Shown here piece by piece: positions 1-64,000 of a DNA stretch of 64,000 nt. A program made the position numbers and the translations under genes. Within the stretch, counting starts at the first letter, position 1. The number at the start of each line of letters is the position of its first letter. Source of the stretch: Sebaldella sp. S0638 (lineage in GTDB: Bacteria > Fusobacteriota > Fusobacteriia > Fusobacteriales > Leptotrichiaceae); assembly GCF_024158605.1 (NCBI RefSeq), contig NZ_JAMZGM010000014.1:1-64000 (forward strand), in the 5' to 3' direction. A model generated the notes under the pieces. That model did no database searches, was not told the origin of the DNA, and was given only the letters and a program-made list of their open reading frames with translations.

Positions 1-73
1 AACCTGGTAGTTAAGCCTGTTTGCGCCGACAATACTTAGATTTACTTCTAGGGAATATAGGTCTTCGCCAAGC
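1..73 (+). rRNA. rrf: 5S ribosomal RNA, 3' part
   Basis: The first 73 bases read as the 3' two thirds of a bacterial 5S rRNA: a GTTAAGCC block near the start, a TACTT segment, a GGGAATATAGGTC block and the terminal GCCAAGC. The 5' part lies outside the window. A tRNA follows 12 bases later, so this is the tail of an rRNA operon. The 3' end is placed by analogy with other 5S ends. Confidence 0.88.
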
Positions 74-85
74 TTTTAATTATTT

Positions 86-162
86 GTCTCTGTAGCTCAG
101 CTGGTTAGAGCATTTGACTGTTAATCAAAGGGTCGCAGGTTCGAGTCCTGCCAGGGACGCCA
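86..162 (+). tRNA. tRNA-Asn (anticodon GTT)
   Basis: The cloverleaf can be folded by eye. The acceptor stem GTCTCTG (86-92) pairs with CAGGGAC (152-158) with one G-T wobble. TAGCTCAG opens the D arm, the anticodon loop CTGTTAA carries GTT, and the T arm contains GGTTCGAGTCC. The CCA end (160-162) is encoded. It is probably co-transcribed with the upstream 5S rRNA. Confidence 0.97.
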
Positions 163-169
163 CTTTTTT

Positions 170-195
170 TCCTATTTTATATAGGATTTTTTTTT
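170..195 (+). terminator. Rho-independent terminator of the rRNA/tRNA operon
   Basis: TCCTAT (170-175) pairs with ATAGGA (181-186) around a five-base loop and is followed by nine T residues. It lies eight bases after the tRNA CCA end. Confidence 0.75.
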
Positions 196-207
196 GCTTT
201 TTTTTCC

Positions 208-236
208 TTAACATATTTTGTGTTTCCTGTTATAAT
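208..236 (+). promoter_or_regulatory. Promoter for the 293 gene and gmhB
   Basis: A TTAACA -35 box (208-213), 17-base spacer and perfect TATAAT -10 box (231-236) lie just after the rRNA-operon terminator and 57 bases before the start at 293. Confidence 0.7.
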
Positions 237-292
237 GGTATTGGAAGAAAATGTTAACATAATATTTATCGGAAATATCGGAGGTGACTGGA

Positions 293-715
293 ATGAAAGA
301 GATAACTAAACTATTTAAAAACATTGATAAATTGGTCTTTATGTCATCCAGTATGGGAAATTCAGAAATGGACTGGAATTACAACGGAACAGGAAATACA
401 AAAGTTACCTGTGAAAACGACAAAATATTTTTTCTGGACAGAATTACCATAGATGACAGACTAAGTTATGAAGATAAGAAAATGTGGGTTGTGAATGGTG
501 ATGAGCTGGAATTCTGGCATTTCAGAAATAATGAATATGAGAAAATATTTACTTTTTCTAAATGGGAACATAACACTCTTATGGCGAAGGAATACTTATG
601 TGCTGATGATGTGTATATGGGAAAAGTGGAGGTAGATAACGAGGACATTATTTTTATGATAGAAATAAAAAGCCAAAAGAAAAACGAACTTATAAAGTAC
701 AAATATTTTAAGTAA
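293..715 (+). CDS. Unknown protein, 140 aa
   Basis: I do not recognise this protein with confidence. The ATG at 293 is chosen because GGAGGT (280-285) sits seven bases upstream; an in-frame GTG at 284 lies inside that ribosome-binding site. There is no signal peptide or membrane segment. The protein is rich in aromatic and charged residues, with alternating strand-like segments and a Cys-x2-Asp-x2-Tyr pattern near residue 105. That layout loosely recalls DUF6314-type small beta-barrels, but the resemblance is weak. It is the first gene after the rRNA operon, has its own promoter, and is nine bases from gmhB, so the two are probably co-transcribed. Confidence 0.7.
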   Translation: MKEITKLFKNIDKLVFMSSSMGNSEMDWNYNGTGNTKVTCENDKIFFLDRITIDDRLSYEDKKMWVVNGDELEFWHFRNNEYEKIFTFSKWEHNTLMAKEYLCADDVYMGKVEVDNEDIIFMIEIKSQKKNELIKYKYFK

Positions 716-724
716 GGAGTAATA

Positions 725-1267
725 ATGAATAAATATATTTTATTGGATAGAGACGGTACAATAAATGTGGAAAAAGATTATCTTTATAAAATAGAAGATT
801 TTGAGTATGAATACGGAGTTATAGAAGCGCTGAAAATTTTTACTGAAAAAGGTTACAGACTAGCTGTAATTACTAATCAGTCAGGAATTGGAAGAGGTTA
901 TTACAGTGAGGAAGATTTTTTGAAGCTGACTTCCTTTTTGGAAAGCGATTTGAAAGATAAAGGAATTGTCATAGATAAAACCTATTATTGTCCCCATCAT
1001 ACAGATGGCAAAGGAATTTATAAAACAGAATGCGACTGTAGAAAACCAGGTACACTCTTATTTGAAAAGGCAATAGATGAATTAAATATTGATACAGAGA
1101 ACTCTTATATGCTCGGTGATAAGGTAAGTGACCTGATTCCCGCAGATAAACTGGGAATTACACCGGTTTTTCTTAGAACGGGACATGGTAGGGAAGAGTC
1201 TCTTAAAGGATTGAATTTTAATTTTTTGAGTTTTGATAATATTTTGGATTTTGCCAAAACTTTATAA
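725..1267 (+). CDS. gmhB: D-glycero-D-manno-heptose 1,7-bisphosphate 7-phosphatase
   Basis: A HAD-superfamily phosphatase of 180 aa, the usual GmhB size. The nucleophile motif DRDGT is at residues 8-12, ITNQSGIGRG carries motif II, and a Cys/His zinc loop (CPHH ... CDCRKPG, about residues 87-107) marks the GmhB/HisB-N subgroup. GDKVSD near 133 is the motif IV acid pair. GmhB removes the 7-phosphate in the ADP-heptose pathway, so the organism probably makes a heptose-containing LPS core, as expected for a diderm. The other heptose genes are not in the window. A histidinol-phosphatase role is possible for this fold, but no his genes are nearby. Confidence 0.88.
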   Translation: MNKYILLDRDGTINVEKDYLYKIEDFEYEYGVIEALKIFTEKGYRLAVITNQSGIGRGYYSEEDFLKLTSFLESDLKDKGIVIDKTYYCPHHTDGKGIYKTECDCRKPGTLLFEKAIDELNIDTENSYMLGDKVSDLIPADKLGITPVFLRTGHGREESLKGLNFNFLSFDNILDFAKTL

Positions 1268-1451
1268 ATTTTTATAAAAAAATTTTATTTTTACACTTTT
1301 TAATTTAAATATTAAATAAAAATATGTTATTTCTCAATTATAGAAATAACTATTTTTAGTTTATAAACGATTTGTTTTTAGTACAGAAATATAACTATTA
1401 TTTCATGTAAAAAAAAATTCTGCAAATGGACTTGAAAGTCTGATTTTTTTA

Positions 1452-1480
1452 TTGATAAATTATATATTAAGTGGTATAAT
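1452..1480 (+). promoter_or_regulatory. Promoter of the murF cluster
   Basis: TTGATA (1452-1457), a 17-base spacer and TATAAT (1475-1480) lie 36 bases before murF. The 249-base gap after gmhB also has a short imperfect hairpin (GACT/AGTC around 1430-1440) flanked by an A-run and a T-run, which may end gmhB transcription. I see no gene in the gap. Confidence 0.75.
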
Positions 1481-1516
1481 TATTTAATTACGCACTAAAA
1501 ATGGAGTTATTAAATT

Positions 1517-2824
1517 ATGAAAAAAAATTATATCTTTAGAAAAACACTTGAAGAATTCGGAATTTCTGATTGTCTGGATATTCCTGATATAAATAATGTT
1601 TTAATCAATTCAGGTGAAGTACTGGAAAATGACCTGTTTATAGCTATCAGAGGCGGAAACAACTATATTAACGAAGCAGCAGAAAAAGATGCATATGTTA
1701 TATATGACGACGAAACAAAAATTACAGACTATCAGAAAGCATTTTTAGTAAATGATAGTATTAAATTTTTACAAAAGTTTGCTGAAAATTGGAGAAATTC
1801 ACTTGATATAAAAATAATTGGAATTACAGGAAGTAACGGAAAAACAACAGTAAAAGATATTGTACATCAGCTGTTGTCTACTAAATACAAAGGAAAAAAA
1901 ACAGAAGGTAATTTAAATAACCATATTGGATTGCCTGTTTCTTTGTTACGTGCTGAAAATTCCGATGATTTTTTAGTTTTGGAGATGGGAATGAGCGGCT
2001 TTGGTGAAATAGACCTGCTTGCAGATATAGCAAAGCCTGATTATGGAATTATTACTAATATAGGTGATTCACATCTTGAGTTTTTGGGTAGCAGAGAGAA
2101 CGTTTTTAAGGCCAAAAGTGAGATTATAAAGCATGTAAAAGATAAAATGTTCCTGAATGGAGATGATCCATTTTTAAAAGATCTTCACGGAATAAAAGTT
2201 TCTACAGAAAGCGGCAGTTCAGCTGATTACAAAGCGCAGGACATAGTTTTAGACGGCAGCGGAACAAAATTCAGTCTGAATGGTACGCTTAATCTTGAGA
2301 CGAATCTTATAGGCGAGCATAATATTCTGAATTTGCTGTTTGGTATAGCATTATCAGATGAATTCGGAATAAAGCCGGAAGAAACAGCAGCGGAGTTAAA
2401 GAATATAAAGCTTACTGCAATGAGATTTCAAAAAGTAGAAAATAATAATATTGTATATATTAATGATGCATATAATGCCAGCCCTATTTCAATGGAAAAG
2501 GCTATTCTTACATTTTCGGATATTTATAATGACAGATATAAGGTAGTGGTACTTGGGGATATGCTGGAACTTGGCGACAAGGGAACAGAATTTCATGAGG
2601 AACTGGAAAAAATACTGAGAAATACAAAACAAAATGAGATATTGTTATATGGTCCTTTAATGAAAAGCCTTTATGAAAAAATCAAAGATATGAATGTTTT
2701 TCACTTTGAGGATAAATCTTTTATCAGAGAAAAGCTAAGGGAGTACGATACTAAAAGGTTGGCTGTTCTGTTGAAGGGATCCAGAGGGATGAGATTAGAA
2801 GAAATTATAGAGGAAGGAAATTAA
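1517..2824 (+). CDS. murF: UDP-MurNAc-tripeptide--D-Ala-D-Ala ligase MurF
   Basis: MurF adds D-Ala-D-Ala to the UDP-MurNAc tripeptide in the cytoplasm, the last soluble step before lipid I. The protein is 435 aa with the three-domain Mur ligase plan. The ATP loop GSNGKTT is at residues 105-111, the EMGMSGFGEI segment follows in the central domain, and YNASPISM lies near 320. GGAG at 1503-1506 precedes the ATG. It opens the mur/fts cluster, four bases before mraY. The usual mraZ-rsmH-ftsL-ftsI-murE genes are not upstream here and must be elsewhere. Confidence 0.95.
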   Translation: MKKNYIFRKTLEEFGISDCLDIPDINNVLINSGEVLENDLFIAIRGGNNYINEAAEKDAYVIYDDETKITDYQKAFLVNDSIKFLQKFAENWRNSLDIKIIGITGSNGKTTVKDIVHQLLSTKYKGKKTEGNLNNHIGLPVSLLRAENSDDFLVLEMGMSGFGEIDLLADIAKPDYGIITNIGDSHLEFLGSRENVFKAKSEIIKHVKDKMFLNGDDPFLKDLHGIKVSTESGSSADYKAQDIVLDGSGTKFSLNGTLNLETNLIGEHNILNLLFGIALSDEFGIKPEETAAELKNIKLTAMRFQKVENNNIVYINDAYNASPISMEKAILTFSDIYNDRYKVVVLGDMLELGDKGTEFHEELEKILRNTKQNEILLYGPLMKSLYEKIKDMNVFHFEDKSFIREKLREYDTKRLAVLLKGSRGMRLEEIIEEGN

Positions 2825-2827
2825 AAA

Positions 2828-3916
2828 ATGCTGTATTTATTACACCAATTATTTTTTGAGGATTTGAAAATCCTGAGAATATTTAAATCAATCACAATAA
2901 GGGCTTCAATATCCTTTTTTTTAGCACTGCTCTTTGTTTTGATACTGGGAAAACCATTTATTGCATGGCTGAAAAAGAAAAAATACGGTGATACTGTCAG
3001 AGAAGAGGGACCGCAGTCTCATTTTTCAAAATCAGGGACACCAACAATGGGAGGACTTCTTATCATAGGAGCTATCTTATTTGCTACTGCAATTTGCGGA
3101 AATTTTTCTAATAAATTTATTGTCTTTTTATTTTTTATAACGATTTTGTTTAGTACAATAGGTTTTTATGATGATTATCTGAAACTTACAAAACACAAAA
3201 AAGGACTTTCAAGTAAGAAAAAAATATTAGGACAGCTTATTATAACGATTTTGACTTTTATTTTTATATATAAATACGGATTGATAAGTCCGAGAGTAGA
3301 TTTTTCAATAGTAAATCCGATAATTAAAAATTCATATTTCTATATTACACCGGCATTATTCTTTGTTTTTATGGCAATAGTAATAATAGGTTCTTCAAAT
3401 GCGGTGAATCTTACAGACGGACTGGACGGACTCGTAACAGGACCAATTATCATTGTATGTGCTACTCTGGCTATAATAACATATCTTACAGGACACGTAG
3501 AATATGCAGATTATCTAAATCTTTTTTATGTAAAAGACGCAGGGGAAATGCTTGTATATCTGGTATCGATTATAGGAGCCTCAATTGGGTTCTTATGGTA
3601 TAACTTTTATCCGGCACAGGTATTTATGGGTGATACAGGATCACTTACGCTGGGCGGAGTTCTGGGAATAGTAGTAATCTTCATAAAGCAGGAGCTTTTG
3701 CTTCCTGTGGCAGGGTTTATATTCATAATAGAGGCTTTATCAGTAATGATACAGGTCTGGCATTATAAAAAATTCGGAAAACGTGTATTTAGAATGGCGC
3801 CAATACATCATCATTTTGAGCTTTTAGGAATTCCTGAAACCAAGGTTACCATAAGGTTCTGGATTATTTCAATATTGACGGCTTTACTGACTTTTTTGAT
3901 TTTAAAATTAAGATAA
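2828..3916 (+). CDS. mraY: Phospho-N-acetylmuramoyl-pentapeptide transferase MraY
   Basis: MraY moves phospho-MurNAc-pentapeptide to undecaprenyl phosphate, giving lipid I at the inner membrane. At 362 aa with about ten hydrophobic segments it matches the family. Visible signatures are the early HFSKSGTPTMGG stretch, the DDYLKL acidic pair, NAVNLTDGLDGL, GDTGSLTLGG and the C-terminal APIHHHFE histidine cluster, so all active-site blocks are intact. Four bases separate it from murF and thirteen from murD, consistent with a single operon. Confidence 0.97.
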   Translation: MLYLLHQLFFEDLKILRIFKSITIRASISFFLALLFVLILGKPFIAWLKKKKYGDTVREEGPQSHFSKSGTPTMGGLLIIGAILFATAICGNFSNKFIVFLFFITILFSTIGFYDDYLKLTKHKKGLSSKKKILGQLIITILTFIFIYKYGLISPRVDFSIVNPIIKNSYFYITPALFFVFMAIVIIGSSNAVNLTDGLDGLVTGPIIIVCATLAIITYLTGHVEYADYLNLFYVKDAGEMLVYLVSIIGASIGFLWYNFYPAQVFMGDTGSLTLGGVLGIVVIFIKQELLLPVAGFIFIIEALSVMIQVWHYKKFGKRVFRMAPIHHHFELLGIPETKVTIRFWIISILTALLTFLILKLR

Positions 3917-3929
3917 TAAGGAATGATTA

Positions 3930-5267
3930 ATGATGAAAAATGCAATAGTATTCGGTGCGGGACTAAGCGGACACGGTGCAGCGGAATTACTTGGGAAAGA
4001 AGGGTATAACGTCTTTCTTGTAGATGATAATACTGGTATAAAAAGTGAAGACGGAATCAAAATAATAGATGAAAATGAAATAGAATTTATTGTAAAAAGT
4101 CCGGGGATACCATGGGACACAGAGCTTTTGAAAAAAGCAGAAAACATGAAAATAAACGTGATATCTGAAATAGATCTGGCATACAGATATATGGATAAAA
4201 AGACTAAAATAATTTCTGTCACAGGAACAAACGGGAAAACAACCACTGCTACAAAAATATATGAACTTTTAACAGAAGCGGGACTTAACGCCGAGCTTGC
4301 CGGGAATGCGGGATTTTCTTTTGCAAAGCTGGTTAGTGACGGGAAAAATCCAGACTATATAGTTTTGGAATTAAGCAGTTATCAGCTGGAGAATGATCCT
4401 AAAGTACATTCATATATAGCAGGAATAATAAATTTGACTCCTGATCATCTGACAAGGTATAATTCACTTGATGATTATTATATAACAAAATTTAATATAT
4501 TTGACCATCAGAATAACAATGACTATGCATTGATAAATCTTGACGATAAAGAGATAATGAGAATTATTTCGGGAAACAAAGAAATAGATGATAAAATAAA
4601 AGCAAAAAGAATTTTACTGAGCGGTGAAAAAAATGCTGATGTATTTCAGAAAGACGGTATGATATACATAAATAAAAATTCCCAAGAGATACCTCTTATA
4701 AAAACATCTGATTTATCACTAAAAGGAAAGCATAATCTCGAGAATATATTGTTTATTGTTTCTGTGGGGATGATACTGAATATTGATACAGAAGTAATGA
4801 GAACCTTCTTATCTTCCACAAAGCCTCTGGAACATAGGCTGGAAAATTTCTTTGAAAAAGAGAATGCAGTTTTTATCAATGATTCCAAAGGGACAAATTC
4901 AGAGTCAACAATAAAGGCTATAGAGGCCTTTGGAAAATCAACGGTATTAATCTGCGGGGGTTATGATAAACAAGCCTCTAATAAGGATTTGATTGATAAA
5001 ATAGTGGAAAAAGTCGATTTTGTGTATCTGATAGGACAGACTTCGGATATTCTCGAAAAAGAACTGAAAGATCTGAAATATACAAACTATAAAAACCTTA
5101 AGACATTGGAAAATGTTTTGAATGATATAAAAGATAATTTAGATTTTTCAAAAGAGCAGGTAGTTTTGTTTTCTCCGGCAACTTCCAGTTTTGACCAGTT
5201 TAAAAATTTTGAGGACAGAGGAAGAATTTTTAAAGAGCTTACAAATCAAATTATAGGAGATAGATAA
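3930..5267 (+). CDS. murD: UDP-N-acetylmuramoylalanine--D-glutamate ligase MurD
   Basis: MurD adds D-glutamate to UDP-MurNAc-L-Ala. The 445-aa protein starts with the Rossmann-like GAGLSGHG, has the ATP loop GTNGKTTT near residue 100, the LELSSYQLE segment, and the C-terminal CGGYDK and FSPATSSFDQF motifs typical of MurD. Two adjacent ATG codons (3930 and 3933) follow AAGGA at 3918-3922, so the start is uncertain by one residue. Its stop is directly followed by the TTG start of ftsW, which suggests coupled translation. Confidence 0.95.
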   Translation: MMKNAIVFGAGLSGHGAAELLGKEGYNVFLVDDNTGIKSEDGIKIIDENEIEFIVKSPGIPWDTELLKKAENMKINVISEIDLAYRYMDKKTKIISVTGTNGKTTTATKIYELLTEAGLNAELAGNAGFSFAKLVSDGKNPDYIVLELSSYQLENDPKVHSYIAGIINLTPDHLTRYNSLDDYYITKFNIFDHQNNNDYALINLDDKEIMRIISGNKEIDDKIKAKRILLSGEKNADVFQKDGMIYINKNSQEIPLIKTSDLSLKGKHNLENILFIVSVGMILNIDTEVMRTFLSSTKPLEHRLENFFEKENAVFINDSKGTNSESTIKAIEAFGKSTVLICGGYDKQASNKDLIDKIVEKVDFVYLIGQTSDILEKELKDLKYTNYKNLKTLENVLNDIKDNLDFSKEQVVLFSPATSSFDQFKNFEDRGRIFKELTNQIIGDR

Positions 5268-6377
5268 TTGAGAGAGAAAAGAACCTTGTCAATTGCATTT
5301 ATAATATCAATAATGATTTTAATAGTAATTGGAATTGCGATGATGTTTAGTGTCAGCTTTACATCAGGATTACATGAATACAGGAATTATTACTACTTCA
5401 TAATCAGACAGCTGATATGGATAACCGCAGGGGGATTTTTTATGATAGTGGCTTCCAGAATAAACTATAAGAGATATAAAAAAATAAGAGGTCTTTTTTT
5501 TATCGGAGGTCTTGCACTTCTTGTTTTGGTCTTATTCGTAGGTAAAGAGGTAAACGGTGCCAAAAGATGGCTGGTTATCGGACCTATAGTAATACAGCCT
5601 TCAGAAGTGGCTAAAATTACTTTTATTATTTATTTGTCAGGGGCATTGGAATATTATAAGGATAAAAAATATAAAAGCCTTGAAATACTAATAGCTGCTG
5701 TTGTACCGCTGTTTGTATTCATACTTTTGATTTTTCTGGAAAAGTCGTTTAGTTCGGCAGTAATATTATTCGTAATAGGTTTCTCCATGATTTTTGTTTC
5801 AAAGGTAAAGATAGAGCAGCTGATTATTTTCTTTCTAAGTTTTATGGCACTCGGAGCCTTTGGTATAATGCATTCCGATTACAGAAGAAGAAGAATACTT
5901 AGTTATTTCACAGGGTTTAATAAAGATGGAAATGATGTGGGATATCAGGCAAGACAGTCCCTTATAGCTATAGGAAGCGGAAGGGTACTGGGAAGACATT
6001 ATGGAAACGGACTTCAAAAGTATTTCTATCTTCCGGAGAGACACACAGATTATATATTTTCCACTTATGCGGAAGAATTTGGCTTTATAGGATGTTTCGT
6101 TTTAATAGGAATATATTTCTTTATTTTATTAATAATGATAATGACAATAAATAAAACAAAGGATTATTTCGGTAAGTATCTGGTATTTGGTATAATGGTA
6201 CTTTTCATAACACAGGCTTTGGCAAATATGTTTGTGGTAACCGGAGTTGTTCCGTCTACAGGGATTACACTGCCGCTGATAAGCTATGGAGGAAGTTCCA
6301 CTATAGTAATTATGGCAGCTTTGGGTATAGTAATCAATGTGATTAATAATATAGATGAGGTAAATGAAGATGAATAA
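5268..6377 (+). CDS. ftsW: FtsW/RodA-family peptidoglycan glycosyltransferase
   Basis: A SEDS-family polytopic membrane protein of 369 aa that polymerises lipid II. About ten membrane segments are visible. Family blocks include NGAKRWL, QPSEVAK, the GYQARQSLIAIGSG segment, HTDYIFSTYAEEFGFIG and the C-terminal GVVPSTGITLPLISYGGSS. The start is a TTG placed immediately after the murD stop, and the 3' end overlaps murG. FtsW rather than RodA is inferred from its place between murD and murG; PBP2, the usual RodA partner, is encoded near 21231. Confidence 0.93.
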   Translation: MREKRTLSIAFIISIMILIVIGIAMMFSVSFTSGLHEYRNYYYFIIRQLIWITAGGFFMIVASRINYKRYKKIRGLFFIGGLALLVLVLFVGKEVNGAKRWLVIGPIVIQPSEVAKITFIIYLSGALEYYKDKKYKSLEILIAAVVPLFVFILLIFLEKSFSSAVILFVIGFSMIFVSKVKIEQLIIFFLSFMALGAFGIMHSDYRRRRILSYFTGFNKDGNDVGYQARQSLIAIGSGRVLGRHYGNGLQKYFYLPERHTDYIFSTYAEEFGFIGCFVLIGIYFFILLIMIMTINKTKDYFGKYLVFGIMVLFITQALANMFVVTGVVPSTGITLPLISYGGSSTIVIMAALGIVINVINNIDEVNEDE

Positions 6378-7437
6378 AAAGGAAAAAGTGATCTTGACAA
6401 CAGGGGGAACAGGAGGACATATATATCCCGCCCTTGCAATAGCCAAGAAATTAAAAGACAAAGGTATAGATGTCTTATTTATAGGAACATCACACAGAAT
6501 GGAAAAAACAATAGTTCCAAATGAGGGGTACAGATTTATAGGTCTGGATATAATACCGATAAAATCAGTTCCGGCAATATTTAAAATAATAAAAGGAACT
6601 TTGAAGTCAATAAAAATTCTGAGAAAAGAAAAAGCAACCAAAGTAATAGGATTTGGAAATTATATATCAATTCCCGTAATTCTTGCTGCAAAATTTTTGA
6701 GGATACCGTATTATCTTCAGGAACAAAACAGTATTATGGGATTAGCCAATAAAAAATTCTATAAAGGTTCCAAAAAAGTTTTTCTTGCTTTTAGAAATAC
6801 ACTGAATACTGTCCCGGGAAAATACAGGGAGAAATTTATAGTAACAGGCAATCCTTTGAGGGAAGAATTTTATCGTAAGGAAAAAGCAAAAGAAAGAGAA
6901 AAACTGGGGATACGTGAAGATGAAAAAGTGCTGTTTATAATAGGCGGAAGCCTTGGTGCAAAAAATATAAATGAAGCAGTATTAAAAAAATGGGATAAAA
7001 TGCAGGGAATGAAAAACCTGAGATTATTCTGGGGAACAGGAAAAGATCTGTTTGAGGAAGTAGTTTCCAAGATAACTGATTACGGAAGTGCCGTAGTTCT
7101 TCCTTATTTTGACAACGCAGCGGATATTATGTGTGCGGCGGATATGGTTCTGTGCAGAGCAGGAGCATCTACAGTTTCGGAGCTGATACAGCTGGAAAAA
7201 CCGTCGATAGTAATTCCATATGACTTTGTCGGGCAGAAAGAAAATGCTGAGGAGATAGAATTCGTAAACGGTACTAAAATTTTTGAAAATAAAAACGTAA
7301 GTGATGCAATAGATGAGGCTTTATTAGAAATAAACCAGCCTGATATACTGAATTTTATGAGTGAAAATCTTAAAACTCTGAAAAAAGGAAATGCTGTATG
7401 TTCTATTGTTAAACACATAGACTTGGAGGAGAAATGA
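6370..7437 (+). CDS. murG: UDP-GlcNAc:lipid I GlcNAc transferase MurG
   Basis: MurG converts lipid I to lipid II on the inner face of the membrane. The glycine-rich TGGTGGHIYPALA loop lies near the N-terminus, QEQNSIMGLANK and GNPLR follow, and the donor-binding GGSLGAKNIN and CRAGASTVSEL with a QKEN block end the fold. I prefer the ATG at 6370, nine bases after GAGG (6357-6360), over the ATG at 6364, which is only three bases away. It overlaps ftsW by eight bases and murC by four. Confidence 0.95.
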   Translation: MNKKEKVILTTGGTGGHIYPALAIAKKLKDKGIDVLFIGTSHRMEKTIVPNEGYRFIGLDIIPIKSVPAIFKIIKGTLKSIKILRKEKATKVIGFGNYISIPVILAAKFLRIPYYLQEQNSIMGLANKKFYKGSKKVFLAFRNTLNTVPGKYREKFIVTGNPLREEFYRKEKAKEREKLGIREDEKVLFIIGGSLGAKNINEAVLKKWDKMQGMKNLRLFWGTGKDLFEEVVSKITDYGSAVVLPYFDNAADIMCAADMVLCRAGASTVSELIQLEKPSIVIPYDFVGQKENAEEIEFVNGTKIFENKNVSDAIDEALLEINQPDILNFMSENLKTLKKGNAVCSIVKHIDLEEK

Positions 7438-8780
7438 GTGAAGGAGTAAAAACAATTTTTTTCAGCGGGATTAACGGAATAGGGATGAGCGGTCTTGCTA
7501 AAATAATGGTTACTAAAGGATATAATGTATATGGTTCGGATATAGTGGAAAAGCCTATCTCAAAACAATTAAGAGATATGGGTGTAGGAATGTTTATAGG
7601 GCAGGAAGCTGAAAACCTTGCGGGGAAAGACATAGACCTGTTCATATATTCCAGCGCTATTAAAGAAAGTAATCCCGAATATAAGTATGCAGTAGATAAT
7701 AATATAAGAAAAATAAAAAGAGGAGAACTGCTGGCACTGTTAATGAATGATTCAAAAGGGATCGCAGTAGCGGGAACGCACGGGAAAACAACTACCAGCT
7801 CTATGCTTGGGATAACAATGCTTGAAAAAGATCCGTGCATAGTAGTAGGAGGGATAATTCCCGAAATAGGAAGCAACAGTAAAGTGGGAAATTCTGAATA
7901 TTTCATAGCTGAAGCCGACGAAAGCGATAATTCATTTCTGTATCTGACTCCGTCATATTCAATAGTGACAAATGTAGAGGCAGATCATTTGGAAAATCAC
8001 GGTTCATATGAAAATATAAAAAAATCTTTTGAGGAATTCATCGACAAGACCAGTGATATTGTGATTTTGAACAAAGATTGTCATGAAATAGAAAAATTAA
8101 ATTTGAAAAATAAAAATATTATATGGTATAGTATAAACAATGAAAGTGCAGATATTTACGCAAAAAATATAGAATATAAAAACAGGGAATCACATTACGA
8201 AGTGGTGAAAAACGGGGAAAGTCTGGGATTATTCAGACTGAGTATTCCAGGTGAACACAATATTTCGAATTCTCTGGGAGTAATATTCTTGGCACACGAG
8301 TTTTCATGTGATATGGATAAGGTAAAAGAATATCTGTATAATTTCAGAGGTGCGAACAGAAGATACCAGATACTTTATGATAAAACCATAAAAATAATAG
8401 ATGACTATGCACATCACCCTACAGAAATAACTGCAACTATCAATGCTGCCAAAAAAATAGAAACTGAAAAAATAGTAGTAGTATTCCAGCCGCATAGATA
8501 CAGCAGAACGAATTTTTTTCTGAATGAATTTGCTGAAAGTCTGAAACTGGCTGATGAAGTATATCTGCTTCCTATTTACAGCGCTGAAGAGGAAAATATA
8601 TATAATATAAGTTCCGAAAAACTTGCAGAGCTGGTAGGAAAGAATACAAAAGTATACAGTGAGGAAGAAATAACCGGGCATGTGATGAATGATAAAAGCG
8701 ACAATGTTTATCTGTTTATGGGAGCAGGAAGTATCTCCAGAATTGCAAATACTATAAAAAACAAACTAATAGAGGGATAA
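7434..8780 (+). CDS. murC: UDP-N-acetylmuramate--L-alanine ligase MurC
   Basis: MurC starts the peptide side chain by adding L-Ala to UDP-MurNAc. The 448-aa protein has the N-terminal GINGIGMSGLA nucleotide fold, the ATP loop GTHGKTTTS near residue 110, EADESDNSFL, and DDYAHHPTEI followed by QPHRYSR in the C-terminal part, all diagnostic for MurC. GGAG just upstream and an ATGA overlap with murG indicate translational coupling. It lies five bases before murB. Confidence 0.97.
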   Translation: MSEGVKTIFFSGINGIGMSGLAKIMVTKGYNVYGSDIVEKPISKQLRDMGVGMFIGQEAENLAGKDIDLFIYSSAIKESNPEYKYAVDNNIRKIKRGELLALLMNDSKGIAVAGTHGKTTTSSMLGITMLEKDPCIVVGGIIPEIGSNSKVGNSEYFIAEADESDNSFLYLTPSYSIVTNVEADHLENHGSYENIKKSFEEFIDKTSDIVILNKDCHEIEKLNLKNKNIIWYSINNESADIYAKNIEYKNRESHYEVVKNGESLGLFRLSIPGEHNISNSLGVIFLAHEFSCDMDKVKEYLYNFRGANRRYQILYDKTIKIIDDYAHHPTEITATINAAKKIETEKIVVVFQPHRYSRTNFFLNEFAESLKLADEVYLLPIYSAEEENIYNISSEKLAELVGKNTKVYSEEEITGHVMNDKSDNVYLFMGAGSISRIANTIKNKLIEG

Positions 8781-8785
8781 GAATT

Positions 8786-9637
8786 ATGAGAATATTAACT
8801 GATGTAGAAATGAAAAATTACTCAAATATGAAAATAGGCGGAAAAGCAAAAGAATTAATTTTTATAGAAAAAGAAAATGAATTGCAGGAAGTTCTAAAAA
8901 CAAGAGATAAGGTCTTTTTAATAGGGAACGGAACGAATACACTTATAAGTGATAAGAATCTGGATATAAGTTTTATATCACTAAAAGAATTTAATTATAT
9001 GAAAATAATTGAAAAAAATGAAAATTATGATATAGTATGTATAGGAGCAGGAGCAAATCTTGATGATCTGATTGATTTTATGGAAGCAAATGATTATGCA
9101 GGACTTGAAAATATTACAGGTATTCCCGGTTCGGTAGGCGGTCTTGTAAATATGAACGGCGGAGCTTACGGAACAGAAATATTTGACTGCATAGACGAGA
9201 TCAAAATATGTGATCTTGAAGGAAATATAAAAGTATTCAAAAAAAGCGAACTGAATTATAACTACAGAACAACTGACATAAAAGAAAACAGATGGATCGT
9301 GGTGGAAGTATACTTTAAGTTTTCTAAAGGCTTTAATAAAGAGTGTGCACAGGATAAAAAAGACAAAAGAGAAGAAAGACATCCGCTGGAACTTCCAAAT
9401 CTGGGAAGTACATTTAAAAATCCCGATCAGAATTTTGCGGCGCAGCTGATTTCAGATGCAGGTCTAAAAGAGTATAAAGTAGGTAATGCAATGGTTTCAC
9501 CAAAACATCCTAATTTTATAGTAAATCTCGGGGAAGCAGCATTTGACGACGTAATGGGTGTAATAGAGCATGTAAAAGAAGTTATAAAAGAAAAAAATAA
9601 TATTGATTTACAGACAGAGATAATAATAGTAAAATAA
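8786..9637 (+). CDS. murB: UDP-N-acetylenolpyruvoylglucosamine reductase MurB
   Basis: FAD-dependent reductase that turns UDP-GlcNAc-enolpyruvate into UDP-MurNAc. The protein is 283 aa, the short type II form. Visible motifs are GNGTNTLIS, the flavin-binding GIPGSVGGLVNMNGGAYG, NYNYRTT, LPNLGSTFKNP with the catalytic serine, and KHPNFIVN. It is the last gene of the first segment of the cluster; a 100-base gap with two promoters separates it from ftsQ. Confidence 0.96.
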   Translation: MRILTDVEMKNYSNMKIGGKAKELIFIEKENELQEVLKTRDKVFLIGNGTNTLISDKNLDISFISLKEFNYMKIIEKNENYDIVCIGAGANLDDLIDFMEANDYAGLENITGIPGSVGGLVNMNGGAYGTEIFDCIDEIKICDLEGNIKVFKKSELNYNYRTTDIKENRWIVVEVYFKFSKGFNKECAQDKKDKREERHPLELPNLGSTFKNPDQNFAAQLISDAGLKEYKVGNAMVSPKHPNFIVNLGEAAFDDVMGVIEHVKEVIKEKNNIDLQTEIIIVK

Positions 9638-9642
9638 AATTG

Positions 9643-9671
9643 TTGACATTCTTGCTAATTTGTTATATAAA
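9643..9671 (+). promoter_or_regulatory. Upstream ftsQZ promoter (P1)
   Basis: A perfect TTGACA (9643-9648), a 17-base spacer and TATAAA (9666-9671) begin just after the murB stop. Confidence 0.7.
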
Positions 9672-9680
9672 AAAACAAGT

Positions 9681-9709
9681 TTGAAAAATATAAAAAATTA
9701 GTGTATAAT
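9681..9709 (+). promoter_or_regulatory. Downstream ftsQZ promoter (P2)
   Basis: TTGAAA (9681-9686), a 17-base spacer and perfect TATAAT (9704-9709) follow P1 by ten bases, giving two tandem promoters in front of ftsQ. Confidence 0.75.
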
Positions 9710-9737
9710 TCTTTTAACAATTAATGAGGTTGATTAG

Positions 9738-10463
9738 ATGCTCAAATTTTTGAAATTTTTAGTATTTCTGTTAATGCTTACGATATTAATAAAGGGTTTA
9801 TTCATATTTGCAAGTAAAGATTTTTTTAAAGTAGTAAATGTAAAGGTAGAAGGAAGCAACGAACTTATAAAATTTGATATTACTGAGAAAATTTTACAGA
9901 TAAAAGACAATGCCAATTTAGTCTACATTAATACTAAAAAATTAGAGAAATATCTTAGTGAAGATGTTAGAATAAAAAGTGTGAAAGTAACAAAAGTTTA
10001 TCCAAGCGAACTGGTAGTAAAGATAGAAGGAAATAAACCTTATTCTTATTTAAGACAGAAAAATAATTTTTATGTAATAAATGATAAAGGAGAGATATTT
10101 GCAAGTATAAACGAGATTACAGATAAAAATTTACCTATTATAAATGCTGATAATAAAGAGGATTTGGAAACTATTTTACAGGTACTGTCCAAAATAACAA
10201 ATGAAGGTTTTTTCAGTAATATTTCAGAGGTAAGAAAAGTAAAAAGCGATTATGAAATTTTATTAAATGACGGAACCTTGATTAAGACTGCCATTGTAGT
10301 TGATGCTGCAAAATATGATAACTGTTTTAAACTATATAAAAGCTTAATTAACGAAAATAAGAAAGTAGAATACATAGATTTGAGGTTTAAAGATATTAAT
10401 TTAAAAGAAAAAGATTTATTGCAAACAAATTTGGAGGGAAAAAATGGAAGAGATCCTAAATAG
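9738..10463 (+). CDS. ftsQ: Cell division protein FtsQ/DivIB
   Basis: A bitopic division protein of 241 aa: a short cytoplasmic start, one membrane segment at about residues 4-26, then a POTRA-like domain (beginning FKVVNVKVEGSN) and a C-terminal beta domain outside. FtsQ ties FtsB/FtsL to the divisome. Sequence conservation of this family is low, so the call rests on the topology, the POTRA start and its place directly before ftsZ. It overlaps ftsZ by 20 bases; an ftsA gene, often found between them, is missing. Two tandem promoters precede it. Confidence 0.85.
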   Translation: MLKFLKFLVFLLMLTILIKGLFIFASKDFFKVVNVKVEGSNELIKFDITEKILQIKDNANLVYINTKKLEKYLSEDVRIKSVKVTKVYPSELVVKIEGNKPYSYLRQKNNFYVINDKGEIFASINEITDKNLPIINADNKEDLETILQVLSKITNEGFFSNISEVRKVKSDYEILLNDGTLIKTAIVVDAAKYDNCFKLYKSLINENKKVEYIDLRFKDINLKEKDLLQTNLEGKNGRDPK

Positions 10464-11553
10464 AGCCACAATAAAAGTAATCGGTGTTGGCGGAGCTGGC
10501 GGAAATGCTATAAATGATATGATAGAAACTGGAATTCACGGTGTGGAATTTATAGCTGCGAACACAGATTCTCAAGACTTGGAAGATTCAAAAGCGGGAA
10601 TGAAGATACATCTTGGTGACAGAGCAACAAAAGGTCTGGGAGCAGGTGCCGATCCTGAAAGAGGAAGAGAAGCGGCATTAGAATCTAAAGAAAAAATCAG
10701 GCAGGTTTTGGAAGAAACTGATATGTTGTTCATAACAGCCGGAATGGGAGGCGGAACTGGTACAGGTGCTGCACCTATTATTGCTGAAGTAGCAAGAGAG
10801 CTGGAAATTCTCACAGTAGCCATAGTAACAAAACCATTTGCTTTTGAAGGACCTCAAAGAAAGAAAAATGCTGATATGGGCATTGAAAACTTAAGAAAAT
10901 ATGTGGATACAATGATTGCCATTCCTAATGACAAATTATTTGAATTGCCCAATTTAAATATAACGCTTATGAATGCTTTTAAAGAAGCTAATAATGTATT
11001 AAAGGCCGGTGTAAGAGGTATATCGGAACTAATAACAAAACAGGGATTTGTAAACCTGGATTTTGCTGATATCAGAGCAACAATGAAAGATTCCGGAGTA
11101 GCTATGCTTGGATTCGGGGAATCAGAAGGCGAAGACAGAGCAAGAGCAGCTACAGAACAGGCACTAAACAGCCCGTTACTGGAAAAATCTATCGAAGGTG
11201 CAAGAAAGATACTATTAAACATCACAGGTGGATATGATCTGGGATTAAATGAAGTACAGCAGATTTCGAGTCTGATAAGAGAAACAGCTGGAGAAGCAAA
11301 TGCAAACCTTATTTTTGGTACAGTACTGGATGACAGTATAAGAGGATTAAAGATTTCAATAGTAGCAACTGATTTTATAGATAAGAATTATGATAATCTT
11401 GGGGAAATTTTTAATAATATCAAAAAAGAAGAGGAAGAAGAAGTAAAAACAACAACTGCGGCTGCTGCTAAAAAAGAAGAAGCAGATGGGAAATTATTTA
11501 ATAATGATTCAGGGTTTATTCTTCCGCAATTTTTAAAGAAAAAAGAAGATTAA
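10444..11553 (+). CDS. ftsZ: Cell division GTPase FtsZ
   Basis: Tubulin-like GTPase that forms the Z ring. The 369-aa protein has GVGGAGGNAIN near the start, the tubulin signature GGGTGTG at residues 102-108, and the T7-loop NLDFADIR near 200. A charged, Ala-rich linker leads to a C-terminal peptide (about residues 355-369) ending in FILPQFLKKKED, the docking site for membrane tethers. GGAGGG (10437-10442 region) precedes the ATG inside the ftsQ end. The tether FtsA is not encoded beside it. Confidence 0.98.
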   Translation: MEEILNRATIKVIGVGGAGGNAINDMIETGIHGVEFIAANTDSQDLEDSKAGMKIHLGDRATKGLGAGADPERGREAALESKEKIRQVLEETDMLFITAGMGGGTGTGAAPIIAEVARELEILTVAIVTKPFAFEGPQRKKNADMGIENLRKYVDTMIAIPNDKLFELPNLNITLMNAFKEANNVLKAGVRGISELITKQGFVNLDFADIRATMKDSGVAMLGFGESEGEDRARAATEQALNSPLLEKSIEGARKILLNITGGYDLGLNEVQQISSLIRETAGEANANLIFGTVLDDSIRGLKISIVATDFIDKNYDNLGEIFNNIKKEEEEEVKTTTAAAAKKEEADGKLFNNDSGFILPQFLKKKED

Positions 11554-11572
11554 TTAAATATAATGGAGCAAG

Positions 11573-11602
11573 AGATCTGTTATTAAGACAGGTCTTTTTT
11601 TC
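11573..11602 (+). terminator. Terminator after ftsZ
   Basis: AGATCTGT (11573-11580) pairs with ACAGGTCT (11588-11595) with one wobble, then seven T residues. The rest of the 372-base gap up to rpsF is very AT-rich and shows no gene apart from the promoter and leader listed next. Confidence 0.85.
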
Positions 11603-11836
11603 GTGATTATTTTTCCCGACTAAATTGAAAAAGAAAATTAATTTATATATTTTTTATAAAAAAATAAAAATTAAAATATAAGAATACAGTTATGTAATAT
11701 TTTAAAGTTTAAAAAAATGTTGGGAGAATTCGGAGAAAATGATGTTTTTAGGGATGATTATCAGTTTTTAATTTATATTAACAGAGAATATAAAAGAGTA
11801 AATTCAACATAAAAATATTTAAAATAAATTTATTCC

Positions 11837-11865
11837 TTGAAAAAAAGCATAAATTTTGATAAAAT
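11837..11865 (+). promoter_or_regulatory. Promoter of rpsF-ssb-rpsR
   Basis: TTGAAA (11837-11842), 17-base spacer and TAAAAT (11860-11865). Transcription would start near 11872, which is exactly where the structured leader begins. Confidence 0.7.
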
Positions 11866-11871
11866 AAGTTA

Positions 11872-11911
11872 CCCTGCTTTGTTAATCATAACAAGGCTAA
11901 AAAACCACAGG
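11872..11911 (+). promoter_or_regulatory. Structured rpsF leader, candidate S6:S18 autoregulatory RNA
   Basis: CCCTG (11872-11876) pairs with CAGGG (11907-11911) and encloses an eight-base-pair hairpin, CTTTGTTA (11877-11884) with TAACAAGG (11889-11896). This leaves an A-rich one-sided bulge at 11897-11906 directly before the ribosome-binding site AAGGAGAG. rpsF leaders in many phyla carry an element bound by the S6:S18 pair, and the position and one-sided bulge fit. The CCG triplet I recall from that class is not obvious here. Confidence 0.5.
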
Positions 11912-11925
11912 GAAGGAGAGAAACT

Positions 11926-12210
11926 ATGAGAAATTACGAGATTATGTTCATCGTGTCAACTCAGTTAACAGAAGAAGAAAAGCAAACTGGAATTAAGTTT
12001 GTAGAAGATACTTTAAAAGCTTCAGGTGCTGATTCTGTTAAAACAGAGATTTGGGGAGACAGAAGATTAGCTTATCCTATCAATAAAAAAGATAACGGAT
12101 ACTATGTTCTGACTACATTCCAAATGGACGGGACTAGACTTACAGAAGTAGAAGGTAAGTTGAATATCAACGAAAACCTTATGAAGTACATGATAGTCAA
12201 GAATGACTAA
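11926..12210 (+). CDS. rpsF: 30S ribosomal protein S6 (bS6)
   Basis: A 94-aa protein with the complete bS6 fold, from the RNYEIMFIV first strand through WGDRRLAYPINKKDNGYY to the last strand near the C-terminus. S6 binds S18 and the central domain of 16S rRNA. A strong AAGGAGAG ribosome-binding site precedes the ATG. The rpsF-ssb-rpsR order is common in bacteria. Here ssb is 150 bases away rather than a few, and a hairpin lies in that space. Confidence 0.97.
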   Translation: MRNYEIMFIVSTQLTEEEKQTGIKFVEDTLKASGADSVKTEIWGDRRLAYPINKKDNGYYVLTTFQMDGTRLTEVEGKLNINENLMKYMIVKND

Positions 12211-12261
12211 TGTTTTGTGAAGCTTAAATTCAAAGTTATGAATTATATCATCACGAAAACA
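12211..12261 (+). other. Long hairpin between rpsF and ssb
   Basis: TGTTTTGTGA (12211-12220) pairs with TCACGAAAACA (12251-12261) with one bulged G. It starts right after the rpsF stop and lacks a proper T tail, so it looks more like an RNA processing or stability element, or a partial terminator, than a full terminator. No convincing promoter was found between it and ssb. Confidence 0.4.
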
Positions 12262-12361
12262 TTTTGTACCTGAATTGTTTACTACGATTTTGATAAATAT
12301 TAGGGTACTGTTGGGTTAAAAAGGTTAATGGGGTAAAAAAATATTGCAAGGGGGAATTCGT

Positions 12362-12766
12362 ATGAATTTAGTAACTTTAATAGGAAGATTAACAAGAGAT
12401 CCTGAATTGAAATATTCACAGTCAGGAAAAGCTTTTTGTAAATTTTCTATAGCTGTAACGAGAGAATTTAACAGAGACGAGGCAGATTTTATAAACTGTG
12501 TAGCCTGGGATAAAAGGGCGGAAACTATAGCTGAGTATCTTAGAAAAGGTAGAAGAATCGCTCTGCAAGGCAGATTAACTGTAAGAAGCTATGAGCAGAA
12601 CGGTGAAACTAAGTGGATAACAGAAGTTATAGTGGATAAATTTGATTTTATAGACACAGCATCTGGCGGTTCGTCATATGAAGATAAAAAATCATCAAAT
12701 GAACCTGACTTCAGCAATGAAAGTGTCAGCGAAGATACAATCGATGATGATGATTTTCCATTTTAA
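12362..12766 (+). CDS. ssb: Single-stranded DNA-binding protein
   Basis: SSB coats single-stranded DNA during replication and repair. The 134-aa protein has the OB-fold start MNLVTLIGRLTRDPELKY, the FINCVAWDKRAE strand and RIALQGRLTVRSYE, then a flexible acidic linker and the conserved tail DDDDFPF that docks partner proteins. The ATG at 12362 is chosen because AAGGGGG (12348-12354) sits seven bases before it; an in-frame TTG at 12344 has no such site. It lies 18 bases before rpsR. Confidence 0.96.
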   Translation: MNLVTLIGRLTRDPELKYSQSGKAFCKFSIAVTREFNRDEADFINCVAWDKRAETIAEYLRKGRRIALQGRLTVRSYEQNGETKWITEVIVDKFDFIDTASGGSSYEDKKSSNEPDFSNESVSEDTIDDDDFPF

Positions 12767-12784
12767 TTAGGAGGTGAAAGTAAA

Positions 12785-13009
12785 ATGGCAGAATTTAAAA
12801 GAAGAAAAAGAAGACCAAAAGTAAAATTCAAAGTAGAAGACATTAATTATAAAAATGTGGAATTATTAAAGAATTTCATGAATGACAAAGGGAAGATTTC
12901 TCCTGCAAGAGTGACAGGATTAGATGCTAAAATTCAAAGAAAGATAGCAGCTGCTATAAAGAGATCAAGACAAATAGCATTATTGCCTTATACAAAAATA
13001 GAGAGATAA
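12785..13009 (+). CDS. rpsR: 30S ribosomal protein S18 (bS18)
   Basis: A 74-aa basic protein with the bS18 core: an Arg/Lys-rich N-terminus, an [12 protein letters not shown] helix, ISPARVTGL, and the C-terminal [22 protein letters not shown] block. It has no zinc cysteine motif. AGGAGGTG precedes the ATG. It is the last gene of the S6-SSB-S18 unit; its stop codon lies inside the stem of a hairpin terminator. Confidence 0.97.
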
Positions 13010-13033
13010 GATGACAGCCTGTCATCTTATTTT
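13007..13033 (+). terminator. Terminator overlapping the rpsR stop codon
   Basis: TAAGATGACA (13007-13016) and TGTCATCTTA (13020-13029) form a perfect ten-base-pair stem with a GCC loop. The first three bases of the stem are the rpsR TAA. The T tail is short (four T), so some read-through into the lipoprotein gene is likely. Confidence 0.7.
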
Positions 13034-13052
13034 AAATTCAGGAGGTTTAAAA

Positions 13053-13586
13053 ATGAAAAAAATTTTTGTTATGTTATTAATGCTGCTGCTTGTATTTAGC
13101 TGCAGAAAAGAAAAACAGCCTGAAAAGCCGGAAGAGAAAAAAACTGTACAGGAAAATTTGTTTAAAAACATAGATGTAGATAAACTGTCAAAGAGACTTG
13201 AGAAAAAAATGGAAGACAAAGGAATGAAGGTAGATAACTTTGAAGACCTGAGTTCTGACGGAAAAGTCTTTTATTATTCTACAATAAATGGAAATAAAGA
13301 TGAGATAATAACAATTAATTATGAAAATCTCACTCCTACAGCAATTGTAGGGAAGATCACAGGTAAAGGGGAGACTCAGATGGAGGCGTTTAAGAATTTG
13401 TCTCTGTCGATTATCGAGGCTTCGGATACTAAATTAACAAATGAGGATGCACAGATAATATATGAAGAACTTCTGAATAAACTGGAAAGTTCCGCTTCTT
13501 CAACAGTTGCTGCAAAAAATAATCTGACTTACGGAATAGAAGTAATAGCAGGAACAGAAGATGAGCTGTTAATTTATGCGAAATAA
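13053..13586 (+). CDS. Unknown lipoprotein, 177 aa
   Basis: A secreted lipoprotein of unknown role. The start at 13053 follows AGGAGG and gives a classic signal peptide: Lys-Lys, a Leu/Met/Val-rich core and the lipobox VFSC with the modified Cys near residue 17. A Lys/Glu/Pro-rich linker comes next, then a mixed alpha/beta domain of about 130 residues without motifs I recognise. An upstream in-frame start at 13011 would bury the signal peptide and overlaps the rpsR terminator. It may be expressed by read-through from rpsR, since I see no clear separate promoter. Confidence 0.85.
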   Translation: MKKIFVMLLMLLLVFSCRKEKQPEKPEEKKTVQENLFKNIDVDKLSKRLEKKMEDKGMKVDNFEDLSSDGKVFYYSTINGNKDEIITINYENLTPTAIVGKITGKGETQMEAFKNLSLSIIEASDTKLTNEDAQIIYEELLNKLESSASSTVAAKNNLTYGIEVIAGTEDELLIYAK

Positions 13587-13592
13587 AATATA

Positions 13593-13632
13593 AAAAAACA
13601 ACAGGACTAATATCAGCCGTGTTGTTTTTTTA
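13593..13632. terminator. Bidirectional terminator between the lipoprotein gene and cysE
   Basis: An A-run plus ACAACA (ending 13603) pairs with TGTTGT plus a T-run (from 13620). The hairpin has T tails on both strands and sits between convergent genes. Confidence 0.75.
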
Positions 13633-13734
13633 TTATATTTTTTTGTTATATAAAATAATATCTTAAGTCACAAAAAAGTTTAATAAACTGTTCATTACAT
13701 AAGAGACAGATGAGTCATTATATTGATTCTGCTT

Positions 13735-14271
13735 CTAAGTCTCTGTATTGGAATTACTGCTTGTGATTATTTTTCCCGGAACCCCTACTGCAACAGAGTC
13801 TTTGGGTATATCTTTTAATATAACTGAATTTGCACCGATCTTGGAATTGTCGCCAATAATTATATTCCCAAGAACTTTCGCACCTGCACCAATTACTACA
13901 TCATTTCCCACAGTAGGATGTCTTTTTCCCTTTTCCAAGGAGACACCGCCCAGCGTAACTCCGTGATAAATAGTTACATTATCACCAATAATTGAAGTTT
14001 CGCCTATGACAATACCCATACCGTGATCCATAAATAAATTCTTTCCGATTTCTGCGCCCGGATGTATTTCTATTCCTGTGAGAAATCTGGAAATCTGTGA
14101 AACTAATCTTGCTAAAAAAATAAGCTTTTTCCTGTATAAGAAATGCGAAATTTTATGATGAATTACGGCATGTATCGAAGGATAAAGTAAAAAAACCTGT
14201 AATTTACTGCTCGCTGCCGGATCTTTGTCCAGTATATTCATTAATTCGCTGTTTAACCACTTAAAAATCAA
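13735..14271 (-). CDS. cysE: Serine O-acetyltransferase CysE
   Basis: Makes O-acetylserine from serine and acetyl-CoA, the precursor for CysK. The 178-aa protein has a short helical N-terminal part and a left-handed beta-helix of hexapeptide repeats from about residue 65. [11 protein letters not shown], the [11 protein letters not shown] segment with the catalytic His, and HGVTLGG are visible. It is shorter than the E. coli enzyme (273 aa) and resembles the compact form of Gram-positives. It lies ten bases downstream of cysK in one operon. Confidence 0.95.
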
Positions 14272-14281
14272 AAATCACCCC

Positions 14282-15196
14282 CTACTTGTAAATGTTCATT
14301 GACAGATATTTCTCTCCTGTGTCAGAAGCTACAGTGAGGACTTTTTTCCCCTTTTCCATATTTTTGGCAATTTCATATGCTGCGGCAATATTGGCACCTG
14401 TAGAAATACCCAGAAATAAACCGCATTTTTTTGCTATCAGTTTGTTGAACTCAAAAGCTTTATTGTCAGAAACAGGCATTATTTTATCAATTACTGACAG
14501 ATCAAGTATTTCAGGAATGAAACCTGCACCTAAACCTTGAAACTGGTGTTTTCCCGGTTTTTCTCCGGAAAGAACAGCTGATGTTAAAGGCTCCACTGCT
14601 ACAATCTGTATATCAAGTGAATGTTCTTTTAATTTACGTCCAACACCACTTAATGTTCCGCCGGATCCGACTCCTGCGACAAAAACATCCAAATCAGGAA
14701 GATCTTTTATTATTTCTTCACCGGTAGTTTCGTAGTGAGCATCAACATTAGCAGGATTACTGAACTGTTCAGGCATAAAATAATTTTTGTTTTTACTGGC
14801 TAGAGATTCTGCCTTTTCTATAGCGCCTTTCATACCACGGGCACCGTCGGTAAGAATAAGCTCTGCATTAAGGGCTTTTAGAATATTACGCCGCTCTATG
14901 CTCATAGTGTCAGGCATGACAATAATAGTTTTATATCCTTTCAAAGAACCGATAAAAGCAAGAGAAATTCCCATGTTTCCGCTGGTAGGCTCAATAATGG
15001 TACTTCCAGGCTTTAGTTTTCCTTCTTTTTCAGCCTTTTCAATAATCCCCAGTGCTGCTCTGTCTTTGACACTTCCGCTGGGATTGAAATTTTCTAACTT
15101 GAGATATACATCTGCATGAGAATCTGTATCAAAAATGTCATTGATTTTCACGATTGGGGTATTTCCGATAAGTTCCAAAAGGTTTTCATATAACAT
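14282..15196 (-). CDS. cysK: Cysteine synthase A (O-acetylserine sulfhydrylase)
   Basis: PLP enzyme making cysteine from O-acetylserine and sulfide. The 304-aa protein shows LIGNTPIV at the start, the PLP lysine in NPSGSVKDRAA, PTSGNMGISLA, the phosphate-binding GVGSGGTLSGVG loop, and GISTGAN near the C-terminus. The start at 15196 is chosen because AGGAGG (15210-15205) overlaps an in-frame GTG at 15205 and lies eight bases before this ATG. The operon order cysK-cysE couples both steps of cysteine synthesis. No T-box or SAM riboswitch is visible upstream. Confidence 0.95.
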   Translation of the reverse strand: MLYENLLELIGNTPIVKINDIFDTDSHADVYLKLENFNPSGSVKDRAALGIIEKAEKEGKLKPGSTIIEPTSGNMGISLAFIGSLKGYKTIIVMPDTMSIERRNILKALNAELILTDGARGMKGAIEKAESLASKNKNYFMPEQFSNPANVDAHYETTGEEIIKDLPDLDVFVAGVGSGGTLSGVGRKLKEHSLDIQIVAVEPLTSAVLSGEKPGKHQFQGLGAGFIPEILDLSVIDKIMPVSDNKAFEFNKLIAKKCGLFLGISTGANIAAAYEIAKNMEKGKKVLTVASDTGEKYLSMNIYK

Positions 15197-15247
15197 ATGA
15201 CACACCTCCTTTTTTTATATTCTACAATATCGCTACTGTATGCCGTT

Positions 15248-15276
15248 AGTTTAGCATTAAATAAATTCTCTGTCAA
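15248..15276 (-). promoter_or_regulatory. Promoter of cysK-cysE
   Basis: Read on the minus strand: TTGACA (15276-15271), 17-base spacer, TAAACT (15253-15248). It lies about 50 bases before the cysK start. The short leader leaves no room for a riboswitch. Confidence 0.6.
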
Positions 15277-15368
15277 TATACTTGGAATATATAATTTTTG
15301 TATATGCATGTTAACAGGGTTTTCCTGCATAAATGATTTTTACAGAAGCCCGTAAACATTTAATTATC

Positions 15369-15397
15369 TTGAAAAACGTGAAATATTATGGTAGAAT
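15369..15397 (+). promoter_or_regulatory. Promoter of the DUF445 gene and ruvB
   Basis: TTGAAA (15369-15374), 17-base spacer, TAGAAT (15392-15397), followed after 21 bases by the GGAGG of the 15432 gene. Confidence 0.7.
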
Positions 15398-15431
15398 AAT
15401 AAAATAATACTCGTATTTGGAGGAATTTTTT

Positions 15432-16046
15432 TTGGACAGAATAATAGAATTTTTATTAATGGTGGGAGTAGGTGCATTAATAGGCTGGTTTACTAATTAT
15501 CTCGCAATAAAACTCCTGTTTAGACCATATAATGAAATTAACTTAGGACTTTTTAAGTTGCAAGGATTGATTCCCAAGAGAAGACATGAAATAGCAGTTA
15601 ATATAGCTGAAGTTATAGAAACAGAGCTGATTTCCATGAAAGAGATCGGGGCCAAACTGGATACAGACTCATTTGAGTATGACGATCTTGATGAATTTTT
15701 GGACAGGCTGGTAAACGAAAAAATAAAAGCCGAATTACTAGAAAAGAATCCTTTTCTAAAAATGTTTGTAAATGACAAAATGTTAATGAAAATAAAAGAC
15801 TATATAAAAAAATTAATTTTAGATAATAAAGAAGAATTATTTCAGTTACTTTTGAAATCAATAGAAAAAAATGTAGACCTAAAGGGACACATAATTGAAA
15901 AAATGGATAACTTTTCTCTGAGAGAAATAGAGGATATTATTATCAGAATTTCAAAAAGAGAGTTAAAACACATAGAAATACTAGGAGGAATACTTGGAGG
16001 TATTATAGCGGTATTTCAGTATTTAATATTAACTATAATTCGGTAA
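15432..16046 (+). CDS. DUF445-family membrane protein
   Basis: A 204-aa protein of the DUF445 (YheB/YjiN-type) family, whose role is unknown. An N-terminal hydrophobic segment (about residues 5-25) contains GALIGWFTNYLAIKLLFRP, the family's most conserved block, followed by GLIPKRRHEIAVNIAEVIE. A helical charged middle leads to a C-terminal membrane segment. The TTG start at 15432 is chosen because GGAGG at 15419-15423 lies eight bases before it; an upstream in-frame TTG overlaps that site. It lies ten bases before ruvB. Confidence 0.85.
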   Translation: MDRIIEFLLMVGVGALIGWFTNYLAIKLLFRPYNEINLGLFKLQGLIPKRRHEIAVNIAEVIETELISMKEIGAKLDTDSFEYDDLDEFLDRLVNEKIKAELLEKNPFLKMFVNDKMLMKIKDYIKKLILDNKEELFQLLLKSIEKNVDLKGHIIEKMDNFSLREIEDIIIRISKRELKHIEILGGILGGIIAVFQYLILTIIR

Positions 16047-16056
16047 GGAGATATAA

Positions 16057-17082
16057 ATGGAAGATATTGACAGAATTCTCACTGATAAGGAATTATCAGA
16101 AGATAATGTTCAAAAATCTCTTAGACCAAAAACCTTTAATGAATATATTGGACAAAGACTGCTGAAAGAAAAAATGAGCATCTTTATCAGAGCTGCTCAG
16201 AGCAGGAACGAAGCTATGGATCATATTTTATTATACGGTCCTCCCGGTTTGGGGAAAACCACTTTGGCAGGTGTTATTGCCAATGAAATGGGAGTAAACC
16301 TGAAAATTACCACGGGCCCGGTTTTGGATAAAGCCGGTGATCTTGCTGCAATACTCACTTCTCTTGAAGAAAACGATATATTATTCATAGATGAAATTCA
16401 CAGACTGAATACTTCAGTGGAGGAAATTCTTTATCCTGCAATGGAAGACGGAGAGCTGGACATATTAATAGGAAAAGGACCTTCAGCCAGAAGTATCAGA
16501 ATAGAACTGCCTAAATTTACTCTTATAGGTGCTACTACAAAAGCCGGACAACTCAGTACCCCTTTAAGGGACAGATTTGGCGTTACACATAAAATGGAAT
16601 ATTATAATATCGAAGAATTAAAGGAAATTCTGGTCCGAGGGATAGCTATCCTCGGAATTAAGGCAGAAGAAAACGGGATAGAAGAGATAGCAATGAGAAG
16701 CAGAGGAACACCCAGAATTGCCAACAGACTTTTGAAAAGGGCAAGAGATTACGCCGAGATCAAAGGAAAGGGTATTCTGAATCAGGAAAGTGTAAAAGGT
16801 GTTTTAGATTTACTGGGAATAGATGAAAAAGGACTTGATGAGCTGGATCGTGGTATTTTGAAATCGATAATAGTGAATTACGACGGCGGTCCTGTGGGAA
16901 TAGAGACGCTTTCCCTACTTCTTGGAGAGGATAAAAGAACTCTTGAAGAAGTTTATGAACCGTATTTGGTAAAAATAGGGTTTATTAAGAGAACGCAAAG
17001 AGGAAGAGTAGTAACAAGCCTTGGTTATGTTCATTTAGGTTTGGAAGAAAGAGCAGGAAAAGATCAGACTAAATTATTCTAA
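16057..17082 (+). CDS. ruvB: Holliday junction branch migration helicase RuvB
   Basis: AAA+ motor that drives branch migration with RuvA. The 341-aa protein has Walker A GPPGLGKT at 61-68, Walker B DEIH at 112-115, sensor 1 GATT, the RDRFG arginine-finger region, and a C-terminal winged-helix domain (TQRGRVVT). It is complete and typical in length. ruvA and ruvC are not adjacent, unlike in many bacteria. It probably shares a promoter with the DUF445 gene. Confidence 0.98.
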
Positions 17083-17494
17083 AATTTTACTGTATGAGAT
17101 TTGAAGTTACAAAATCTATCAGAAGCCTTAAACAGCACTGAATAATTTATTCTCATTTTATATTGGAAAATAAAGAAAAATCAAAGAAATGGCTGTTATA
17201 ATATCTTAGAAATTCGGATAAAATGTATTTAGAAAACATTTATTCCAATGCCGTTTCTGCAATATAAAGTTAGTGTACCGATTTTATGGCGGATTAATCA
17301 ATCTGAACAAAACAGATATTTTAGCTGCGGCAGATATTAAAAATTTGGATTTTCGTACAGCCGGAGCCGTGAACTGGATTTTATAACTGATATAATATTT
17401 TGCAAAGTCAGAGTTCCATGAGAAGAAAACTGATGTGAATTGCACAAGTAATATTGTGAACTGAAATGTGAAGTTTATATAAAAAGGAGAAATT
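17083..17494 (+). other. 412-base gap, no intact gene
   Basis: No gene is supported between ruvB and rsmE. Two short stretches look faintly coding: one ending in a stop near 17273 and, overlapping in another frame, an open run of some 50 codons ending near 17385 with a protein-like composition (GGLINLNKTDILAAADIKN). They have no ribosome-binding site and may be decayed remnants or chance. No clear terminator follows ruvB. Confidence 0.4.
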
Positions 17495-18205
17495 TTGCTG
17501 ACAATAATTATTCGCAATGAAGATTTTATATCAGGGAACAATGTGGAGATAACCCAGAAGAAGGATATAAACCACATAAAGAATGTTTACAGATATAAAA
17601 CAGGAGATACTATCAGGCTGATAGACGGAAAATACGAATATAAAGCGATAATAACAGAAATAGAAAATAAAAGAATACAGCTTAGAATTACTGAAAAAAA
17701 TGAAGACAAATATTCTCTTAAAACAGAGCTGGATATTGCTTTCGGAATTTTGAAAAATGATAAGATGAATATAGCTCTTCAGAAACTCACAGAAATAGGG
17801 GTAAATAGAATAATTCCCTTAAAGACTGACAGAGTTGTGGTAAAACTGGAAGATTCCAAGGAGAAGTGGAATACAGTGACAGAAGAGGCGTTAAAACAAT
17901 GCCGTGGTATAAAAATACCCGAAATAGATAAAATCTTAACGCTGAAAGATATAAATTTTTCTGATTACGACAAAGTCTTGTTTGCGTACGAAAACAGTGA
18001 AGAAAATAAACCTGTTTTTACACTCCTTTCCGGTGAGGAAAAAAGGATACTTTATCTTGTAGGACCTGAAGGCGGTTTTACAGAAGAGGAAGCCTTATAT
18101 ATAAAGGAACAGGGAGCTTTGGAAATAAGTCTCGGAAAAAGAATATACAGGGCAGAAACAGCGGCTATAGTCATAGGAGGTATATTGGCAGATGTCTATA
18201 AGTAA
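17495..18205 (+). CDS. rsmE: 16S rRNA (uracil1498-N3)-methyltransferase RsmE
   Basis: SPOUT-class methyltransferase acting on U1498 of 16S rRNA. The 236-aa protein has an N-terminal PUA-like domain and the C-terminal knot. The signature VGPEGGFTEEE is near residue 190, followed by LGKRIYRAETAA. The start is a TTG about seven bases after AAGGAG; no better start lies nearby. It overlaps mtaB by 14 bases, a pairing of two RNA-modifying enzymes seen in other bacteria. Confidence 0.93.
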   Translation: MLTIIIRNEDFISGNNVEITQKKDINHIKNVYRYKTGDTIRLIDGKYEYKAIITEIENKRIQLRITEKNEDKYSLKTELDIAFGILKNDKMNIALQKLTEIGVNRIIPLKTDRVVVKLEDSKEKWNTVTEEALKQCRGIKIPEIDKILTLKDINFSDYDKVLFAYENSEENKPVFTLLSGEEKRILYLVGPEGGFTEEEALYIKEQGALEISLGKRIYRAETAAIVIGGILADVYK

Positions 18206-19484
18206 AAAAGTCGCATTTTATACATTAGGCTGCAAAGTAAACCAGTACGAAACAGAAATCATAAAAAAAGATTTTCTGGAAAATGGTTATAATGAAGTGG
18301 AATTTGAAGACAGTGCGGATGTCTATGTGATAAATACATGTACAGTTACCAGCATAGCGGATAAAAAAAATAAGAAAATGCTCAGAAGAGCCAAAAAAAT
18401 AAATCCCGACTCAGTGGTAATTGCAACAGGGTGTTATGCACAGACAAACGTAGAAGACCTGAAAGAAATAAAAGAAGTCGACTATATAATCGGAAATGTA
18501 AAAAAAGAAGAAGTGTACAAGATTTACAGTAAAAATTTATCTAACTACCAGGTAGATAATATTTTTGACCAGAAAGAGTACTCTTCGACAAAATATGCTG
18601 TTTCAAGAGATAAGGCACGGGCATTTGTAAAGATACAGGACGGATGTACTAAGTTTTGTTCTTACTGCAAGATTCCTTATGCCAGAGGTACAAGCAGATC
18701 AAGAAAGCCTGACAGTATTCTTGAGGAGATAAAATTTCTCGGAGAGGCCGGATATAAAGAAATAGTAGTAACAGGTATAAATCTGAGCGAATATGGTACA
18801 GATCTTGGCGAAAATGTGAATTTCGACTATATTCTGGAAGAAATCCTGAAAATAGAAGAAATAGACAGAGTAAGGGTAAGTTCGGTATACCCTGATACAT
18901 TAAGCGAAAAATTTATTTCACTTTTGAAAGAAAATAAAAAATTAATGCCTCATCTGCATGTCTCTATACAGAGTCTGGATGATAAAATATTAAAATTAAT
19001 GAAACGAAACTACAGTGCGGAGTTTGTAGTGGAACTCTTGAAGAAGGTACAGAAAGAAGTACCGGAGTCTGCTATAACTGCGGATATAATCACAGGGTTT
19101 CCCCAAGAAGAAGAAGAGAATTTTTGGAACACCTTTGAAAATATGAAAAAAATAAATTTTTCTGACTTTCATATTTTTCCGTATTCAGACAGGGAAAAGA
19201 CAGCAGCAGCAGCATTTACGGGAAAAGTGGAACCTGAAATAAAAAAAGAACGGGTAAAAATTTTGGAAAAGTTGAAAAACAGCAAAATAAAAGAATTCAG
19301 GGAAAAATTCTTGAATACAACACAGAAAGTTTATATTGAGGAAATAAAAGCGGGAAAAGCTTATGGTTATACGGAGAATTATTTAAGAGTAGAGGTAAAT
19401 TCAGTAAGTCACAAAGTTGCGGATATTGTGGATGTGAAAATAATGTCATCAGCTGGTGATTTATTAAAAGGAGAAATTATATGA
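18192..19484 (+). CDS. mtaB: tRNA t6A37 methylthiotransferase MtaB
   Basis: Radical-SAM methylthiotransferase that turns t6A37 of tRNAs into ms2t6A. The 430-aa protein has the N-terminal UPF0004 domain (YTLGCKVNQYE, NTCTVTSIADKK, ATGCYAQ), the radical-SAM cluster motif CTKFCSYCKIPYARG, and a C-terminal TRAM-like region. The TLGCKVNQYE start separates MtaB from MiaB and RimO. It overlaps rsmE upstream and the following lipoprotein gene by four bases. Confidence 0.93.
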   Translation: MSISKKVAFYTLGCKVNQYETEIIKKDFLENGYNEVEFEDSADVYVINTCTVTSIADKKNKKMLRRAKKINPDSVVIATGCYAQTNVEDLKEIKEVDYIIGNVKKEEVYKIYSKNLSNYQVDNIFDQKEYSSTKYAVSRDKARAFVKIQDGCTKFCSYCKIPYARGTSRSRKPDSILEEIKFLGEAGYKEIVVTGINLSEYGTDLGENVNFDYILEEILKIEEIDRVRVSSVYPDTLSEKFISLLKENKKLMPHLHVSIQSLDDKILKLMKRNYSAEFVVELLKKVQKEVPESAITADIITGFPQEEEENFWNTFENMKKINFSDFHIFPYSDREKTAAAAFTGKVEPEIKKERVKILEKLKNSKIKEFREKFLNTTQKVYIEEIKAGKAYGYTENYLRVEVNSVSHKVADIVDVKIMSSAGDLLKGEII

Positions 19485-20449
19485 AAAAAATAATATTAAT
19501 TTTAGTAAGTTTATTTATGATTTTTGGATGTATAGAGTATGAGAGTAAAGATGTAGCAGACAGAAACAGGGTTTTTAAGAGTGATAATAATTTTTACGTT
19601 TATTATAACGGGAAATTTATTGAGATTCCCAAAGGGACTTATATAGCAAATGATAAAAAGATAGAAAACTATTATATAAAAAAAATAGTTAATAAATCAG
19701 AGTTATTAAATGACTTGAATAAGTATTTTCCTGACAAGATAGAATATGTAACAAAGGGAGAAAAACCAAAAGAATCAATAAAACTTCCAGTGATTACTTC
19801 AAACGGGAAAACGTATATAGACAGTGTAAAACTGGAAAAACTGCTTGTGGAGCTTCCTACACGTGTAGCTGCTCAGAATGATAAGGAAAATATCGTGGCA
19901 GAAGATAAACCTGTCTCTCTCGAAGGAAAAACAATAGAAATACTTAATGCAAACGGAGTCGACGGTTTTGCTTCAAGTCTTGGCGATGCCCTGAAAGCAA
20001 AGTTTAAGATAGTGTATAATGCAGAAAATTATACTCAGGAAGAAAATTATTCATACATTATAAATAATAAACTTGATGAAAACGCAGTAAATGAGCTTTT
20101 GAGTTCTTTGAGCCTGAAGTATATTAAAAAGATGAAACCAGGACAGATAAAGCCTGATGCTGATCTGGTAATAATTACAGGAAAAGATGTGGATACAGGA
20201 TTTAAGACAGAGATAATGTCAGCTGCTGAAAATTCGGCGATTACAGAGAAACTAAAGGCATATACACCTGTTTTTACTAAAGCGGACAAATATAAGGATA
20301 TAGATTTGAAAAAATTATCAGGAATACAGATAAATTATAATCCGGAAGATTATTACACAGCGTATAAGCTCGGAAAACTGTTAAATACTACAAATCTGGT
20401 AGAAGATCCTTCACTAAAAGACAGTATTATAATTTTAACAAAAGATTAG
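19481..20449 (+). CDS. Lipoprotein with LytR_C-like domain
   Basis: A 322-aa exported lipoprotein: Lys-Lys-Ile start, hydrophobic core and lipobox IFGC with the modified Cys near residue 17. Around residues 150-200 the segment IEILNANGVDGFASSLGDALK resembles the LytR C-terminal domain normally fused to LCP ligases; the last 40 residues may be a partial second copy. The LCP catalytic domain itself is missing here. An LCP-only protein is encoded at 53388-54176. The gene overlaps mtaB by four bases and is ten bases before rsfS; LCP-type genes beside rsfS are common elsewhere. Role unknown, possibly envelope assembly. Confidence 0.7.
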   Translation: MKKIILILVSLFMIFGCIEYESKDVADRNRVFKSDNNFYVYYNGKFIEIPKGTYIANDKKIENYYIKKIVNKSELLNDLNKYFPDKIEYVTKGEKPKESIKLPVITSNGKTYIDSVKLEKLLVELPTRVAAQNDKENIVAEDKPVSLEGKTIEILNANGVDGFASSLGDALKAKFKIVYNAENYTQEENYSYIINNKLDENAVNELLSSLSLKYIKKMKPGQIKPDADLVIITGKDVDTGFKTEIMSAAENSAITEKLKAYTPVFTKADKYKDIDLKKLSGIQINYNPEDYYTAYKLGKLLNTTNLVEDPSLKDSIIILTKD

Positions 20450-20458
20450 GAGAATAGA

Positions 20459-20764
20459 ATGGAAAATTCAGTAAAAAAAGCTATTGAAATAATAGAGAGC
20501 AAAAAGGGAGAGAACATAAAAGTGTACGATGTACAGGGAAAAAGTCCCTTTATGGATTATGTAGTGGTGTGTGACGGGAGTTCGAGCGTAAAGATGGAAG
20601 CTATCGCAACTGAACTGAAAAAAGAGATATCTACATACAAATCTATGGAAGGTGCCGGAGAAAGCCAATGGATATTAATTGATTTCGGAGATTTCGTAGT
20701 AAATATTTTTAATGAGGAAAAAAGGGAATATTATAATATCGATGAACTTTATCAAAGTAGTTAA
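20459..20764 (+). CDS. rsfS: Ribosomal silencing factor RsfS
   Basis: Binds L14 and keeps the ribosomal subunits apart in starvation. The 101-aa protein is a complete RsfS: KVYDVQGKSPFMDYVVVCDG, then the central helix, EGAGESQWILIDFGDFVVNIF and REYYNIDELY at the end. Tight spacing to the genes on both sides suggests one operon from rsmE to at least mrdA. Confidence 0.94.
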   Translation: MENSVKKAIEIIESKKGENIKVYDVQGKSPFMDYVVVCDGSSSVKMEAIATELKKEISTYKSMEGAGESQWILIDFGDFVVNIFNEEKREYYNIDELYQSS

Positions 20765-20773
20765 GAGGGGATT

Positions 20774-21256
20774 ATGAGAAAACTTTTTTATGCGATTATA
20801 TATTTTTTGATTTTTATTGAACCGCTCACAGGCGGACATATAAAGGTTTTTATTTCACTGCCTTTTGCAATGGCGTTTTTGGTATTTCTAGCACAAACAA
20901 AGAAAGAAGAACAGGGTATTCATTATATATTTATAGTTTTGCTCCTGACCCTGGGAGGCGGGATGTTTTTCTGGAAGTCAGTAATATTTTTAATATTATA
21001 TTATCTGATTGATACTTTGGTAAGAAAACTGCCTTTGGAATATTCACTGAAAGATTTTGTTATGGTATTCATAGTTAATCTTGTATTTTTGATATTAATT
21101 AATCTTAAGAATGTGGCATTCATGGATTTTTTATCATTAAGATGTATTGCCGTAATTGGTATTCAAACAGTGTATTCTTTAATTTACTTATTAATTTTAA
21201 AAAAATCGGAAGGATTAATGATAGATAAATATGAGAAGACAAATGGATATAGATGA
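20774..21256 (+). CDS. mreD: Probable rod-shape protein MreD
   Basis: A 160-aa integral membrane protein with five or six hydrophobic segments and few polar loops. MreD sequences are poorly conserved, so the call rests on size, topology and its position directly before, and overlapping by 26 bases, the PBP2 gene mrdA, the usual mreD neighbour. mreB and mreC are not in the window. An unrelated small membrane protein cannot be excluded. Confidence 0.55.
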   Translation: MRKLFYAIIYFLIFIEPLTGGHIKVFISLPFAMAFLVFLAQTKKEEQGIHYIFIVLLLTLGGGMFFWKSVIFLILYYLIDTLVRKLPLEYSLKDFVMVFIVNLVFLILINLKNVAFMDFLSLRCIAVIGIQTVYSLIYLLILKKSEGLMIDKYEKTNGYR

Positions 21257-23009
21257 CGAAGGGAGAAGTATAGCTTTTCTTGTGATAGTCGGACTTATTT
21301 CTCTGGTTTTGATAGGACGTCTGGTGTATTTACAGATAATACAAAATGATCTTTTTAAACAAAGAGCACAGAGAAACAGTCTGAAATCCAAGGTAATGAA
21401 GGCAAGCAGAGGATTGATACTGGACAGGGACGGTAAGATACTCACAAGAAATAATGTGGGATATCAGGTTGTCTACATAATGGGTAAAAAACATGAGGCA
21501 AATCCTGATGATGTTCTTTTGATGTCAGAATATACGGGGATGAGTGTTACCGATCTGAAAAAACGTATAAAAAATCAGCCTAGAGCCGGATATGAAAATG
21601 AAGTAATAGCAGTGGAAGATCTGGATAAGGAAATAGCTCTCAGAATGGCTGAAAAAATAACAGACAATGAGAGAATAGAAGTAAGAGAATATAATAAAAG
21701 ATTTTATCCGGAAGATATGCTTGCTTCTCATGTAATAGGATATATGAAGCCTATTGATGACAAAGAATGGGATGTCCTGAAAAGTGACGGATCATATAAC
21801 AGAAATGACTATATCGGAAAAAGAGGCGTCGAAAAACAGTACGATAAAGTCTTAAAAGGAGTAGACGGGGAAGAAATAGTCGAGGTAGACGCACATAGAA
21901 ACGTAAAGTCCATACGTGACAGAAAAGACAGTATAGCAGGAAAAAATATCTATCTTTCAATAGATTTGGACTTACAAAGATATATGACAGAACAGTTCAA
22001 AAATGACAAGGGAGCTTTTATTGCAATGGAAGCAAAAACAGGGAAAATAATAGTAGCAGTAAGTAATCCCGAATATAGTCTGAACTTTATGTCTTCAAGA
22101 TTTTCATCAGAAGAGTGGGATAAATTAATTAATGATCCTAATAAGCCTCTGAATAATAAGTTTTCAGGTTCTGCTTATCCGCCGGGATCTACTTTTAAAG
22201 TAGTAACCGGGATGGCAATACTCGAATCAGGAATAAGTCCGCAGCAGACAATGTATTCGACTGGTTCATTTCAGATAGGAAGAACAATTTTCAGAGATTC
22301 ACACAGAGGCGGACATGGAACAACAAATTTTTATAAAGCAATAAGAGAATCAGTAAATACATATTTTTATACATTTTCGAGAGAGGTGGGAATAGAAGGA
22401 GTCGCAAAAGCAGCAACAGATTTCGGTTTGGGAGAAAGAGCCGGAATAGACATTCCCGGGGAAGAAAAAGGAGTAGTACCTACACCGGAATGGAAAATGA
22501 AAAGATTTGACCAGAAATGGCTTCCTGGAGATTTGGTGAATATGTCCATAGGTCAGGGTTATGTCCTTACCACACCATTACAGGTCCTGATGGTATATCA
22601 GGGATTAGCCAATAAAGGAGTAATGTATAAACCAACTGTTGTAGATAAATTTGTATCTTTTGATGGAAAAGTAGAAAACAAAGAACCTGAGGTGCTTAGA
22701 AAGCTTCCTTTTAAGCCGGAAAACATTGAAATAATAAGAGAAGCTCTGAAAGAACCTGTAAGTAAACCAGGCGGAACTGCAAGAATACTTTATTTTCCAA
22801 ACTTACCTGTTTCAGCAAAAACTGGAACGGCACAAAATACCGGATTTAAAGATCACCATTCATGGCTGGCGGGATATTTCCCTTCAGATAATCCAGAAAT
22901 TGTATTCATATCACTAGTAGAAGGTGGAGGATACGGAGGGGTGGCATCCGGAGATTTGGTTAGAAAGTTTATAATAAAGTATAATGAAAAATACAATATA
23001 GCACAATAA
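21231..23009 (+). CDS. mrdA: Penicillin-binding protein 2 (elongation transpeptidase)
   Basis: Cross-links new peptidoglycan during side-wall growth. The 592-aa class B PBP has one N-terminal membrane anchor (about residues 14-35), the dimerisation domain with SRGLILDRDGKIL, and the transpeptidase domain with the serine motif STFK at 320-323, SVN, and KTGT near 540. GRLVYLQII and the absence of PASTA domains favour PBP2 over FtsI. The first ATG (21231) lies inside the mreD-like gene; an alternative ATG at 21243 would shorten it by four residues. Confidence 0.93.
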   Translation: MRRQMDIDDEGRSIAFLVIVGLISLVLIGRLVYLQIIQNDLFKQRAQRNSLKSKVMKASRGLILDRDGKILTRNNVGYQVVYIMGKKHEANPDDVLLMSEYTGMSVTDLKKRIKNQPRAGYENEVIAVEDLDKEIALRMAEKITDNERIEVREYNKRFYPEDMLASHVIGYMKPIDDKEWDVLKSDGSYNRNDYIGKRGVEKQYDKVLKGVDGEEIVEVDAHRNVKSIRDRKDSIAGKNIYLSIDLDLQRYMTEQFKNDKGAFIAMEAKTGKIIVAVSNPEYSLNFMSSRFSSEEWDKLINDPNKPLNNKFSGSAYPPGSTFKVVTGMAILESGISPQQTMYSTGSFQIGRTIFRDSHRGGHGTTNFYKAIRESVNTYFYTFSREVGIEGVAKAATDFGLGERAGIDIPGEEKGVVPTPEWKMKRFDQKWLPGDLVNMSIGQGYVLTTPLQVLMVYQGLANKGVMYKPTVVDKFVSFDGKVENKEPEVLRKLPFKPENIEIIREALKEPVSKPGGTARILYFPNLPVSAKTGTAQNTGFKDHHSWLAGYFPSDNPEIVFISLVEGGGYGGVASGDLVRKFIIKYNEKYNIAQ

Positions 23010-23030
23010 AAGTAAAGAGTTGGAGGAAAC

Positions 23031-24815
23031 ATGAAATTTAATTACGTGGAAGGTAAGAAAGCCGAGAAGGCAGAAAAAGAAGAGAAAATAGAAAAAAGTG
23101 AAAAAATAGAGAAAAACACTAAGAAAGGCGCTGTTGCTGATAAACAGGGCAAAGAAGAGAAAGTGTACATAATACCTCTGGGAGGACTGGAGGAAGTAGG
23201 GAAGAACATGACAGCGTTCCAGTATAAAGACGAAATAGTAATAGTGGACGCAGGGCTGACATTCCCGGAAGACGAGCATCTTGGAATAGATGTAATTATA
23301 CCGGATTTTACATATCTGGAAAATAATAAAGATAAGATAAAATCTTTATTGCTGACACACGGACATGAGGATCATATAGGGGCTATCCCTTATCTGTTCC
23401 AGAAATTAGGAAGTACAGATATAACTATTTACGGAGGGAAACTTACTCTGGAACTTGCAAAAGCCAAGTTTGAGAAGAAAGATGCAGTAATCCCTAAGAT
23501 GAAAGTAGTAAAAGGAAGAACAAAGCTAAAGCTTTCAAAGTATTTTTCCGTGGAATTCATAAGTGTAACACACAGTATAGCAGACTGTTATGCAATCTGT
23601 ATTAAGGCACCGGCAGGAGTAATACTGCATTCAGGTGACTTTAAGGTAGATTTGACTCCGGTAGACGGAGAAGGATTCGATTTTGCACGTTTGTCACAAT
23701 TAGGTGAAGAAGGTGTGGATCTTTTACTATCGGATAGTACCAATGCAGCTGTTCCGGGATTTACACCATCTGAAAGAAGTGTAGGCGAAAGTCTGAGAGA
23801 GGAATTCGGAAAAGCTAAAGGAAGAATCATAATAGCAGCGTTTGCATCTCACATACACAGATTACAGCAAATAGTGGATATAGCACAGCTGTATAACAGA
23901 AAAATAGCAATAGACGGAAGAAGTATGGTAAAAGTATTTGATATCGCATCAAGACTTGGTTACCTGAAATTTCCTAAAAATATGATAGTTGACCTTCAGA
24001 AGTCAGATAAACTTGCTCCTGAAAAAGCAATTATACTATGTACGGGAACACAGGGAGAACCTTTGGCGGCATTGTCAAGAATAGCCAACGGGACACATAA
24101 GTATATTTCCCTGAGAGAAGGAGACACTGTAATAATATCAGCTACACCAATACCGGGTAATGAAAAAGCTGTTTATAAAAATATAAATCATCTGCTTAAA
24201 AAGAATGCAAATGTGGTATTTGAAAAGGTAGTGGGAATACACGTTTCAGGACATGGATGCCAGGAAGAGCAGAAAATAATGCTAAGCCTTGTAAAACCTA
24301 AGTTTTTCATGCCTGTTCACGGTGAGTATATGATGTTAAAGAAACATAAGGAACTTGCTGTAGCAACAGGAGTACAGCCGGATAATGTTATTCTTACAGA
24401 AAACGGAAACAAGGTAGAACTTACAAAATCACACTGCAGAATAACAGGAAAAGTACAAAGCGGAATGACATTAATAGATGGTTTCGGAATCGGAGATGTG
24501 GGGAATATAGTTCTTAAAGACAGACAGAATCTTGCAGATGACGGAATAGTAATAATAACAGTTTCCCAGTATAAAAACGGAAAGTTCAATAAGCAGATAG
24601 AATTGGTAACAAGAGGATTTATATATAACAGAGAATCTGAAAACCTTATTCTGGAAACTAAAGAGCTGATAAAACTGGAACTGGAAAGCATAGAAACAAA
24701 AGAGATAAAAGAAATAAGCAAAGTTAAGCAGCTGCTAAAAAGCAAAGTAGGAGAATTTTTATACAAAAAGACAAATAGAGAACCTATAATTTTGCCGATA
24801 ATAATGGAGGTTTAG
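23031..24815 (+). CDS. rnj: Ribonuclease J
   Basis: Metallo-beta-lactamase ribonuclease with 5' exo- and endonuclease activity. The 594-aa protein carries the metal motif HGHEDH (residues 110-115), VDAGLTFPE, HSGDFKVD, the SDSTNA segment with motif 3, and the beta-CASP signatures CTGTQGEP and HVSGHG. An extension of about 42 residues made almost only of Lys, Glu and Ala precedes the catalytic core; most RNase J proteins start close to KVYIIPLGGL. GGAGG precedes the start. The next gene begins directly after its stop. Confidence 0.96.
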   Translation: MKFNYVEGKKAEKAEKEEKIEKSEKIEKNTKKGAVADKQGKEEKVYIIPLGGLEEVGKNMTAFQYKDEIVIVDAGLTFPEDEHLGIDVIIPDFTYLENNKDKIKSLLLTHGHEDHIGAIPYLFQKLGSTDITIYGGKLTLELAKAKFEKKDAVIPKMKVVKGRTKLKLSKYFSVEFISVTHSIADCYAICIKAPAGVILHSGDFKVDLTPVDGEGFDFARLSQLGEEGVDLLLSDSTNAAVPGFTPSERSVGESLREEFGKAKGRIIIAAFASHIHRLQQIVDIAQLYNRKIAIDGRSMVKVFDIASRLGYLKFPKNMIVDLQKSDKLAPEKAIILCTGTQGEPLAALSRIANGTHKYISLREGDTVIISATPIPGNEKAVYKNINHLLKKNANVVFEKVVGIHVSGHGCQEEQKIMLSLVKPKFFMPVHGEYMMLKKHKELAVATGVQPDNVILTENGNKVELTKSHCRITGKVQSGMTLIDGFGIGDVGNIVLKDRQNLADDGIVIITVSQYKNGKFNKQIELVTRGFIYNRESENLILETKELIKLELESIETKEIKEISKVKQLLKSKVGEFLYKKTNREPIILPIIMEV

Positions 24816-25136
24816 ATGAAGTTAAGCAGTAAACAGAGAGCACTTTTAAAAAAGATGGCACATGATATAGAGCCTGTGGTGAGAATCGGCAAAGGCGAGG
24901 TAGACAGTGATCTTTTGGACAGTATCAGTAATGTAATAAATAAAAGAGAATTAATAAAAGTAAAGGTACTTCAGAATTCTGATGTGGAGGATATGAAGGA
25001 ACTGGGAATCGGGCTGGCAGAAAAAACTTCCAGTGTATTCGTGGACAAAATAGGAAAAGTAATAATTTTATTTAAACCAAAAAAAGAAAACGGTGTAATC
25101 ACACAGGAAATTTTGAAAAAAAGGAAGGGTAAATAA
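24816..25136 (+). CDS. yhbY: YhbY-family RNA-binding protein
   Basis: A CRM-domain protein of 106 aa that associates with pre-50S ribosomes in other bacteria. The start LSSKQRALLKKMAHDIEPVVRIG and the GKGEV/TSSVFVDKIGK blocks are typical; the usual GLT motif is not retained exactly. It starts immediately after the RNase J stop and ends two bases before the next gene, which fits an RNA metabolism operon. The basic C-terminal tail is common in the family. Confidence 0.9.
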   Translation: MKLSSKQRALLKKMAHDIEPVVRIGKGEVDSDLLDSISNVINKRELIKVKVLQNSDVEDMKELGIGLAEKTSSVFVDKIGKVIILFKPKKENGVITQEILKKRKGK

Positions 25137-25137
25137 A

Positions 25138-25599
25138 ATGTCTACGGGGATTATTTTTGGAAATAGGATATTGGATGTGGCAGTAATAGCCTGCTTTGCT
25201 GCACAGTTTTACAAGGTATTTTCTCCCCTTTTTATGGGGAGAAAAGCCAGCTGGGTCAGACTCTTTCAGACGGGAGGTATGCCTAGTTCACACGCATCAA
25301 CTGTGGTTGCGCTGGTTACTTCCATAGTTCTGCTGAAAGGGATGGCTTCAGCGGAATTCGCCATATCAATGGTTTTTGCAAGTATAGTGCTTTATGATGC
25401 AACAGGAATAAGAAGGGCAGCTGGTGAACATGCCAAAGCTCTGAACAGGCTTGTAAAAAGCATAGAGCATAAAGATGATTTTGAGAAAATAGAGGCAAAC
25501 TTTAAGGAGTTCTTGGGACATACACCTATGGAAGTATTCTGGGGGTGTGTTTTGGGACTAATTATAGGAGTTGCATTTAAAGGATATCTTTTAGGATAA
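25138..25599 (+). CDS. Divergent PAP2-family membrane protein (DUF212)
   Basis: A 153-aa membrane protein of the DUF212 (YuiD-like) family, distantly related to PAP2 acid phosphatases. The phosphatase-like GGMPSSHAST motif is at about residues 44-53, YDATGIRRAAGEHAKALN follows, and GHTPMEVFWGCVLG closes the protein. The family substrate is not known; polyprenyl-phosphate dephosphorylation is a common guess. It sits directly before dxs, an isoprenoid gene, which is in line with that idea but does not prove it. Confidence 0.88.
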   Translation: MSTGIIFGNRILDVAVIACFAAQFYKVFSPLFMGRKASWVRLFQTGGMPSSHASTVVALVTSIVLLKGMASAEFAISMVFASIVLYDATGIRRAAGEHAKALNRLVKSIEHKDDFEKIEANFKEFLGHTPMEVFWGCVLGLIIGVAFKGYLLG

Positions 25600-25602
25600 A
25601 GG

Positions 25603-27420
25603 ATGAACAAACACATGGAAGATTTGAAAAAAATGAGCATAAAAGAGCTGGACACTTTATGCCAGGATATAAGAAACGAGATTATAGAGGTTGTATGTAA
25701 AAACGGCGGGCATCTGGGACCAAATCTCGGAGTGGTGGAACTGAGCGTAGCACTTCACTATGTGTATAATTCACCTGAAGATAAGGTAGTCTGGGATGTG
25801 GGACATCAGTCATATGTACATAAGATGCTCACAGGCAGAAGAGATGAGTTTCATACAATAAGAAAAAGAGGGGGACTGGGGCCGTTTACCGACCCGGGTG
25901 AGAGTATTCACGACCAGTTTATAAGCGGCCATGCCGGGAATGCTTTGTCTGTATCAGCAGGGCTGGCAGTTGCTAATCCTGATAAAAATATAACAGCAGT
26001 TATAGGTGATGCTTCTTTTGCAAACGGGACTACTCTTGAAGCCTTAAATGACATAAATGGTAAATTAAAAAATCTGACAATCGTAATAAATGATAATGAG
26101 ATGTCAATAGGGGAAAATGTAGGAGCTATATCCGGAATATTGAACAAAGTAATAAACAGTCATTTTTATCTGAAATTACGTAAGGATCTGCGGTATGCAC
26201 TAAGCAGATATCATATAACCAAACCTATTGTAAAACCGACTGAAAGAGCAGAACAGTCATTAAGATCTATTGTGACTCCAGGCGGATTTTTTAATATACT
26301 GGGTTATGACTATATAGGACCTATAGACGGGCATAATCTGGAAAAGCTGATAAAAATTTTAGAGGAAAACCCAAAAGACAGAACAAGGGTTATTCATATA
26401 AAAACTAAAAAGGGAATGGGATATTCACCGGCAGAGGCAGATCCTGAGAGTTTTCACGGGATCGGGCCTTTTGACAAAGAGACAGGTGAAACAATAGGAA
26501 AATCACAGATTTATTCAGATGTATTCGGAACAAAAATGGAAGAAATTTTTGCCAAAGACAGTAAAGTAATCGCTTTAAGTTCGGGAATGATAAAAGGAAC
26601 AGGACTGAAAAATGTATGGAAAAATTATCCGGACAGAGTGTATGATACCGGAATGACAGAGGGGCATACTGTGACCTTTGCCGCGGCACTTGCCAAAGAG
26701 GGAATGAAACCTTATGTGGCAATATATTCTACATTTTTACAGAGGGCATATTCTCATCTTATACATGATGTGGCAATATTAAAGCTTCCTGTGAGATTTA
26801 TTTTGGACAGAGCCGGGGCAGTGGCTGATGACGGGAAGACACATCAGGGGATATTTGATATAGCTTATCTGCTTACAATACCTGATATTGATATAGCAGC
26901 ACCTACATCACGGGAAGAATTCAACAAAATACTGGATATGTCACTAAATATAAATACTCCCCTTGCGATACGTATACCAAAGGATACACCTCTTGACTAT
27001 GAATTCCCTGCTTATGAATATGGTAAGTGGAATAAAATCAGCGAAGGCAGCCAATGTATGATAATAGCATGCGGGGCAATGTTTTCCGAAGTAATGAAAA
27101 TAAAAGATAAACTTGATGAAAAAATAGATGCTGCTGTAGTCAGTGCAGCATGGGTAAGACCTTTTGATACGGAATTTATAAAAAGGGAATTTCCTAAGTA
27201 TAAAAAAGTACTGATTTTGGAAGATGGGATAGAAAAAAGCGGATTTGGTACTGAAATACTTGAATACGTGAGTGATTCAGGCATAGACACCAGAATTATA
27301 AGAAAAGGCATAAGACAGAAGTTTTTGCCGCATGGTAAGAGGTCTGAGCTGCTGAATGACGAAAAACTTACAGGAGAATCACTGCTTGAAGATATATTAA
27401 CAAAGGTGTTGGGAAAATGA
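25603..27420 (+). CDS. dxs: 1-deoxy-D-xylulose-5-phosphate synthase
   Basis: Thiamine-diphosphate enzyme that makes DXP from pyruvate and glyceraldehyde 3-phosphate, the entry to the MEP isoprenoid path and so to undecaprenyl phosphate. The 605-aa protein shows GGHLGPNLGVVEL, WDVGHQSYVHKMLTGR, the ThDP motif GDASFANGTTLEALND, and DRAGAVADDGKTHQG in the pyrimidine domain. An ATG at 25615 is an alternative start. It overlaps tlyA by four bases. Confidence 0.96.
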   Translation: MNKHMEDLKKMSIKELDTLCQDIRNEIIEVVCKNGGHLGPNLGVVELSVALHYVYNSPEDKVVWDVGHQSYVHKMLTGRRDEFHTIRKRGGLGPFTDPGESIHDQFISGHAGNALSVSAGLAVANPDKNITAVIGDASFANGTTLEALNDINGKLKNLTIVINDNEMSIGENVGAISGILNKVINSHFYLKLRKDLRYALSRYHITKPIVKPTERAEQSLRSIVTPGGFFNILGYDYIGPIDGHNLEKLIKILEENPKDRTRVIHIKTKKGMGYSPAEADPESFHGIGPFDKETGETIGKSQIYSDVFGTKMEEIFAKDSKVIALSSGMIKGTGLKNVWKNYPDRVYDTGMTEGHTVTFAAALAKEGMKPYVAIYSTFLQRAYSHLIHDVAILKLPVRFILDRAGAVADDGKTHQGIFDIAYLLTIPDIDIAAPTSREEFNKILDMSLNINTPLAIRIPKDTPLDYEFPAYEYGKWNKISEGSQCMIIACGAMFSEVMKIKDKLDEKIDAAVVSAAWVRPFDTEFIKREFPKYKKVLILEDGIEKSGFGTEILEYVSDSGIDTRIIRKGIRQKFLPHGKRSELLNDEKLTGESLLEDILTKVLGK

Positions 27421-28157
27421 AAAGAAGACTAGATACGTATCTTGTGGAGGAAGGTTATTTTGACAGCAGAGAAAAAGCTAAAAGAGAAATAATGCTTGGA
27501 AATGTAATCATAAACGAGCAGGCAGTCACCAAAGCAGGAACAATGATTAAAGATAATCAGGAACTTAATATAAGGATCAAGGAGAAATTGAAATATGTAA
27601 GCAGAGGTGGTCTGAAGCTGGAAAGAGCCTTGGAATACTGGAGTCTTGATTTTAATAATAAAAAAGTTCTGGATATAGGAGCTTCTACTGGTGGTTTCAC
27701 AGACTGTGCCTTACAGAACGGAGCAGATTTTGTATACGGCGTGGATGTAGGGAAAAATCAGCTTGACTGGAGACTTCGAAATGACAAAAGGGTGAAATCC
27801 CTTGAGGAAATGCACATAAAGGATCTTACTATAGATGATATAAATAATGAAAAGACGGATTACATTGTGATAGATGTTTCATTTATATCACTCACATCTG
27901 TTTTTAAATATTTCAAAAAATTCCTGAAAGACGACGGAAAAATTATAGCACTGATAAAACCTCAGTTTGAAGTGGGAAAAGATAAAATCGGGAAAAACGG
28001 AATAGTTAAAGAAGAGGAATATCGTGATGAAGCAATAAAAAGTGTAATAAAAGAAGCACTGGCATGCGGATTTAAAGTGCTTGAGGTAATAGAGTCGCCG
28101 ATTACGGGGACAAAAGGAAATATAGAATATTTATCTTTATTTGAGCCAATACTTTGA
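27417..28157 (+). CDS. tlyA: TlyA-family rRNA 2'-O-methyltransferase
   Basis: A 246-aa protein with an N-terminal S4 RNA-binding domain (RLDTYLVEEGYFDSREKAKREI) and an FtsJ-like methyltransferase domain with LDIGASTGGFTDCALQNGA as the SAM-binding loop, then IKPQFEVGK. TlyA enzymes methylate cytidines in 16S and/or 23S rRNA; some members also show haemolytic activity, for which there is no evidence here. The dxs-tlyA pairing is widely conserved. Confidence 0.93.
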   Translation: MKRRLDTYLVEEGYFDSREKAKREIMLGNVIINEQAVTKAGTMIKDNQELNIRIKEKLKYVSRGGLKLERALEYWSLDFNNKKVLDIGASTGGFTDCALQNGADFVYGVDVGKNQLDWRLRNDKRVKSLEEMHIKDLTIDDINNEKTDYIVIDVSFISLTSVFKYFKKFLKDDGKIIALIKPQFEVGKDKIGKNGIVKEEEYRDEAIKSVIKEALACGFKVLEVIESPITGTKGNIEYLSLFEPIL

Positions 28158-28601
28158 TAATAAGGTTTTGATATATAAAGAGCATAAAAGCTTAATCAGC
28201 TGAAAGCAATAGCAGCAGATAAAATTTATTAAAAAATAAATGAAAATTGTCTTACTTTAAAATACTTAAATAAATCGGCAGAAGACAAGCGTTTTGGTGC
28301 TGTCATTAGAAAGACCGGTTAAGTACGAATAAGACAAAACACTGGAAATTAAGTCGGAAAAATGTTATAGTTTATAATCGGGAGTTTTTTATATTAAAAT
28401 TTATATCTGAAAAATAGCATAGCAGCACAGAAAATAAGTTATATAAAAAATGATTTTGATGGCTAACTTCCAATACTAATTATAAGGGTTTTATGATCAA
28501 ATTGCTCAGATAAGGTATAAGTACCTTGGAAATGAAATATTTAAAAATATAAATTTATCCGGCAGGTACTGGAATATATTACAAATAAAGGAGAAAATCA
28601 T
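28158..28601 (+). other. 444-base gap upstream of ctpA, no gene
   Basis: No gene is supported. A TATAAT at 28373-28378 lacks a good -35 box. A perfect inverted repeat, AAGGTA/TACCTT with a TAAG loop (28512-28527), lies 75 bases before ctpA and could be a protein-binding site. A short open stretch ending near 28321 has no ribosome-binding site. No terminator is obvious after tlyA. Confidence 0.4.
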
Positions 28602-29930
28602 ATGAAAAATAAAAAATATGTGTTATTGACTACAATAATGGTTATATTATTGAGTCTTCCAATTTTGTGCAGCACAACAGCGGCAAAAAAAACTGACGCC
28701 AAAACTGATAATACAAAGCAGCAGCAGGCAGCAGTTTCAGAACCTGCAGGTTATTTTAAGGATTCAGCAAATCTGAATAAAATTACTAATATTATAAATA
28801 TCGTACAGCAAAAATTCGTCGGGAAGAAAAATCCCACAAAACAAGAGCTTTATGAGTATGCTATGACAGGAATAGTAAACGGGCTGGATGACCCGTATTC
28901 TGAATATCTTACAAAAAAAGACCTTGAAAGTTTTACTGAAGACCTTGACGGTGAGTATGTGGGAGTAGGAATGTCAATTGACAAGAAAAAAGATGCTCCG
29001 CTTGTGGTAGTATCTCCGTTTATAGGGAGTCCGGCTGCTAAAGCAGGTATGAAAATCGGTGATAAAGTAATAAAAGTAGACAAAACAGATATCATACCAT
29101 TAAATGCTACTGAAACAGTAAATCTGTTAAAAGGTAAACAGGGAACAAAAGTGGATGTGGAAGTAGTCAGAGAAGGCGTAAAAAATCCTTTTGTGGTAAC
29201 AATAATAAGAGATACAATTAAGCTTGAGATGGTAGAAAGCAAAATGCTTCCGGATCAGATAGGCTATGTGAGTCTTCTTAAATTTGGAAACCATACAGGT
29301 GCAGAATTGAAAAAGCATATAGAGCAGCTTCAGTCTCAGGGAATGAAAGGTCTTATACTTGATTTGAGATCAAATCCGGGAGGATCGCTGAAAGAAGCTC
29401 AGGACATAAGTTCATTATTTATAACACAGGATCTTGTGGTATATTTGAAGTATAAAAACGGTCAGGAAACAAGATATAACAGAACAATGCCTAATCTTGG
29501 GAATTTTCCTCTTATAATCCTTGTAAACGGAGGAAGTGCGTCAGCATCTGAAATAGTTACAGGAGCAATAAAAGACTATAAAAGAGGAACAATTATAGGA
29601 CAGAAAACTTTTGGTAAGGGAATAGTGCAGGAAGTAATGCCGCTTGAAGGCGGAGACGCAATAAAGCTTACGGTTGCACAATACTTTACACCAAACGGTA
29701 ACTATATACATGAAAAAGGAATAGAGCCTGATATAAAAGTAGATATGGAAGAAGTTCTTTCAATAAAAGGTTATGCTAATGACAGTGAAGAAGCAAGACA
29801 AAACAGAATGAAAGAAATAAGAACATATCTGGAAAAAGAAAAAGGAAAAGAAGAAACTGACAAAATAATAACAGCAGGAGACGTGCAGTTAAAAAGAGCA
29901 GTAGAAGAGATGGAGAAAAAGATAAAATAG
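28602..29930 (+). CDS. ctpA: Carboxyl-terminal processing peptidase (S41)
   Basis: Exported serine protease of 442 aa. An N-terminal signal or anchor is followed by a Lys/Gln-rich linker, the S41 N-terminal helical region (GLDDPYSEYLT), a PDZ domain at about 100-185 (GVGMSI, VVSPFIGSPAAKAGMKIGD) and the catalytic core with LDLRSNPGGSL, GGSASASEIVTGA (catalytic Ser) and the Lys in GQKTFGKGIVQ. Such proteases trim envelope proteins and peptidoglycan hydrolases. It is followed after eight bases by rsmI. Confidence 0.93.
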   Translation: MKNKKYVLLTTIMVILLSLPILCSTTAAKKTDAKTDNTKQQQAAVSEPAGYFKDSANLNKITNIINIVQQKFVGKKNPTKQELYEYAMTGIVNGLDDPYSEYLTKKDLESFTEDLDGEYVGVGMSIDKKKDAPLVVVSPFIGSPAAKAGMKIGDKVIKVDKTDIIPLNATETVNLLKGKQGTKVDVEVVREGVKNPFVVTIIRDTIKLEMVESKMLPDQIGYVSLLKFGNHTGAELKKHIEQLQSQGMKGLILDLRSNPGGSLKEAQDISSLFITQDLVVYLKYKNGQETRYNRTMPNLGNFPLIILVNGGSASASEIVTGAIKDYKRGTIIGQKTFGKGIVQEVMPLEGGDAIKLTVAQYFTPNGNYIHEKGIEPDIKVDMEEVLSIKGYANDSEEARQNRMKEIRTYLEKEKGKEETDKIITAGDVQLKRAVEEMEKKIK

Positions 29931-29938
29931 GAGATAAA

Positions 29939-30613
29939 ATGCTGTATATAGTGGGGACGCCTATTGGAAATATGGAAGATATGACATACAGAGCCGTAAA
30001 AACTCTGGAAAGTGTGGATTATATCTTTTCGGAAGATACAAGGGTAAGCAGAAAGTTACTGGATCATTATGAAATAAAAAATACTCTTTATCAATATCAT
30101 GAGCATAATAAAAGTCATCAGATAGAAAATATAATAAATCTTCTGAAAGATGGTAAAAATATCGCATTGATAACAGACGCAGGGATGCCGTGTATTTCAG
30201 ATCCGGGTTATGAGCTGGTAGATGAAGCACATAAAAATGATATAAAAGTGGTTACAATACCGGGACCTTCGTCTATAATAGCCGGAGCGAGTATTTCCGG
30301 GATGAACCTCAGAAGGATGGCTTATGAAGGCTTTCTTCCCAAGAAAAAAGGGAGACAGACTTTGTTTAACAAGCTGAAAGAAGAGGAAAGAACCATTATA
30401 ATACTGGAATCTCCAAACAGAATATTGAAAACATTAAAAGACATAAATGAATATCTTGGCAACAGATATGTGGTCATAACCAGAGAGCTGACGAAGATAT
30501 ACGAAGAGGTTATCAGAGGCAATGTGACAGATTTAATATACAGAATTGAGAAAAAGCCTTTGAAAGGGGAAATAGTTTTACTTATAAAATCAAAGAAAGA
30601 GGAAGAGGAATGA
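29939..30613 (+). CDS. rsmI: 16S rRNA (cytidine1402-2'-O)-methyltransferase RsmI
   Basis: SAM-dependent enzyme of the tetrapyrrole-methylase fold, acting on C1402 in the decoding centre. The 224-aa protein has the start VGTPIGNMEDMTYRA, the EDTR motif, TDAGMPCISDPGYELV and PGPSS. It lacks the roughly 60-residue C-terminal domain of the E. coli enzyme (286 aa), as in several other short forms. Its stop overlaps the ylqF start by four bases. Confidence 0.94.
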   Translation: MLYIVGTPIGNMEDMTYRAVKTLESVDYIFSEDTRVSRKLLDHYEIKNTLYQYHEHNKSHQIENIINLLKDGKNIALITDAGMPCISDPGYELVDEAHKNDIKVVTIPGPSSIIAGASISGMNLRRMAYEGFLPKKKGRQTLFNKLKEEERTIIILESPNRILKTLKDINEYLGNRYVVITRELTKIYEEVIRGNVTDLIYRIEKKPLKGEIVLLIKSKKEEEE

Positions 30614-31467
30614 GTATAAATTGGTACCCCGGTCATATGAAAAAAACAAAGGAAACAATTGCAGAAAATCTGAAAATTGTAGATCTGGTAATAGAGGTAC
30701 TGGATGCAAGGATTCCTCTTTCGAGTAAGAATCCTGATATTTCCAAGCTTGCAAAGAATAAGAAAAGGCTTACAGTACTGAATAAAGTGGATCTCGCTGA
30801 TGAAAGAGAAGTAGAGAACTGGAAAGAGTATTTTATAAAAAATGATATTTCCGACTATGTTCTGGCGATTAGTGCTGAAAAGGGAACTAATTTGAATGAA
30901 TTAAAAAAAATAGTGGATGAAATATATATTGAAAAATTAGAGAAAGCTAAGAAAAAAGGGCTTAGGAAAACAGAAGTAAGAGCTCTTATAGCCGGGATTC
31001 CCAATGTGGGTAAGTCGAAGCTGATAAATAAATTCGCAGGGAAGACGAAAGCCAGAGTGGGAGATAAGCCCGGATTTACAAGAGGGAAACAGTGGGTAAA
31101 AGCGAGTGATAAACTGGAACTCTTGGATACTCCCGGAGTTTTATGGCCGAAGTTTGATGATCCTGAGGTAGGATACAGTCTGGCAATTACTGGTTCTATT
31201 AAAGATGATATACTGCCAATAGAAGAAGTAGCATCAGTTTTTATAGACAGAATGAGAAGAACAGGCAGACTGAGTCAACTGGTGAAGGTTTATAATCTAG
31301 AAACAGAGATCGAAGATAAGGAAAATCATGAAATACTCGAAATTCTTGAGGAAAGATTAGGGATAATAAAAAAAGAAGAAACAAATTATAATAAAGTTTC
31401 GCGTTTTCTGTTAAGAGATTACAGAAGCGGGAAAATAGGGAAGTTTTCTTTGGAAACAACAGAATAA
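30610..31467 (+). CDS. ylqF: Ribosome biogenesis GTPase YlqF/RbgA
   Basis: GTPase needed for late 50S assembly. The 285-aa protein shows the circularly permuted motif order: G4 NKVD (58-61) and G5 ISAEKG come first, then G1 GIPNVGKS (129-136), G2 near GFTRG and G3 DTPG (173-176). The start INWYPGHMKKT is the family hallmark. It ends the rRNA-modifying run, and a terminator follows within ten bases. Confidence 0.95.
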   Translation: MSINWYPGHMKKTKETIAENLKIVDLVIEVLDARIPLSSKNPDISKLAKNKKRLTVLNKVDLADEREVENWKEYFIKNDISDYVLAISAEKGTNLNELKKIVDEIYIEKLEKAKKKGLRKTEVRALIAGIPNVGKSKLINKFAGKTKARVGDKPGFTRGKQWVKASDKLELLDTPGVLWPKFDDPEVGYSLAITGSIKDDILPIEEVASVFIDRMRRTGRLSQLVKVYNLETEIEDKENHEILEILEERLGIIKKEETNYNKVSRFLLRDYRSGKIGKFSLETTE

Positions 31468-31475
31468 CTGAGATT

Positions 31476-31505
31476 AGGCGCTGTAGTGATACGCCGCCTT
31501 TTTTT
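31476..31505 (+). terminator. Terminator after ylqF
   Basis: AGGCG (31476-31480) can pair with CGCCT (31495-31499), or GGCG with CGCC at 31492-31495, followed by seven T. The 334-base gap to the 31802 gene otherwise holds only the short remnant listed next. Confidence 0.7.
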
Positions 31506-31636
31506 ATGGTGTTTCGGTGTTTCACGTGAAAATTGTGTAGAATGGTGGGTATGGGTTTTGGATGAAGTTTAATTAAATATTTTAGATTCGGCTTTGTTTT
31601 CCAAAAATAATAATTATAAATTAAGTAAGAAAATAA

Positions 31637-31738
31637 AATCGGTTGAGTGGTAAAGCATTTATAGATGAAAATTTTTATAATTTAATTGTTAAAGTAAGTG
31701 ATATAAAAAATATTACATCAGATTTTACTAAATTTTAA
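31637..31738 (+). pseudogene. Possible C-terminal remnant of a toxin gene
   Basis: A stretch of 33 sense codons, ending in TAA at 31736-31738, has a protein-like composition (KAFIDENFYNLIVKVSDIKN) although it has no start codon or ribosome-binding site. It lies on the same strand 63 bases before an immunity-type gene, which is where the C-terminal toxin end of a contact-dependent inhibition protein would be expected. It is short enough to be chance. Confidence 0.3.
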
Positions 31739-31801
31739 CTAAAGCACTTACTAGCAGATGATAAATGGAAATAGGAAATTTTTTTATAAGGGGAGTGGAA
31801 A

Positions 31802-32074
31802 ATGAACGAAAATTACCCATGTTTAATATATTTTATTGAGTGTTATTTCAATTGGAGCATGGATTACAATGATTTAGAGAGACTCGCAGAAAAATATTTA
31901 GAAATAGAAAATGATAAATATATTTCGCTTTTAAAAGAAGAAATAAAAAAGTTGAAAAGTTTGCCTAATTCTTCTGAAATATTAAAACAAATAGTTTATG
32001 ATTATGGAAGTCGAAAATTGAATTTAGAAAAGTCTATGAAAATGCTCAATCTATTGGTTAGAGTTTTTTTATAA
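31802..32074 (+). CDS. CdiI_2-like immunity protein, orphan
   Basis: A 90-aa protein whose start, NENYPCLIYFIECYFNWSMDY, matches the pattern of CdiI_2-type immunity proteins (Tyr-Pro-x-Leu, then a Cys/Gly-Tyr-Phe core), followed by short helices containing KYISLLKEEIKKLK. Such proteins neutralise the toxic C-terminus of a contact-dependent inhibition effector. No full toxin gene is next to it, only a possible remnant upstream. A GGGG ribosome-binding site lies eight bases before the ATG. The neighbourhood is very AT-rich. The family call is from pattern memory. Confidence 0.55.
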   Translation: MNENYPCLIYFIECYFNWSMDYNDLERLAEKYLEIENDKYISLLKEEIKKLKSLPNSSEILKQIVYDYGSRKLNLEKSMKMLNLLVRVFL

Positions 32075-32241
32075 AAATTATAGGAGAATTACGAGTAATT
32101 GTACTGAAATAAATCATAACGCTTATGAAACAAATGATGGTAAGATTAGTAGATAATAAAAATCTAAACAATTAAAGAAAAAATACGCACAAATTTTGAA
32201 ATGATCTGTAAAATAGATATTTATTTTAAGAAGACCACAAA

Positions 32242-32276
32242 GGCTGAATTCCATATACCATGAAACTCAGCCCTTT
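32242..32276. terminator. Terminator between convergent genes
   Basis: GGCTGA (32242-32247) pairs with TCAGCC (32267-32272) and is followed by CTTTT. The gap 32075-32311 has no other feature I can support. It may serve the plus-strand immunity gene and, less well, the minus-strand DUF368 gene. Confidence 0.55.
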
Positions 32277-32311
32277 TAAATTACTATCTATTATAAAGCA
32301 CAACCCTAAAT

Positions 32312-33181
32312 TCACCCGCTATATTTAGCATTGAATTTCAAGGAAAGAACAAGTCCGGCTAAAAACAGCAGGATTCCTGTAATATAAACGAAGAAATTCC
32401 CGGAATACCCTGGAATCAGTTCAGGAACAGACCCGAGCATAAATCCCAAAACTGCATAATATGTAAAACTGTATGATTTTTTAAACAGAAAATCCATTAA
32501 TTTTGAAAACAATAAGGCACCTGCTGCAAGACCCAGACAAAGAGGAATCAGAATCAAAATATTATTGATAATTTCTCCGTGCATAGATTTTGAGACAAAA
32601 GGAAACAGAAAAATATATTTTATATCTGCAATCATTTGCAGAAAAATTCCGTATGCTCCTATAAGCATAAGAAGAACTGTTCCGCTGATCCCCGGAATTA
32701 CCAAGGGCCCTGCCATTATGACACCTGTAATAAATATATATAAGAAGTTCCTGAAATTCAGATAAAAATCTTCAGTTTCTACTTCCATATCACTGTTTCC
32801 TGCTAAAGAAAAAAATATAGAAACTGCAAATGCAATAAAAAACGGGATAAGGCAGAAAACAGAGAACCCGTTTTTATTAGCCTGCTTGAAAAGTCCCGGT
32901 ATGGTACCCAGAAAAAGTCCGCAGAGTGAAAACATCGTAGGTATTTCATAATGGGTAAACAGAAACTTTTGAACATTGCTGAATAAAACTATTCCAAGAC
33001 AGGCTCCGGAACCAACAACAGCAAGGAAAATAAAATTTTTCTTCGGATCTTTGAAAAAATTGCTTACAGAGTGTATGAGTTTTTCATAAAGTCCGAATAT
33101 AACAGCAAGAGAACCGCCGCTTATTCCCGGAAGTATGGCACCTATGCCAATAACTATTCCTTTTGTAAAATTAGAAAGCAT
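32312..33181 (-). CDS. popT: DUF368 undecaprenyl-phosphate translocase (PopT-like)
   Basis: A 289-aa membrane protein with about eight hydrophobic segments and the two DUF368 half-repeats: GIVIGIGAILPGISGGSLAV at the N-terminus and MAGPLVIPGISGTVLLM in the second half. DUF368 proteins flip undecaprenyl phosphate back across the membrane for reuse in peptidoglycan and other envelope polymers. GGAGG lies nine bases before the start. It is the third gene of the minus-strand run; a terminator lies between it and the ATPase, so expression may depend on read-through. Confidence 0.88.
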   Translation of the reverse strand: MLSNFTKGIVIGIGAILPGISGGSLAVIFGLYEKLIHSVSNFFKDPKKNFIFLAVVGSGACLGIVLFSNVQKFLFTHYEIPTMFSLCGLFLGTIPGLFKQANKNGFSVFCLIPFFIAFAVSIFFSLAGNSDMEVETEDFYLNFRNFLYIFITGVIMAGPLVIPGISGTVLLMLIGAYGIFLQMIADIKYIFLFPFVSKSMHGEIINNILILIPLCLGLAAGALLFSKLMDFLFKKSYSFTYYAVLGFMLGSVPELIPGYSGNFFVYITGILLFLAGLVLSLKFNAKYSG

Positions 33182-33225
33182 TTTGATAAACCTCCATTAA
33201 ATGTATATTTGTAACAATAATATTT

Positions 33226-33254
33226 TAAAAAGAAGAGGGTGCAGAGACCCCCCT
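33226..33254 (-). terminator. Intercistronic terminator before the DUF368 gene
   Basis: On the minus strand, AGGGGGGT (33254-33247) pairs with ACCCTCTT (33240-33233) with two wobbles, loop CTCTGC, then a C and a T-run. It sits between the ATPase stop and the DUF368 start, with no room for a full promoter after it. Confidence 0.65.
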
Positions 33255-33263
33255 TATTATATA

Positions 33264-35960
33264 TTAATTCTCATCCTTAAATGAATTTAGTCTGAATAGT
33301 TTCAGTAATTCTACAATCACTATCGGCATGAAGGATAAAACCACAACAATCAGAGTATCTCTTCCTGACAGAGTAACTACATTGAATATATCCTGTAAAA
33401 ACGGAACAAATAATACTGCAAGCATAAGTACAAATGAACATAATACAGCATAAACCAGATATTTATTGTTAAATATTCCTGTTTTAAATATGGAATTTGT
33501 TTTTGATCTTATATTAAATACATGCACAAGCTGTGAAAGACTCAGAACAGCAAATGCCATAGTCTGCCCGAGGATAATATTGGAAGGATCCTCGTGTATA
33601 CCGATTCTGTATGCAATAAGTGTAAGTATACCAATCATGGTACCCTGATAACCAATTCTGTAGATCATACCTTTGGTAAAGATTCCCGTATTCGCCGGAA
33701 TAGGTGATCTTTTCATAATATTGTCCTCTGCGGGGTCAAAACTCAGAGCAAGCGCCGGAAGGCTGTCCGTGATCAGGTTTACCCACAAAATATGTATAGG
33801 GATTAACGGTTCCACCCAGTTTACAAGAGTGGCAAAGAATAATACGATAATTTCTCCGATATTGCTGGAAATAAGGAACTGTATAGCTTTTAGAATATTA
33901 TCGTAAATTCTTCTTCCTTCTTCTACAGCAGAAATAATAGTAGCAAAATTATCATCTGTAAGTATAATATCAGCAGCTTCTTTGGAAACATCAGTTCCCA
34001 CTATTCCCATGGCAGCACCTATATCAGCAGTTTTCAGAGCTGGTGCATCATTAACACCGTCACCTGTCATGGCTACGATATCTCCGTGTTTCTGCCACGC
34101 TTTAACTATTCTTACTTTATGCTCAGGCGAAACTCTGGCATATACTGAAATACTTTTTACTCTGTTTTCAAGTTCCTGATCTGTCATTTTCTCCACATCG
34201 GCACCTGTAATTGCCTCATCGTCATTTTCCAGAATACCTAAAGCACTGGCAATAGCAGAAGCAGTTATCTTATGGTCACCTGTGATCATAACCGTTTTTA
34301 TACCGGCAGTTTTACATTTTTCAATAGCAGATTTTACTTCCGGTCTTGGAGGATCTATCATTCCTACCATACCAATATATATTAGTTCAGTTTCCGCATT
34401 ATCTGCAGATTCGCTGCTTGTTTCCTTATAAGCTGTCCCTAATACTCTTAAAGCATTTTCAGCCATATCGGTATTGGCTTTCAGGATTTCAGCAGTATCT
34501 TTTTCTGTTAGTTCTCTTACTTCATTATTTATAAGTATTCTGTTACATCTTTTCAGAAGCTCGTCAACGGCACCTTTGGTATAAACTTTTACAGTGTTTG
34601 TTTTTGTATCTTTATTAACTGTAGACATAAGCTTTCTTTCAGAATCAAAAGGAATCTCGTCAATTCTCAGTTCACTGTTCTCAAGATCATCTTTATCAAG
34701 GGAAAACTTTAACCCTAAATCTACTAGTGCAGTCTCTGTAGGATCACCCGTCACCTTTGTTTTTTCATCCTCGGTAATTATCTTGGAATCATTGCAGAGA
34801 ACAATTGAAGTAATAAGAAGTCTCAATTCATCATCTAACGCACTGATATTTGCCACATCAACAGTATTATTATTAAAATATATTTTTTCCACAGTCATTT
34901 TATTTTGTGTAAGGGTACCGGTTTTATCAGAACACACCACAGTGGTACTTCCCAGCGTTTCTACACAAGGGAGTCTTTTTACAATGGCATGCTTTGTAAC
35001 CATTCTCTGTACACCAATAGCAAGTACAATGGTAGCAATAGCAGGAAGACCCTCGGGTATCGCAGCAACAGCAAGACTCACTGCTGACAGGAATAAGTGC
35101 ATAGGCTCTTTTCCATAACTGCTTCCTATAATAAACATAAGCACACAGATCACAATGGCGGCAATTCCTAGCATTTTTCCTAGTTTATCAAGTCTTTTCT
35201 GCAGAGGAGTCTGTGTAACTTCTGTAGAGTCCAATATAGCGGCTATTTTCCCTACTTCTGTATTCATTCCCGTTTCTACAACAATACCTTTTCCACGCCC
35301 GTATGAAACAAGACTGGCTGAAAATGCGAGGTTATCTCTGTCTCCAAGAGGAATGTCCGTTTCCTCTATAACAGCAGTTATTTTTTCCACAGGAACAGAT
35401 TCTCCTGTCAGCGAAGCTTCTTCTATTTTCAGATTAGCAGCTTCAAAAAGTCTCAGATCAGCAGGAATATAATCACCTGTATCGAGTATTACCACATCTC
35501 CGGGAACCAGTTCTTTTCCGGGAAGCATGAGTATCTGTCCGCCTCTTAATACTTTGGAAACAGGAGAACTGAGTTTTTTCAAGGCTTCAAGTGACTTCTC
35601 AGCTTTATTTTCCTGCAAAACACCTATAACAGCATTTACTATAACAATTAACAATATAATAAAAGAATCGCTTATTTTTCCCAGAAAATCAAGAACAGAC
35701 GTTACAGGCTCTTTACTTTCAAGAATACCTACCACTCCTGATATTACAGCTGCAAGTATCAAAATAATAATCATCGTATCTTTAAACTGAGCAAGAAATT
35801 TTTGAAGAAAAGTCTTTTTCTTTCCCTGCTTTAATTCATTATATCCGTAAGTTTCCACTTTTTCTGCAACCTGTGATTCTGTGAGACCTTCTGTAAGATT
35901 AGTATTCAGCAGATTTACAGTATCTTCAACGGAAAGATTATACCAGTTCTTTTTTTCCAT
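33264..35960 (-). CDS. Ca2+-translocating P-type ATPase (PII)
   Basis: A complete 898-aa P-type ATPase. It has an N-terminal actuator region with LTGES, the phosphorylated Asp345 in DKTGTLTQNKM, the nucleotide domain, MITGDH and MTGDGVNDAPALK. Membrane motifs match SERCA-type Ca2+ pumps: IPEGLPA in TM4, SSNIGE in TM5 and NLITDSLPA in TM6 keep all site II ligands. In TM8 a Gln occupies the place of the SERCA site I Glu (segment TMAFAVLSLSQ), as in pumps that carry one Ca2+ per cycle. It lies 18 bases after the AI-2E gene in one operon. Confidence 0.92.
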   Translation of the reverse strand: MEKKNWYNLSVEDTVNLLNTNLTEGLTESQVAEKVETYGYNELKQGKKKTFLQKFLAQFKDTMIIILILAAVISGVVGILESKEPVTSVLDFLGKISDSFIILLIVIVNAVIGVLQENKAEKSLEALKKLSSPVSKVLRGGQILMLPGKELVPGDVVILDTGDYIPADLRLFEAANLKIEEASLTGESVPVEKITAVIEETDIPLGDRDNLAFSASLVSYGRGKGIVVETGMNTEVGKIAAILDSTEVTQTPLQKRLDKLGKMLGIAAIVICVLMFIIGSSYGKEPMHLFLSAVSLAVAAIPEGLPAIATIVLAIGVQRMVTKHAIVKRLPCVETLGSTTVVCSDKTGTLTQNKMTVEKIYFNNNTVDVANISALDDELRLLITSIVLCNDSKIITEDEKTKVTGDPTETALVDLGLKFSLDKDDLENSELRIDEIPFDSERKLMSTVNKDTKTNTVKVYTKGAVDELLKRCNRILINNEVRELTEKDTAEILKANTDMAENALRVLGTAYKETSSESADNAETELIYIGMVGMIDPPRPEVKSAIEKCKTAGIKTVMITGDHKITASAIASALGILENDDEAITGADVEKMTDQELENRVKSISVYARVSPEHKVRIVKAWQKHGDIVAMTGDGVNDAPALKTADIGAAMGIVGTDVSKEAADIILTDDNFATIISAVEEGRRIYDNILKAIQFLISSNIGEIIVLFFATLVNWVEPLIPIHILWVNLITDSLPALALSFDPAEDNIMKRSPIPANTGIFTKGMIYRIGYQGTMIGILTLIAYRIGIHEDPSNIILGQTMAFAVLSLSQLVHVFNIRSKTNSIFKTGIFNNKYLVYAVLCSFVLMLAVLFVPFLQDIFNVVTLSGRDTLIVVVLSFMPIVIVELLKLFRLNSFKDEN

Positions 35961-35978
35961 GTTTTCTAATCCTTTCTG

Positions 35979-37145
35979 TTATGCATTTGTATTATTTTCA
36001 TTTTCGCTTTTATTCTCAGTTTCAGTTTCGATTTTTTCTTTTTTTCCGAATATCCCTTTAAAAAATCCTTTTTCCAGATCTTCATGGAATACATTTTTCA
36101 ATATGATAACAACAGCAGGACCCATGATAATTCCAATAAAGCCAGCGAGTTTCAGTCCTGTGTACATTGATAAAAGAGTTATCAAAGGGTGTACGCCGAT
36201 ATTTTTACTGTATAATTTCGGCTCCAGCAGCTGTCTTACTGCAGTAACAATAACATATAAAATTAATAAAGCAACAGCCATTTTAAAATCTTTTACTATA
36301 AGGGATACAACTATCCATGGGATCATAAATGCCCCGGCGCCAAGTATAGGCAGGGCGTCTATTGCACATATAATAATGGCAAATGTAAGAGGATACTGTA
36401 CATTTAAGCCCATAAAGTGGAAAAGATTAAGCCCTATAAGCAATTCAAAAAAGCAAATAGTAATAAGCATAGCCTGTGCTTTCAGATAACCGCCTACTAC
36501 AGACAGAAGATCGTTTTTTAGTGTATATATTTTGTTCAGCCATGAAACAGGAAGCTGCTTTTCTACGAATAAAATTATATTCTGTTTATCAAGACTCATA
36601 AAAACAGTGGCTATAACAGTAACAAAAAAGTAAATAACAACATTTGGCAGTGAAGTGATAAACGACAGAACATTATTAAGCAGAACGCTTATTTTTGATG
36701 TTGCCATGGAAATAATGTCACTTACCGAGCCTTTCAGCTGATTTAATATTTGTTCCGGAATTTTATCCAGAATTATAGTTCCTCTGTTCATAAAGTTCAT
36801 GAAGTTATCTATCCAAAGCTTTATTTCCTGCGCATAAGTACTGATGTTAAATGAAAGACTGTATATCTCAAGTATCAGTTTCGTAACAATCAGGGAAATA
36901 AGACCTACTACAAATGCAAATACAATTAACAAAGCAATTGCGGTACTTATCTTTTTGGGCAGTTTCAGCTTTAAGTTCAAGAGTTTTGCTATTCTGGTAA
37001 CTACCATGGAAAAGAGAATAGCAAGTACAAAAGGCGAAAGAAATACTGCGATTTTGAAAGCTATGAATATAAGCAGAAAAACCAGCAATATACGTCCGAA
37101 GAATAATGCTTTTTTAAATAATGCACTTTTATAATAATTATACAT
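35979..37145 (-). CDS. AI-2E family (YtvI/PerM-type) membrane permease
   Basis: A 388-aa polytopic protein with about eight membrane segments and the family core: IDALPILGAGAFMIPW, followed by RQLLEPKLYSKNIGVHPLITLLSMYTG. The C-terminal 35 residues are a Glu/Lys/Asn tail. Members have been linked to AI-2 export, Na+/H+ exchange or unknown substrates, so the substrate is open. AAGGAG lies seven bases before the ATG. Upstream on the same strand lies a promoter plus a 135-base leader with a strong terminator, which suggests control by transcription attenuation. The Ca2+ ATPase follows. Confidence 0.85.
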   Translation of the reverse strand: MYNYYKSALFKKALFFGRILLVFLLIFIAFKIAVFLSPFVLAILFSMVVTRIAKLLNLKLKLPKKISTAIALLIVFAFVVGLISLIVTKLILEIYSLSFNISTYAQEIKLWIDNFMNFMNRGTIILDKIPEQILNQLKGSVSDIISMATSKISVLLNNVLSFITSLPNVVIYFFVTVIATVFMSLDKQNIILFVEKQLPVSWLNKIYTLKNDLLSVVGGYLKAQAMLITICFFELLIGLNLFHFMGLNVQYPLTFAIIICAIDALPILGAGAFMIPWIVVSLIVKDFKMAVALLILYVIVTAVRQLLEPKLYSKNIGVHPLITLLSMYTGLKLAGFIGIIMGPAVVIILKNVFHEDLEKGFFKGIFGKKEKIETETENKSENENNTNA

Positions 37146-37280
37146 ATATTACTCCTTATTTTATGGAATTTTGTAAAAAAAATGTGTATAGCGGCCTATA
37201 CACAAAACTTTTAATAAAGGGCCTGCCGAAAAGGCATATTGACACAAAAAAAAGTGCATAAAATTCCCCATTGTTTTATG
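37146..37280 (-). promoter_or_regulatory. Candidate RNA switch (attenuation leader) of the permease-Ca2+ ATPase operon
   Basis: Read on the minus strand. The 5' end CATAAAA (37280-37274) pairs with TTTTATG (37263-37257) around a G-rich loop (GGGG 37269-37266). TGCC/GGCA (37236-37233, 37227-37224) forms a second hairpin, and CCC follows (37221-37219). The terminator TGTGTATAG/CTATACACA (37204-37196, 37191-37183) with eight T ends 30 bases before the start codon. Two alternative pairings would break it: CATAAAAC (37280-37273) with GTTTTGTG (37208-37201), and GCAGGCC (37226-37220) with GGCCGC (37196-37191). It matches no riboswitch class I know. Confidence 0.5.
37175..37204 (-). terminator. Terminator inside the leader of the permease gene
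   Basis: A perfect nine-base-pair stem (37204-37196 with 37191-37183), loop GCCG, followed on the minus strand by eight T residues (37182-37175). It lies upstream of the coding start rather than after a gene, and the plus-strand neighbour points away, so it is an attenuator rather than a gene end. Confidence 0.8.
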
Positions 37281-37284
37281 ACTG

Positions 37285-37313
37285 ATAATACCATGTATTT
37301 GGCATAAAGTCAA
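37285..37313 (-). promoter_or_regulatory. Promoter of the permease-Ca2+ ATPase operon
   Basis: On the minus strand, TTGACT (37313-37308), a 17-base spacer and TATTAT (37290-37285). Transcription would begin near 37279, at the first hairpin of the leader. In the rest of the 368-base gap, a possible weak plus-strand promoter (TGTATA 37448-37453, TAAAAT 37471-37476) faces the 37514 gene. Confidence 0.7.
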
Positions 37314-37513
37314 CTAAATAACAGCTTTTGAACAGCAGAATATTTTATTTTAATTTTACGAAAAATAATTTTTATAAAACCGGATAATTATAGTTTAGAT
37401 ATTTTACAGCTTTTACAATATTGGGAAAAATAATTCTATTGTTTTTCTGTATAAAAAATTATGTTTATGGTAAAATATAACAAAGATTTAAAAATGTAAA
37501 CAGGGGGCAGATT

Positions 37514-37951
37514 ATGGATTACAAAAAGCTTTCTCAGGAAGAAAGAGACAGAGAGCTTAAAAGCGAACTGGAACTGACTCCGGAGAAAATAAAATTTATG
37601 GAAAAGTACAGGCTTTTCAGTACAGAGGATTTAAGATGGTATACAAATAAGAATAATACTCCTGAGAGAATCTATTTCAGCCATAAATTTTTGAAAAGCA
37701 ACGGGATAATGGAAATATTGTTTAGAAAATACCAGTTTTGTTTTGCCAAGCTGAAATATTTCAGGGAAAATATAGAAAGATACGAGACTTTTAAATATGA
37801 TCCTAAAGCCGGCTTTATAGAAACTGAAATGTGGGATGCAGAATTTTTTTTGCATAAAAAAAGCGGAAAATTTATTGATTTCAGATATCTGCAGCAGATT
37901 ACAGAACTGGAAGTATTTCTGGGCTTTGTGGAGTGGCTGGAGAATAACTGA
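37514..37951 (+). CDS. Unknown protein, 145 aa
   Basis: Not recognised. A soluble, charged protein without signal peptide. The N-terminal 40 residues are a Lys/Glu-rich helix (EERDRELKSELELTPEKIKF); the rest is rich in Phe, Tyr and Trp, with a segment near residues 100-120 (ETEMWDAEFFLHKKSGKFID) that looks like beta strands. CAGGGGG lies eight bases before the ATG. It stands alone between divergent neighbours, with glmM following after 186 bases and its own promoter. Confidence 0.75.
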   Translation: MDYKKLSQEERDRELKSELELTPEKIKFMEKYRLFSTEDLRWYTNKNNTPERIYFSHKFLKSNGIMEILFRKYQFCFAKLKYFRENIERYETFKYDPKAGFIETEMWDAEFFLHKKSGKFIDFRYLQQITELEVFLGFVEWLENN

Positions 37952-38073
37952 AACAGGTAAAAGAAATATGCAGGGATATGTTATTCGGGAAAAGATGATT
38001 TCCGGGATTCAGAACAGATAGAATTAATGATCGCACCTGTATTTCAAAAGATAAAATAATACTAATTTTACTC

Positions 38074-38102
38074 TTGAAAATATAGTTTAATGGTGTTATT
38101 AT
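38074..38102 (+). promoter_or_regulatory. Promoter of glmM
   Basis: TTGAAA (38074-38079), 17-base spacer, TATTAT (38097-38102). About 38 bases from 38065 are nearly the same as those around the promoter at 40540. Confidence 0.75.
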
Positions 38103-38137
38103 AACCTGTAGATATATATTATGAATTTGGAGGGAAT

Positions 38138-39499
38138 ATGGCTAGAAAATACTTTGGAACAGACGGAATCAGAGGGGAAGCAAATAAGGATCTTACTATA
38201 GATCTGGTTACGGATCTTGGACTGGCACTGGGCTATTATTTGAAAAAAAATAATAAAAAAACAACAAAACCAAAAATTATATTAGGAACAGATACCAGAA
38301 TATCAGGATACATGATAAGATCAGCCCTGGCTTCGGGACTGACATCAATGGGAATTCATATTGATTTTGTGGGAGTGTTGCCTACACCGGGTGTTTCATA
38401 TCTTACAAGACACCTTGGAGCAGATGCGGGAATAATGATTTCGGCTTCGCATAATCCGGTAAAGGATAACGGAATAAAGATTTTCAGCCAAAACGGCTAT
38501 AAACTTCCCGACGAAGTGGAAGAAGAAATAGAAGGACTGATGGAAGACAGGGCAGAATTACTGAAGTATCAGGTTTCCGGTGATGATCTGGGGAGATTTA
38601 AATATGTGGAAGACGATATGAGAGAATATCTTAATTTTCTGACATCAACACTGAAAACAGATTTTAAGGGAATGAAAATAGTGGTAGATACTGCCAATGG
38701 AGCTGCTTACAGAGTTGCACCGAAAATTTTCCACAGATTAAAAGCTGATGTTACTGTTATAAATAATATACCTAACGGGAAAAATATAAATGTAAACTGC
38801 GGTTCTACGCATCCCGAGCTGTTACAGGAAGTGGTGAAAGTGTACAAGGCTGATCTCGGGCTGGCTTATGACGGGGATGCAGACAGATTAATTGCTGTAG
38901 ATGACAAAGGAAACATAGTAGACGGAGATTTGATAATATCTGTTATTGCAAAAAACTTTCAGGACAAAGGAATACTTAACTCTAATAAATTAGTAACAAC
39001 TGTACAGAGTAATATGGGATTTGAAAAGCATCTTGATAAAAACGGAATAGGACTTATAAGAGCCAATGTAGGAGACAGATATGTACTTGAAAAAATGAAA
39101 GAACATGGTCTGAATCTCGGCGGAGAGCAGTCAGGACATATAATTATGCTTGATTATAACACTACAGGAGACGGTGTCCTTTCTTCAATACAGCTTGTAG
39201 CTGCAATAAAGGAAAGCGGGAAAAAATTGAGCGAGCTTGTGGAAGATATAAAATTATGGCCGCAAAAACTGGTAAATACTGTAGTTTCAAAAGAGAAGAA
39301 ACAAACATGGACTGAAAATAAAGAGCTTATGGATTTTATAAAGCTGAAAGAAAAAGAAATCGAAGGAAAAGGAAGAATACTGGTGAGAGCTTCCGGAACG
39401 GAACCTTTGATAAGAGTAATGGTAGAAGGGGAAACACAGGAAACAGTGGATACTTACATTGAGGCGCTGGTAGGTAAGGTAAAAGAACTGTTATTATAA
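38138..39499 (+). CDS. glmM: Phosphoglucosamine mutase GlmM
   Basis: Interconverts glucosamine 6-phosphate and 1-phosphate on the way to UDP-GlcNAc, which feeds peptidoglycan and LPS. The 453-aa protein has FGTDGIRG at the start, the phosphoserine loop ISASHNPVKDNGIK near residue 100, the metal loop DGDADR, GGEQSGHII and the phosphate-binding RASGTEPLIRVM at the end, so all four domains are intact. GGAGG precedes the ATG. Confidence 0.97.
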   Translation: MARKYFGTDGIRGEANKDLTIDLVTDLGLALGYYLKKNNKKTTKPKIILGTDTRISGYMIRSALASGLTSMGIHIDFVGVLPTPGVSYLTRHLGADAGIMISASHNPVKDNGIKIFSQNGYKLPDEVEEEIEGLMEDRAELLKYQVSGDDLGRFKYVEDDMREYLNFLTSTLKTDFKGMKIVVDTANGAAYRVAPKIFHRLKADVTVINNIPNGKNINVNCGSTHPELLQEVVKVYKADLGLAYDGDADRLIAVDDKGNIVDGDLIISVIAKNFQDKGILNSNKLVTTVQSNMGFEKHLDKNGIGLIRANVGDRYVLEKMKEHGLNLGGEQSGHIIMLDYNTTGDGVLSSIQLVAAIKESGKKLSELVEDIKLWPQKLVNTVVSKEKKQTWTENKELMDFIKLKEKEIEGKGRILVRASGTEPLIRVMVEGETQETVDTYIEALVGKVKELLL

Positions 39500-39547
39500 A
39501 CATAAAAAAATAAGAGATTTCAATTTTGGGAATTTTTGGGAGGAAGT

Positions 39548-40405
39548 ATGAGTAGTAGGCTAAGAGGATTACAATCAGGGGTTTTAAGAATAATTCTTTT
39601 GTTTTTATGGCTTGCAGTAGTTTTATTTGTTATAGGCTTATTGGGAAATATATTTAATCTGACTGTTATGAAAGATGAACTTTGGGCAATTTTCGGAATA
39701 ATTCTGAGTATTTTGGTGGTGTTAGGTTTTTTACATGTGGTAATTAGTTTAAACATAATTTCTAATGCCATAGCGGCATATTCCGGATACGGCGAGCCTG
39801 AATACAGAAGAGTGGATTACAAAAAAATATTAATGGCTTCAGGAGTGCTTATTGTACTGGTTCTTGGAATACAGTCTATAGTAAAGGTTCAGGTGGAAAA
39901 GAAAAATCTTGAAATACTGAAACAGCAGGCTACGGATATAGGAAGTTCGGCGGTAACAACAAAAATAGTGACACAGATAGATGAAGACGTGCAAATGAGA
40001 GAGTTATATTTTTCAAGAGATTTATTATTATTGACCATGAAAGAAAATGCACTGACTATGCTTATACCTAAAATCAGAGACGGAAATAAGGTATTTTATC
40101 AGGTTACATCGTGGGATTACGATTCGAGAGATGAGAGAAAAATTTCAGAGGCGCTGGAAAGACCCTATATACCTGATAAAAATGTAAAAGAAAAATTTGA
40201 TAAAATGTTAAAGGACAGAAAAAGTTTTGATATAAGATCAGGAAGAAATATGACAGTATTTTATCCTGTGGAAAAAAACGGAGAGCTAAAGCTGATATTG
40301 GTTATTAATTCTACAAGTGATATTAATTATGAGTATTTGAAAGAAAGAAGTGCAGCAGCTTCTGTACCTGAAGTAACTGCACCGGAGAAAAAACCGGCAA
40401 AATAA
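39548..40405 (+). CDS. Unknown membrane protein, 285 aa
   Basis: Not recognised. Three membrane segments lie in the N-terminal half (about residues 14-38, 44-70 and 95-112), followed by a soluble domain of about 170 residues that is mixed alpha/beta and ends in an Ala/Pro/Lys tail. GGGAGG at 39538-39543 sets the start at 39548; the earlier in-frame TTG overlaps that site. It follows glmM by 48 bases and may share its transcript. A terminator lies after it. Confidence 0.8.
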   Translation: MSSRLRGLQSGVLRIILLFLWLAVVLFVIGLLGNIFNLTVMKDELWAIFGIILSILVVLGFLHVVISLNIISNAIAAYSGYGEPEYRRVDYKKILMASGVLIVLVLGIQSIVKVQVEKKNLEILKQQATDIGSSAVTTKIVTQIDEDVQMRELYFSRDLLLLTMKENALTMLIPKIRDGNKVFYQVTSWDYDSRDERKISEALERPYIPDKNVKEKFDKMLKDRKSFDIRSGRNMTVFYPVEKNGELKLILVINSTSDINYEYLKERSAAASVPEVTAPEKKPAK

Positions 40406-40420
40406 ATCTGCAATAATTGA

Positions 40421-40466
40421 AAAGGAGTTTTATAAAATATTTTACTTTATGAACAGCTCCTTTTTT
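40421..40466 (+). terminator. Terminator after the 39548 gene
   Basis: AAGGAG (40421-40426) pairs with CTCCTT around a long AT-rich loop, followed by a run of T. The loop itself can fold further. Confidence 0.55.
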
Positions 40467-40539
40467 TATTATTAAATATTAGTGCTGGAATAGGGAAAGA
40501 TTCCCAAAATACAAGGTCTGAAATAATTTAATTTTATTC

Positions 40540-40568
40540 TTGAAAATATAAATTATTGGTGTTATCAT
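40540..40568 (+). promoter_or_regulatory. Promoter of the 40602 gene
   Basis: TTGAAA (40540-40545), 17-base spacer, TATCAT (40563-40568). Spacer and flanks resemble the glmM promoter closely (TTGAAAATATA and TGGTGTTAT are shared). Confidence 0.65.
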
Positions 40569-40601
40569 ATTTATACAACAAAAGAATACGGGAGAAAAAC
40601 T

Positions 40602-40787
40602 ATGGAAATAGGAAACAGGGTAGTGTACATCGGCGAGGATAACGATGTAACGACACTTAAAAACGGGGACACAGGAACGATACTCTTGTCACACGGCGAC
40701 GGGTATTTTGAAGTGGAGTTCCTTGATGAAGAAGGTATTGTGAAGGTGCTGGAAACATTAAATGATGAGTTTCTGGAAAAACTTTAA
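40602..40787 (+). CDS. Small SH3-like barrel protein, 61 aa
   Basis: A very small acidic protein with KNGDTGTILLSHGDGYFEVEF, a pattern typical of DUF4926-like or KOW/SH3-type small barrels (Gly-Asp-x-Gly-Thr, then a Glu-Val-Glu-Phe strand). The role is unknown. It has its own promoter and a weak ribosome-binding site (GGGAG). It precedes a methyltransferase gene by 28 bases and is probably co-transcribed with it. Confidence 0.7.
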   Translation: MEIGNRVVYIGEDNDVTTLKNGDTGTILLSHGDGYFEVEFLDEEGIVKVLETLNDEFLEKL

Positions 40788-40815
40788 GATGAAATAATTA
40801 TTGGAGAGGTGTAAA

Positions 40816-41517
40816 TTGCATAAAGAATTTGCAAATATTTATGATGTTTTTATGGAAAGCGTCAATTATGAAGACTGGTACAAATATCTCAGAAAATATA
40901 TAAAAAAAGCAGGGACGGTTCTTGATCTGGGCTGTGGAACAGGTGAGTTTCTCGTGAGATTTTCCAAAGACGGATTTAGCAGTATCGGAGTGGATATATC
41001 TGAAGTTATGCTGGAAATAGCCGGGGATAAAACAAAAGAGTCCAAAGATGTGGAACTATATCAGGGAGATATCAGAAATTTCAGGGCTGAAAAGCCGGTG
41101 GACTATGTCGTCTGTAATTTTGACACAGTGAATTACTTTGATAAATTCGGTGATCTTGAGGATTTTCTGCTTTGTTCATATGAAAATCTAAAAGAAAACG
41201 GAATTTTGATATTTGATGTGGTAACAGAAGAGATATTTGAGGAAATGTTTGAAAACGGGGTATTTCTTGATGAAAAGGAAAATTATCTCACAATATGGCG
41301 GTACAATAAAGAAGGGGAAAACTACATTATAAATATAAAGCTTTTTATAAGGGAAAAAGAAAATCTGTTCAGGAATTATGAAGAAGTTCATGTAAAAACT
41401 ATATTTGATTTAGAGGAAATAGCCAATAAGGCTCTTGAAACAGGATTTGATATAGTGGATATAAAAAATGACGAAGAATTTGGTGAAAACAGGTTTTTCT
41501 TTATATTGAAAAAATAA
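40816..41517 (+). CDS. Class I SAM-dependent methyltransferase
   Basis: A 233-aa methyltransferase with the SAM loop VLDLGCGTGEFLVRF near residue 38, the acidic motif DISEVML, and a post-II block VDYVVCNFDTVNYF. A C-terminal region with HVKTIFDLEEI resembles the small-molecule methyltransferase set (Methyltransf_25 plus a beta hairpin insertion); the substrate is unknown. The TTG at 40816 follows GGAGAGG by six bases and is preferred over the in-frame TTG at 40801, which precedes that site. It lies directly before the F-ATPase operon. Confidence 0.85.
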   Translation: MHKEFANIYDVFMESVNYEDWYKYLRKYIKKAGTVLDLGCGTGEFLVRFSKDGFSSIGVDISEVMLEIAGDKTKESKDVELYQGDIRNFRAEKPVDYVVCNFDTVNYFDKFGDLEDFLLCSYENLKENGILIFDVVTEEIFEEMFENGVFLDEKENYLTIWRYNKEGENYIINIKLFIREKENLFRNYEEVHVKTIFDLEEIANKALETGFDIVDIKNDEEFGENRFFFILKK

Positions 41518-41539
41518 TTGAATTACGGGGAATTTTAAA

Positions 41540-41782
41540 ATGAAAAATAATGAAAAAGCAAAGAAAAATAAAGAGAGACAAAGAACACTAAAGTATATGT
41601 CGGTGGGAATGAACATGGTTTATACGCTGTGTACACCCATGGTGCTGATGGGGTGTCTGTATTATTTTGTAATAGAAAAAAAATTCGGACGACATCCGCT
41701 GATATTCATAATTATGATAGGGATAGGGCTTATATCAGGGTATTACAGTTTTTATAAACTGGTGAAAGAAATTGGAAAATAA
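41540..41782 (+). CDS. atpZ: AtpZ-like F-ATPase assembly protein
   Basis: An 80-aa protein with a Lys-rich soluble start and two membrane segments (about residues 23-45 and 52-72). The layout and its position at the head of the atp genes match AtpZ, which with AtpI helps c-ring assembly and metal-ion uptake. The sequence is only weakly conserved. A strong promoter lies after it, so it may be expressed separately from the rest of the operon, possibly with the methyltransferase. Confidence 0.6.
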   Translation: MKNNEKAKKNKERQRTLKYMSVGMNMVYTLCTPMVLMGCLYYFVIEKKFGRHPLIFIIMIGIGLISGYYSFYKLVKEIGK

Positions 41783-41803
41783 ACCCTTGACTTGTTGGTC
41801 AAT
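41774..41803 (+). repeat. 30-base direct repeat, copy 1 (atp operon promoter)
   Basis: The 30 bases starting GGAAAATAAA and ending GTCAAT match copy 2 (41916-41945) at 25 positions. This copy covers the end of atpZ and the -35 box, and contains the inverted repeat TTGAC-N6-GTCAA. Confidence 0.6.
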
Positions 41804-41815
41804 AGGGTATATACT
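41787..41815 (+). promoter_or_regulatory. Promoter of the atp operon, with inverted repeat at -35
   Basis: TTGACT (41787-41792), 17-base spacer, TATACT (41810-41815). The -35 box is the left arm of TTGAC TTGTTG GTCAA (41787-41802), which could be a regulator site. Confidence 0.75.
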
Positions 41816-41848
41816 TATGTACATCGACATCAAAAATAAATAGTTTTT

Positions 41849-41882
41849 ATTTTCCCCTGCCCAAAATAAAAGCAGGAAAATA
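41849..41882 (+). other. Hairpin in the atp operon 5' leader
   Basis: ATTTTCC-CCTGC on the left and GCAGGAAAAT (41872-41881) on the right can pair over ten positions with two extra C bases bulged. It has no T tail, so it is an mRNA structure rather than a terminator. Its function is unknown. Confidence 0.45.
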
Positions 41883-41915
41883 AGTTGCGGAGCTCACTTT
41901 TTATAAGCATCTGAC

Positions 41916-41945
41916 GGAAAATAAATCCTTGAATTGGGAGTCAAT
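41916..41945 (+). repeat. 30-base direct repeat, copy 2 (before atpI)
   Basis: Second copy of the repeat at 41774-41803, with five mismatches. It includes the atpI ribosome-binding site GGGAG and keeps the TTGA...GTCAA arms, though the symmetry is less perfect. Confidence 0.6.
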
Positions 41946-41947
41946 TA

Positions 41948-42355
41948 ATGTTAGAATATTTTAGTAAAGATATAATAAAAATGCTGAAAATAGCAGTGGT
42001 AATCACAGCAGTACTTTTACTGATAGGAGTGATCTTTCAGATAAAGGCACTATACTTCGCCTGTTTTCTCGGGTGTCTGGTGTCTATTTTCAATATAATA
42101 TCTTTATACAGGGACTGTCAGAGAATAATGTATTTTCCTGACAAAATCAAATCAAAGGTCTACTCCCAGTTTTTTCGGAGATTTATTATCTACGGAATAG
42201 TGTTATTCATAGTAGGCTATATAACACAGAAATATGAATTCGGAAGACTGGAGCTAAATATGCTGTTTTGTGGTTTAGGACTGCTGAACTTTAAGATATC
42301 CATGTATCTGAGCATGATGTTTAGAAGTAAGAAAATAGGAGACGATACGGTATGA
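41948..42355 (+). CDS. atpI: ATP synthase subunit I (AtpI-like)
   Basis: A 135-aa protein with four hydrophobic segments, the usual ATP synthase I plan. It is identified by its place directly before atpB and by topology, since the family is poorly conserved. AtpI assists assembly of the c ring. GGGAG lies seven bases before the ATG. It overlaps atpB by four bases. Confidence 0.7.
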   Translation: MLEYFSKDIIKMLKIAVVITAVLLLIGVIFQIKALYFACFLGCLVSIFNIISLYRDCQRIMYFPDKIKSKVYSQFFRRFIIYGIVLFIVGYITQKYEFGRLELNMLFCGLGLLNFKISMYLSMMFRSKKIGDDTV

Positions 42356-43254
42356 AAAAAATAATGAGAGTAGTTGGGCTTTTGTTGGGAGTTATGCTGG
42401 TAATCAACCTTATACTATGGGGTTTACAGTATATATTGCCGATAACTTATGCAACACCTCCGCTCATAGAGGGGCCTAAAATATTCTGGTCGCTGACAAT
42501 CGGCGGACTGGTATTAAATATAAACCAGACGATAGTAACGACATGGGTTGTAATGATAATTTTGATTGCTTTGCTGGCAATAGGAACAAGGAATTTAAGC
42601 GTGGAAAATCCTACCAGGTTTCAGGTAGTTCTGGAAATGTTGTATTCATTTATTGAAAACATGTTTCTTGCTAACTTCGGTAAATATAAGAAGACATTCG
42701 TATCGTTTATAACAGCGTTGTTTTCATTTATATTTATGTGTAACCTTATTTCGTTTTTTCTGCCGTTTATACCGCTTGTGGAAAAGCTTCCTAGCGGAGG
42801 ATACAGTGTATCGCCGTTTTTGAGAAGCCCGACAGCTGATATGAATACGACGGTAGGACTGGCGTTGCTGGTAGTGGTAATATTCCTGTCTTGTGCAATA
42901 AAGACAGAGGGAGTAACAGGATATATAAAAGGTCTTGCATCACCGACACCGGTGCTTTTGGTAATTAACGTTATCGGAGAAATTGCAAAACCGATAAATA
43001 CGTCTATGCGGCTTTTTGGTAACATGTTTGCCGGAATAATAATAATGGGACTGCTTTACGGACTGACAATAAACGTAGCTGGTCATTTATTCGCATTTGC
43101 CCCGGGATGGGTGGCGTTTTTACATCTTTATTTCGATCTTTTCACAGGAACAATACAAAGTTTTGTATTCGTGGTACTGTCATCGGTTTACATATCCGAG
43201 ACACTTGGTGATAAAGATGAGGAAGAAGAACTGCAGCTGCAGGCGGCACATTAG
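42352..43254 (+). CDS. atpB: F-ATPase subunit a
   Basis: Stator subunit of the membrane ion channel, 300 aa with about six membrane segments. The essential Arg is in NTSMRLFGNMFAG near residue 225, with the preceding Lys-Pro-Ile and the C-terminal Gln-Ser-Phe-Val-Phe segment. The N-terminus has a hydrophobic segment that may act as a leader. In Na+-type enzymes this subunit works with the Na+-binding c ring, matching the c subunit here. It is followed by a 127-base gap with nothing else recognisable before atpE. Confidence 0.95.
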   Translation: MKKIMRVVGLLLGVMLVINLILWGLQYILPITYATPPLIEGPKIFWSLTIGGLVLNINQTIVTTWVVMIILIALLAIGTRNLSVENPTRFQVVLEMLYSFIENMFLANFGKYKKTFVSFITALFSFIFMCNLISFFLPFIPLVEKLPSGGYSVSPFLRSPTADMNTTVGLALLVVVIFLSCAIKTEGVTGYIKGLASPTPVLLVINVIGEIAKPINTSMRLFGNMFAGIIIMGLLYGLTINVAGHLFAFAPGWVAFLHLYFDLFTGTIQSFVFVVLSSVYISETLGDKDEEEELQLQAAH

Positions 43255-43351
43255 CGGTTGCCCGGCTTGGAATTAAAGTAACTGATTACAGCAATGTAAA
43301 ATGCAGGTTACAGGTTTATAGTTTATTCAAATAAATATAAAAACAAAATGA

Positions 43352-43618
<267 letters not shown>

Positions 43619-43648
43619 AAAAATTCAGAAAGTTCGAGGTGACTATAT

Positions 43649-44143
43649 ATGGAAAATGGATCAAATTTAATCACATTAGATCTTTCAATGCTTCTTCAAA
43701 TTATAAACTTTCTGATCTTAGTTTATGTATTCTGGAGGTTATTTGGGAAAAAAATAGGACCGATTTTAGATGAGAGAAAGAAAATAGTTACCAGTAAATT
43801 GTTAGAAGCAGAGGAAGAAAGAGCCAATGCCAGAAAAGCAACCGCTGAAGCTAGTGAATTAAAAAGAGAAGCAAAAAAAAGAGCTAATGAAATACTCATA
43901 AGAGCTGAAATATCAGCAGATGAAAGAAAAGAAAAAATATTAAAAGAAGCTAATCAAAGCAGAGAAAAAATGCTTACGACAGCTGAAATAGATATAGAAA
44001 AAATGAAACAAAGCGCATCAAAGGAACTTCAGAAAGAGGTTTCCAGCCTTGCAGTTACGCTGGCTGAAAAGATACTTAAAGAAAATATAGATAAAGACGG
44101 AGACAAGATAATAAATAATTTTATTGAAGAAGTAGGAGAGTAA
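43649..44143 (+). CDS. atpF: F-ATPase subunit b
   Basis: Peripheral stalk subunit of 164 aa. One N-terminal membrane segment (about residues 9-30, LLQIINFLILVYVFWRLF) is followed by FGKKIGPILDERK and a long charged coiled coil rich in Ala, Lys and Glu. The position between c and delta subunits agrees. A second b-type subunit is not present. Confidence 0.94.
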   Translation: MENGSNLITLDLSMLLQIINFLILVYVFWRLFGKKIGPILDERKKIVTSKLLEAEEERANARKATAEASELKREAKKRANEILIRAEISADERKEKILKEANQSREKMLTTAEIDIEKMKQSASKELQKEVSSLAVTLAEKILKENIDKDGDKIINNFIEEVGE

Positions 44144-44148
44144 CTATT

Positions 44149-44676
44149 ATGCATGAGGCAGATATAGCAAAACGATATGCTGAAGCAGTATATGGGGTTG
44201 CTAAGGAGAAAGATAAAGTAAAAGAAATATATGATATGCTGAATTCTCTTATGGAACTATATATAAATGATTCTGAATTTAGAAATTTCATGTTGCATCC
44301 GCTGATAGAGAATAGTGAAAAGAAAGATTTTCTGGGTAAAATTTTTACTGGAGCAGACGATATTATAATGAACATAATTGATTATCTCGTGGATAAAAAC
44401 AGAATAGAGATAATAAAATACATTGTTTCCGAATATCTGAAACTTTACTATCTGGAAAACAACGAAGTAGAGGTTACTGGTATTTTCAGCAAAGAACTAA
44501 GCGAAGAACAGTATGCCCTGCTTAAGAGTAAATTAGAGAAAAAAGTAGGTAAAAAAATAATTTTAAAAATAAAAGTAGACAAAGATATTATTGGCGGTGG
44601 AATAGTGAAAATGGGAGATCAAATAATTGATGGCTCAATAAAACGTCAAATAGAAAATATAAAAAATACTTTCTAG
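44149..44676 (+). CDS. atpH: F-ATPase subunit delta
   Basis: Links the peripheral stalk to the F1 head. The 175-aa protein has the family start [15 protein letters not shown], an all-helical N-terminal domain ([13 protein letters not shown]), and a C-terminal part ending in [23 protein letters not shown], the usual OSCP/delta signature. The start is six bases after the atpF stop. Confidence 0.94.
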
Positions 44677-44692
44677 AATGGAGGTGCTTTCT

Positions 44693-46198
44693 TTGAAAAT
44701 TAGGCCAGAAGAGGTTAGCAAGATCATAAAAACAGAAATAGAGAATTACAAAACATCATTAGATATAGCAAGTGTAGGAACTGTGGTAGAAGTAGGAGAC
44801 GGGATAGCGAGAGTATACGGACTTCAGAATGCCATGCAGGGAGAACTCCTTGAATTCCCCAATAATGTAATGGGAATGGTTCTTAACTTAGAAGAGAACA
44901 ACGTAGGGGCTGTTCTCCTTGGTGATTTTTCACTTATAAAAGAAGGAGATACAGTAAGATCAACTGGAAGAATTACACAGGTTCCGGCAGGAGAAGCAAT
45001 GCTTGGAAGAGTAGTAGATCCATTGGGAAATCCAATAGACGGCAAAGGACCTGTAGAAGCTGCAAAATTTATGGAAACTGAAAGAAAAGCTTATGGAATA
45101 ATAGACAGACAGCCGGTAACAGAACCGCTGCAGACAGGGATAAAAGCAATAGACGGAATGATACCGATAGGAAAAGGACAAAGAGAATTAATAATAGGTG
45201 ACAGACAGACAGGGAAAACTGCAGTTGCTGTAGATGCCATTGTTAATCAAAAAGGAAATGACGTTTACTGTATATACGTAGCAATAGGACAAAAAAGATC
45301 CACAGTAGCAGGACTGCACCAAAAGCTTATAGACAGCGGTGCTATGGAATATACTACAATAGTTGCAGCAACAGCATCTGAATCAGCTTCACTTCAATAC
45401 CTTGCACCTTATGCAGGGGTAGCAATGGCTGAGTACTTTATGGAACAAGGGAAACACGTTTTGATAGTATACGATGATTTATCAAAGCATGCCGTGGCAT
45501 ACAGAGAAATGTCACTGTTATTAAAAAGACCGCCGGGAAGAGAAGCTTATCCCGGAGATATATTCTATCTTCACTCAAGACTTCTTGAGAGAGCGGCAAA
45601 GCTGAGCGACGAACTTGGAGCCGGGTCGATTACAGCCCTTCCGATAGTAGAAACTCAGGCAGGGGATGTATCTGCGTATATACCGACAAACATTATATCA
45701 ATAACAGACGGACAGATCTTCCTGGAATCAGACTTATTTAATGCAGGATTCAGACCAGCGATAAATGCAGGAATATCAGTATCAAGGGTTGGAGGTTCCG
45801 CACAGATAAAAGCTATGAAACAGGTAGCATCACAGGTAAAACTGGAACTTGCACAATATACTGAATTACTGGCTTTTGCACAGTTCGGATCTGATCTGGA
45901 TAAAGCTACAAGAGACCAGTTAAACAGAGGGGCTAAAATCATGGTGGTTCTTAAGCAGCCTCAGTATGATCCATACCCTGTAGAAGAACAGGTAGTTTCA
46001 TTCTTTGCAGTTACAGGAGGATATCTTGATGCAATAGAAAAAGAAAATGTTACTACTTTTGAAAAAGAATTACTGAAAAGTATGAGAAATAATTCAGATA
46101 TATTAACAAGAATAAAAGAGAAGAAGGCTCTTGATGACGGGCTTAAAAAGGAACTGGCAGATTTCATCAAAAATTTTAAAGATAACTTTGAACAGTAA
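44693..46198 (+). CDS. atpA: F-ATPase subunit alpha
   Basis: Non-catalytic nucleotide-binding subunit of the F1 head. It has the beta-barrel start, Walker [10 protein letters not shown] near residue 169, the RSTVAGLHQ region and the [16 protein letters not shown] block with the conserved Arg. The TTG at 44693 is chosen since GGAGGTG (44680-44686) lies six bases before it; the in-frame ATG at 44678 overlaps that site. The length (502 codons with the stop) is normal. Confidence 0.97.
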
Positions 46199-46211
46199 GT
46201 AGGTGTTTTTT

Positions 46212-47072
46212 ATGTCAGCAAATATGAAAGAAATAAAAGGTAGAATAGAGAGCATAAAGAGTACCAGCCAGATTACCAACGCAATGAATGTGGTATCTTC
46301 TACAAAGTTTAAGAAATTTCAGACTTTGACATTAAGCACTAGAAAGTATGCGCAGGCTATAGAAGAAACACTGGGAAATGTGGCTGGAAGCCTGAAGTCC
46401 GTACATCATGTTCTTTTTGACGGAAAAAAAGAAGTAAAAAGAATTGGTGTAATCATGATGACTTCAGACAGAGGACTTTGCGGAAGCTTTAACAGCAATA
46501 CCTTTAAAGAACTGGAAAAGTTAGTGGCAAGCTATGGGGAAAAAGGCGTAAAAGTTTCTGTAATAGCTGTAGGGAGAAAATCAAGAGATTATTGTAAGAG
46601 AAGAGGAATAAATGTAGATGCGGAATATATACAGCTGATTCCTGAAACAATGTTTGAAAAGGCAAAAGGAATAAGTGAGAATATAGCCGAATTTTATCTG
46701 AGCGACATATATGATGAAGTGCATATTATTTATTCTAAATTTATATCTGCAATACAATATGAATTAAAGGTGGAAAAACTGCTTCCTTTAGAGAGAAGAG
46801 AAGCAAAAACCAATAAGGAATATATATTTGAACCTTCAATAGAAGCTGTTTTAAGAAGTTTACTTCCTAAAAGCTTAAATATAAAGATATACCAGTCATT
46901 ACTGGAAAATACAGCAAGTGAACATTCAGCAAGAATGACTGCAATGCAGAGTGCAAGTGATAATGCCAAGGACATACTGGATGAATTGACATTAGATTAT
47001 AACAGAGTAAGACAGTCGATTATTACACAGGAGCTTACTGAAATAATTGGCGGATCAAATGCCTTAAAATAG
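46212..47072 (+). CDS. atpG: F-ATPase subunit gamma
   Basis: Central rotor shaft of 286 aa. It has the start [32 protein letters not shown] in the middle and the C-terminal coiled helix ending [19 protein letters not shown], all typical. The ATG at 46212 is preferred to an in-frame GTG at 46203 that overlaps the likely ribosome-binding site (AGTAGGTG). Confidence 0.96.
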
Positions 47073-47075
47073 TAG

Positions 47076-48488
<1,413 letters not shown>

Positions 48489-48490
48489 TT

Positions 48491-48895
48491 ATGGCAAAAT
48501 CTTTTAGTATAGAAGCTATAACACCATCAGGAACAGCTTTTTCCACTACTGCCGAATTTCTGAAATTAAGAACCGTAAACGGAGATATAGGGATAATGGC
48601 AGATCATATGCCTTTGGTTACCGAGCTGAGCTATGGTGAAATGATAGTAAAGCAGGAAAAGGGCAGTGAAATGCGTTACTATATTGACGGTGGATTTATG
48701 GAAGTCAATAAAGAGAGGGTTCTTATCCTTGGTGATGAAATTATAGAATCTAGTCAAATTGATATAGAAAGAGCACAAAGGGAAAAAGAAATCGAAGAAT
48801 CGAAATTGTCTAAGCTAAAAGAGGAAGAAGATATAGCTAAGGCTAATAAAAAGATTCAGGAAAATCTTATGAAAATAAAAATAGGAAGCAGATAA
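48491..48895 (+). CDS. atpC: F-ATPase subunit epsilon
   Basis: Regulatory rotor subunit of 134 aa: N-terminal beta sandwich (TVNGDIGIMADHMPLVTEL, then YYIDGGFMEV) and a C-terminal helix pair rich in Lys and Glu. It is the last gene of the operon (order Z-I-B-E-F-H-A-G-D-C) and is followed at once by a strong terminator. Confidence 0.95.
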   Translation: MAKSFSIEAITPSGTAFSTTAEFLKLRTVNGDIGIMADHMPLVTELSYGEMIVKQEKGSEMRYYIDGGFMEVNKERVLILGDEIIESSQIDIERAQREKEIEESKLSKLKEEEDIAKANKKIQENLMKIKIGSR

Positions 48896-48901
48896 ATAAA
48901 G

Positions 48902-48933
48902 TATCTATAAAATTTAATTTTATAGATATTTTT
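48902..48933 (+). terminator. Terminator of the atp operon
   Basis: TATCTATAAAAT (48902-48913) pairs perfectly with ATTTTATAGATA (48917-48928) around a three-base loop, then five T. Confidence 0.9.
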
Positions 48934-48978
48934 GCTTTTTGGGGGGATTATTGAAATAAAATGAGAAACGGGGAAGAA

Positions 48979-49389
48979 ATGAATTTTTCAGAAGCTGTTG
49001 AAATATTGTATACTTTGAAACAATATCCGGGAATGTTTGTGGCAGATTATAAGAATTATGATATGATGTCTTCTTTTATAAACGGATACCTCACTGCTTT
49101 AGGCTTATACTATAAGGAATATACAAAAGATAGTGAGAACAACGGTATATGGCGGGATATAATCAGTTGGTATAATATGGAAAAAAGTAACGGAAAAAAA
49201 GTAATGTAGCTTTAAGCTATAGATTAAGATATGAAAATGAAAATCTTTCAGATGAAGAACTAACGGATAAATATATTGATATAGTTATTGAATTTTTGAA
49301 ATATAAAACATGATATTGCAGAAATAAAAAATAAATATAAAGAATTACCTGTTATTCAGATTTTTACTCTAAAAAATATGGAAATATAA
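48979..49389 (+). pseudogene. Frameshifted small acidic protein gene
   Basis: The frame from 48979 (or an upstream ATG at 48961) stops at 49209, just after an A7 tract at 49194-49200. One more A there would extend it in a second frame (NVALSYRLRYENENLSDEEL) to a stop at 49313. A further one-base loss in the A4 at 49305-49308 would return to the first frame and continue (AEIKNKYKELPVIQIF) to 49389. Together the three pieces make a plausible soluble protein of about 136 aa. The family is not recognised; location beside immunity-like genes is suggestive. GGGG lies shortly before the 48979 ATG. Confidence 0.6.
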
Positions 49390-49455
49390 AGGAATTTCAA
49401 AGTAACATTTGATAGAATGAGTATACAATTCAATGGATAAAGAGGAGATGTTAAA

Positions 49456-49911
49456 ATGAAAAATTTTTTTTTAGCTGTGATTTCTGTATTTTTTCTGTTT
49501 AGCTGCAGCAATACTACAACATTACAGAATAACAGCACTACAGGAACTGCTGTTAAACAAAAAGATATAGCTGATACTTCATGGAAGCTTACAGCAATTT
49601 CAGGAGAGAAAATAACAACAAAGATGATGGACGGAAAAGAAATAGGTGCAATAACTCTTGATATAACAACTGATAAGATAAGCGGAAGTTCAGGAGTAAA
49701 CAGATATTTTGGATCTTATACGCTAAATGGTAAAGATATCACATTAAGCGGAATAGGGAGTACAAGAATGATGGGACCGCAGGACTTGATGGAAAATGAA
49801 CATAAATATCTGTCAGTACTTAGTAATGTAACAGGTTTTGAATTTAAAGATAATAATACTCTGGTTTTAAAAGCAGGAACAGATACACTGACTTTTGTAA
49901 GAGTGAAATAA
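49456..49911 (+). CDS. META-domain (HslJ-like) lipoprotein
   Basis: A 151-aa exported lipoprotein. The signal peptide ends in the lipobox LFSC (Cys near 17), followed by a Thr/Asn-rich linker and a META domain: DTSWKLTAISGEKI, then the ISGSSGVNRYFGSYTLNG core and STRMMGPQDLMENEHKYLSVL. HslJ-type proteins are envelope heat-shock/novobiocin-resistance proteins of unclear action. GAGGAG precedes the ATG. It has its own terminator and may be an independent unit. Confidence 0.9.
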   Translation: MKNFFLAVISVFFLFSCSNTTTLQNNSTTGTAVKQKDIADTSWKLTAISGEKITTKMMDGKEIGAITLDITTDKISGSSGVNRYFGSYTLNGKDITLSGIGSTRMMGPQDLMENEHKYLSVLSNVTGFEFKDNNTLVLKAGTDTLTFVRVK

Positions 49912-49917
49912 ATATAT

Positions 49918-49947
49918 AATCAGCTGCATAAAACGGCTGATTTTTTA
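49918..49947 (+). terminator. Terminator after the META lipoprotein
   Basis: AATCAGC (49918-49924) pairs with GCTGATT (49936-49942), then T-run. Confidence 0.85.
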
Positions 49948-50037
49948 TTTATTGCATAATTAAATAAAATGGTATAAACTATTTTAGGGCATTTGTTAAA
50001 AATTAGTTAGTAATAAAAGGAGCAGGGAGGAAATAAA

Positions 50038-50445
50038 ATGAAAAAGACAAGAGTTTGTTGTGAGTTTTCTTTATTTTCTGATACAGAGTTTCCTGTTGAG
50101 AAAATAACAGAAAGTTTAAATTTGGAACCAACAATTTTTTATAAAAATAAAAGGAAATTTTTGGAAAATAATAGTGGATTTTATGAAATTTTGGAAACAT
50201 GCTGGGAACTTAGAGTGGCTTATCAGGAATCTTTGGATATCAATATTCAGATAAATCAAATATTAGATGAATTGGAAAGTAAAGTATTAATTATTTCAGA
50301 GTTGAAAAGAAGATATAATTTAGAGAGTGGTCTTAATGTAGGTATAGAAATTTATGATAATATTTATCCTGCAATACATTTGGAACTAAAGACAATGAAG
50401 CTACTTAGCAGTTTAGAAACTTTTATAGATATTGATATTATATAA
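50038..50445 (+). CDS. DUF4279-family protein
   Basis: A 135-aa soluble protein matching the DUF4279 pattern: an N-terminal strand CEFSLFSDTEFPVEKITESL, a central CWELRVAYQESLDINIQINQIL and a final strand with PAIHLELKTMKLLSSL and DIDI. DUF4279 genes are often found beside polymorphic toxins and are thought to act as immunity proteins, but no toxin is next to this one. GGGAGG lies before the ATG. It is 46 bases before a pentapeptide-repeat gene. Confidence 0.75.
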   Translation: MKKTRVCCEFSLFSDTEFPVEKITESLNLEPTIFYKNKRKFLENNSGFYEILETCWELRVAYQESLDINIQINQILDELESKVLIISELKRRYNLESGLNVGIEIYDNIYPAIHLELKTMKLLSSLETFIDIDII

Positions 50446-50491
50446 AATACAGATATAAACTATAAAAATAATTAAATTAGGAGATAACATC

Positions 50492-51319
50492 ATGAGAATA
50501 TATTTTAATTCGGATATTCCTGTAATAACTTTGCCATTTGATAATTTAAATAATAAAACGCTAGAAAACTTTGATGGTCACCGAGCCTTATTTGATAATC
50601 TCAGTATAAAAAATCTGACCATTATGAATTCTGATTTAAGAAATACTGTTTTTAACAGATCAATTATAAAGAAGTCAAAATTTATAAATAGTAAGCTTAT
50701 ACTGACGGAGTTTGAAAATTCTGAAATAACTGATACTGAATTCGATAATAGTAATGTGTATTCTGTAAATTTTAAAAACTCAAATTTGAAAAATGTTGCT
50801 TTTAAGAACTGTAATATGAGAGAAGTAGATTTTTCAGATGCAATTTTATTTGATGTTTCGCTGGAAACAAGTTTAGGTTTTGAAACATCAATATTTAGTG
50901 GAACATATTATAATTCAGGAACAAAATTTCCTGAAAATTTTAATTTGAAAAATAAAAATCTGATTTTTGCTGATAATTATGTTATGGAGAAATATATTGA
51001 ACTGGAAAAGGAGTATAAAAGTTTTGATGGTATTAATGAAAAACATCCTTTAAGAGATTTGGAAAGATTAGCGGTTAAATATGATGATATTTTATCGAAA
51101 AAGGATTTAGAAAGCTTTATGTATTACTTGATATTGTTTGATTTAGGGGCTAAATATAAGGTAATGTATAATTTTATTTCTGATGAAATTGAAAAACTGG
51201 CAAAGAAAAAAGAAATTTTCATGGAATATAATAATTTTACAGCTAAAGAAGTCAAAGAGATAAAAATATTACTTTGGAATTATGAAAAGAATATGGGTAA
51301 TATAAAGATTTATAGGTAA
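50492..51319 (+). CDS. Pentapeptide-repeat protein, 275 aa
   Basis: Residues about 35-130 consist of pentapeptide repeats with central Leu/Phe (blocks such as NSDLRNTVFNRS, NSKLILTEFENSE and NSNLKNVAFKNCN), which fold as a right-handed beta helix. A helical C-terminal part of about 130 residues follows, without a motif I know. It is cytoplasmic, with no signal peptide. GGAG is seven bases before the ATG. Adjacent to the DUF4279 gene it may belong to an immunity-type patch; a role is not known. Confidence 0.85.
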   Translation: MRIYFNSDIPVITLPFDNLNNKTLENFDGHRALFDNLSIKNLTIMNSDLRNTVFNRSIIKKSKFINSKLILTEFENSEITDTEFDNSNVYSVNFKNSNLKNVAFKNCNMREVDFSDAILFDVSLETSLGFETSIFSGTYYNSGTKFPENFNLKNKNLIFADNYVMEKYIELEKEYKSFDGINEKHPLRDLERLAVKYDDILSKKDLESFMYYLILFDLGAKYKVMYNFISDEIEKLAKKKEIFMEYNNFTAKEVKEIKILLWNYEKNMGNIKIYR

Positions 51320-51332
51320 AGTATTTAAACAA

Positions 51333-51355
51333 AGGCTGCATCACCAATGCAGCCT
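51333..51355. terminator. Terminator between convergent genes
   Basis: AGGCTGCAT (51333-51341) pairs perfectly with ATGCAGCCT (51347-51355). The minus side continues in TTTG-TTT and the plus side is CTTCTATAA, so it best serves the minus-strand gene. Confidence 0.75.
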
Positions 51356-51377
51356 CTTCTATAATAAAATTCCCGCT

Positions 51378-52229
51378 CTACTGCTCTAATAATTTTAAAT
51401 CAACAATAACCGGAATATGGTCGCTGACTGTTTTCCAGTCTGCATCTTTTTCGGTTCCTGTGTTAGGAACATACACTTTTTCCACTTTCCAGACTTGTGC
51501 GTTATTTAAAAATATTTGATCAATAGCCACTTCAGGATTCACAGCCGGCCATGTTCTATGGTCTGTTTTCCCGTCAAATACTGTAGTCCAATATCGTTCC
51601 ATTTCTTTTCCAACCACTGAATTTAGTGTGTCATTAAAGTCACCAGCTAATATTTTGATCCCTCTCATATCTAAAGTAACTTCATTAATAGTTCTCACCT
51701 GCTGTAATCTGATATTAGGGTCTTCATGCCAGTCTAAGTGTGTGTTTATAAATGTTATAGGCACTTCGAATCCCGGAACGTCTACTTTAGTCACTAAAGC
51801 AATTCTCGGCTCTTCTTCTTTCTTGGTAAGAGTATCAGTGTACGGGAGTTTGATGATTTCATTACTGATAATAGGGTGTTTTGACAATACTGCTATACCA
51901 TATTCACCGCCTTGAAAATCAATAGTTTTGCCATATACATAATTATAGCCTGTCAAATCTGCCAAAACTTTGATCTGATCTGTTTTACCGCTTCTTTGTG
52001 TATTTCTGTCCACTTCCTGAATTGCAATAATATCCGGATTTATTTTTTTTATGGTTTCAGCGGTTAACTTTAGATCAACCTTGAAATTATTAGCTCCAGC
52101 CGCAATATTGTAAGTAGCAACTCTGATTTTCTGGTTAGAATTCGTTATGACTTTGTTGTATAATATTTTTTCTTCTCCGTAAATAAAACATGATAAAACC
52201 AGAATTAATAAAACAAGTAATTTTTTCAT
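51378..52229 (-). CDS. Secreted endonuclease/exonuclease/phosphatase-family protein
   Basis: A 283-aa protein with an N-terminal signal peptide (about residues 1-18) and the complete EEP fold: RVATYNIAAG, the metal Glu in IIAIQEVDR, the GIAVLSKHPI strand, the catalytic INTHLDWHED, LAGDFND, and the final SDHIPVIVDL. Members include DNases, phosphodiesterases and sphingomyelinases, so the substrate is undefined; lack of a Cys in the signal rules out a lipoprotein. AGGAGG precedes the start. It is a single-gene unit with a terminator behind it. Confidence 0.9.
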   Translation of the reverse strand: MKKLLVLLILVLSCFIYGEEKILYNKVITNSNQKIRVATYNIAAGANNFKVDLKLTAETIKKINPDIIAIQEVDRNTQRSGKTDQIKVLADLTGYNYVYGKTIDFQGGEYGIAVLSKHPIISNEIIKLPYTDTLTKKEEEPRIALVTKVDVPGFEVPITFINTHLDWHEDPNIRLQQVRTINEVTLDMRGIKILAGDFNDTLNSVVGKEMERYWTTVFDGKTDHRTWPAVNPEVAIDQIFLNNAQVWKVEKVYVPNTGTEKDADWKTVSDHIPVIVDLKLLEQ

Positions 52230-52399
52230 ATAAATACCTCCTGAGATTTAATTTTATATACTTAAAATTATAGTATTAAAAGTGACAAGAAAAATAAAAA
52301 TATACAGTAACAGATAAGATATTGAATTATTGAAAAGAAACCTTAATTTATAAATATTCTAACACAGCAAAAGAAGTTTGTACAGTTTAGGTATCGAAT

Positions 52400-52428
52400 T
52401 TGACAGATTAACTTTTATAATGTAATAT
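52400..52428 (+). promoter_or_regulatory. Promoter of the 52464 gene
   Basis: A perfect TTGACA (52400-52405), 17-base spacer and TAATAT (52423-52428); an overlapping TATAAT (52426-52431) gives a 20-base spacer. Confidence 0.6.
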
Positions 52429-52463
52429 AATAAACATCTATTAAATAAAAGAAAGGGGTTAAA

Positions 52464-53030
52464 ATGAACGGAAAAGGCTTGGTATATTCATTAATAGTGT
52501 TTTTTTCCTTTATTATAGGAGCGTTTTTTTATGGAGTATTTATAATATATAAAAAAATTGTTTTTCCTATAATGATGTCAATGGAGTTTCATGAGCTTCA
52601 AAAAAGCGGGGATGTTCTTCTTCGGAATAAAATGGTAAATTACAGAGGGAATATTAATGGAATTCCTATAAATGAAAGATCTGGGGTATTAGCAGATGTT
52701 TATTTTATAGACAGAAACTTAATGCGGAAAACTTATGAAAAATTATTACTGAAAAAACTGGCAGTATATACAGTGATTTTTATTTTGGGGATATGTCTGC
52801 TGGTATTTAATCCTGCGGTCTGGAATATAATTGCTTTGGGGTGGATAGTATTAACAGTACATTTTCTATTTGAAGCAAAGAATGCTTTCAGAATTTATAA
52901 CAGTGTAAAAAATGAAGAGTATATAACCAGAAGTGTTGATGTAGAAGGGATGACATATTACAGAGCGCTTTTTGAATATGAGAAAAGCAGCGAGACAAAA
53001 GAAGTTACATTATTTGATACAGTAATGTAA
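52464..53030 (+). CDS. Unknown membrane protein, 188 aa
   Basis: Not recognised. One N-terminal membrane segment (about residues 8-30) and two more around 94-138 frame a soluble loop with GNINGIPINERSG. AAAGGGG precedes the ATG. It is a single transcription unit with its own promoter and terminator. No close domain match comes to mind. Confidence 0.75.
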   Translation: MNGKGLVYSLIVFFSFIIGAFFYGVFIIYKKIVFPIMMSMEFHELQKSGDVLLRNKMVNYRGNINGIPINERSGVLADVYFIDRNLMRKTYEKLLLKKLAVYTVIFILGICLLVFNPAVWNIIALGWIVLTVHFLFEAKNAFRIYNSVKNEEYITRSVDVEGMTYYRALFEYEKSSETKEVTLFDTVM

Positions 53031-53041
53031 AAAATTAATAT

Positions 53042-53072
53042 AAAAAGGCGGATAAAAAAATTCCGCCTTTTT
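53042..53072. terminator. Bidirectional terminator
   Basis: AAAAAGGCGGA pairs perfectly with TCCGCCTTTTT around an A-rich loop, giving T tails on both strands between convergent genes. Confidence 0.9.
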
Positions 53073-53073
53073 G

Positions 53074-53364
53074 CTATTTTTTCACTTTATCAATATTTAC
53101 ATCATCAAATTCAGAAGACTCAAACTTTTTTACTACATATGAGCATACCGGTTTTACTTTGAACTTATTTTCTCTAGCATAATTAACCGCTGTATTCAGC
53201 AATTTTCCGGCAATTCCCTGATTTCTGAGTTTGTCAGAAACATAAGTGTGGTCGAAAATCAAAATATCGCCGTTTTTCTTATAAGTCAATTCAGCCAGAG
53301 TCTCCTTTTCATCATCATCGAAGATAAAAAAACCTTTGTTTTCAAGATGTTTGATTCTAGTCAT
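53074..53364 (-). CDS. Small GNAT acetyltransferase (YjdJ-like)
   Basis: A 96-aa protein of the short GNAT (Acetyltransf_CG/YjdJ) type: an N-terminal strand pair, DHTYVSDKLRNQGIAGKLLNTA with the acetyl-CoA loop (R/Q-x-x-G-x-A/G), and PVCSYVVKKFES at the end. The start at 53364 follows GGAGAG by six bases; an upstream in-frame start at 53397 would overlap the LCP gene. It is the third gene of the coaE-LCP unit. The substrate is not known. Confidence 0.85.
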   Translation of the reverse strand: MTRIKHLENKGFFIFDDDEKETLAELTYKKNGDILIFDHTYVSDKLRNQGIAGKLLNTAVNYARENKFKVKPVCSYVVKKFESSEFDDVNIDKVKK

Positions 53365-53387
53365 ATAAACTCTCCGCCTTTCTGTAT

Positions 53388-54176
53388 TTATATCCATACT
53401 TTAAATTCTTTTTTTATTTTTTTCAGTGAATCCTGATCAGGGATAAAGTACCATACACCTTTCATCATTTTTCCGTCTCCTTCCAGCTCAAATGTCTCGT
53501 AATTACTTCCATGAATTGCTATAGCAGGAAGCATTGAGATGAATCTAAGCGGATTAAAACGTATTTCCATATGCTGGTTACAATAACTGATAATACTTGG
53601 TATTTTTCCTAAACCTGAAGGAGATAAAATCTTTTTTTGCAGTCCTGAGAAAATCTGCTTTTGTCTGTCGCCTCTTTTGTAGTCGCTGTCTGTTTTTCTG
53701 TGTCTTGCATATGCCAGAGCACGCTCTCCTTCAATAGTGTAAGACTTTCCTTTTACAAAACTCTGATTATCCTGTGTAAATGTATGATTAGAGACAATAT
53801 CAACACCGCCTACAAGAGATGTTATGTTTATAACATCTTCAAATCTTAGTAAAACATGATATTGTATTTTGGTATTAAGCATATTTTCAAGGGCTCTTAC
53901 GCTGCATGCCGAACCGCCGAAAGCCAGTGCGTGTGTAATTTTGTCCGTTTTTCCGTTCTTTTCACAGTCTATAGGCGTGTACGAGTCTCTTGGTATAGAG
54001 ACTATTTTTATTTTAGCCAGAAGCGGGTTAACGTTAATCAGCATAATGGAATCAGAACGTGATCCTTTCAGGGGCTGCCATGGACGTGCGTCACTTCCGA
54101 GTATAACTATATTAAAAGGTTTCAGGAACCATAGAACTACTAAAGCTAAAATGATAGAAATTATAAATTTTTTCAT
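53388..54176 (-). CDS. LytR-CpsA-Psr (LCP) family protein
   Basis: A 262-aa protein with an N-terminal membrane anchor (about residues 4-20) and an LCP catalytic domain: ILGSDARPW, RSDSIMLINV, SIPRDSYTPI with the key Arg, and YARHRKTDSDYKRGDRQKQI. LCP enzymes join polymers carried on undecaprenyl lipids to peptidoglycan or other acceptors. It lacks the LytR_C tail; a lipoprotein carrying only that type of domain is encoded at 19481-20449. It overlaps coaE by four bases. Confidence 0.9.
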   Translation of the reverse strand: MKKFIISIILALVVLWFLKPFNIVILGSDARPWQPLKGSRSDSIMLINVNPLLAKIKIVSIPRDSYTPIDCEKNGKTDKITHALAFGGSACSVRALENMLNTKIQYHVLLRFEDVINITSLVGGVDIVSNHTFTQDNQSFVKGKSYTIEGERALAYARHRKTDSDYKRGDRQKQIFSGLQKKILSPSGLGKIPSIISYCNQHMEIRFNPLRFISMLPAIAIHGSNYETFELEGDGKMMKGVWYFIPDQDSLKKIKKEFKVWI

Positions 54177-54772
54177 ATGTTTTCTCCTGTATAATTTAGA
54201 TTATTTAAAAATTTCAAAACTTTTTCTCTTAACTCCGACAAACTTCCGTTATTTTCAATAATATAATCACTTTTTAGTCTTTTTTCATCAAGGGACATCT
54301 GTGAGTTTATTATATTTTCTGCGTCTGTTTTATTAGTATTATCACGTTTTATAATACGCTCTGTCTGTTTTTCTCTGCTGGCTGCAACAAGCAGAATTTT
54401 GTCCGCAAGATACTCAAGATGTACTTCAAATAACAGAGGGATTACTACCACAATAAGCTTTTTCTTCATACCTTTCAATTTTTCAATTTTTTCCTGTGAT
54501 ATTTTGATAATGGCGGGATGCATTATATCATCGATTTTATCAACTTTTTCTTTGTCATTAAACACTGTTTCACGTAGTTTCTTTCTGTCTACGCTGCCAT
54601 CAGTCAAAATATCAATACCAAATTCTTCAGTTAACATTTTTATAATTTCCGGAAGTTTGATCACTTCTCTGGAAATAATATCCATGTCAATAATATCAAA
54701 GCCCATTTCCTGGAGAATATTACTTACGGCTGTTTTACCCGTGGCAATACCTCCGGTTATTCCTAAGACCAT
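54173..54772 (-). CDS. coaE: Dephospho-CoA kinase CoaE
   Basis: The last enzyme of coenzyme A synthesis, 199 aa. The P-loop GGIATGKT is at residues 7-14, DMDIISREV follows, and VVVIPLLFEVHLE carries the CoA-binding part. Complete and typical. It heads the coaE-LCP-acetyltransferase unit, with no functional relation to those genes that I can see. Confidence 0.96.
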   Translation of the reverse strand: MVLGITGGIATGKTAVSNILQEMGFDIIDMDIISREVIKLPEIIKMLTEEFGIDILTDGSVDRKKLRETVFNDKEKVDKIDDIMHPAIIKISQEKIEKLKGMKKKLIVVVIPLLFEVHLEYLADKILLVAASREKQTERIIKRDNTNKTDAENIINSQMSLDEKRLKSDYIIENNGSLSELREKVLKFLNNLNYTGENI

Positions 54773-55212
54773 ACTATGCTCCTTTCTCAGAGTACCTATA
54801 TTTTATAATTTTTTCATACTTAATGCAATACCAAAAAGAGAAAGATTTACTAATAATTTTATAAAAAAGGTATAAATTTTCAAAATTGGAAAATAATTGT
54901 TTTCATATGATATAATAAGTTAAATTTAGTATAATAAACTAAGTACAATTATCTCTTTTTTACAAACAAACTTATATATACTTATCAGAAATACTGCTGT
55001 TTTGTCTAATAAAAATTTAAAATAATTTATCATTTATAAATTAATTATAAAAAAATTTCCAAATACTTTATTTATAGATATTTATACACATCTTTAAATT
55101 ATCAGACAATTTTTATTTTTGTTTTAAAGTGAAAGAATTTTCAAAATTTTTTTTGAAAAGTTGAAAATTGATGATGTGTACTTTTCAGGATATTATTTAG
55201 TAGGTGATATAG
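54773..55212 (+). other. 440-base gap between divergent coaE and the PTS regulator
   Basis: Very AT-rich, no gene supported. On the plus strand two TATAAT-like boxes (54911-54916 and 54930-54935) appear; the first has TTGGAA 19 bases upstream. Promoters of both divergent units must lie here, and so may a binding site of the regulator, but I see no clear operator. Confidence 0.4.
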
Positions 55213-57249
55213 ATGTATATTAATAATCGATTATTAGAAATTGTTGACTTTCTTAAGGAAAACAAAGATACCACCATAAGGGAAACTGCGGAATATTTGA
55301 ATATTCTTGAACAGGCTGTAAGGTATGAAATAAACAAGCTGGATTTTATACTTGAGCTTAATAATATGCCGCTTCTCGTGAAAAATAAAAATGGAGGACT
55401 AAGTATCGGGGATTCTCTCGATCTTGATAAACTCAGGAAAATTTTAGATGAAATGAATAAAGATTCAAAGGAGGAGAGACAGAGCTTTTTAAAAGCAAAA
55501 TTATTTTTTGAGAAAAAGATAAATATAACAAATTTATCAAAAAGTCTGGGAGTAAGCAGAACAACTGTAAAAAGTGATATTCTGGAATTTTCGCAGGAAA
55601 CAGGGAAATACGATTTACAGCTTGAGAATAATCAGCTGTACGGTGATGAAAGCAAGATAAGAAATCTGATTTTCAAAGAATTTTTCAGGGAAATAAGCGA
55701 GCTTTATTATCAGGATTTTTCCAATGATAAAAAAATACCTGCTGTAAATATTTTTTATGCTTATCTTGCAGAGGAAAATATAATGGCAGTAAAAAAGTTC
55801 ATAAGAGAAATATCAAAAGACCTGAAAAATAAAGATAATAATTTTTATGAGTACTTCTTTTCCTACATGGTAATTTCATTTTTAAGAATAAAACAGAAAA
55901 AAACAATTACAAATGTGGAAAATAAGAAGTTTCTTCAAAGTATAGAAGAATACAAAATGATATCTAATGATATCGGGGCACTTGAAGACAGTCTCGGAAT
56001 AAAGTACGGGAAAAATGAAAGAATGATTTTGGCAGACTACATGCTGGGGTTCCATTCATATGCATATAATACCCTTATTTTTGAAAAATGGCTGGAGATA
56101 GAACTTTTGGTAAAAGAGCTTATAAAAAATGTAAGCAGTCAGACTAATACGGATATTTCGTCTGATGATGAGCTTCTGGAAGGGCTGCTTAACCATATAA
56201 AGCCGGCTATATACAGGATGAAGAACAGTATTTTTACAGAGGAAGATATTTATTTTGATGAAATAAAGGAGTATAAAGATCTGCTGGAAATAGTGGGGGG
56301 ATCATTGAAACCGCTGGAAAAACTCATAGGAAGCAGATTTTCAAATTCGGAAAAGGCATTGTTTACGCTGCATTTTCTGGCTTCTATAGAGAGAAATACC
56401 AAAAAGACAATAAAGAGTATATTGTTAATATGCAGCGGGGGATATGGAACATCAAGGCTTGTGGCCAACAGGATGGAGAAGGAGTATGAAGTAAAGGTTA
56501 TTGACGTAATATCTTATTTTGAACTTTTTGATGCAAATCTCGAAAATGTGGATATTATAGTAAGTACCATTAAAATCAAAGAGAGAGAGTTTAACGGAAT
56601 ACCTGTTGTAACAGTGTCGCCATTTTTTACAATTAATGATCAGAAGATACTCGGCAGCTATAATCTCATAAAAAGACAGGTGAATGAAACTGAGATAGTG
56701 GAGATACTGGATATTATTAACAAGAATATTGACAATGAAATAAAACTAAAGAATGAATTATCAAGGGGAGTATTTTTGGAGAAGAGAGAAAACGAAGATA
56801 AAGGACTTCTCAATTTTATCACAAAAGAGGAATTATGTATCCTTGACAGTGCAGCAGACTGGCAGGAATCTATAAAAACGGCAGGAAATCTGCTTTTGAA
56901 AAATAATAAAATAACAGAAAAGTATATAGATGAAATTATACATATAACAGAAACTTTCGGGGCACACTTTGTTTTTCAGAATGAAGTAGCCATACCGCAC
57001 GGGGATGCCAGTAAAAACGTAAATACTTCATCGGTAAGTATACTGAAACTGAGGGAAGCTGTATTATTTCCCGGAGATAAAAGAGTATCGCTCATTTTCT
57101 TTATTTCGGCTAAAAGGAAAAAAGACCATGTAAAGAGTATAGAGGATATAATAAAATTAATGAAAAACACGGAATTTATAGAAAAAACAAATATTGTAAA
57201 AAATACAGATGAACTTTTTGATCTTATAAAATTATATCTTACGTCATAA
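55213..57249 (+). CDS. PRD-domain transcriptional regulator with EIIB/EIIA-like domains
   Basis: A 678-aa BglG/MtlR-type regulator. The order is two N-terminal HTH parts (RETAEYLNILEQAVRYEI and LSKSLGVSRTTVKSDI), two PRD helical domains (about residues 170-390), an EIIB-like domain with Cys407 in ICSGGYGTSRLV, and an EIIA-like domain with His596 in AIPHGD. The phosphorylation state of the PRDs, set by HPr and the specific EIIs, controls DNA binding. It probably activates the PTS genes that follow 61 bases later. Confidence 0.92.
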   Translation: MYINNRLLEIVDFLKENKDTTIRETAEYLNILEQAVRYEINKLDFILELNNMPLLVKNKNGGLSIGDSLDLDKLRKILDEMNKDSKEERQSFLKAKLFFEKKINITNLSKSLGVSRTTVKSDILEFSQETGKYDLQLENNQLYGDESKIRNLIFKEFFREISELYYQDFSNDKKIPAVNIFYAYLAEENIMAVKKFIREISKDLKNKDNNFYEYFFSYMVISFLRIKQKKTITNVENKKFLQSIEEYKMISNDIGALEDSLGIKYGKNERMILADYMLGFHSYAYNTLIFEKWLEIELLVKELIKNVSSQTNTDISSDDELLEGLLNHIKPAIYRMKNSIFTEEDIYFDEIKEYKDLLEIVGGSLKPLEKLIGSRFSNSEKALFTLHFLASIERNTKKTIKSILLICSGGYGTSRLVANRMEKEYEVKVIDVISYFELFDANLENVDIIVSTIKIKEREFNGIPVVTVSPFFTINDQKILGSYNLIKRQVNETEIVEILDIINKNIDNEIKLKNELSRGVFLEKRENEDKGLLNFITKEELCILDSAADWQESIKTAGNLLLKNNKITEKYIDEIIHITETFGAHFVFQNEVAIPHGDASKNVNTSSVSILKLREAVLFPGDKRVSLIFFISAKRKKDHVKSIEDIIKLMKNTEFIEKTNIVKNTDELFDLIKLYLTS

Positions 57250-57310
57250 GTATGAGATATGCAGATGTCAGAATATGATTTTGAAAATAAAATATTAAAA
57301 GGAGTTAGAA

Positions 57311-57772
57311 ATGCTGAATAATTTTCTGGATAACAGATGTATCGAGCTGAAAAGTAATTATGACAGCTACGAGGAACTGCTTATTAATGTGAGCAGGGAG
57401 CTGTTAAAATACGGTTATGTAAAAGAAAGTTTTTTGGAAAATATTCTTGGAAGGGAAAAGCAGTATCCTACAGGATTTGAATTGGGCGGAAAATACAATA
57501 TAGCAATTCCGCACACAGATATGGAAAATGTAATAAAACCTGTTATCTATATAGTTGTTCTGGATAAACCAGTGATGTTTAAAAGCGCAGAAGATGGTAA
57601 GACAGATATAGAAGTGGATATAGTTTTCGTAATATCACTTAATGAAAAAGACAAACATATAGTGGTTCTGGAAGAATTAATGAAGATATTTTCAAAAAAT
57701 GATCTGTTAGAAAAAATAAAAAATTCTGAAGATAAGAATGAATTGATAAGTTTATTATATGAGGAGGAATAA
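57311..57772 (+). CDS. PTS EIIA component (galactitol/fructose type)
   Basis: A 153-aa cytoplasmic phosphocarrier of the EIIA-2 fold: the phospho-acceptor His68 in AIPHTD, then FKSAEDGKTDIEVDIVFVISL. It takes phosphate from HPr and passes it to the EIIB encoded three bases later. Gat-type is inferred from the separate small EIIB and the EIIC family. GGAG precedes the start. Confidence 0.92.
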   Translation: MLNNFLDNRCIELKSNYDSYEELLINVSRELLKYGYVKESFLENILGREKQYPTGFELGGKYNIAIPHTDMENVIKPVIYIVVLDKPVMFKSAEDGKTDIEVDIVFVISLNEKDKHIVVLEELMKIFSKNDLLEKIKNSEDKNELISLLYEEE

Positions 57773-57774
57773 AA

Positions 57775-58065
57775 ATGAAAAAGATTTTGGTTTGTTGTGG
57801 TTCGTCAATGGTGACAAGTACTGTTGCATTAAATAATATTAAAGAGGCATGTCAGAAAGCCGGTATAGATGCTACATTTGCACAGTGTAAATTTGCTGAG
57901 GTGCCGTTTCAGATAAAAACATTTGCACCTGATTTAATAGTGCCTACAGGACCTCTGGATGAAAAATCAGCAGGAGGAGTGCCTGTGGTAAAAGGAATAG
58001 CATTTGTAACAGGTGTGGGAATAGATAAAACAATAGCGGAAATATTAGATATATTAAAGAGTTAG
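57775..58065 (+). CDS. PTS EIIB component (galactitol type)
   Basis: A 96-aa EIIB. The phosphocysteine is Cys8 in LVCCGSSMVTSTVA, followed by IKEACQKAGIDATFAQC; these match the GatB pattern (Cys-Gly, then Thr-Ser-Thr). It transfers phosphate to the sugar carried by EIIC. AGGAGGA precedes its ATG, and EIIC starts twelve bases after it. Confidence 0.92.
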   Translation: MKKILVCCGSSMVTSTVALNNIKEACQKAGIDATFAQCKFAEVPFQIKTFAPDLIVPTGPLDEKSAGGVPVVKGIAFVTGVGIDKTIAEILDILKS

Positions 58066-58077
58066 GGAGTGTTATAT

Positions 58078-59340
58078 ATGGAGATGGTAATAAAGGGGCT
58101 GCAGTTTATAGCGTCGCTGGGGCCGATGGTAATGATGCCGATTATTATATTTGTAATAGGATTAATATTCAGATTAAAGTTAAGTACGTTATTTAGATCG
58201 TCAATACTTGTAGGGGTAGGGTTTGCCGGGGTAAACATGACAGTAGGGTTCTTTATATCAGGTGTTTCAGGTCCGATACAGAAAATGGTTGCTTTCTGGG
58301 GATTAAGAACTGACATAATGGACGTAGGATGGCCGGCAAGAGCAGCGGCGACATGGTCGTTTCCAATGGCAGCAGTGGTAATACTTGCTGTTCTCGGAGT
58401 GAATGTGTTAATGCTTGTAATTAAGAAAACAAAGTGTGTAATGGTGGATTTCTGGAGTTATAACCACTTTATATTTACAGCGGCTCTTGTGTGGTACAGT
58501 ACCCATAATGCAATTTTAGCAATAATAGGTGCAGTTTTAAGTGCTGTTATTACATTTAAGCTTGCTGACTGGACAGCACCGCTTGCAGAAAGTTATTTCG
58601 GGCTTCCGGGAGTTTCTTTTCCTACTTCAAACTCTGTTAACTTTGCACCTATAGCATGGGTAATGGAAAAAATTTATAATAAAATACCGGGATTCAGAGA
58701 CTGGAATGCAAATCCCGAGCATATACAAAAAAGATTCGGAGTATTTGGGGAGCCCCTTTTCATGGGGATTGTTCTTGGGGCATTAATTGGTGTTCTTGCA
58801 AAGGAAAGTGTCGGGAATATTATGATAATAGCTATGACTACTGCTTCTGCAATGATACTCGTACCTAAGATGATGCAGGTAATAATGGAAGGACTTATGC
58901 CTTTTGCAAATGGAATCAGAGAGATACTGAATAACAAGTTTCAGGGAAATGACTTTACAATAGGGATAGATGCAGCTCTTACAATAGCTAATCCTTCTGC
59001 AATAGCTGTAGGAATATTAATGGTACCGACAACACTGATAATGGCGGCTATTCTTCCGGGGAACAGACTTCTTCCGCTTCCTGATATAGCATATATGTCA
59101 ATGTGGGTAGCAGCATGGCCTGTGGCATTCCATAAGGGGAATATAGTAAGATATATAACAACAGTTATTTGTACAGCTTTAATGCTGCTTGTAGCTACGA
59201 ATATGGCATTTATACATACACAGCTGGCAATGGCAGGAGGATTTGATATTCCAGCGGGTACTCTTATATCTACGGAAGATGCGGGAACACACCTTTTGAG
59301 CTGGGTATTATGGAAACTTTCTTTGTTCTTCAAATTTTAG
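58078..59340 (+). CDS. PTS EIIC component (galactitol type)
   Basis: The 420-aa membrane transporter of the Gat family with about ten hydrophobic segments. Family blocks include LGPMVMMPIIIFVIGLIF, GVGFAGVNMTVGFF near the start and AHPS-like positions later. The ATG at 58078 follows AGGGAG by eight bases; the in-frame GTG at 58069 overlaps that site. Relatives carry galactitol and related sugar acids. From the neighbours I infer a sugar acid or its lactone as the substrate. Confidence 0.9.
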   Translation: MEMVIKGLQFIASLGPMVMMPIIIFVIGLIFRLKLSTLFRSSILVGVGFAGVNMTVGFFISGVSGPIQKMVAFWGLRTDIMDVGWPARAAATWSFPMAAVVILAVLGVNVLMLVIKKTKCVMVDFWSYNHFIFTAALVWYSTHNAILAIIGAVLSAVITFKLADWTAPLAESYFGLPGVSFPTSNSVNFAPIAWVMEKIYNKIPGFRDWNANPEHIQKRFGVFGEPLFMGIVLGALIGVLAKESVGNIMIIAMTTASAMILVPKMMQVIMEGLMPFANGIREILNNKFQGNDFTIGIDAALTIANPSAIAVGILMVPTTLIMAAILPGNRLLPLPDIAYMSMWVAAWPVAFHKGNIVRYITTVICTALMLLVATNMAFIHTQLAMAGGFDIPAGTLISTEDAGTHLLSWVLWKLSLFFKF

Positions 59341-59358
59341 TATATAGAAGGTGATTTT

Positions 59359-60270
59359 ATGAAAAGTGTAACAACAGTCTGCGGAAAAATTTCCGGTGAT
59401 GAGATGGGGTATACATTATCACATGAACACTTGATAGTTTCGCCGGAGATTCCTGATAAGAAGTATGATGATTACAGACTTTTAGATGTAGATTTAATGT
59501 GCGCAGAAGTGGAAAAATTCAAGGAGAAGTCTGGAAAGACAATAGTGGAGATGACTCCTCTGAATTACGGGAGAGATCCTTTGAAATATAAAGAGATCGC
59601 CCAAAGGGAAGATATAAATATAATCTGCTGTACAGGTTTTCATAAAGAGGAGTTTTTACCGAAATCTGCTTTTGAATTAAGTGAAAGTGATCTTATAAAC
59701 ATGCTTCTTGAAGAGATAAACAACGGGATAGACAGTACAGGTATCTGTCCCAGTGTTATAAAATGCGGAACTAGCTATAATAATATAACAGACACAGAGA
59801 AAAAATTAATAAAAGTGGTGGCAAAAGTGCATACACTTACAGGGATTCCGGTGAGTACACATTGTGATAAAGGAACAATGATGCTGGAACAGGGAGAATT
59901 TCTGGTAAAAAACGGAGTAAAATCTGAAAATATATTACTCGGACACACAGATATTCAGAAAGATGTAAATATTCAGCTGGAAGCCCTCAGAAGAGGATTT
60001 AATATCCTGACAGATCATGTGGGGCGTGAGCTTGATGATACAGATGAAGAGAGAATAAGAAGAATGGAAATAATGATCAGGGAAGGGTTCGTAAATCAGC
60101 TTTTTCTTTCGGGAGATATGGGGAAAAAAGATTACATTACGACATACGGCGGAAAACCTGGACTGGATTATATATTGGGAATATTTAAAGATAAGTTTGT
60201 CAAAGAAATAGGGAAAGAGTATTTTGATAAGATTACAAAGGATAATCCAAAAAGATTTTTCAGCTTTTAA
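59359..60270 (+). CDS. Phosphotriesterase-family metal hydrolase, probable phospho-sugar lactonase
   Basis: A 303-aa TIM-barrel amidohydrolase of the COG1735 type. The metal ligands are in place: His22 and His24 in SHEHL, Lys135 in SVIKCGTSY, His168, His196 and Asp253. Relatives in Listeria and Bacillus open lactones of phosphorylated sugar acids rather than acting on phosphotriesters. Its place between a PTS and sugar-acid genes fits a lactonase for a PTS-phosphorylated lactone. The substrate is inferred. Confidence 0.85.
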   Translation: MKSVTTVCGKISGDEMGYTLSHEHLIVSPEIPDKKYDDYRLLDVDLMCAEVEKFKEKSGKTIVEMTPLNYGRDPLKYKEIAQREDINIICCTGFHKEEFLPKSAFELSESDLINMLLEEINNGIDSTGICPSVIKCGTSYNNITDTEKKLIKVVAKVHTLTGIPVSTHCDKGTMMLEQGEFLVKNGVKSENILLGHTDIQKDVNIQLEALRRGFNILTDHVGRELDDTDEERIRRMEIMIREGFVNQLFLSGDMGKKDYITTYGGKPGLDYILGIFKDKFVKEIGKEYFDKITKDNPKRFFSF

Positions 60271-60329
60271 TTAAATGCAAAGTGTAAAAATATTATTTGT
60301 AAACTTTATAAAAATGAGAGGAGCCGGAG

Positions 60330-61475
60330 ATGAAAATATCATCATTTAAGATATATGAGGTAAAGCCAAGATGGATTTTTATAAAAATAATAACTGATGA
60401 AGGAATAGAAGGCTGGGGAGAGATGATTTCAGGGACTAAGACTGAAGCAGTCACAGCCTGTGCCAATGAAATGTGCAAAAAAATAATAGGACGTGATCCT
60501 TTTGATATAGAAGCACTGTGGCAGGAATTATACAGATCTTTCTTCAGGGGCGGGCCTATAAATATGACTGTAATTTCAGGAATAGAAACAGCTTTATGGG
60601 ATATAAAAGGAAAATATTATAATATGCCTGTTTATGAATTCCTTGGAGGAAAAGTAAGGGATAAACTGAAAGTGTACTCGTGGATTGGCGGAGACAGACC
60701 TAATAATGTGGCAGAGGAAGCTAAACAGCGTTTTGATCAGGGATTTACAGCTGTAAAAATGAATGCTACAGAGGAACTTCACTATATAGATTCATATGAA
60801 AAAGTAGATCAGGTTTTGGAGAGAATAAATTCTATAAAGGAACTGCTTGGTAATAAGGTACAGGTGGGTATCGACTTTCACGGAAGAGTCCATAAGCCTA
60901 TGGCAAAAATCCTTATTAAAGAACTGGAACCTTTCAGACCGATGTTTATAGAAGAACCTGTACTTCCTGAGAATTGGGATGCAATAATTGATATAGCGAA
61001 AAATTCTCCTATCCCTATAGCCACAGGTGAAAGATTAAGCACAAGATGGGAGTTTAAGAGACTGTTTAATAATAATTCCGTGGATATAATTCAGCCGGAT
61101 GTAGCACTTGCAGGGGGAATACTGGAAACAAGAAAAATAGCAGCTGCAGCAGAAATGTATGATATAGCAGTGGCACCGCATGCACCTTACGGATCGATAG
61201 CTCTTGCGGCAACATTACAGCTTGATATGTGTACACCGAATGTATTTATACAGGAGCAGAGCCTTGGAATTCATTATAACAAAGGATTTGACCTGATAGA
61301 TTTCGTAAAGAATAAAGAGATATTTATGTTTAAGGATGGTTATCTGGATGTCCCTGAAAAGCCGGGACTGGGAATAGAAATAGATGAAGACCTTGTAAAG
61401 AAAGTAGCAGCAGAAGGACTTGTATGGTCTAATCCAAAATGGAAAAACTATGACGGAACTATAGCTGAATGGTAG
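60330..61475 (+). CDS. dgoD: D-galactonate dehydratase-like enolase-superfamily enzyme
   Basis: A 381-aa mandelate racemase-type enzyme close to E. coli DgoD along the whole length. Metal ligands are Asp182, Glu208 and Glu234, catalytic His184 in DFHGR and His284 in APHAPYG. The segments GRVHKPMAKILIKELEP and GIHYNKGFDLIDFVKNKE are almost DgoD. DgoD makes 2-keto-3-deoxygalactonate. Here it may work on the 6-phosphate form delivered by the PTS, as no kinase gene is nearby. GGAG precedes the ATG. Confidence 0.85.
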   Translation: MKISSFKIYEVKPRWIFIKIITDEGIEGWGEMISGTKTEAVTACANEMCKKIIGRDPFDIEALWQELYRSFFRGGPINMTVISGIETALWDIKGKYYNMPVYEFLGGKVRDKLKVYSWIGGDRPNNVAEEAKQRFDQGFTAVKMNATEELHYIDSYEKVDQVLERINSIKELLGNKVQVGIDFHGRVHKPMAKILIKELEPFRPMFIEEPVLPENWDAIIDIAKNSPIPIATGERLSTRWEFKRLFNNNSVDIIQPDVALAGGILETRKIAAAAEMYDIAVAPHAPYGSIALAATLQLDMCTPNVFIQEQSLGIHYNKGFDLIDFVKNKEIFMFKDGYLDVPEKPGLGIEIDEDLVKKVAAEGLVWSNPKWKNYDGTIAEW

Positions 61476-61496
61476 AATCTAACGTCTGGAGGAAAA

Positions 61497-62105
61497 ATGG
61501 AAAAGTCAAAAATAACCGGAATTTTGAGAGGGATAAGAAAAGAAGATATTTTGAAAGTCGGGGAAATACTTATAAAATATAATATCAAGGACTTTGAGGT
61601 GACATATAATACCAAGGATTCACTGGAAATAGTAAAAATGCTGAAAAAAGAGTTTCCTGATGCAAGAATAGGGATGGGAACTATATTAAGTGCAGATGAT
61701 TTGAAAAAAGCCGAGGAAGCAGGGGCTGAATTCATTCTGACGCCGTCTGTAAATGAAGAAGTGCTGAAATATTCGAGAGAGAGAAATATAGATATAATAC
61801 CGGGAGTTTTTTCGCCGAGTGAAGTTGCCCTTGCTTTGAGATATGGATTTAATTATCTGAAATTATTTCCTGCAATTGATCTTCCTGATTCTTATATAAA
61901 GAATCTGAAAGGGCCGTTTGATAATGTAGAGTTTATGGCCGTCGGAGGAGTGGAAAAAGGTAATATAACTGATTTTTTCAGAGCAGGATTCGTATCTGTA
62001 GGAATGGGGTCAAGCCTTATAAAAAAAGCTTACTTGGAAAATCAAGACTGGGAAAGTATGGGAAAACATGCTAAAGAGATAAAAAATATTGTAGAAAGCA
62101 TGTAA
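61497..62105 (+). CDS. KDPG/KDPGal-type aldolase
   Basis: A 202-aa class I aldolase of the Eda/DgoA family: GILRGI start, Glu34, GMGTILS, Schiff-base Lys122 in YLKLFPA, and AVGGVEKGN. It splits 2-keto-3-deoxy-6-phospho sugar acids into pyruvate and glyceraldehyde 3-phosphate. The DgoD-like neighbour makes the galactonate isomer (KDPGal) the likely substrate. GGAGG lies seven bases before the ATG. It is the last gene of the operon and is followed by a strong terminator. Confidence 0.9.
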   Translation: MEKSKITGILRGIRKEDILKVGEILIKYNIKDFEVTYNTKDSLEIVKMLKKEFPDARIGMGTILSADDLKKAEEAGAEFILTPSVNEEVLKYSRERNIDIIPGVFSPSEVALALRYGFNYLKLFPAIDLPDSYIKNLKGPFDNVEFMAVGGVEKGNITDFFRAGFVSVGMGSSLIKKAYLENQDWESMGKHAKEIKNIVESM

Positions 62106-62132
62106 ATTTTTTGAAAAATAAATGGAAATAAT

Positions 62133-62175
62133 AAAAGGACTATGCTGAAAGATGGGCGGTGTAGTCCTTTTTTGT
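62133..62175 (+). terminator. Terminator of the PTS operon (near-copy 1)
   Basis: The 15-base left arm 62133-62147 (AAAAGGACTATGCTG) pairs with 62157-62171 with wobbles, then more T. The left arm differs from that at 63566 by one base. Confidence 0.9.
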
Positions 62176-62207
62176 ATTGTTAATTTATTTATTAAATAAA
62201 CATTTGA

Positions 62208-62236
62208 TTTTAAAAAGTAAAATATTGTGTTATAAT
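62208..62236 (+). promoter_or_regulatory. Promoter of the toxin-antitoxin module
   Basis: TTTTAA (62208-62213, weak), 17-base spacer and TATAAT (62231-62236) with the extended TGT just before it. It lies 70 bases before the toxin start. Confidence 0.6.
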
Positions 62237-62306
62237 TAATGTCGAAGGGTTAGTTATAAAAAAAATTGATTTTACAATATATATGTTGTATAATTTAGGG
62301 GCGGTA

Positions 62307-62663
62307 ATGAGAATAATATTATCTGAAAAAGCAAGGTCGAACCTTGAAAAATTGAGGAAAGAGAATAAGTCTGACTATGAAAAAGTTATCAGAAAAATTT
62401 TTCAGTATCTCGATATTGGTAAATATGAGAATGGGTTAGATTTATTAAAAAGTAATAATCAAATTAAAACAATCAGAAGGAAAAACGGAATTTATCAGCT
62501 TTATGAACTTAGAATTATGAATAAAAATAATTTTAGGATATTCTTTCATTTAGCTGTTAATACAATTATTCTTGGAGTTGTGAAAAAGAAAGTAAATTCA
62601 TTCGATAATGATTTCTTTTCCAAGCTTGAGATAGAATTATCCGATATTTTAGATAAGGGGTGA
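62307..62663 (+). CDS. RelE/HigB-like toxin
   Basis: A 118-aa basic protein with the RelE/HigB layout: two N-terminal helices (LSEKARSNLEKLRKENKSD), then IKTIRRKNGIYQLYELRIM and the RIFFHLAVNTIILGVVKKK strand pair. RelE-family toxins cut mRNA on the ribosome. The ATG at 62307 follows AGGGG by five bases; an earlier in-frame ATG (62283) lacks a site. The toxin gene comes first and the antitoxin follows after five bases, the HigBA order. Confidence 0.85.
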   Translation: MRIILSEKARSNLEKLRKENKSDYEKVIRKIFQYLDIGKYENGLDLLKSNNQIKTIRRKNGIYQLYELRIMNKNNFRIFFHLAVNTIILGVVKKKVNSFDNDFFSKLEIELSDILDKG

Positions 62664-62668
62664 ATAAT

Positions 62669-63076
62669 ATGGAGTTTAACAAATATTTGCAGGAAGTCTT
62701 CAAAGAAGATGAGGAATTGAAATATAATTTTGAAATAAATTCTATAAAAGATAATTTGATAAAGCAGGTTTTCGATTATAGAAAAAGGGAAAATATGACA
62801 CAGTTGGAACTGGCAAATAAAATAGGTGTAAAACAGCAGGTAATCTCAAGGTTTGAAAAGGGAAACAGTAATGTAAGTCTGGAATTTCTTTCGAAACTGA
62901 CATATGTAATCGGGCATCTGGAATTGAAACGTGAAGATATAGATTTATCTTTAGAAAGAGATGACCTGCTAAGTGTGACATCTAAAATAATATCAATAAA
63001 AAATGTCAAAAGAAAAAATAAAAAGAAGAGACCGGCTGTTAAATACGGAGTTGATTTTGATTTATGGGAAATGTAA
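62669..63076 (+). CDS. HigA-like antitoxin with long C-terminal tail
   Basis: A 135-aa antitoxin with an N-terminal helical segment and an XRE HTH at about residues 45-80 (MTQLELANKIGVKQQVISRFEKGNS). Beyond the HTH a Lys/Arg-rich linker ends in an aromatic tail (VKYGVDFDLWEM), like the chaperone-addiction tail in HigA of SecB-linked systems. The ATG at 62669 is nine bases after AGGGG; an in-frame GTG at 62660 overlaps that site. It represses its own promoter in most such modules. Confidence 0.85.
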   Translation: MEFNKYLQEVFKEDEELKYNFEINSIKDNLIKQVFDYRKRENMTQLELANKIGVKQQVISRFEKGNSNVSLEFLSKLTYVIGHLELKREDIDLSLERDDLLSVTSKIISIKNVKRKNKKKRPAVKYGVDFDLWEM

Positions 63077-63078
63077 AA

Positions 63079-63516
63079 ATGTTGAATAAAGGATATACAT
63101 TTATACAGAGCAGCATAAGGCTGATAAAAAAGAATGAATCAGTTGAAAACAAGGATTTTGTTTTGGAAATGGGTGTAAAAATTGTAAAAAATAAAAAACA
63201 GCAGTTTGATAAAGCTGTTATAATATATACTTTTATGATTCGGCCTGCTAAAAATTGTAACTATGAAATACTTGTGATTTTGAGAAGTAATTTAGAGTTC
63301 AAAGGGACAGACATAGAGGAAAAAGAAAGAATTTTGAGACGTGAAGCACCGCTTTTACATTTTGAAGTAGCAAAACTTGAGTTTGACAGTTTACTTTATA
63401 AAGTTTTTAAAGAAAATATCCCGGCATATGAACTTGACATTTTTGAACTTTTGGAAAATGAAGAAAAAGACGGGACTTTATATTTTCCAGAAGAATTTTT
63501 TAAGAATTTTGAATAG
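63079..63516 (+). CDS. Possible SecB-like chaperone of the toxin-antitoxin module
   Basis: A 145-aa protein with beta-strand-rich composition and a C-terminal segment EFKGTDIEEKERILRREAP followed by strand and helix, which resembles the SecB pattern (strand, acidic loop, Leu-x-x-Ala-Pro, helix). No Cys-rich zinc site is visible. It begins two bases after the antitoxin stop with GGGAAA upstream; an ATG at 63064 would overlap the antitoxin. In toxin-antitoxin-chaperone modules a SecB-like chaperone folds the antitoxin. The SecB call is from pattern only. Confidence 0.5.
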   Translation: MLNKGYTFIQSSIRLIKKNESVENKDFVLEMGVKIVKNKKQQFDKAVIIYTFMIRPAKNCNYEILVILRSNLEFKGTDIEEKERILRREAPLLHFEVAKLEFDSLLYKVFKENIPAYELDIFELLENEEKDGTLYFPEEFFKNFE

Positions 63517-63565
63517 AATCTGTATGATGAGAACGTGAATTTCCCGTGAAACATACTGTGATGAT

Positions 63566-63606
63566 AAAAGGACTATACTGAAAATAAACAGCATAGTCCT
63601 TTTTTG
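63566..63606 (+). terminator. Terminator of the toxin-antitoxin module (near-copy 2)
   Basis: AAAAGGACTAT (63566-63576) pairs perfectly with ATAGTCCTTTT (63593-63603), and CTG/CAG extend the stem over one mismatch. It closely resembles the terminator at 62133. Confidence 0.9.
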
Positions 63607-63644
63607 AATTATATATATTTGTATTTATTCAAAATATTGAGTTT

Positions 63645-64000
63645 TTAAAATGAATATTGCACAGATAGTTTTCCTGAAAGATCGGTTATGACAGCCTTGC
63701 AGTCTTTAAGATAAAATGCGGTAAGTGCTGGATTATCCCATGTCTGATAGATGCTTTTCACCAGTTTATTTTGATTAATAATTTTCTTTTTTATTATTTC
63801 AGAATCAGAAAAAATAACTTTGCCTGAAATTCTCAGCCATTTCATATTATTTGATAAAACTGATAATTCTATATACGGTGATTTTTGGAGTTCCATATAC
63901 ACTTCTTTCTTTGTTCCTGTACAAAACCACAGCTTATTATCATATTCAAACATAAACTGGAACGGTCTTACTTTAGGCTTGTTATCCAGACCTGCGGTAG
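63645..64000 (-). CDS. Pyridoxamine 5'-phosphate oxidase-like protein, partial
   Basis: The minus-strand frame ends at 63645 and runs off the window edge, giving the last 118 codons. Visible are KVRPFQFMFEYDNKLWFCTGTKKEVYMEL, the strand pair and Leu-Ser-Val-Leu segment of the split-barrel PNPOx fold, which binds FMN or F420-like cofactors. Such short proteins are often of unknown substrate; nitroimidazole or general stress roles are known for some. The N-terminus and any start signal lie beyond 64000. Confidence 0.75.
   Translation of the reverse strand, partial: TAGLDNKPKVRPFQFMFEYDNKLWFCTGTKKEVYMELQKSPYIELSVLSNNMKWLRISGKVIFSDSEIIKKKIINQNKLVKSIYQTWDNPALTAFYLKDCKAVITDLSGKLSVQYSF

Follow-up and report, generated by a model that had tools for sequence, protein, structure and literature searches.

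A compact leader in front of a permease and P-type ATPase operon in Sebaldella as a candidate derived member of the yybP-ykoY riboswitch lineage

In riboswitches of the yybP-ykoY family (RF00080), Mn2+ is bound between two loops, L3 and a sarcin-ricin-like L1, the latter docking through an A-minor contact, according to the accessible text of PMC6754395. Docking with Mn2+ has been reported to stabilise a switch helix, the 3' strand of which otherwise joins a terminator, and NusA has been described as acting on this helix too (accessible text of PMC11087558). In Streptococcus pneumoniae, mgtA, which encodes a P-type ATPase, is preceded by a yybP-ykoY riboswitch with a three-way junction that senses Mn2+ and Ca2+. 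This leader belongs, with those at loci L080, L081 and L087 and at Fusobacteriota loci, to the compact yybP-ykoY forms located before P-type ATPases (for mgtA, accessible text of PMC9495176 and PMC11434433). The literature on Fusobacterium and Sebaldella riboswitches, taken at the level of titles and the opening lines of abstracts and with preprints and most subscription journals outside its scope, yielded no report on the leader described here.

This leader is encoded on the minus strand of a 64,000-nt stretch (the window) of contig NZ_JAMZGM010000014.1 from Sebaldella sp. S0638 (genome G000, 4.27 Mb), in front of the genes for a permease, a P-type ATPase and a DUF368-type protein (Table 1). 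It was compared with the corresponding loci of three congeners, namely G002, the most divergent one, and the close pair G001 and G003; the completeness of G001 and of G002 is below 90% each. The leader was found 5' of the permease gene in all four genomes, and the ATPase gene adjoins the permease gene in three of them (G000, G002 and G003), the G001 contig stopping after the permease. A search for related loci returned two loci, one of which was the G001 contig again, and the permease of locus L039 is 90% identical to that of the window. Against the NCBIfam models, the window ATPase scored 762.6 bits for TIGR01522 (PMR1-type; under the cut-off of 798.3), 705.5 for TIGR01116 (SERCA-type; over the cut-off of 703.4) and 548 for TIGR01517 (PMCA-type; over the cut-off of 507.05). 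Mn2+ is also carried by PMR1 pumps. By these models, a PMR1/SERCA-type ATPase gene, and so a putative Mn2+/Ca2+ homeostasis gene, stands in second place of the predicted operon behind the leader.

Table 1. Positions of the genes, the predicted signals and the proposed structural elements (window coordinates unless a contig is named)
Feature	Position	Strand	Remarks
Sigma-70-type promoter TTGACT-17-TATTAT, TG before -10	37285..37313	-	10/12 matches; predicted
P1 5' strand CATAAAAC, proposed antiterminator helix	37273..37280	-	near predicted transcript start; 80-nt aptamer fold
P2 5' strand (T)GGGG and start of former L1 loop	37266..37270	-	GGGAAUU here; GGGAGUA in yybP-ykoY
Short ORF ATGCAC...TAA, 32 aa, through terminator	37161..37259	-	possible leader peptide; ATG at 37259
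P3 hairpin GCAC-U8-GUGU	37242..37257	-	paired in 4/4 sequences; corresponds to first hairpin of G002, GCACUAACCGUGC
P4 hairpin UGCC-UUUUC-GGCA	37224..37236	-	at the place of the G002 L3 loop and P3.1
P2 3' strand CCCUU	37217..37221	-	present in 4/4 sequences
AUUAA between P2 and P1	37211..37215	-	4/4 sequences; unpaired in window fold
P1 3' strand GTTTTGTG	37201..37208	-	last four bases also foot of terminator 5' arm
Intrinsic terminator TGTGTATAGGCCGCTATACACA-TTTTTTTT	37175..37204	-	9-bp stem, 4-nt loop, U8 tract
AI-2E family permease	35979..37145	-	PF01594; NCBIfam YtvI model; first gene after leader
P-type ATPase	33264..35960	-	best NCBIfam model PMR1-type Ca2+ ATPase TIGR01522
DUF368-type undecaprenyl-phosphate translocase-like protein	32312..33181	-	PF04018
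Intact yybP-ykoY leader	G000:C48:11638-11727 (L137 239-328)	-	own terminator-like sequence; R3 76.1 bits, in R3 training set

A preliminary description of this DNA had placed a promoter, a leader and a strong terminator 5' of the permease gene, and this layout was confirmed in the sequence: the promoter is followed by a leader of about 130 nt, the terminator and then the permease gene, and both the promoter and the terminator stem are retained across the four congeneric genomes. The 168-nt stretch folds better than its shuffles (z -2.62; 2 of 200 as good). The 80-nt part 5' of the terminator folds no better than shuffles (z -0.76; 102 of 500 as good), and a simple count of terminators in the region was not above chance (3 found, 3.1 expected). 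From ATGCAC, the short ORF within the leader extends over 64 aa in both G001 and G003, where it continues into the permease gene in another frame.

An Rfam scan of the window gave only a tRNA at gathering score and no family over its cut-off at the leader, and RF00080, with a gathering threshold of 45 bits, was absent from the Rfam matches of the window, G002 and G003 leaders even at E 10. Five matches for the window and three for G003 at E ≤ 10 were all far under their cut-offs and were judged to be chance. Across the family, RF00080 gave matches at E ≤ 1 in 2 of 33 genomes, with 0 of 33 over the cut-off. A covariance model of the four congeneric leaders (R1) recovered its own training set in 98 Fusobacteriota genomes, at 61 to 104 bits, and seven weak matches (E 0.13 to 0.99) in the 94 genomes outside the genus, which were judged unrelated on inspection. 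A second model, R2, was made from the three compact forms of the leader (window, G001 and G003) and was applied to 398 genomes of the phylum of a Clostridia MAG, with three weak matches (E 0.01 to 0.06) that were likewise judged unrelated. No such leader was seen by eye 5' of 26 permease orthologues from other genera (L005-L030), and a DNA search of the own genome found no second copy, the best other match having 33.7 bits and E 0.05.

The orthologous leader of G002 gives the key to its affiliation. A block model was derived from 29 Clostridia yybP-ykoY aptamers that are RF00080 matches (29 of 30 fetched loci, L086 being dropped as identical to L085; the source search had matches in 58 of 299 genomes). 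It scores four blocks, namely L1, each strand of L3 and the 3' GNGAGAC, as well as the pairing in P1 and P3, and positives left out of the training reached 52 to 65. The G002 leader scored 39.2 with this model, a value reached by 0 of 1000 shuffles (mean 4.1, sd 5.3, maximum 28.4), and its block spacings (32, 23, 18) fall within the ranges of the 29 training aptamers. Its L1, GGGAGUAA, agrees with the consensus GGGAGUA, and its L3, CCAACAACC, faces UGG and retains the invariable adenosine; the 3' side reads AUGAGAC. Because this place in L3 is occupied by ACA in X. oryzae and by UCA in L. lactis (accessible text of PMC6754395), the changed first base of the G002 L3 is within the known variation.

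A covariance model of Fusobacteriota yybP-ykoY aptamers (R3) was built without the G002 leader. From 35 loci scanned, 33 aptamers were kept (L155 and L156 yielded no aptamer, and L099 and L158 refer to a single site), and 20 of these 33, of the short ATPase type and with fewer near-identical rows, were chosen for the training alignment A4. Seven pairs in A4 changed on both sides, which was matched by 2 of 500 shuffles, and the number of pair types was not above that of shuffles (174 of 500). In a positive control, R3 found 26 of the 29 Clostridia loci at E ≤ 1, at 18 to 58 bits, and missed L080, L081 and L090. It gave the G002 leader 20.8 bits, corresponding to E 0.014 in 75 kb and to 3.6e-5 in a 201-base stretch; the leader is the best R3 match of its genome, yet has E 0.58 genome-wide and falls short of E 0.01 in the search of 98 genomes. 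On the window leader, R3 gave no real match (6.2 bits in a truncated alignment). Block scores of the compact forms were 13.4 for the window (16 of 1000 shuffles as high), 17.5 for G003 (4 of 1000) and 0.7 for G001 (423 of 1000, which is chance).

The compact forms are connected to this lineage by alignment. When their cores were aligned to G002, 0 (G003), 0 (G001) and 2 (window) of 2000 shuffles did as well, with z of 7.1, 6.3 and 3.7, and alignment to the intact yybP-ykoY leader found elsewhere in the window's own genome (G000:C48) gave 0, 4 and 14 of 2000 shuffles, respectively. Common descent with yybP-ykoY members was thus found by alignment against shuffles. Against this stands the result of R2, which finds G002 only at E 0.87, although as its sole match besides its training set. 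Relative to G002, the compact forms have lost about 17 nt, that is, most of the L3 5' strand and P3.1. The L3 loop with its invariable adenosine, the UGG-type 3' strand and P3.1 are missing in the window, G001 and G003, which have a hairpin with a loop of 5-6 nt instead, and the L1 consensus, present in 20 of 20 rows of A4, has become GGGAAUU in the window and in G003 and GGGAACU in G001. Since the docking site of L1 and L3 is gone, the compact leader is not expected to sense Mn2+ by the established mechanism. We consider, with a probability of roughly 0.6, that the window leader is a compacted, derived member of the yybP-ykoY lineage that controls premature termination before the permease/ATPase/DUF368 operon. 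The claim of the preliminary description that the fold matches no known class therefore held only in part: no Rfam cut-off is reached, but the G002 orthologue is recognisable as yybP-ykoY and the window form aligns to it, and on these comparisons the leader does not look like a free-standing new class.

With the yybP-ykoY family, the window leader shares descent by alignment, the layout of promoter, leader and terminator, and a Ca2+-type P-type ATPase in the operon. The putative P1 would place its 3' strand within the terminator arm, which is the layout described for yybP-ykoY (accessible text of PMC11087558). In the three compact forms, unlike in that family, the core measures about 80 nt and contains a GGG/CCC helix and a hairpin of four pairs, and the first downstream gene encodes a permease. 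In the predicted 80-nt fold of the window and of G001, P1 (CATAAAAC/GTTTTGTG) encloses a junction of P2 (GGGG/CCC), P3 (GCAC/GUGU) and P4 (UGCC/GGCA). P1 can be drawn in all four leaders and is part of the minimum free energy structure of the aptamer in three of them; the unconstrained fold of G003 lacks it, and G002 folds differently inside P1. The eight pairs, one of them a wobble, that the preliminary description assigned to the two P1 strands stand as given. Helices as long as P1 occurred in 504 (window), 540, 2028 and 382 of 5000 shuffles for the four genomes taken singly, which is within chance, so the window sequence alone is no proof of a switch. P1 and the full terminator are mutually exclusive, and the fold energy favours the terminator by 6 to 11 kcal/mol in all four leaders; switches can still decide while transcription is under way.

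Other pairings proposed in the preliminary description fared less well in the comparison. The alternative partner TTTTATG close to CATAAAAC is full-length in the window only, being replaced by CTCTATG in G001, TTCTATG in G003 and TAATTTG in G002. Pairing of GCAGGCC with the terminator loop is not upheld, as the loop varies among the congeners (GCCG, ACCGGATA, GCCAGATA and TGCAAATGTA). For GGGG and CCC, suggested to form a pseudoknot, the predicted folds give a nested helix that closes the junction, so that no pseudoknot is needed. The covariation in relatives by which the proposal was to be judged is absent among the four sequences: standard pairs make up 97.5% of the pair cells of their alignment, and 0 of 21 pairs show two-sided changes. 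In G002, the strand that pairs with the terminator foot is CAUGAG (with CUCGUG) and not CATAAAA, which is the homologous one; this was hence not counted as covariation.

Intact members of the family precede related ATPase genes in Fusobacteriota. In a block scan, 13 of 50 stretches upstream of ATPase genes, together with five RF00080 positives, scored 38.7 to 59.7, the next score being 24.3. At E ≤ 0.01, R3 identified leaders at 40 sites in 39 of 98 Fusobacteriota genomes, 20 of which had provided training sequences, and 39 of the 40 sites are located 5' of an ATPase match by their coordinates. In the same 98 genomes, RF00080 had matches at E ≤ 1 in nine, with none over the cut-off and none at an R3 site. 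R3 thus shows yybP-ykoY leaders of Ca2+-type ATPase genes in 39 of the 98 genomes, and all 40 sites lie outside the matches of the Rfam model at E ≤ 1; the RF00080 cut-off is missed by intact Fusobacteriota members too (0 of 98 genomes over it). Many of the ATPase leaders at L159-L169, L129, L130, L132, L140-L142, L144, L147-L150 and L153 seemingly lack the first hairpin (P2).

Within the genus, an intact copy before a paralogous ATPase gene was found in two of the four congeners, G000 and G003 (L154 634-723), and at E ≤ 0.01 R3 found none in G001 and G002, both less than 90% complete, nor any leader in the other 29 genomes of the family. The intact G000:C48 leader and the window leader have in common the yybP-ykoY family and a P-type ATPase downstream, the two ATPases being paralogous. 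They differ in that the G000:C48 leader keeps L1 (AGGGAGUAA), L3 (UCAACAUGC) and UGG, which the window leader does not, and in that the ATPase gene follows directly at G000:C48, whereas the permease gene intervenes in the window.

Despite the loss of the metal loops, the compact core has been conserved. The window and G003 differ at 6 of 77 aptamer positions; for the four-fold sites in the permease gene the count is 59 of 149, and for the sequence upstream of the promoter it is 35 of 108. Between the window and G001, the corresponding values are 7 of 77, 59 of 138 and 35 of 109. The contrast is weaker between G001 and G003 (5 of 78, 22 of 148 and 14 of 109). The much lower number of differences in the aptamer than at four-fold sites indicates that the core itself is constrained, beyond the promoter and the terminator. 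The leader is conserved although its metal loops were lost, and it may now answer to something else; judged from these comparisons, it probably is a derived P1/terminator attenuator that still works without the known Mn2+ pocket. As RNA polymerase transcribes the leader, formation of P1 around the P2/P3/P4 junction would sequester the terminator foot and allow the operon to be read; with P1 unformed, the terminator would form. Without docking of L1 and L3, the junction might respond to another or less specific signal, such as a different ion or factors, NusA among them, that act on P1, and the competition between P1 and the terminator would still set read-through into the operon. A switch-type leader with conflicting P1 and terminator before ion-transport genes, as put forward in the preliminary description, is accordingly retained as the best reading, and the ion signal suggested there fits the ancestry of the leader.

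What the conserved core now does can be read in several ways, and the confidences we attach to the rival readings overlap each other and that of the preferred one. Tentatively, the compact leader could be a new aptamer class born from a Mn2+ riboswitch, in which the metal loops were dropped, a small junction was built whose UAU, CAAUA, GG and AUUAA are conserved and unpaired, and another ligand acts through the old P1/terminator switch; Ca2+ would be one such ligand, and another would be an envelope signal, which would suit the permease and the undecaprenyl-phosphate translocase-like gene. Somewhat more doubtful is a vestigial riboswitch, with the sensing core decayed to a constitutive attenuator that lets a fixed fraction of polymerases pass and receives no signal. 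Both metal loops are indeed lost, the terminator is favoured by fold energy, and the intact leader before the paralogous ATPase in the same genome means that the window copy could be spared; however, when the window is compared with G003, differences are about five times rarer in the compact core than at four-fold sites, a contrast not expected from simple decay. It appears unlikely that the leader still senses Mn2+/Ca2+ through a rearranged pocket, in which a new L3 would be provided, for instance, by the UCAAUA that immediately precedes P4 in the window and in G003. The block scan did place L3-like blocks there (TCAATA and CTGGC in G003, TCAATA and CAGGC in the window, at the scores given above), and GGGA is kept, including the base that corresponds to the docking A of L1. 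On the other hand, the AGUA of L1 is lost, G001 has CCAATA and scores at chance, and only 3 of 5 flanking P3 pairs in G003 and 2 of 5 in the window can form in that register.

Two further readings were weighed. Leader-peptide control, in which a ribosome on the ORF from ATGCAC (37259) would run into the terminator and set antitermination, is improbable. No stop codon interrupts the ORF across the terminator in the window, in G001 or in G003, a purine-rich AAAGGGAA lies a few bases 5' of its ATG in G001 and G003, and all five substitutions between these two over 126 bases are at third codon positions, four of them synonymous, so that a translated ORF could also explain the constraint. This pattern rests, however, on five substitutions and on a frame that could have been picked from three; moreover, the frames of the window and of G001/G003 are offset by a one-base difference, the G002 sequence is TTGCACTAA, and no run of codons for a single amino acid was seen. 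Least probable by far is an unrelated new riboswitch class that resembles yybP-ykoY, by way of G002, through chance. It would account for the window leader reaching no Rfam cut-off and having no R3 match, and for the GGG/CCC helix and AUUAA, which are common to all four leaders and are not seen in yybP-ykoY alignments, but the results that the block model, the covariance model and the alignments gave for G002 and the compact forms speak against chance, as does the shared ATPase context. Should the compacted yybP-ykoY derivative still regulate its operon, it would be a natural case of a metal riboswitch that lost its pocket with the switch still under selection; the intact form in the same genome and the intermediate in a congener would then offer a test bed for the change or loss of a riboswitch ligand.

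The comparison also touches on SSRC10 (RF02617), listed as a Streptococcus sRNA, which sits between SPyM3_0439 and the putative calcium transporter gene SPyM3_0440 (accessible text of PMC3675131). SSRC10 is the best Rfam match of the G002 leader, at 23 bits and E 0.019, far under its cut-off of 56 bits, and the window leader gives no SSRC10 match. The SSRC10 consensus carries the yybP-ykoY blocks with a score of 53.1, as high as in 0 of 500 shuffles (best 20.5), which suggests that RF02617 probably represents a terminated leader from a Mn2+/Ca2+ riboswitch. A search guided by SSRC10 through 96 genomes of the order gave matches at E ≤ 1 in 11 of them and none over the cut-off, and the three sites inspected looked like terminators or like nothing; the SSRC10 string was not found in viral contigs. 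Among the loci inspected, one Clostridia locus (L088) carries a second yybP-ykoY-like site at 376-462 on the minus strand, with 53.8 bits for R3. At L094 (genome G087), two yybP-ykoY leaders, at 1509-1607 and 2634-2727, lie about 1 kb apart, each before the gene of a membrane protein, and these proteins presumably resemble a sodium/calcium exchanger.
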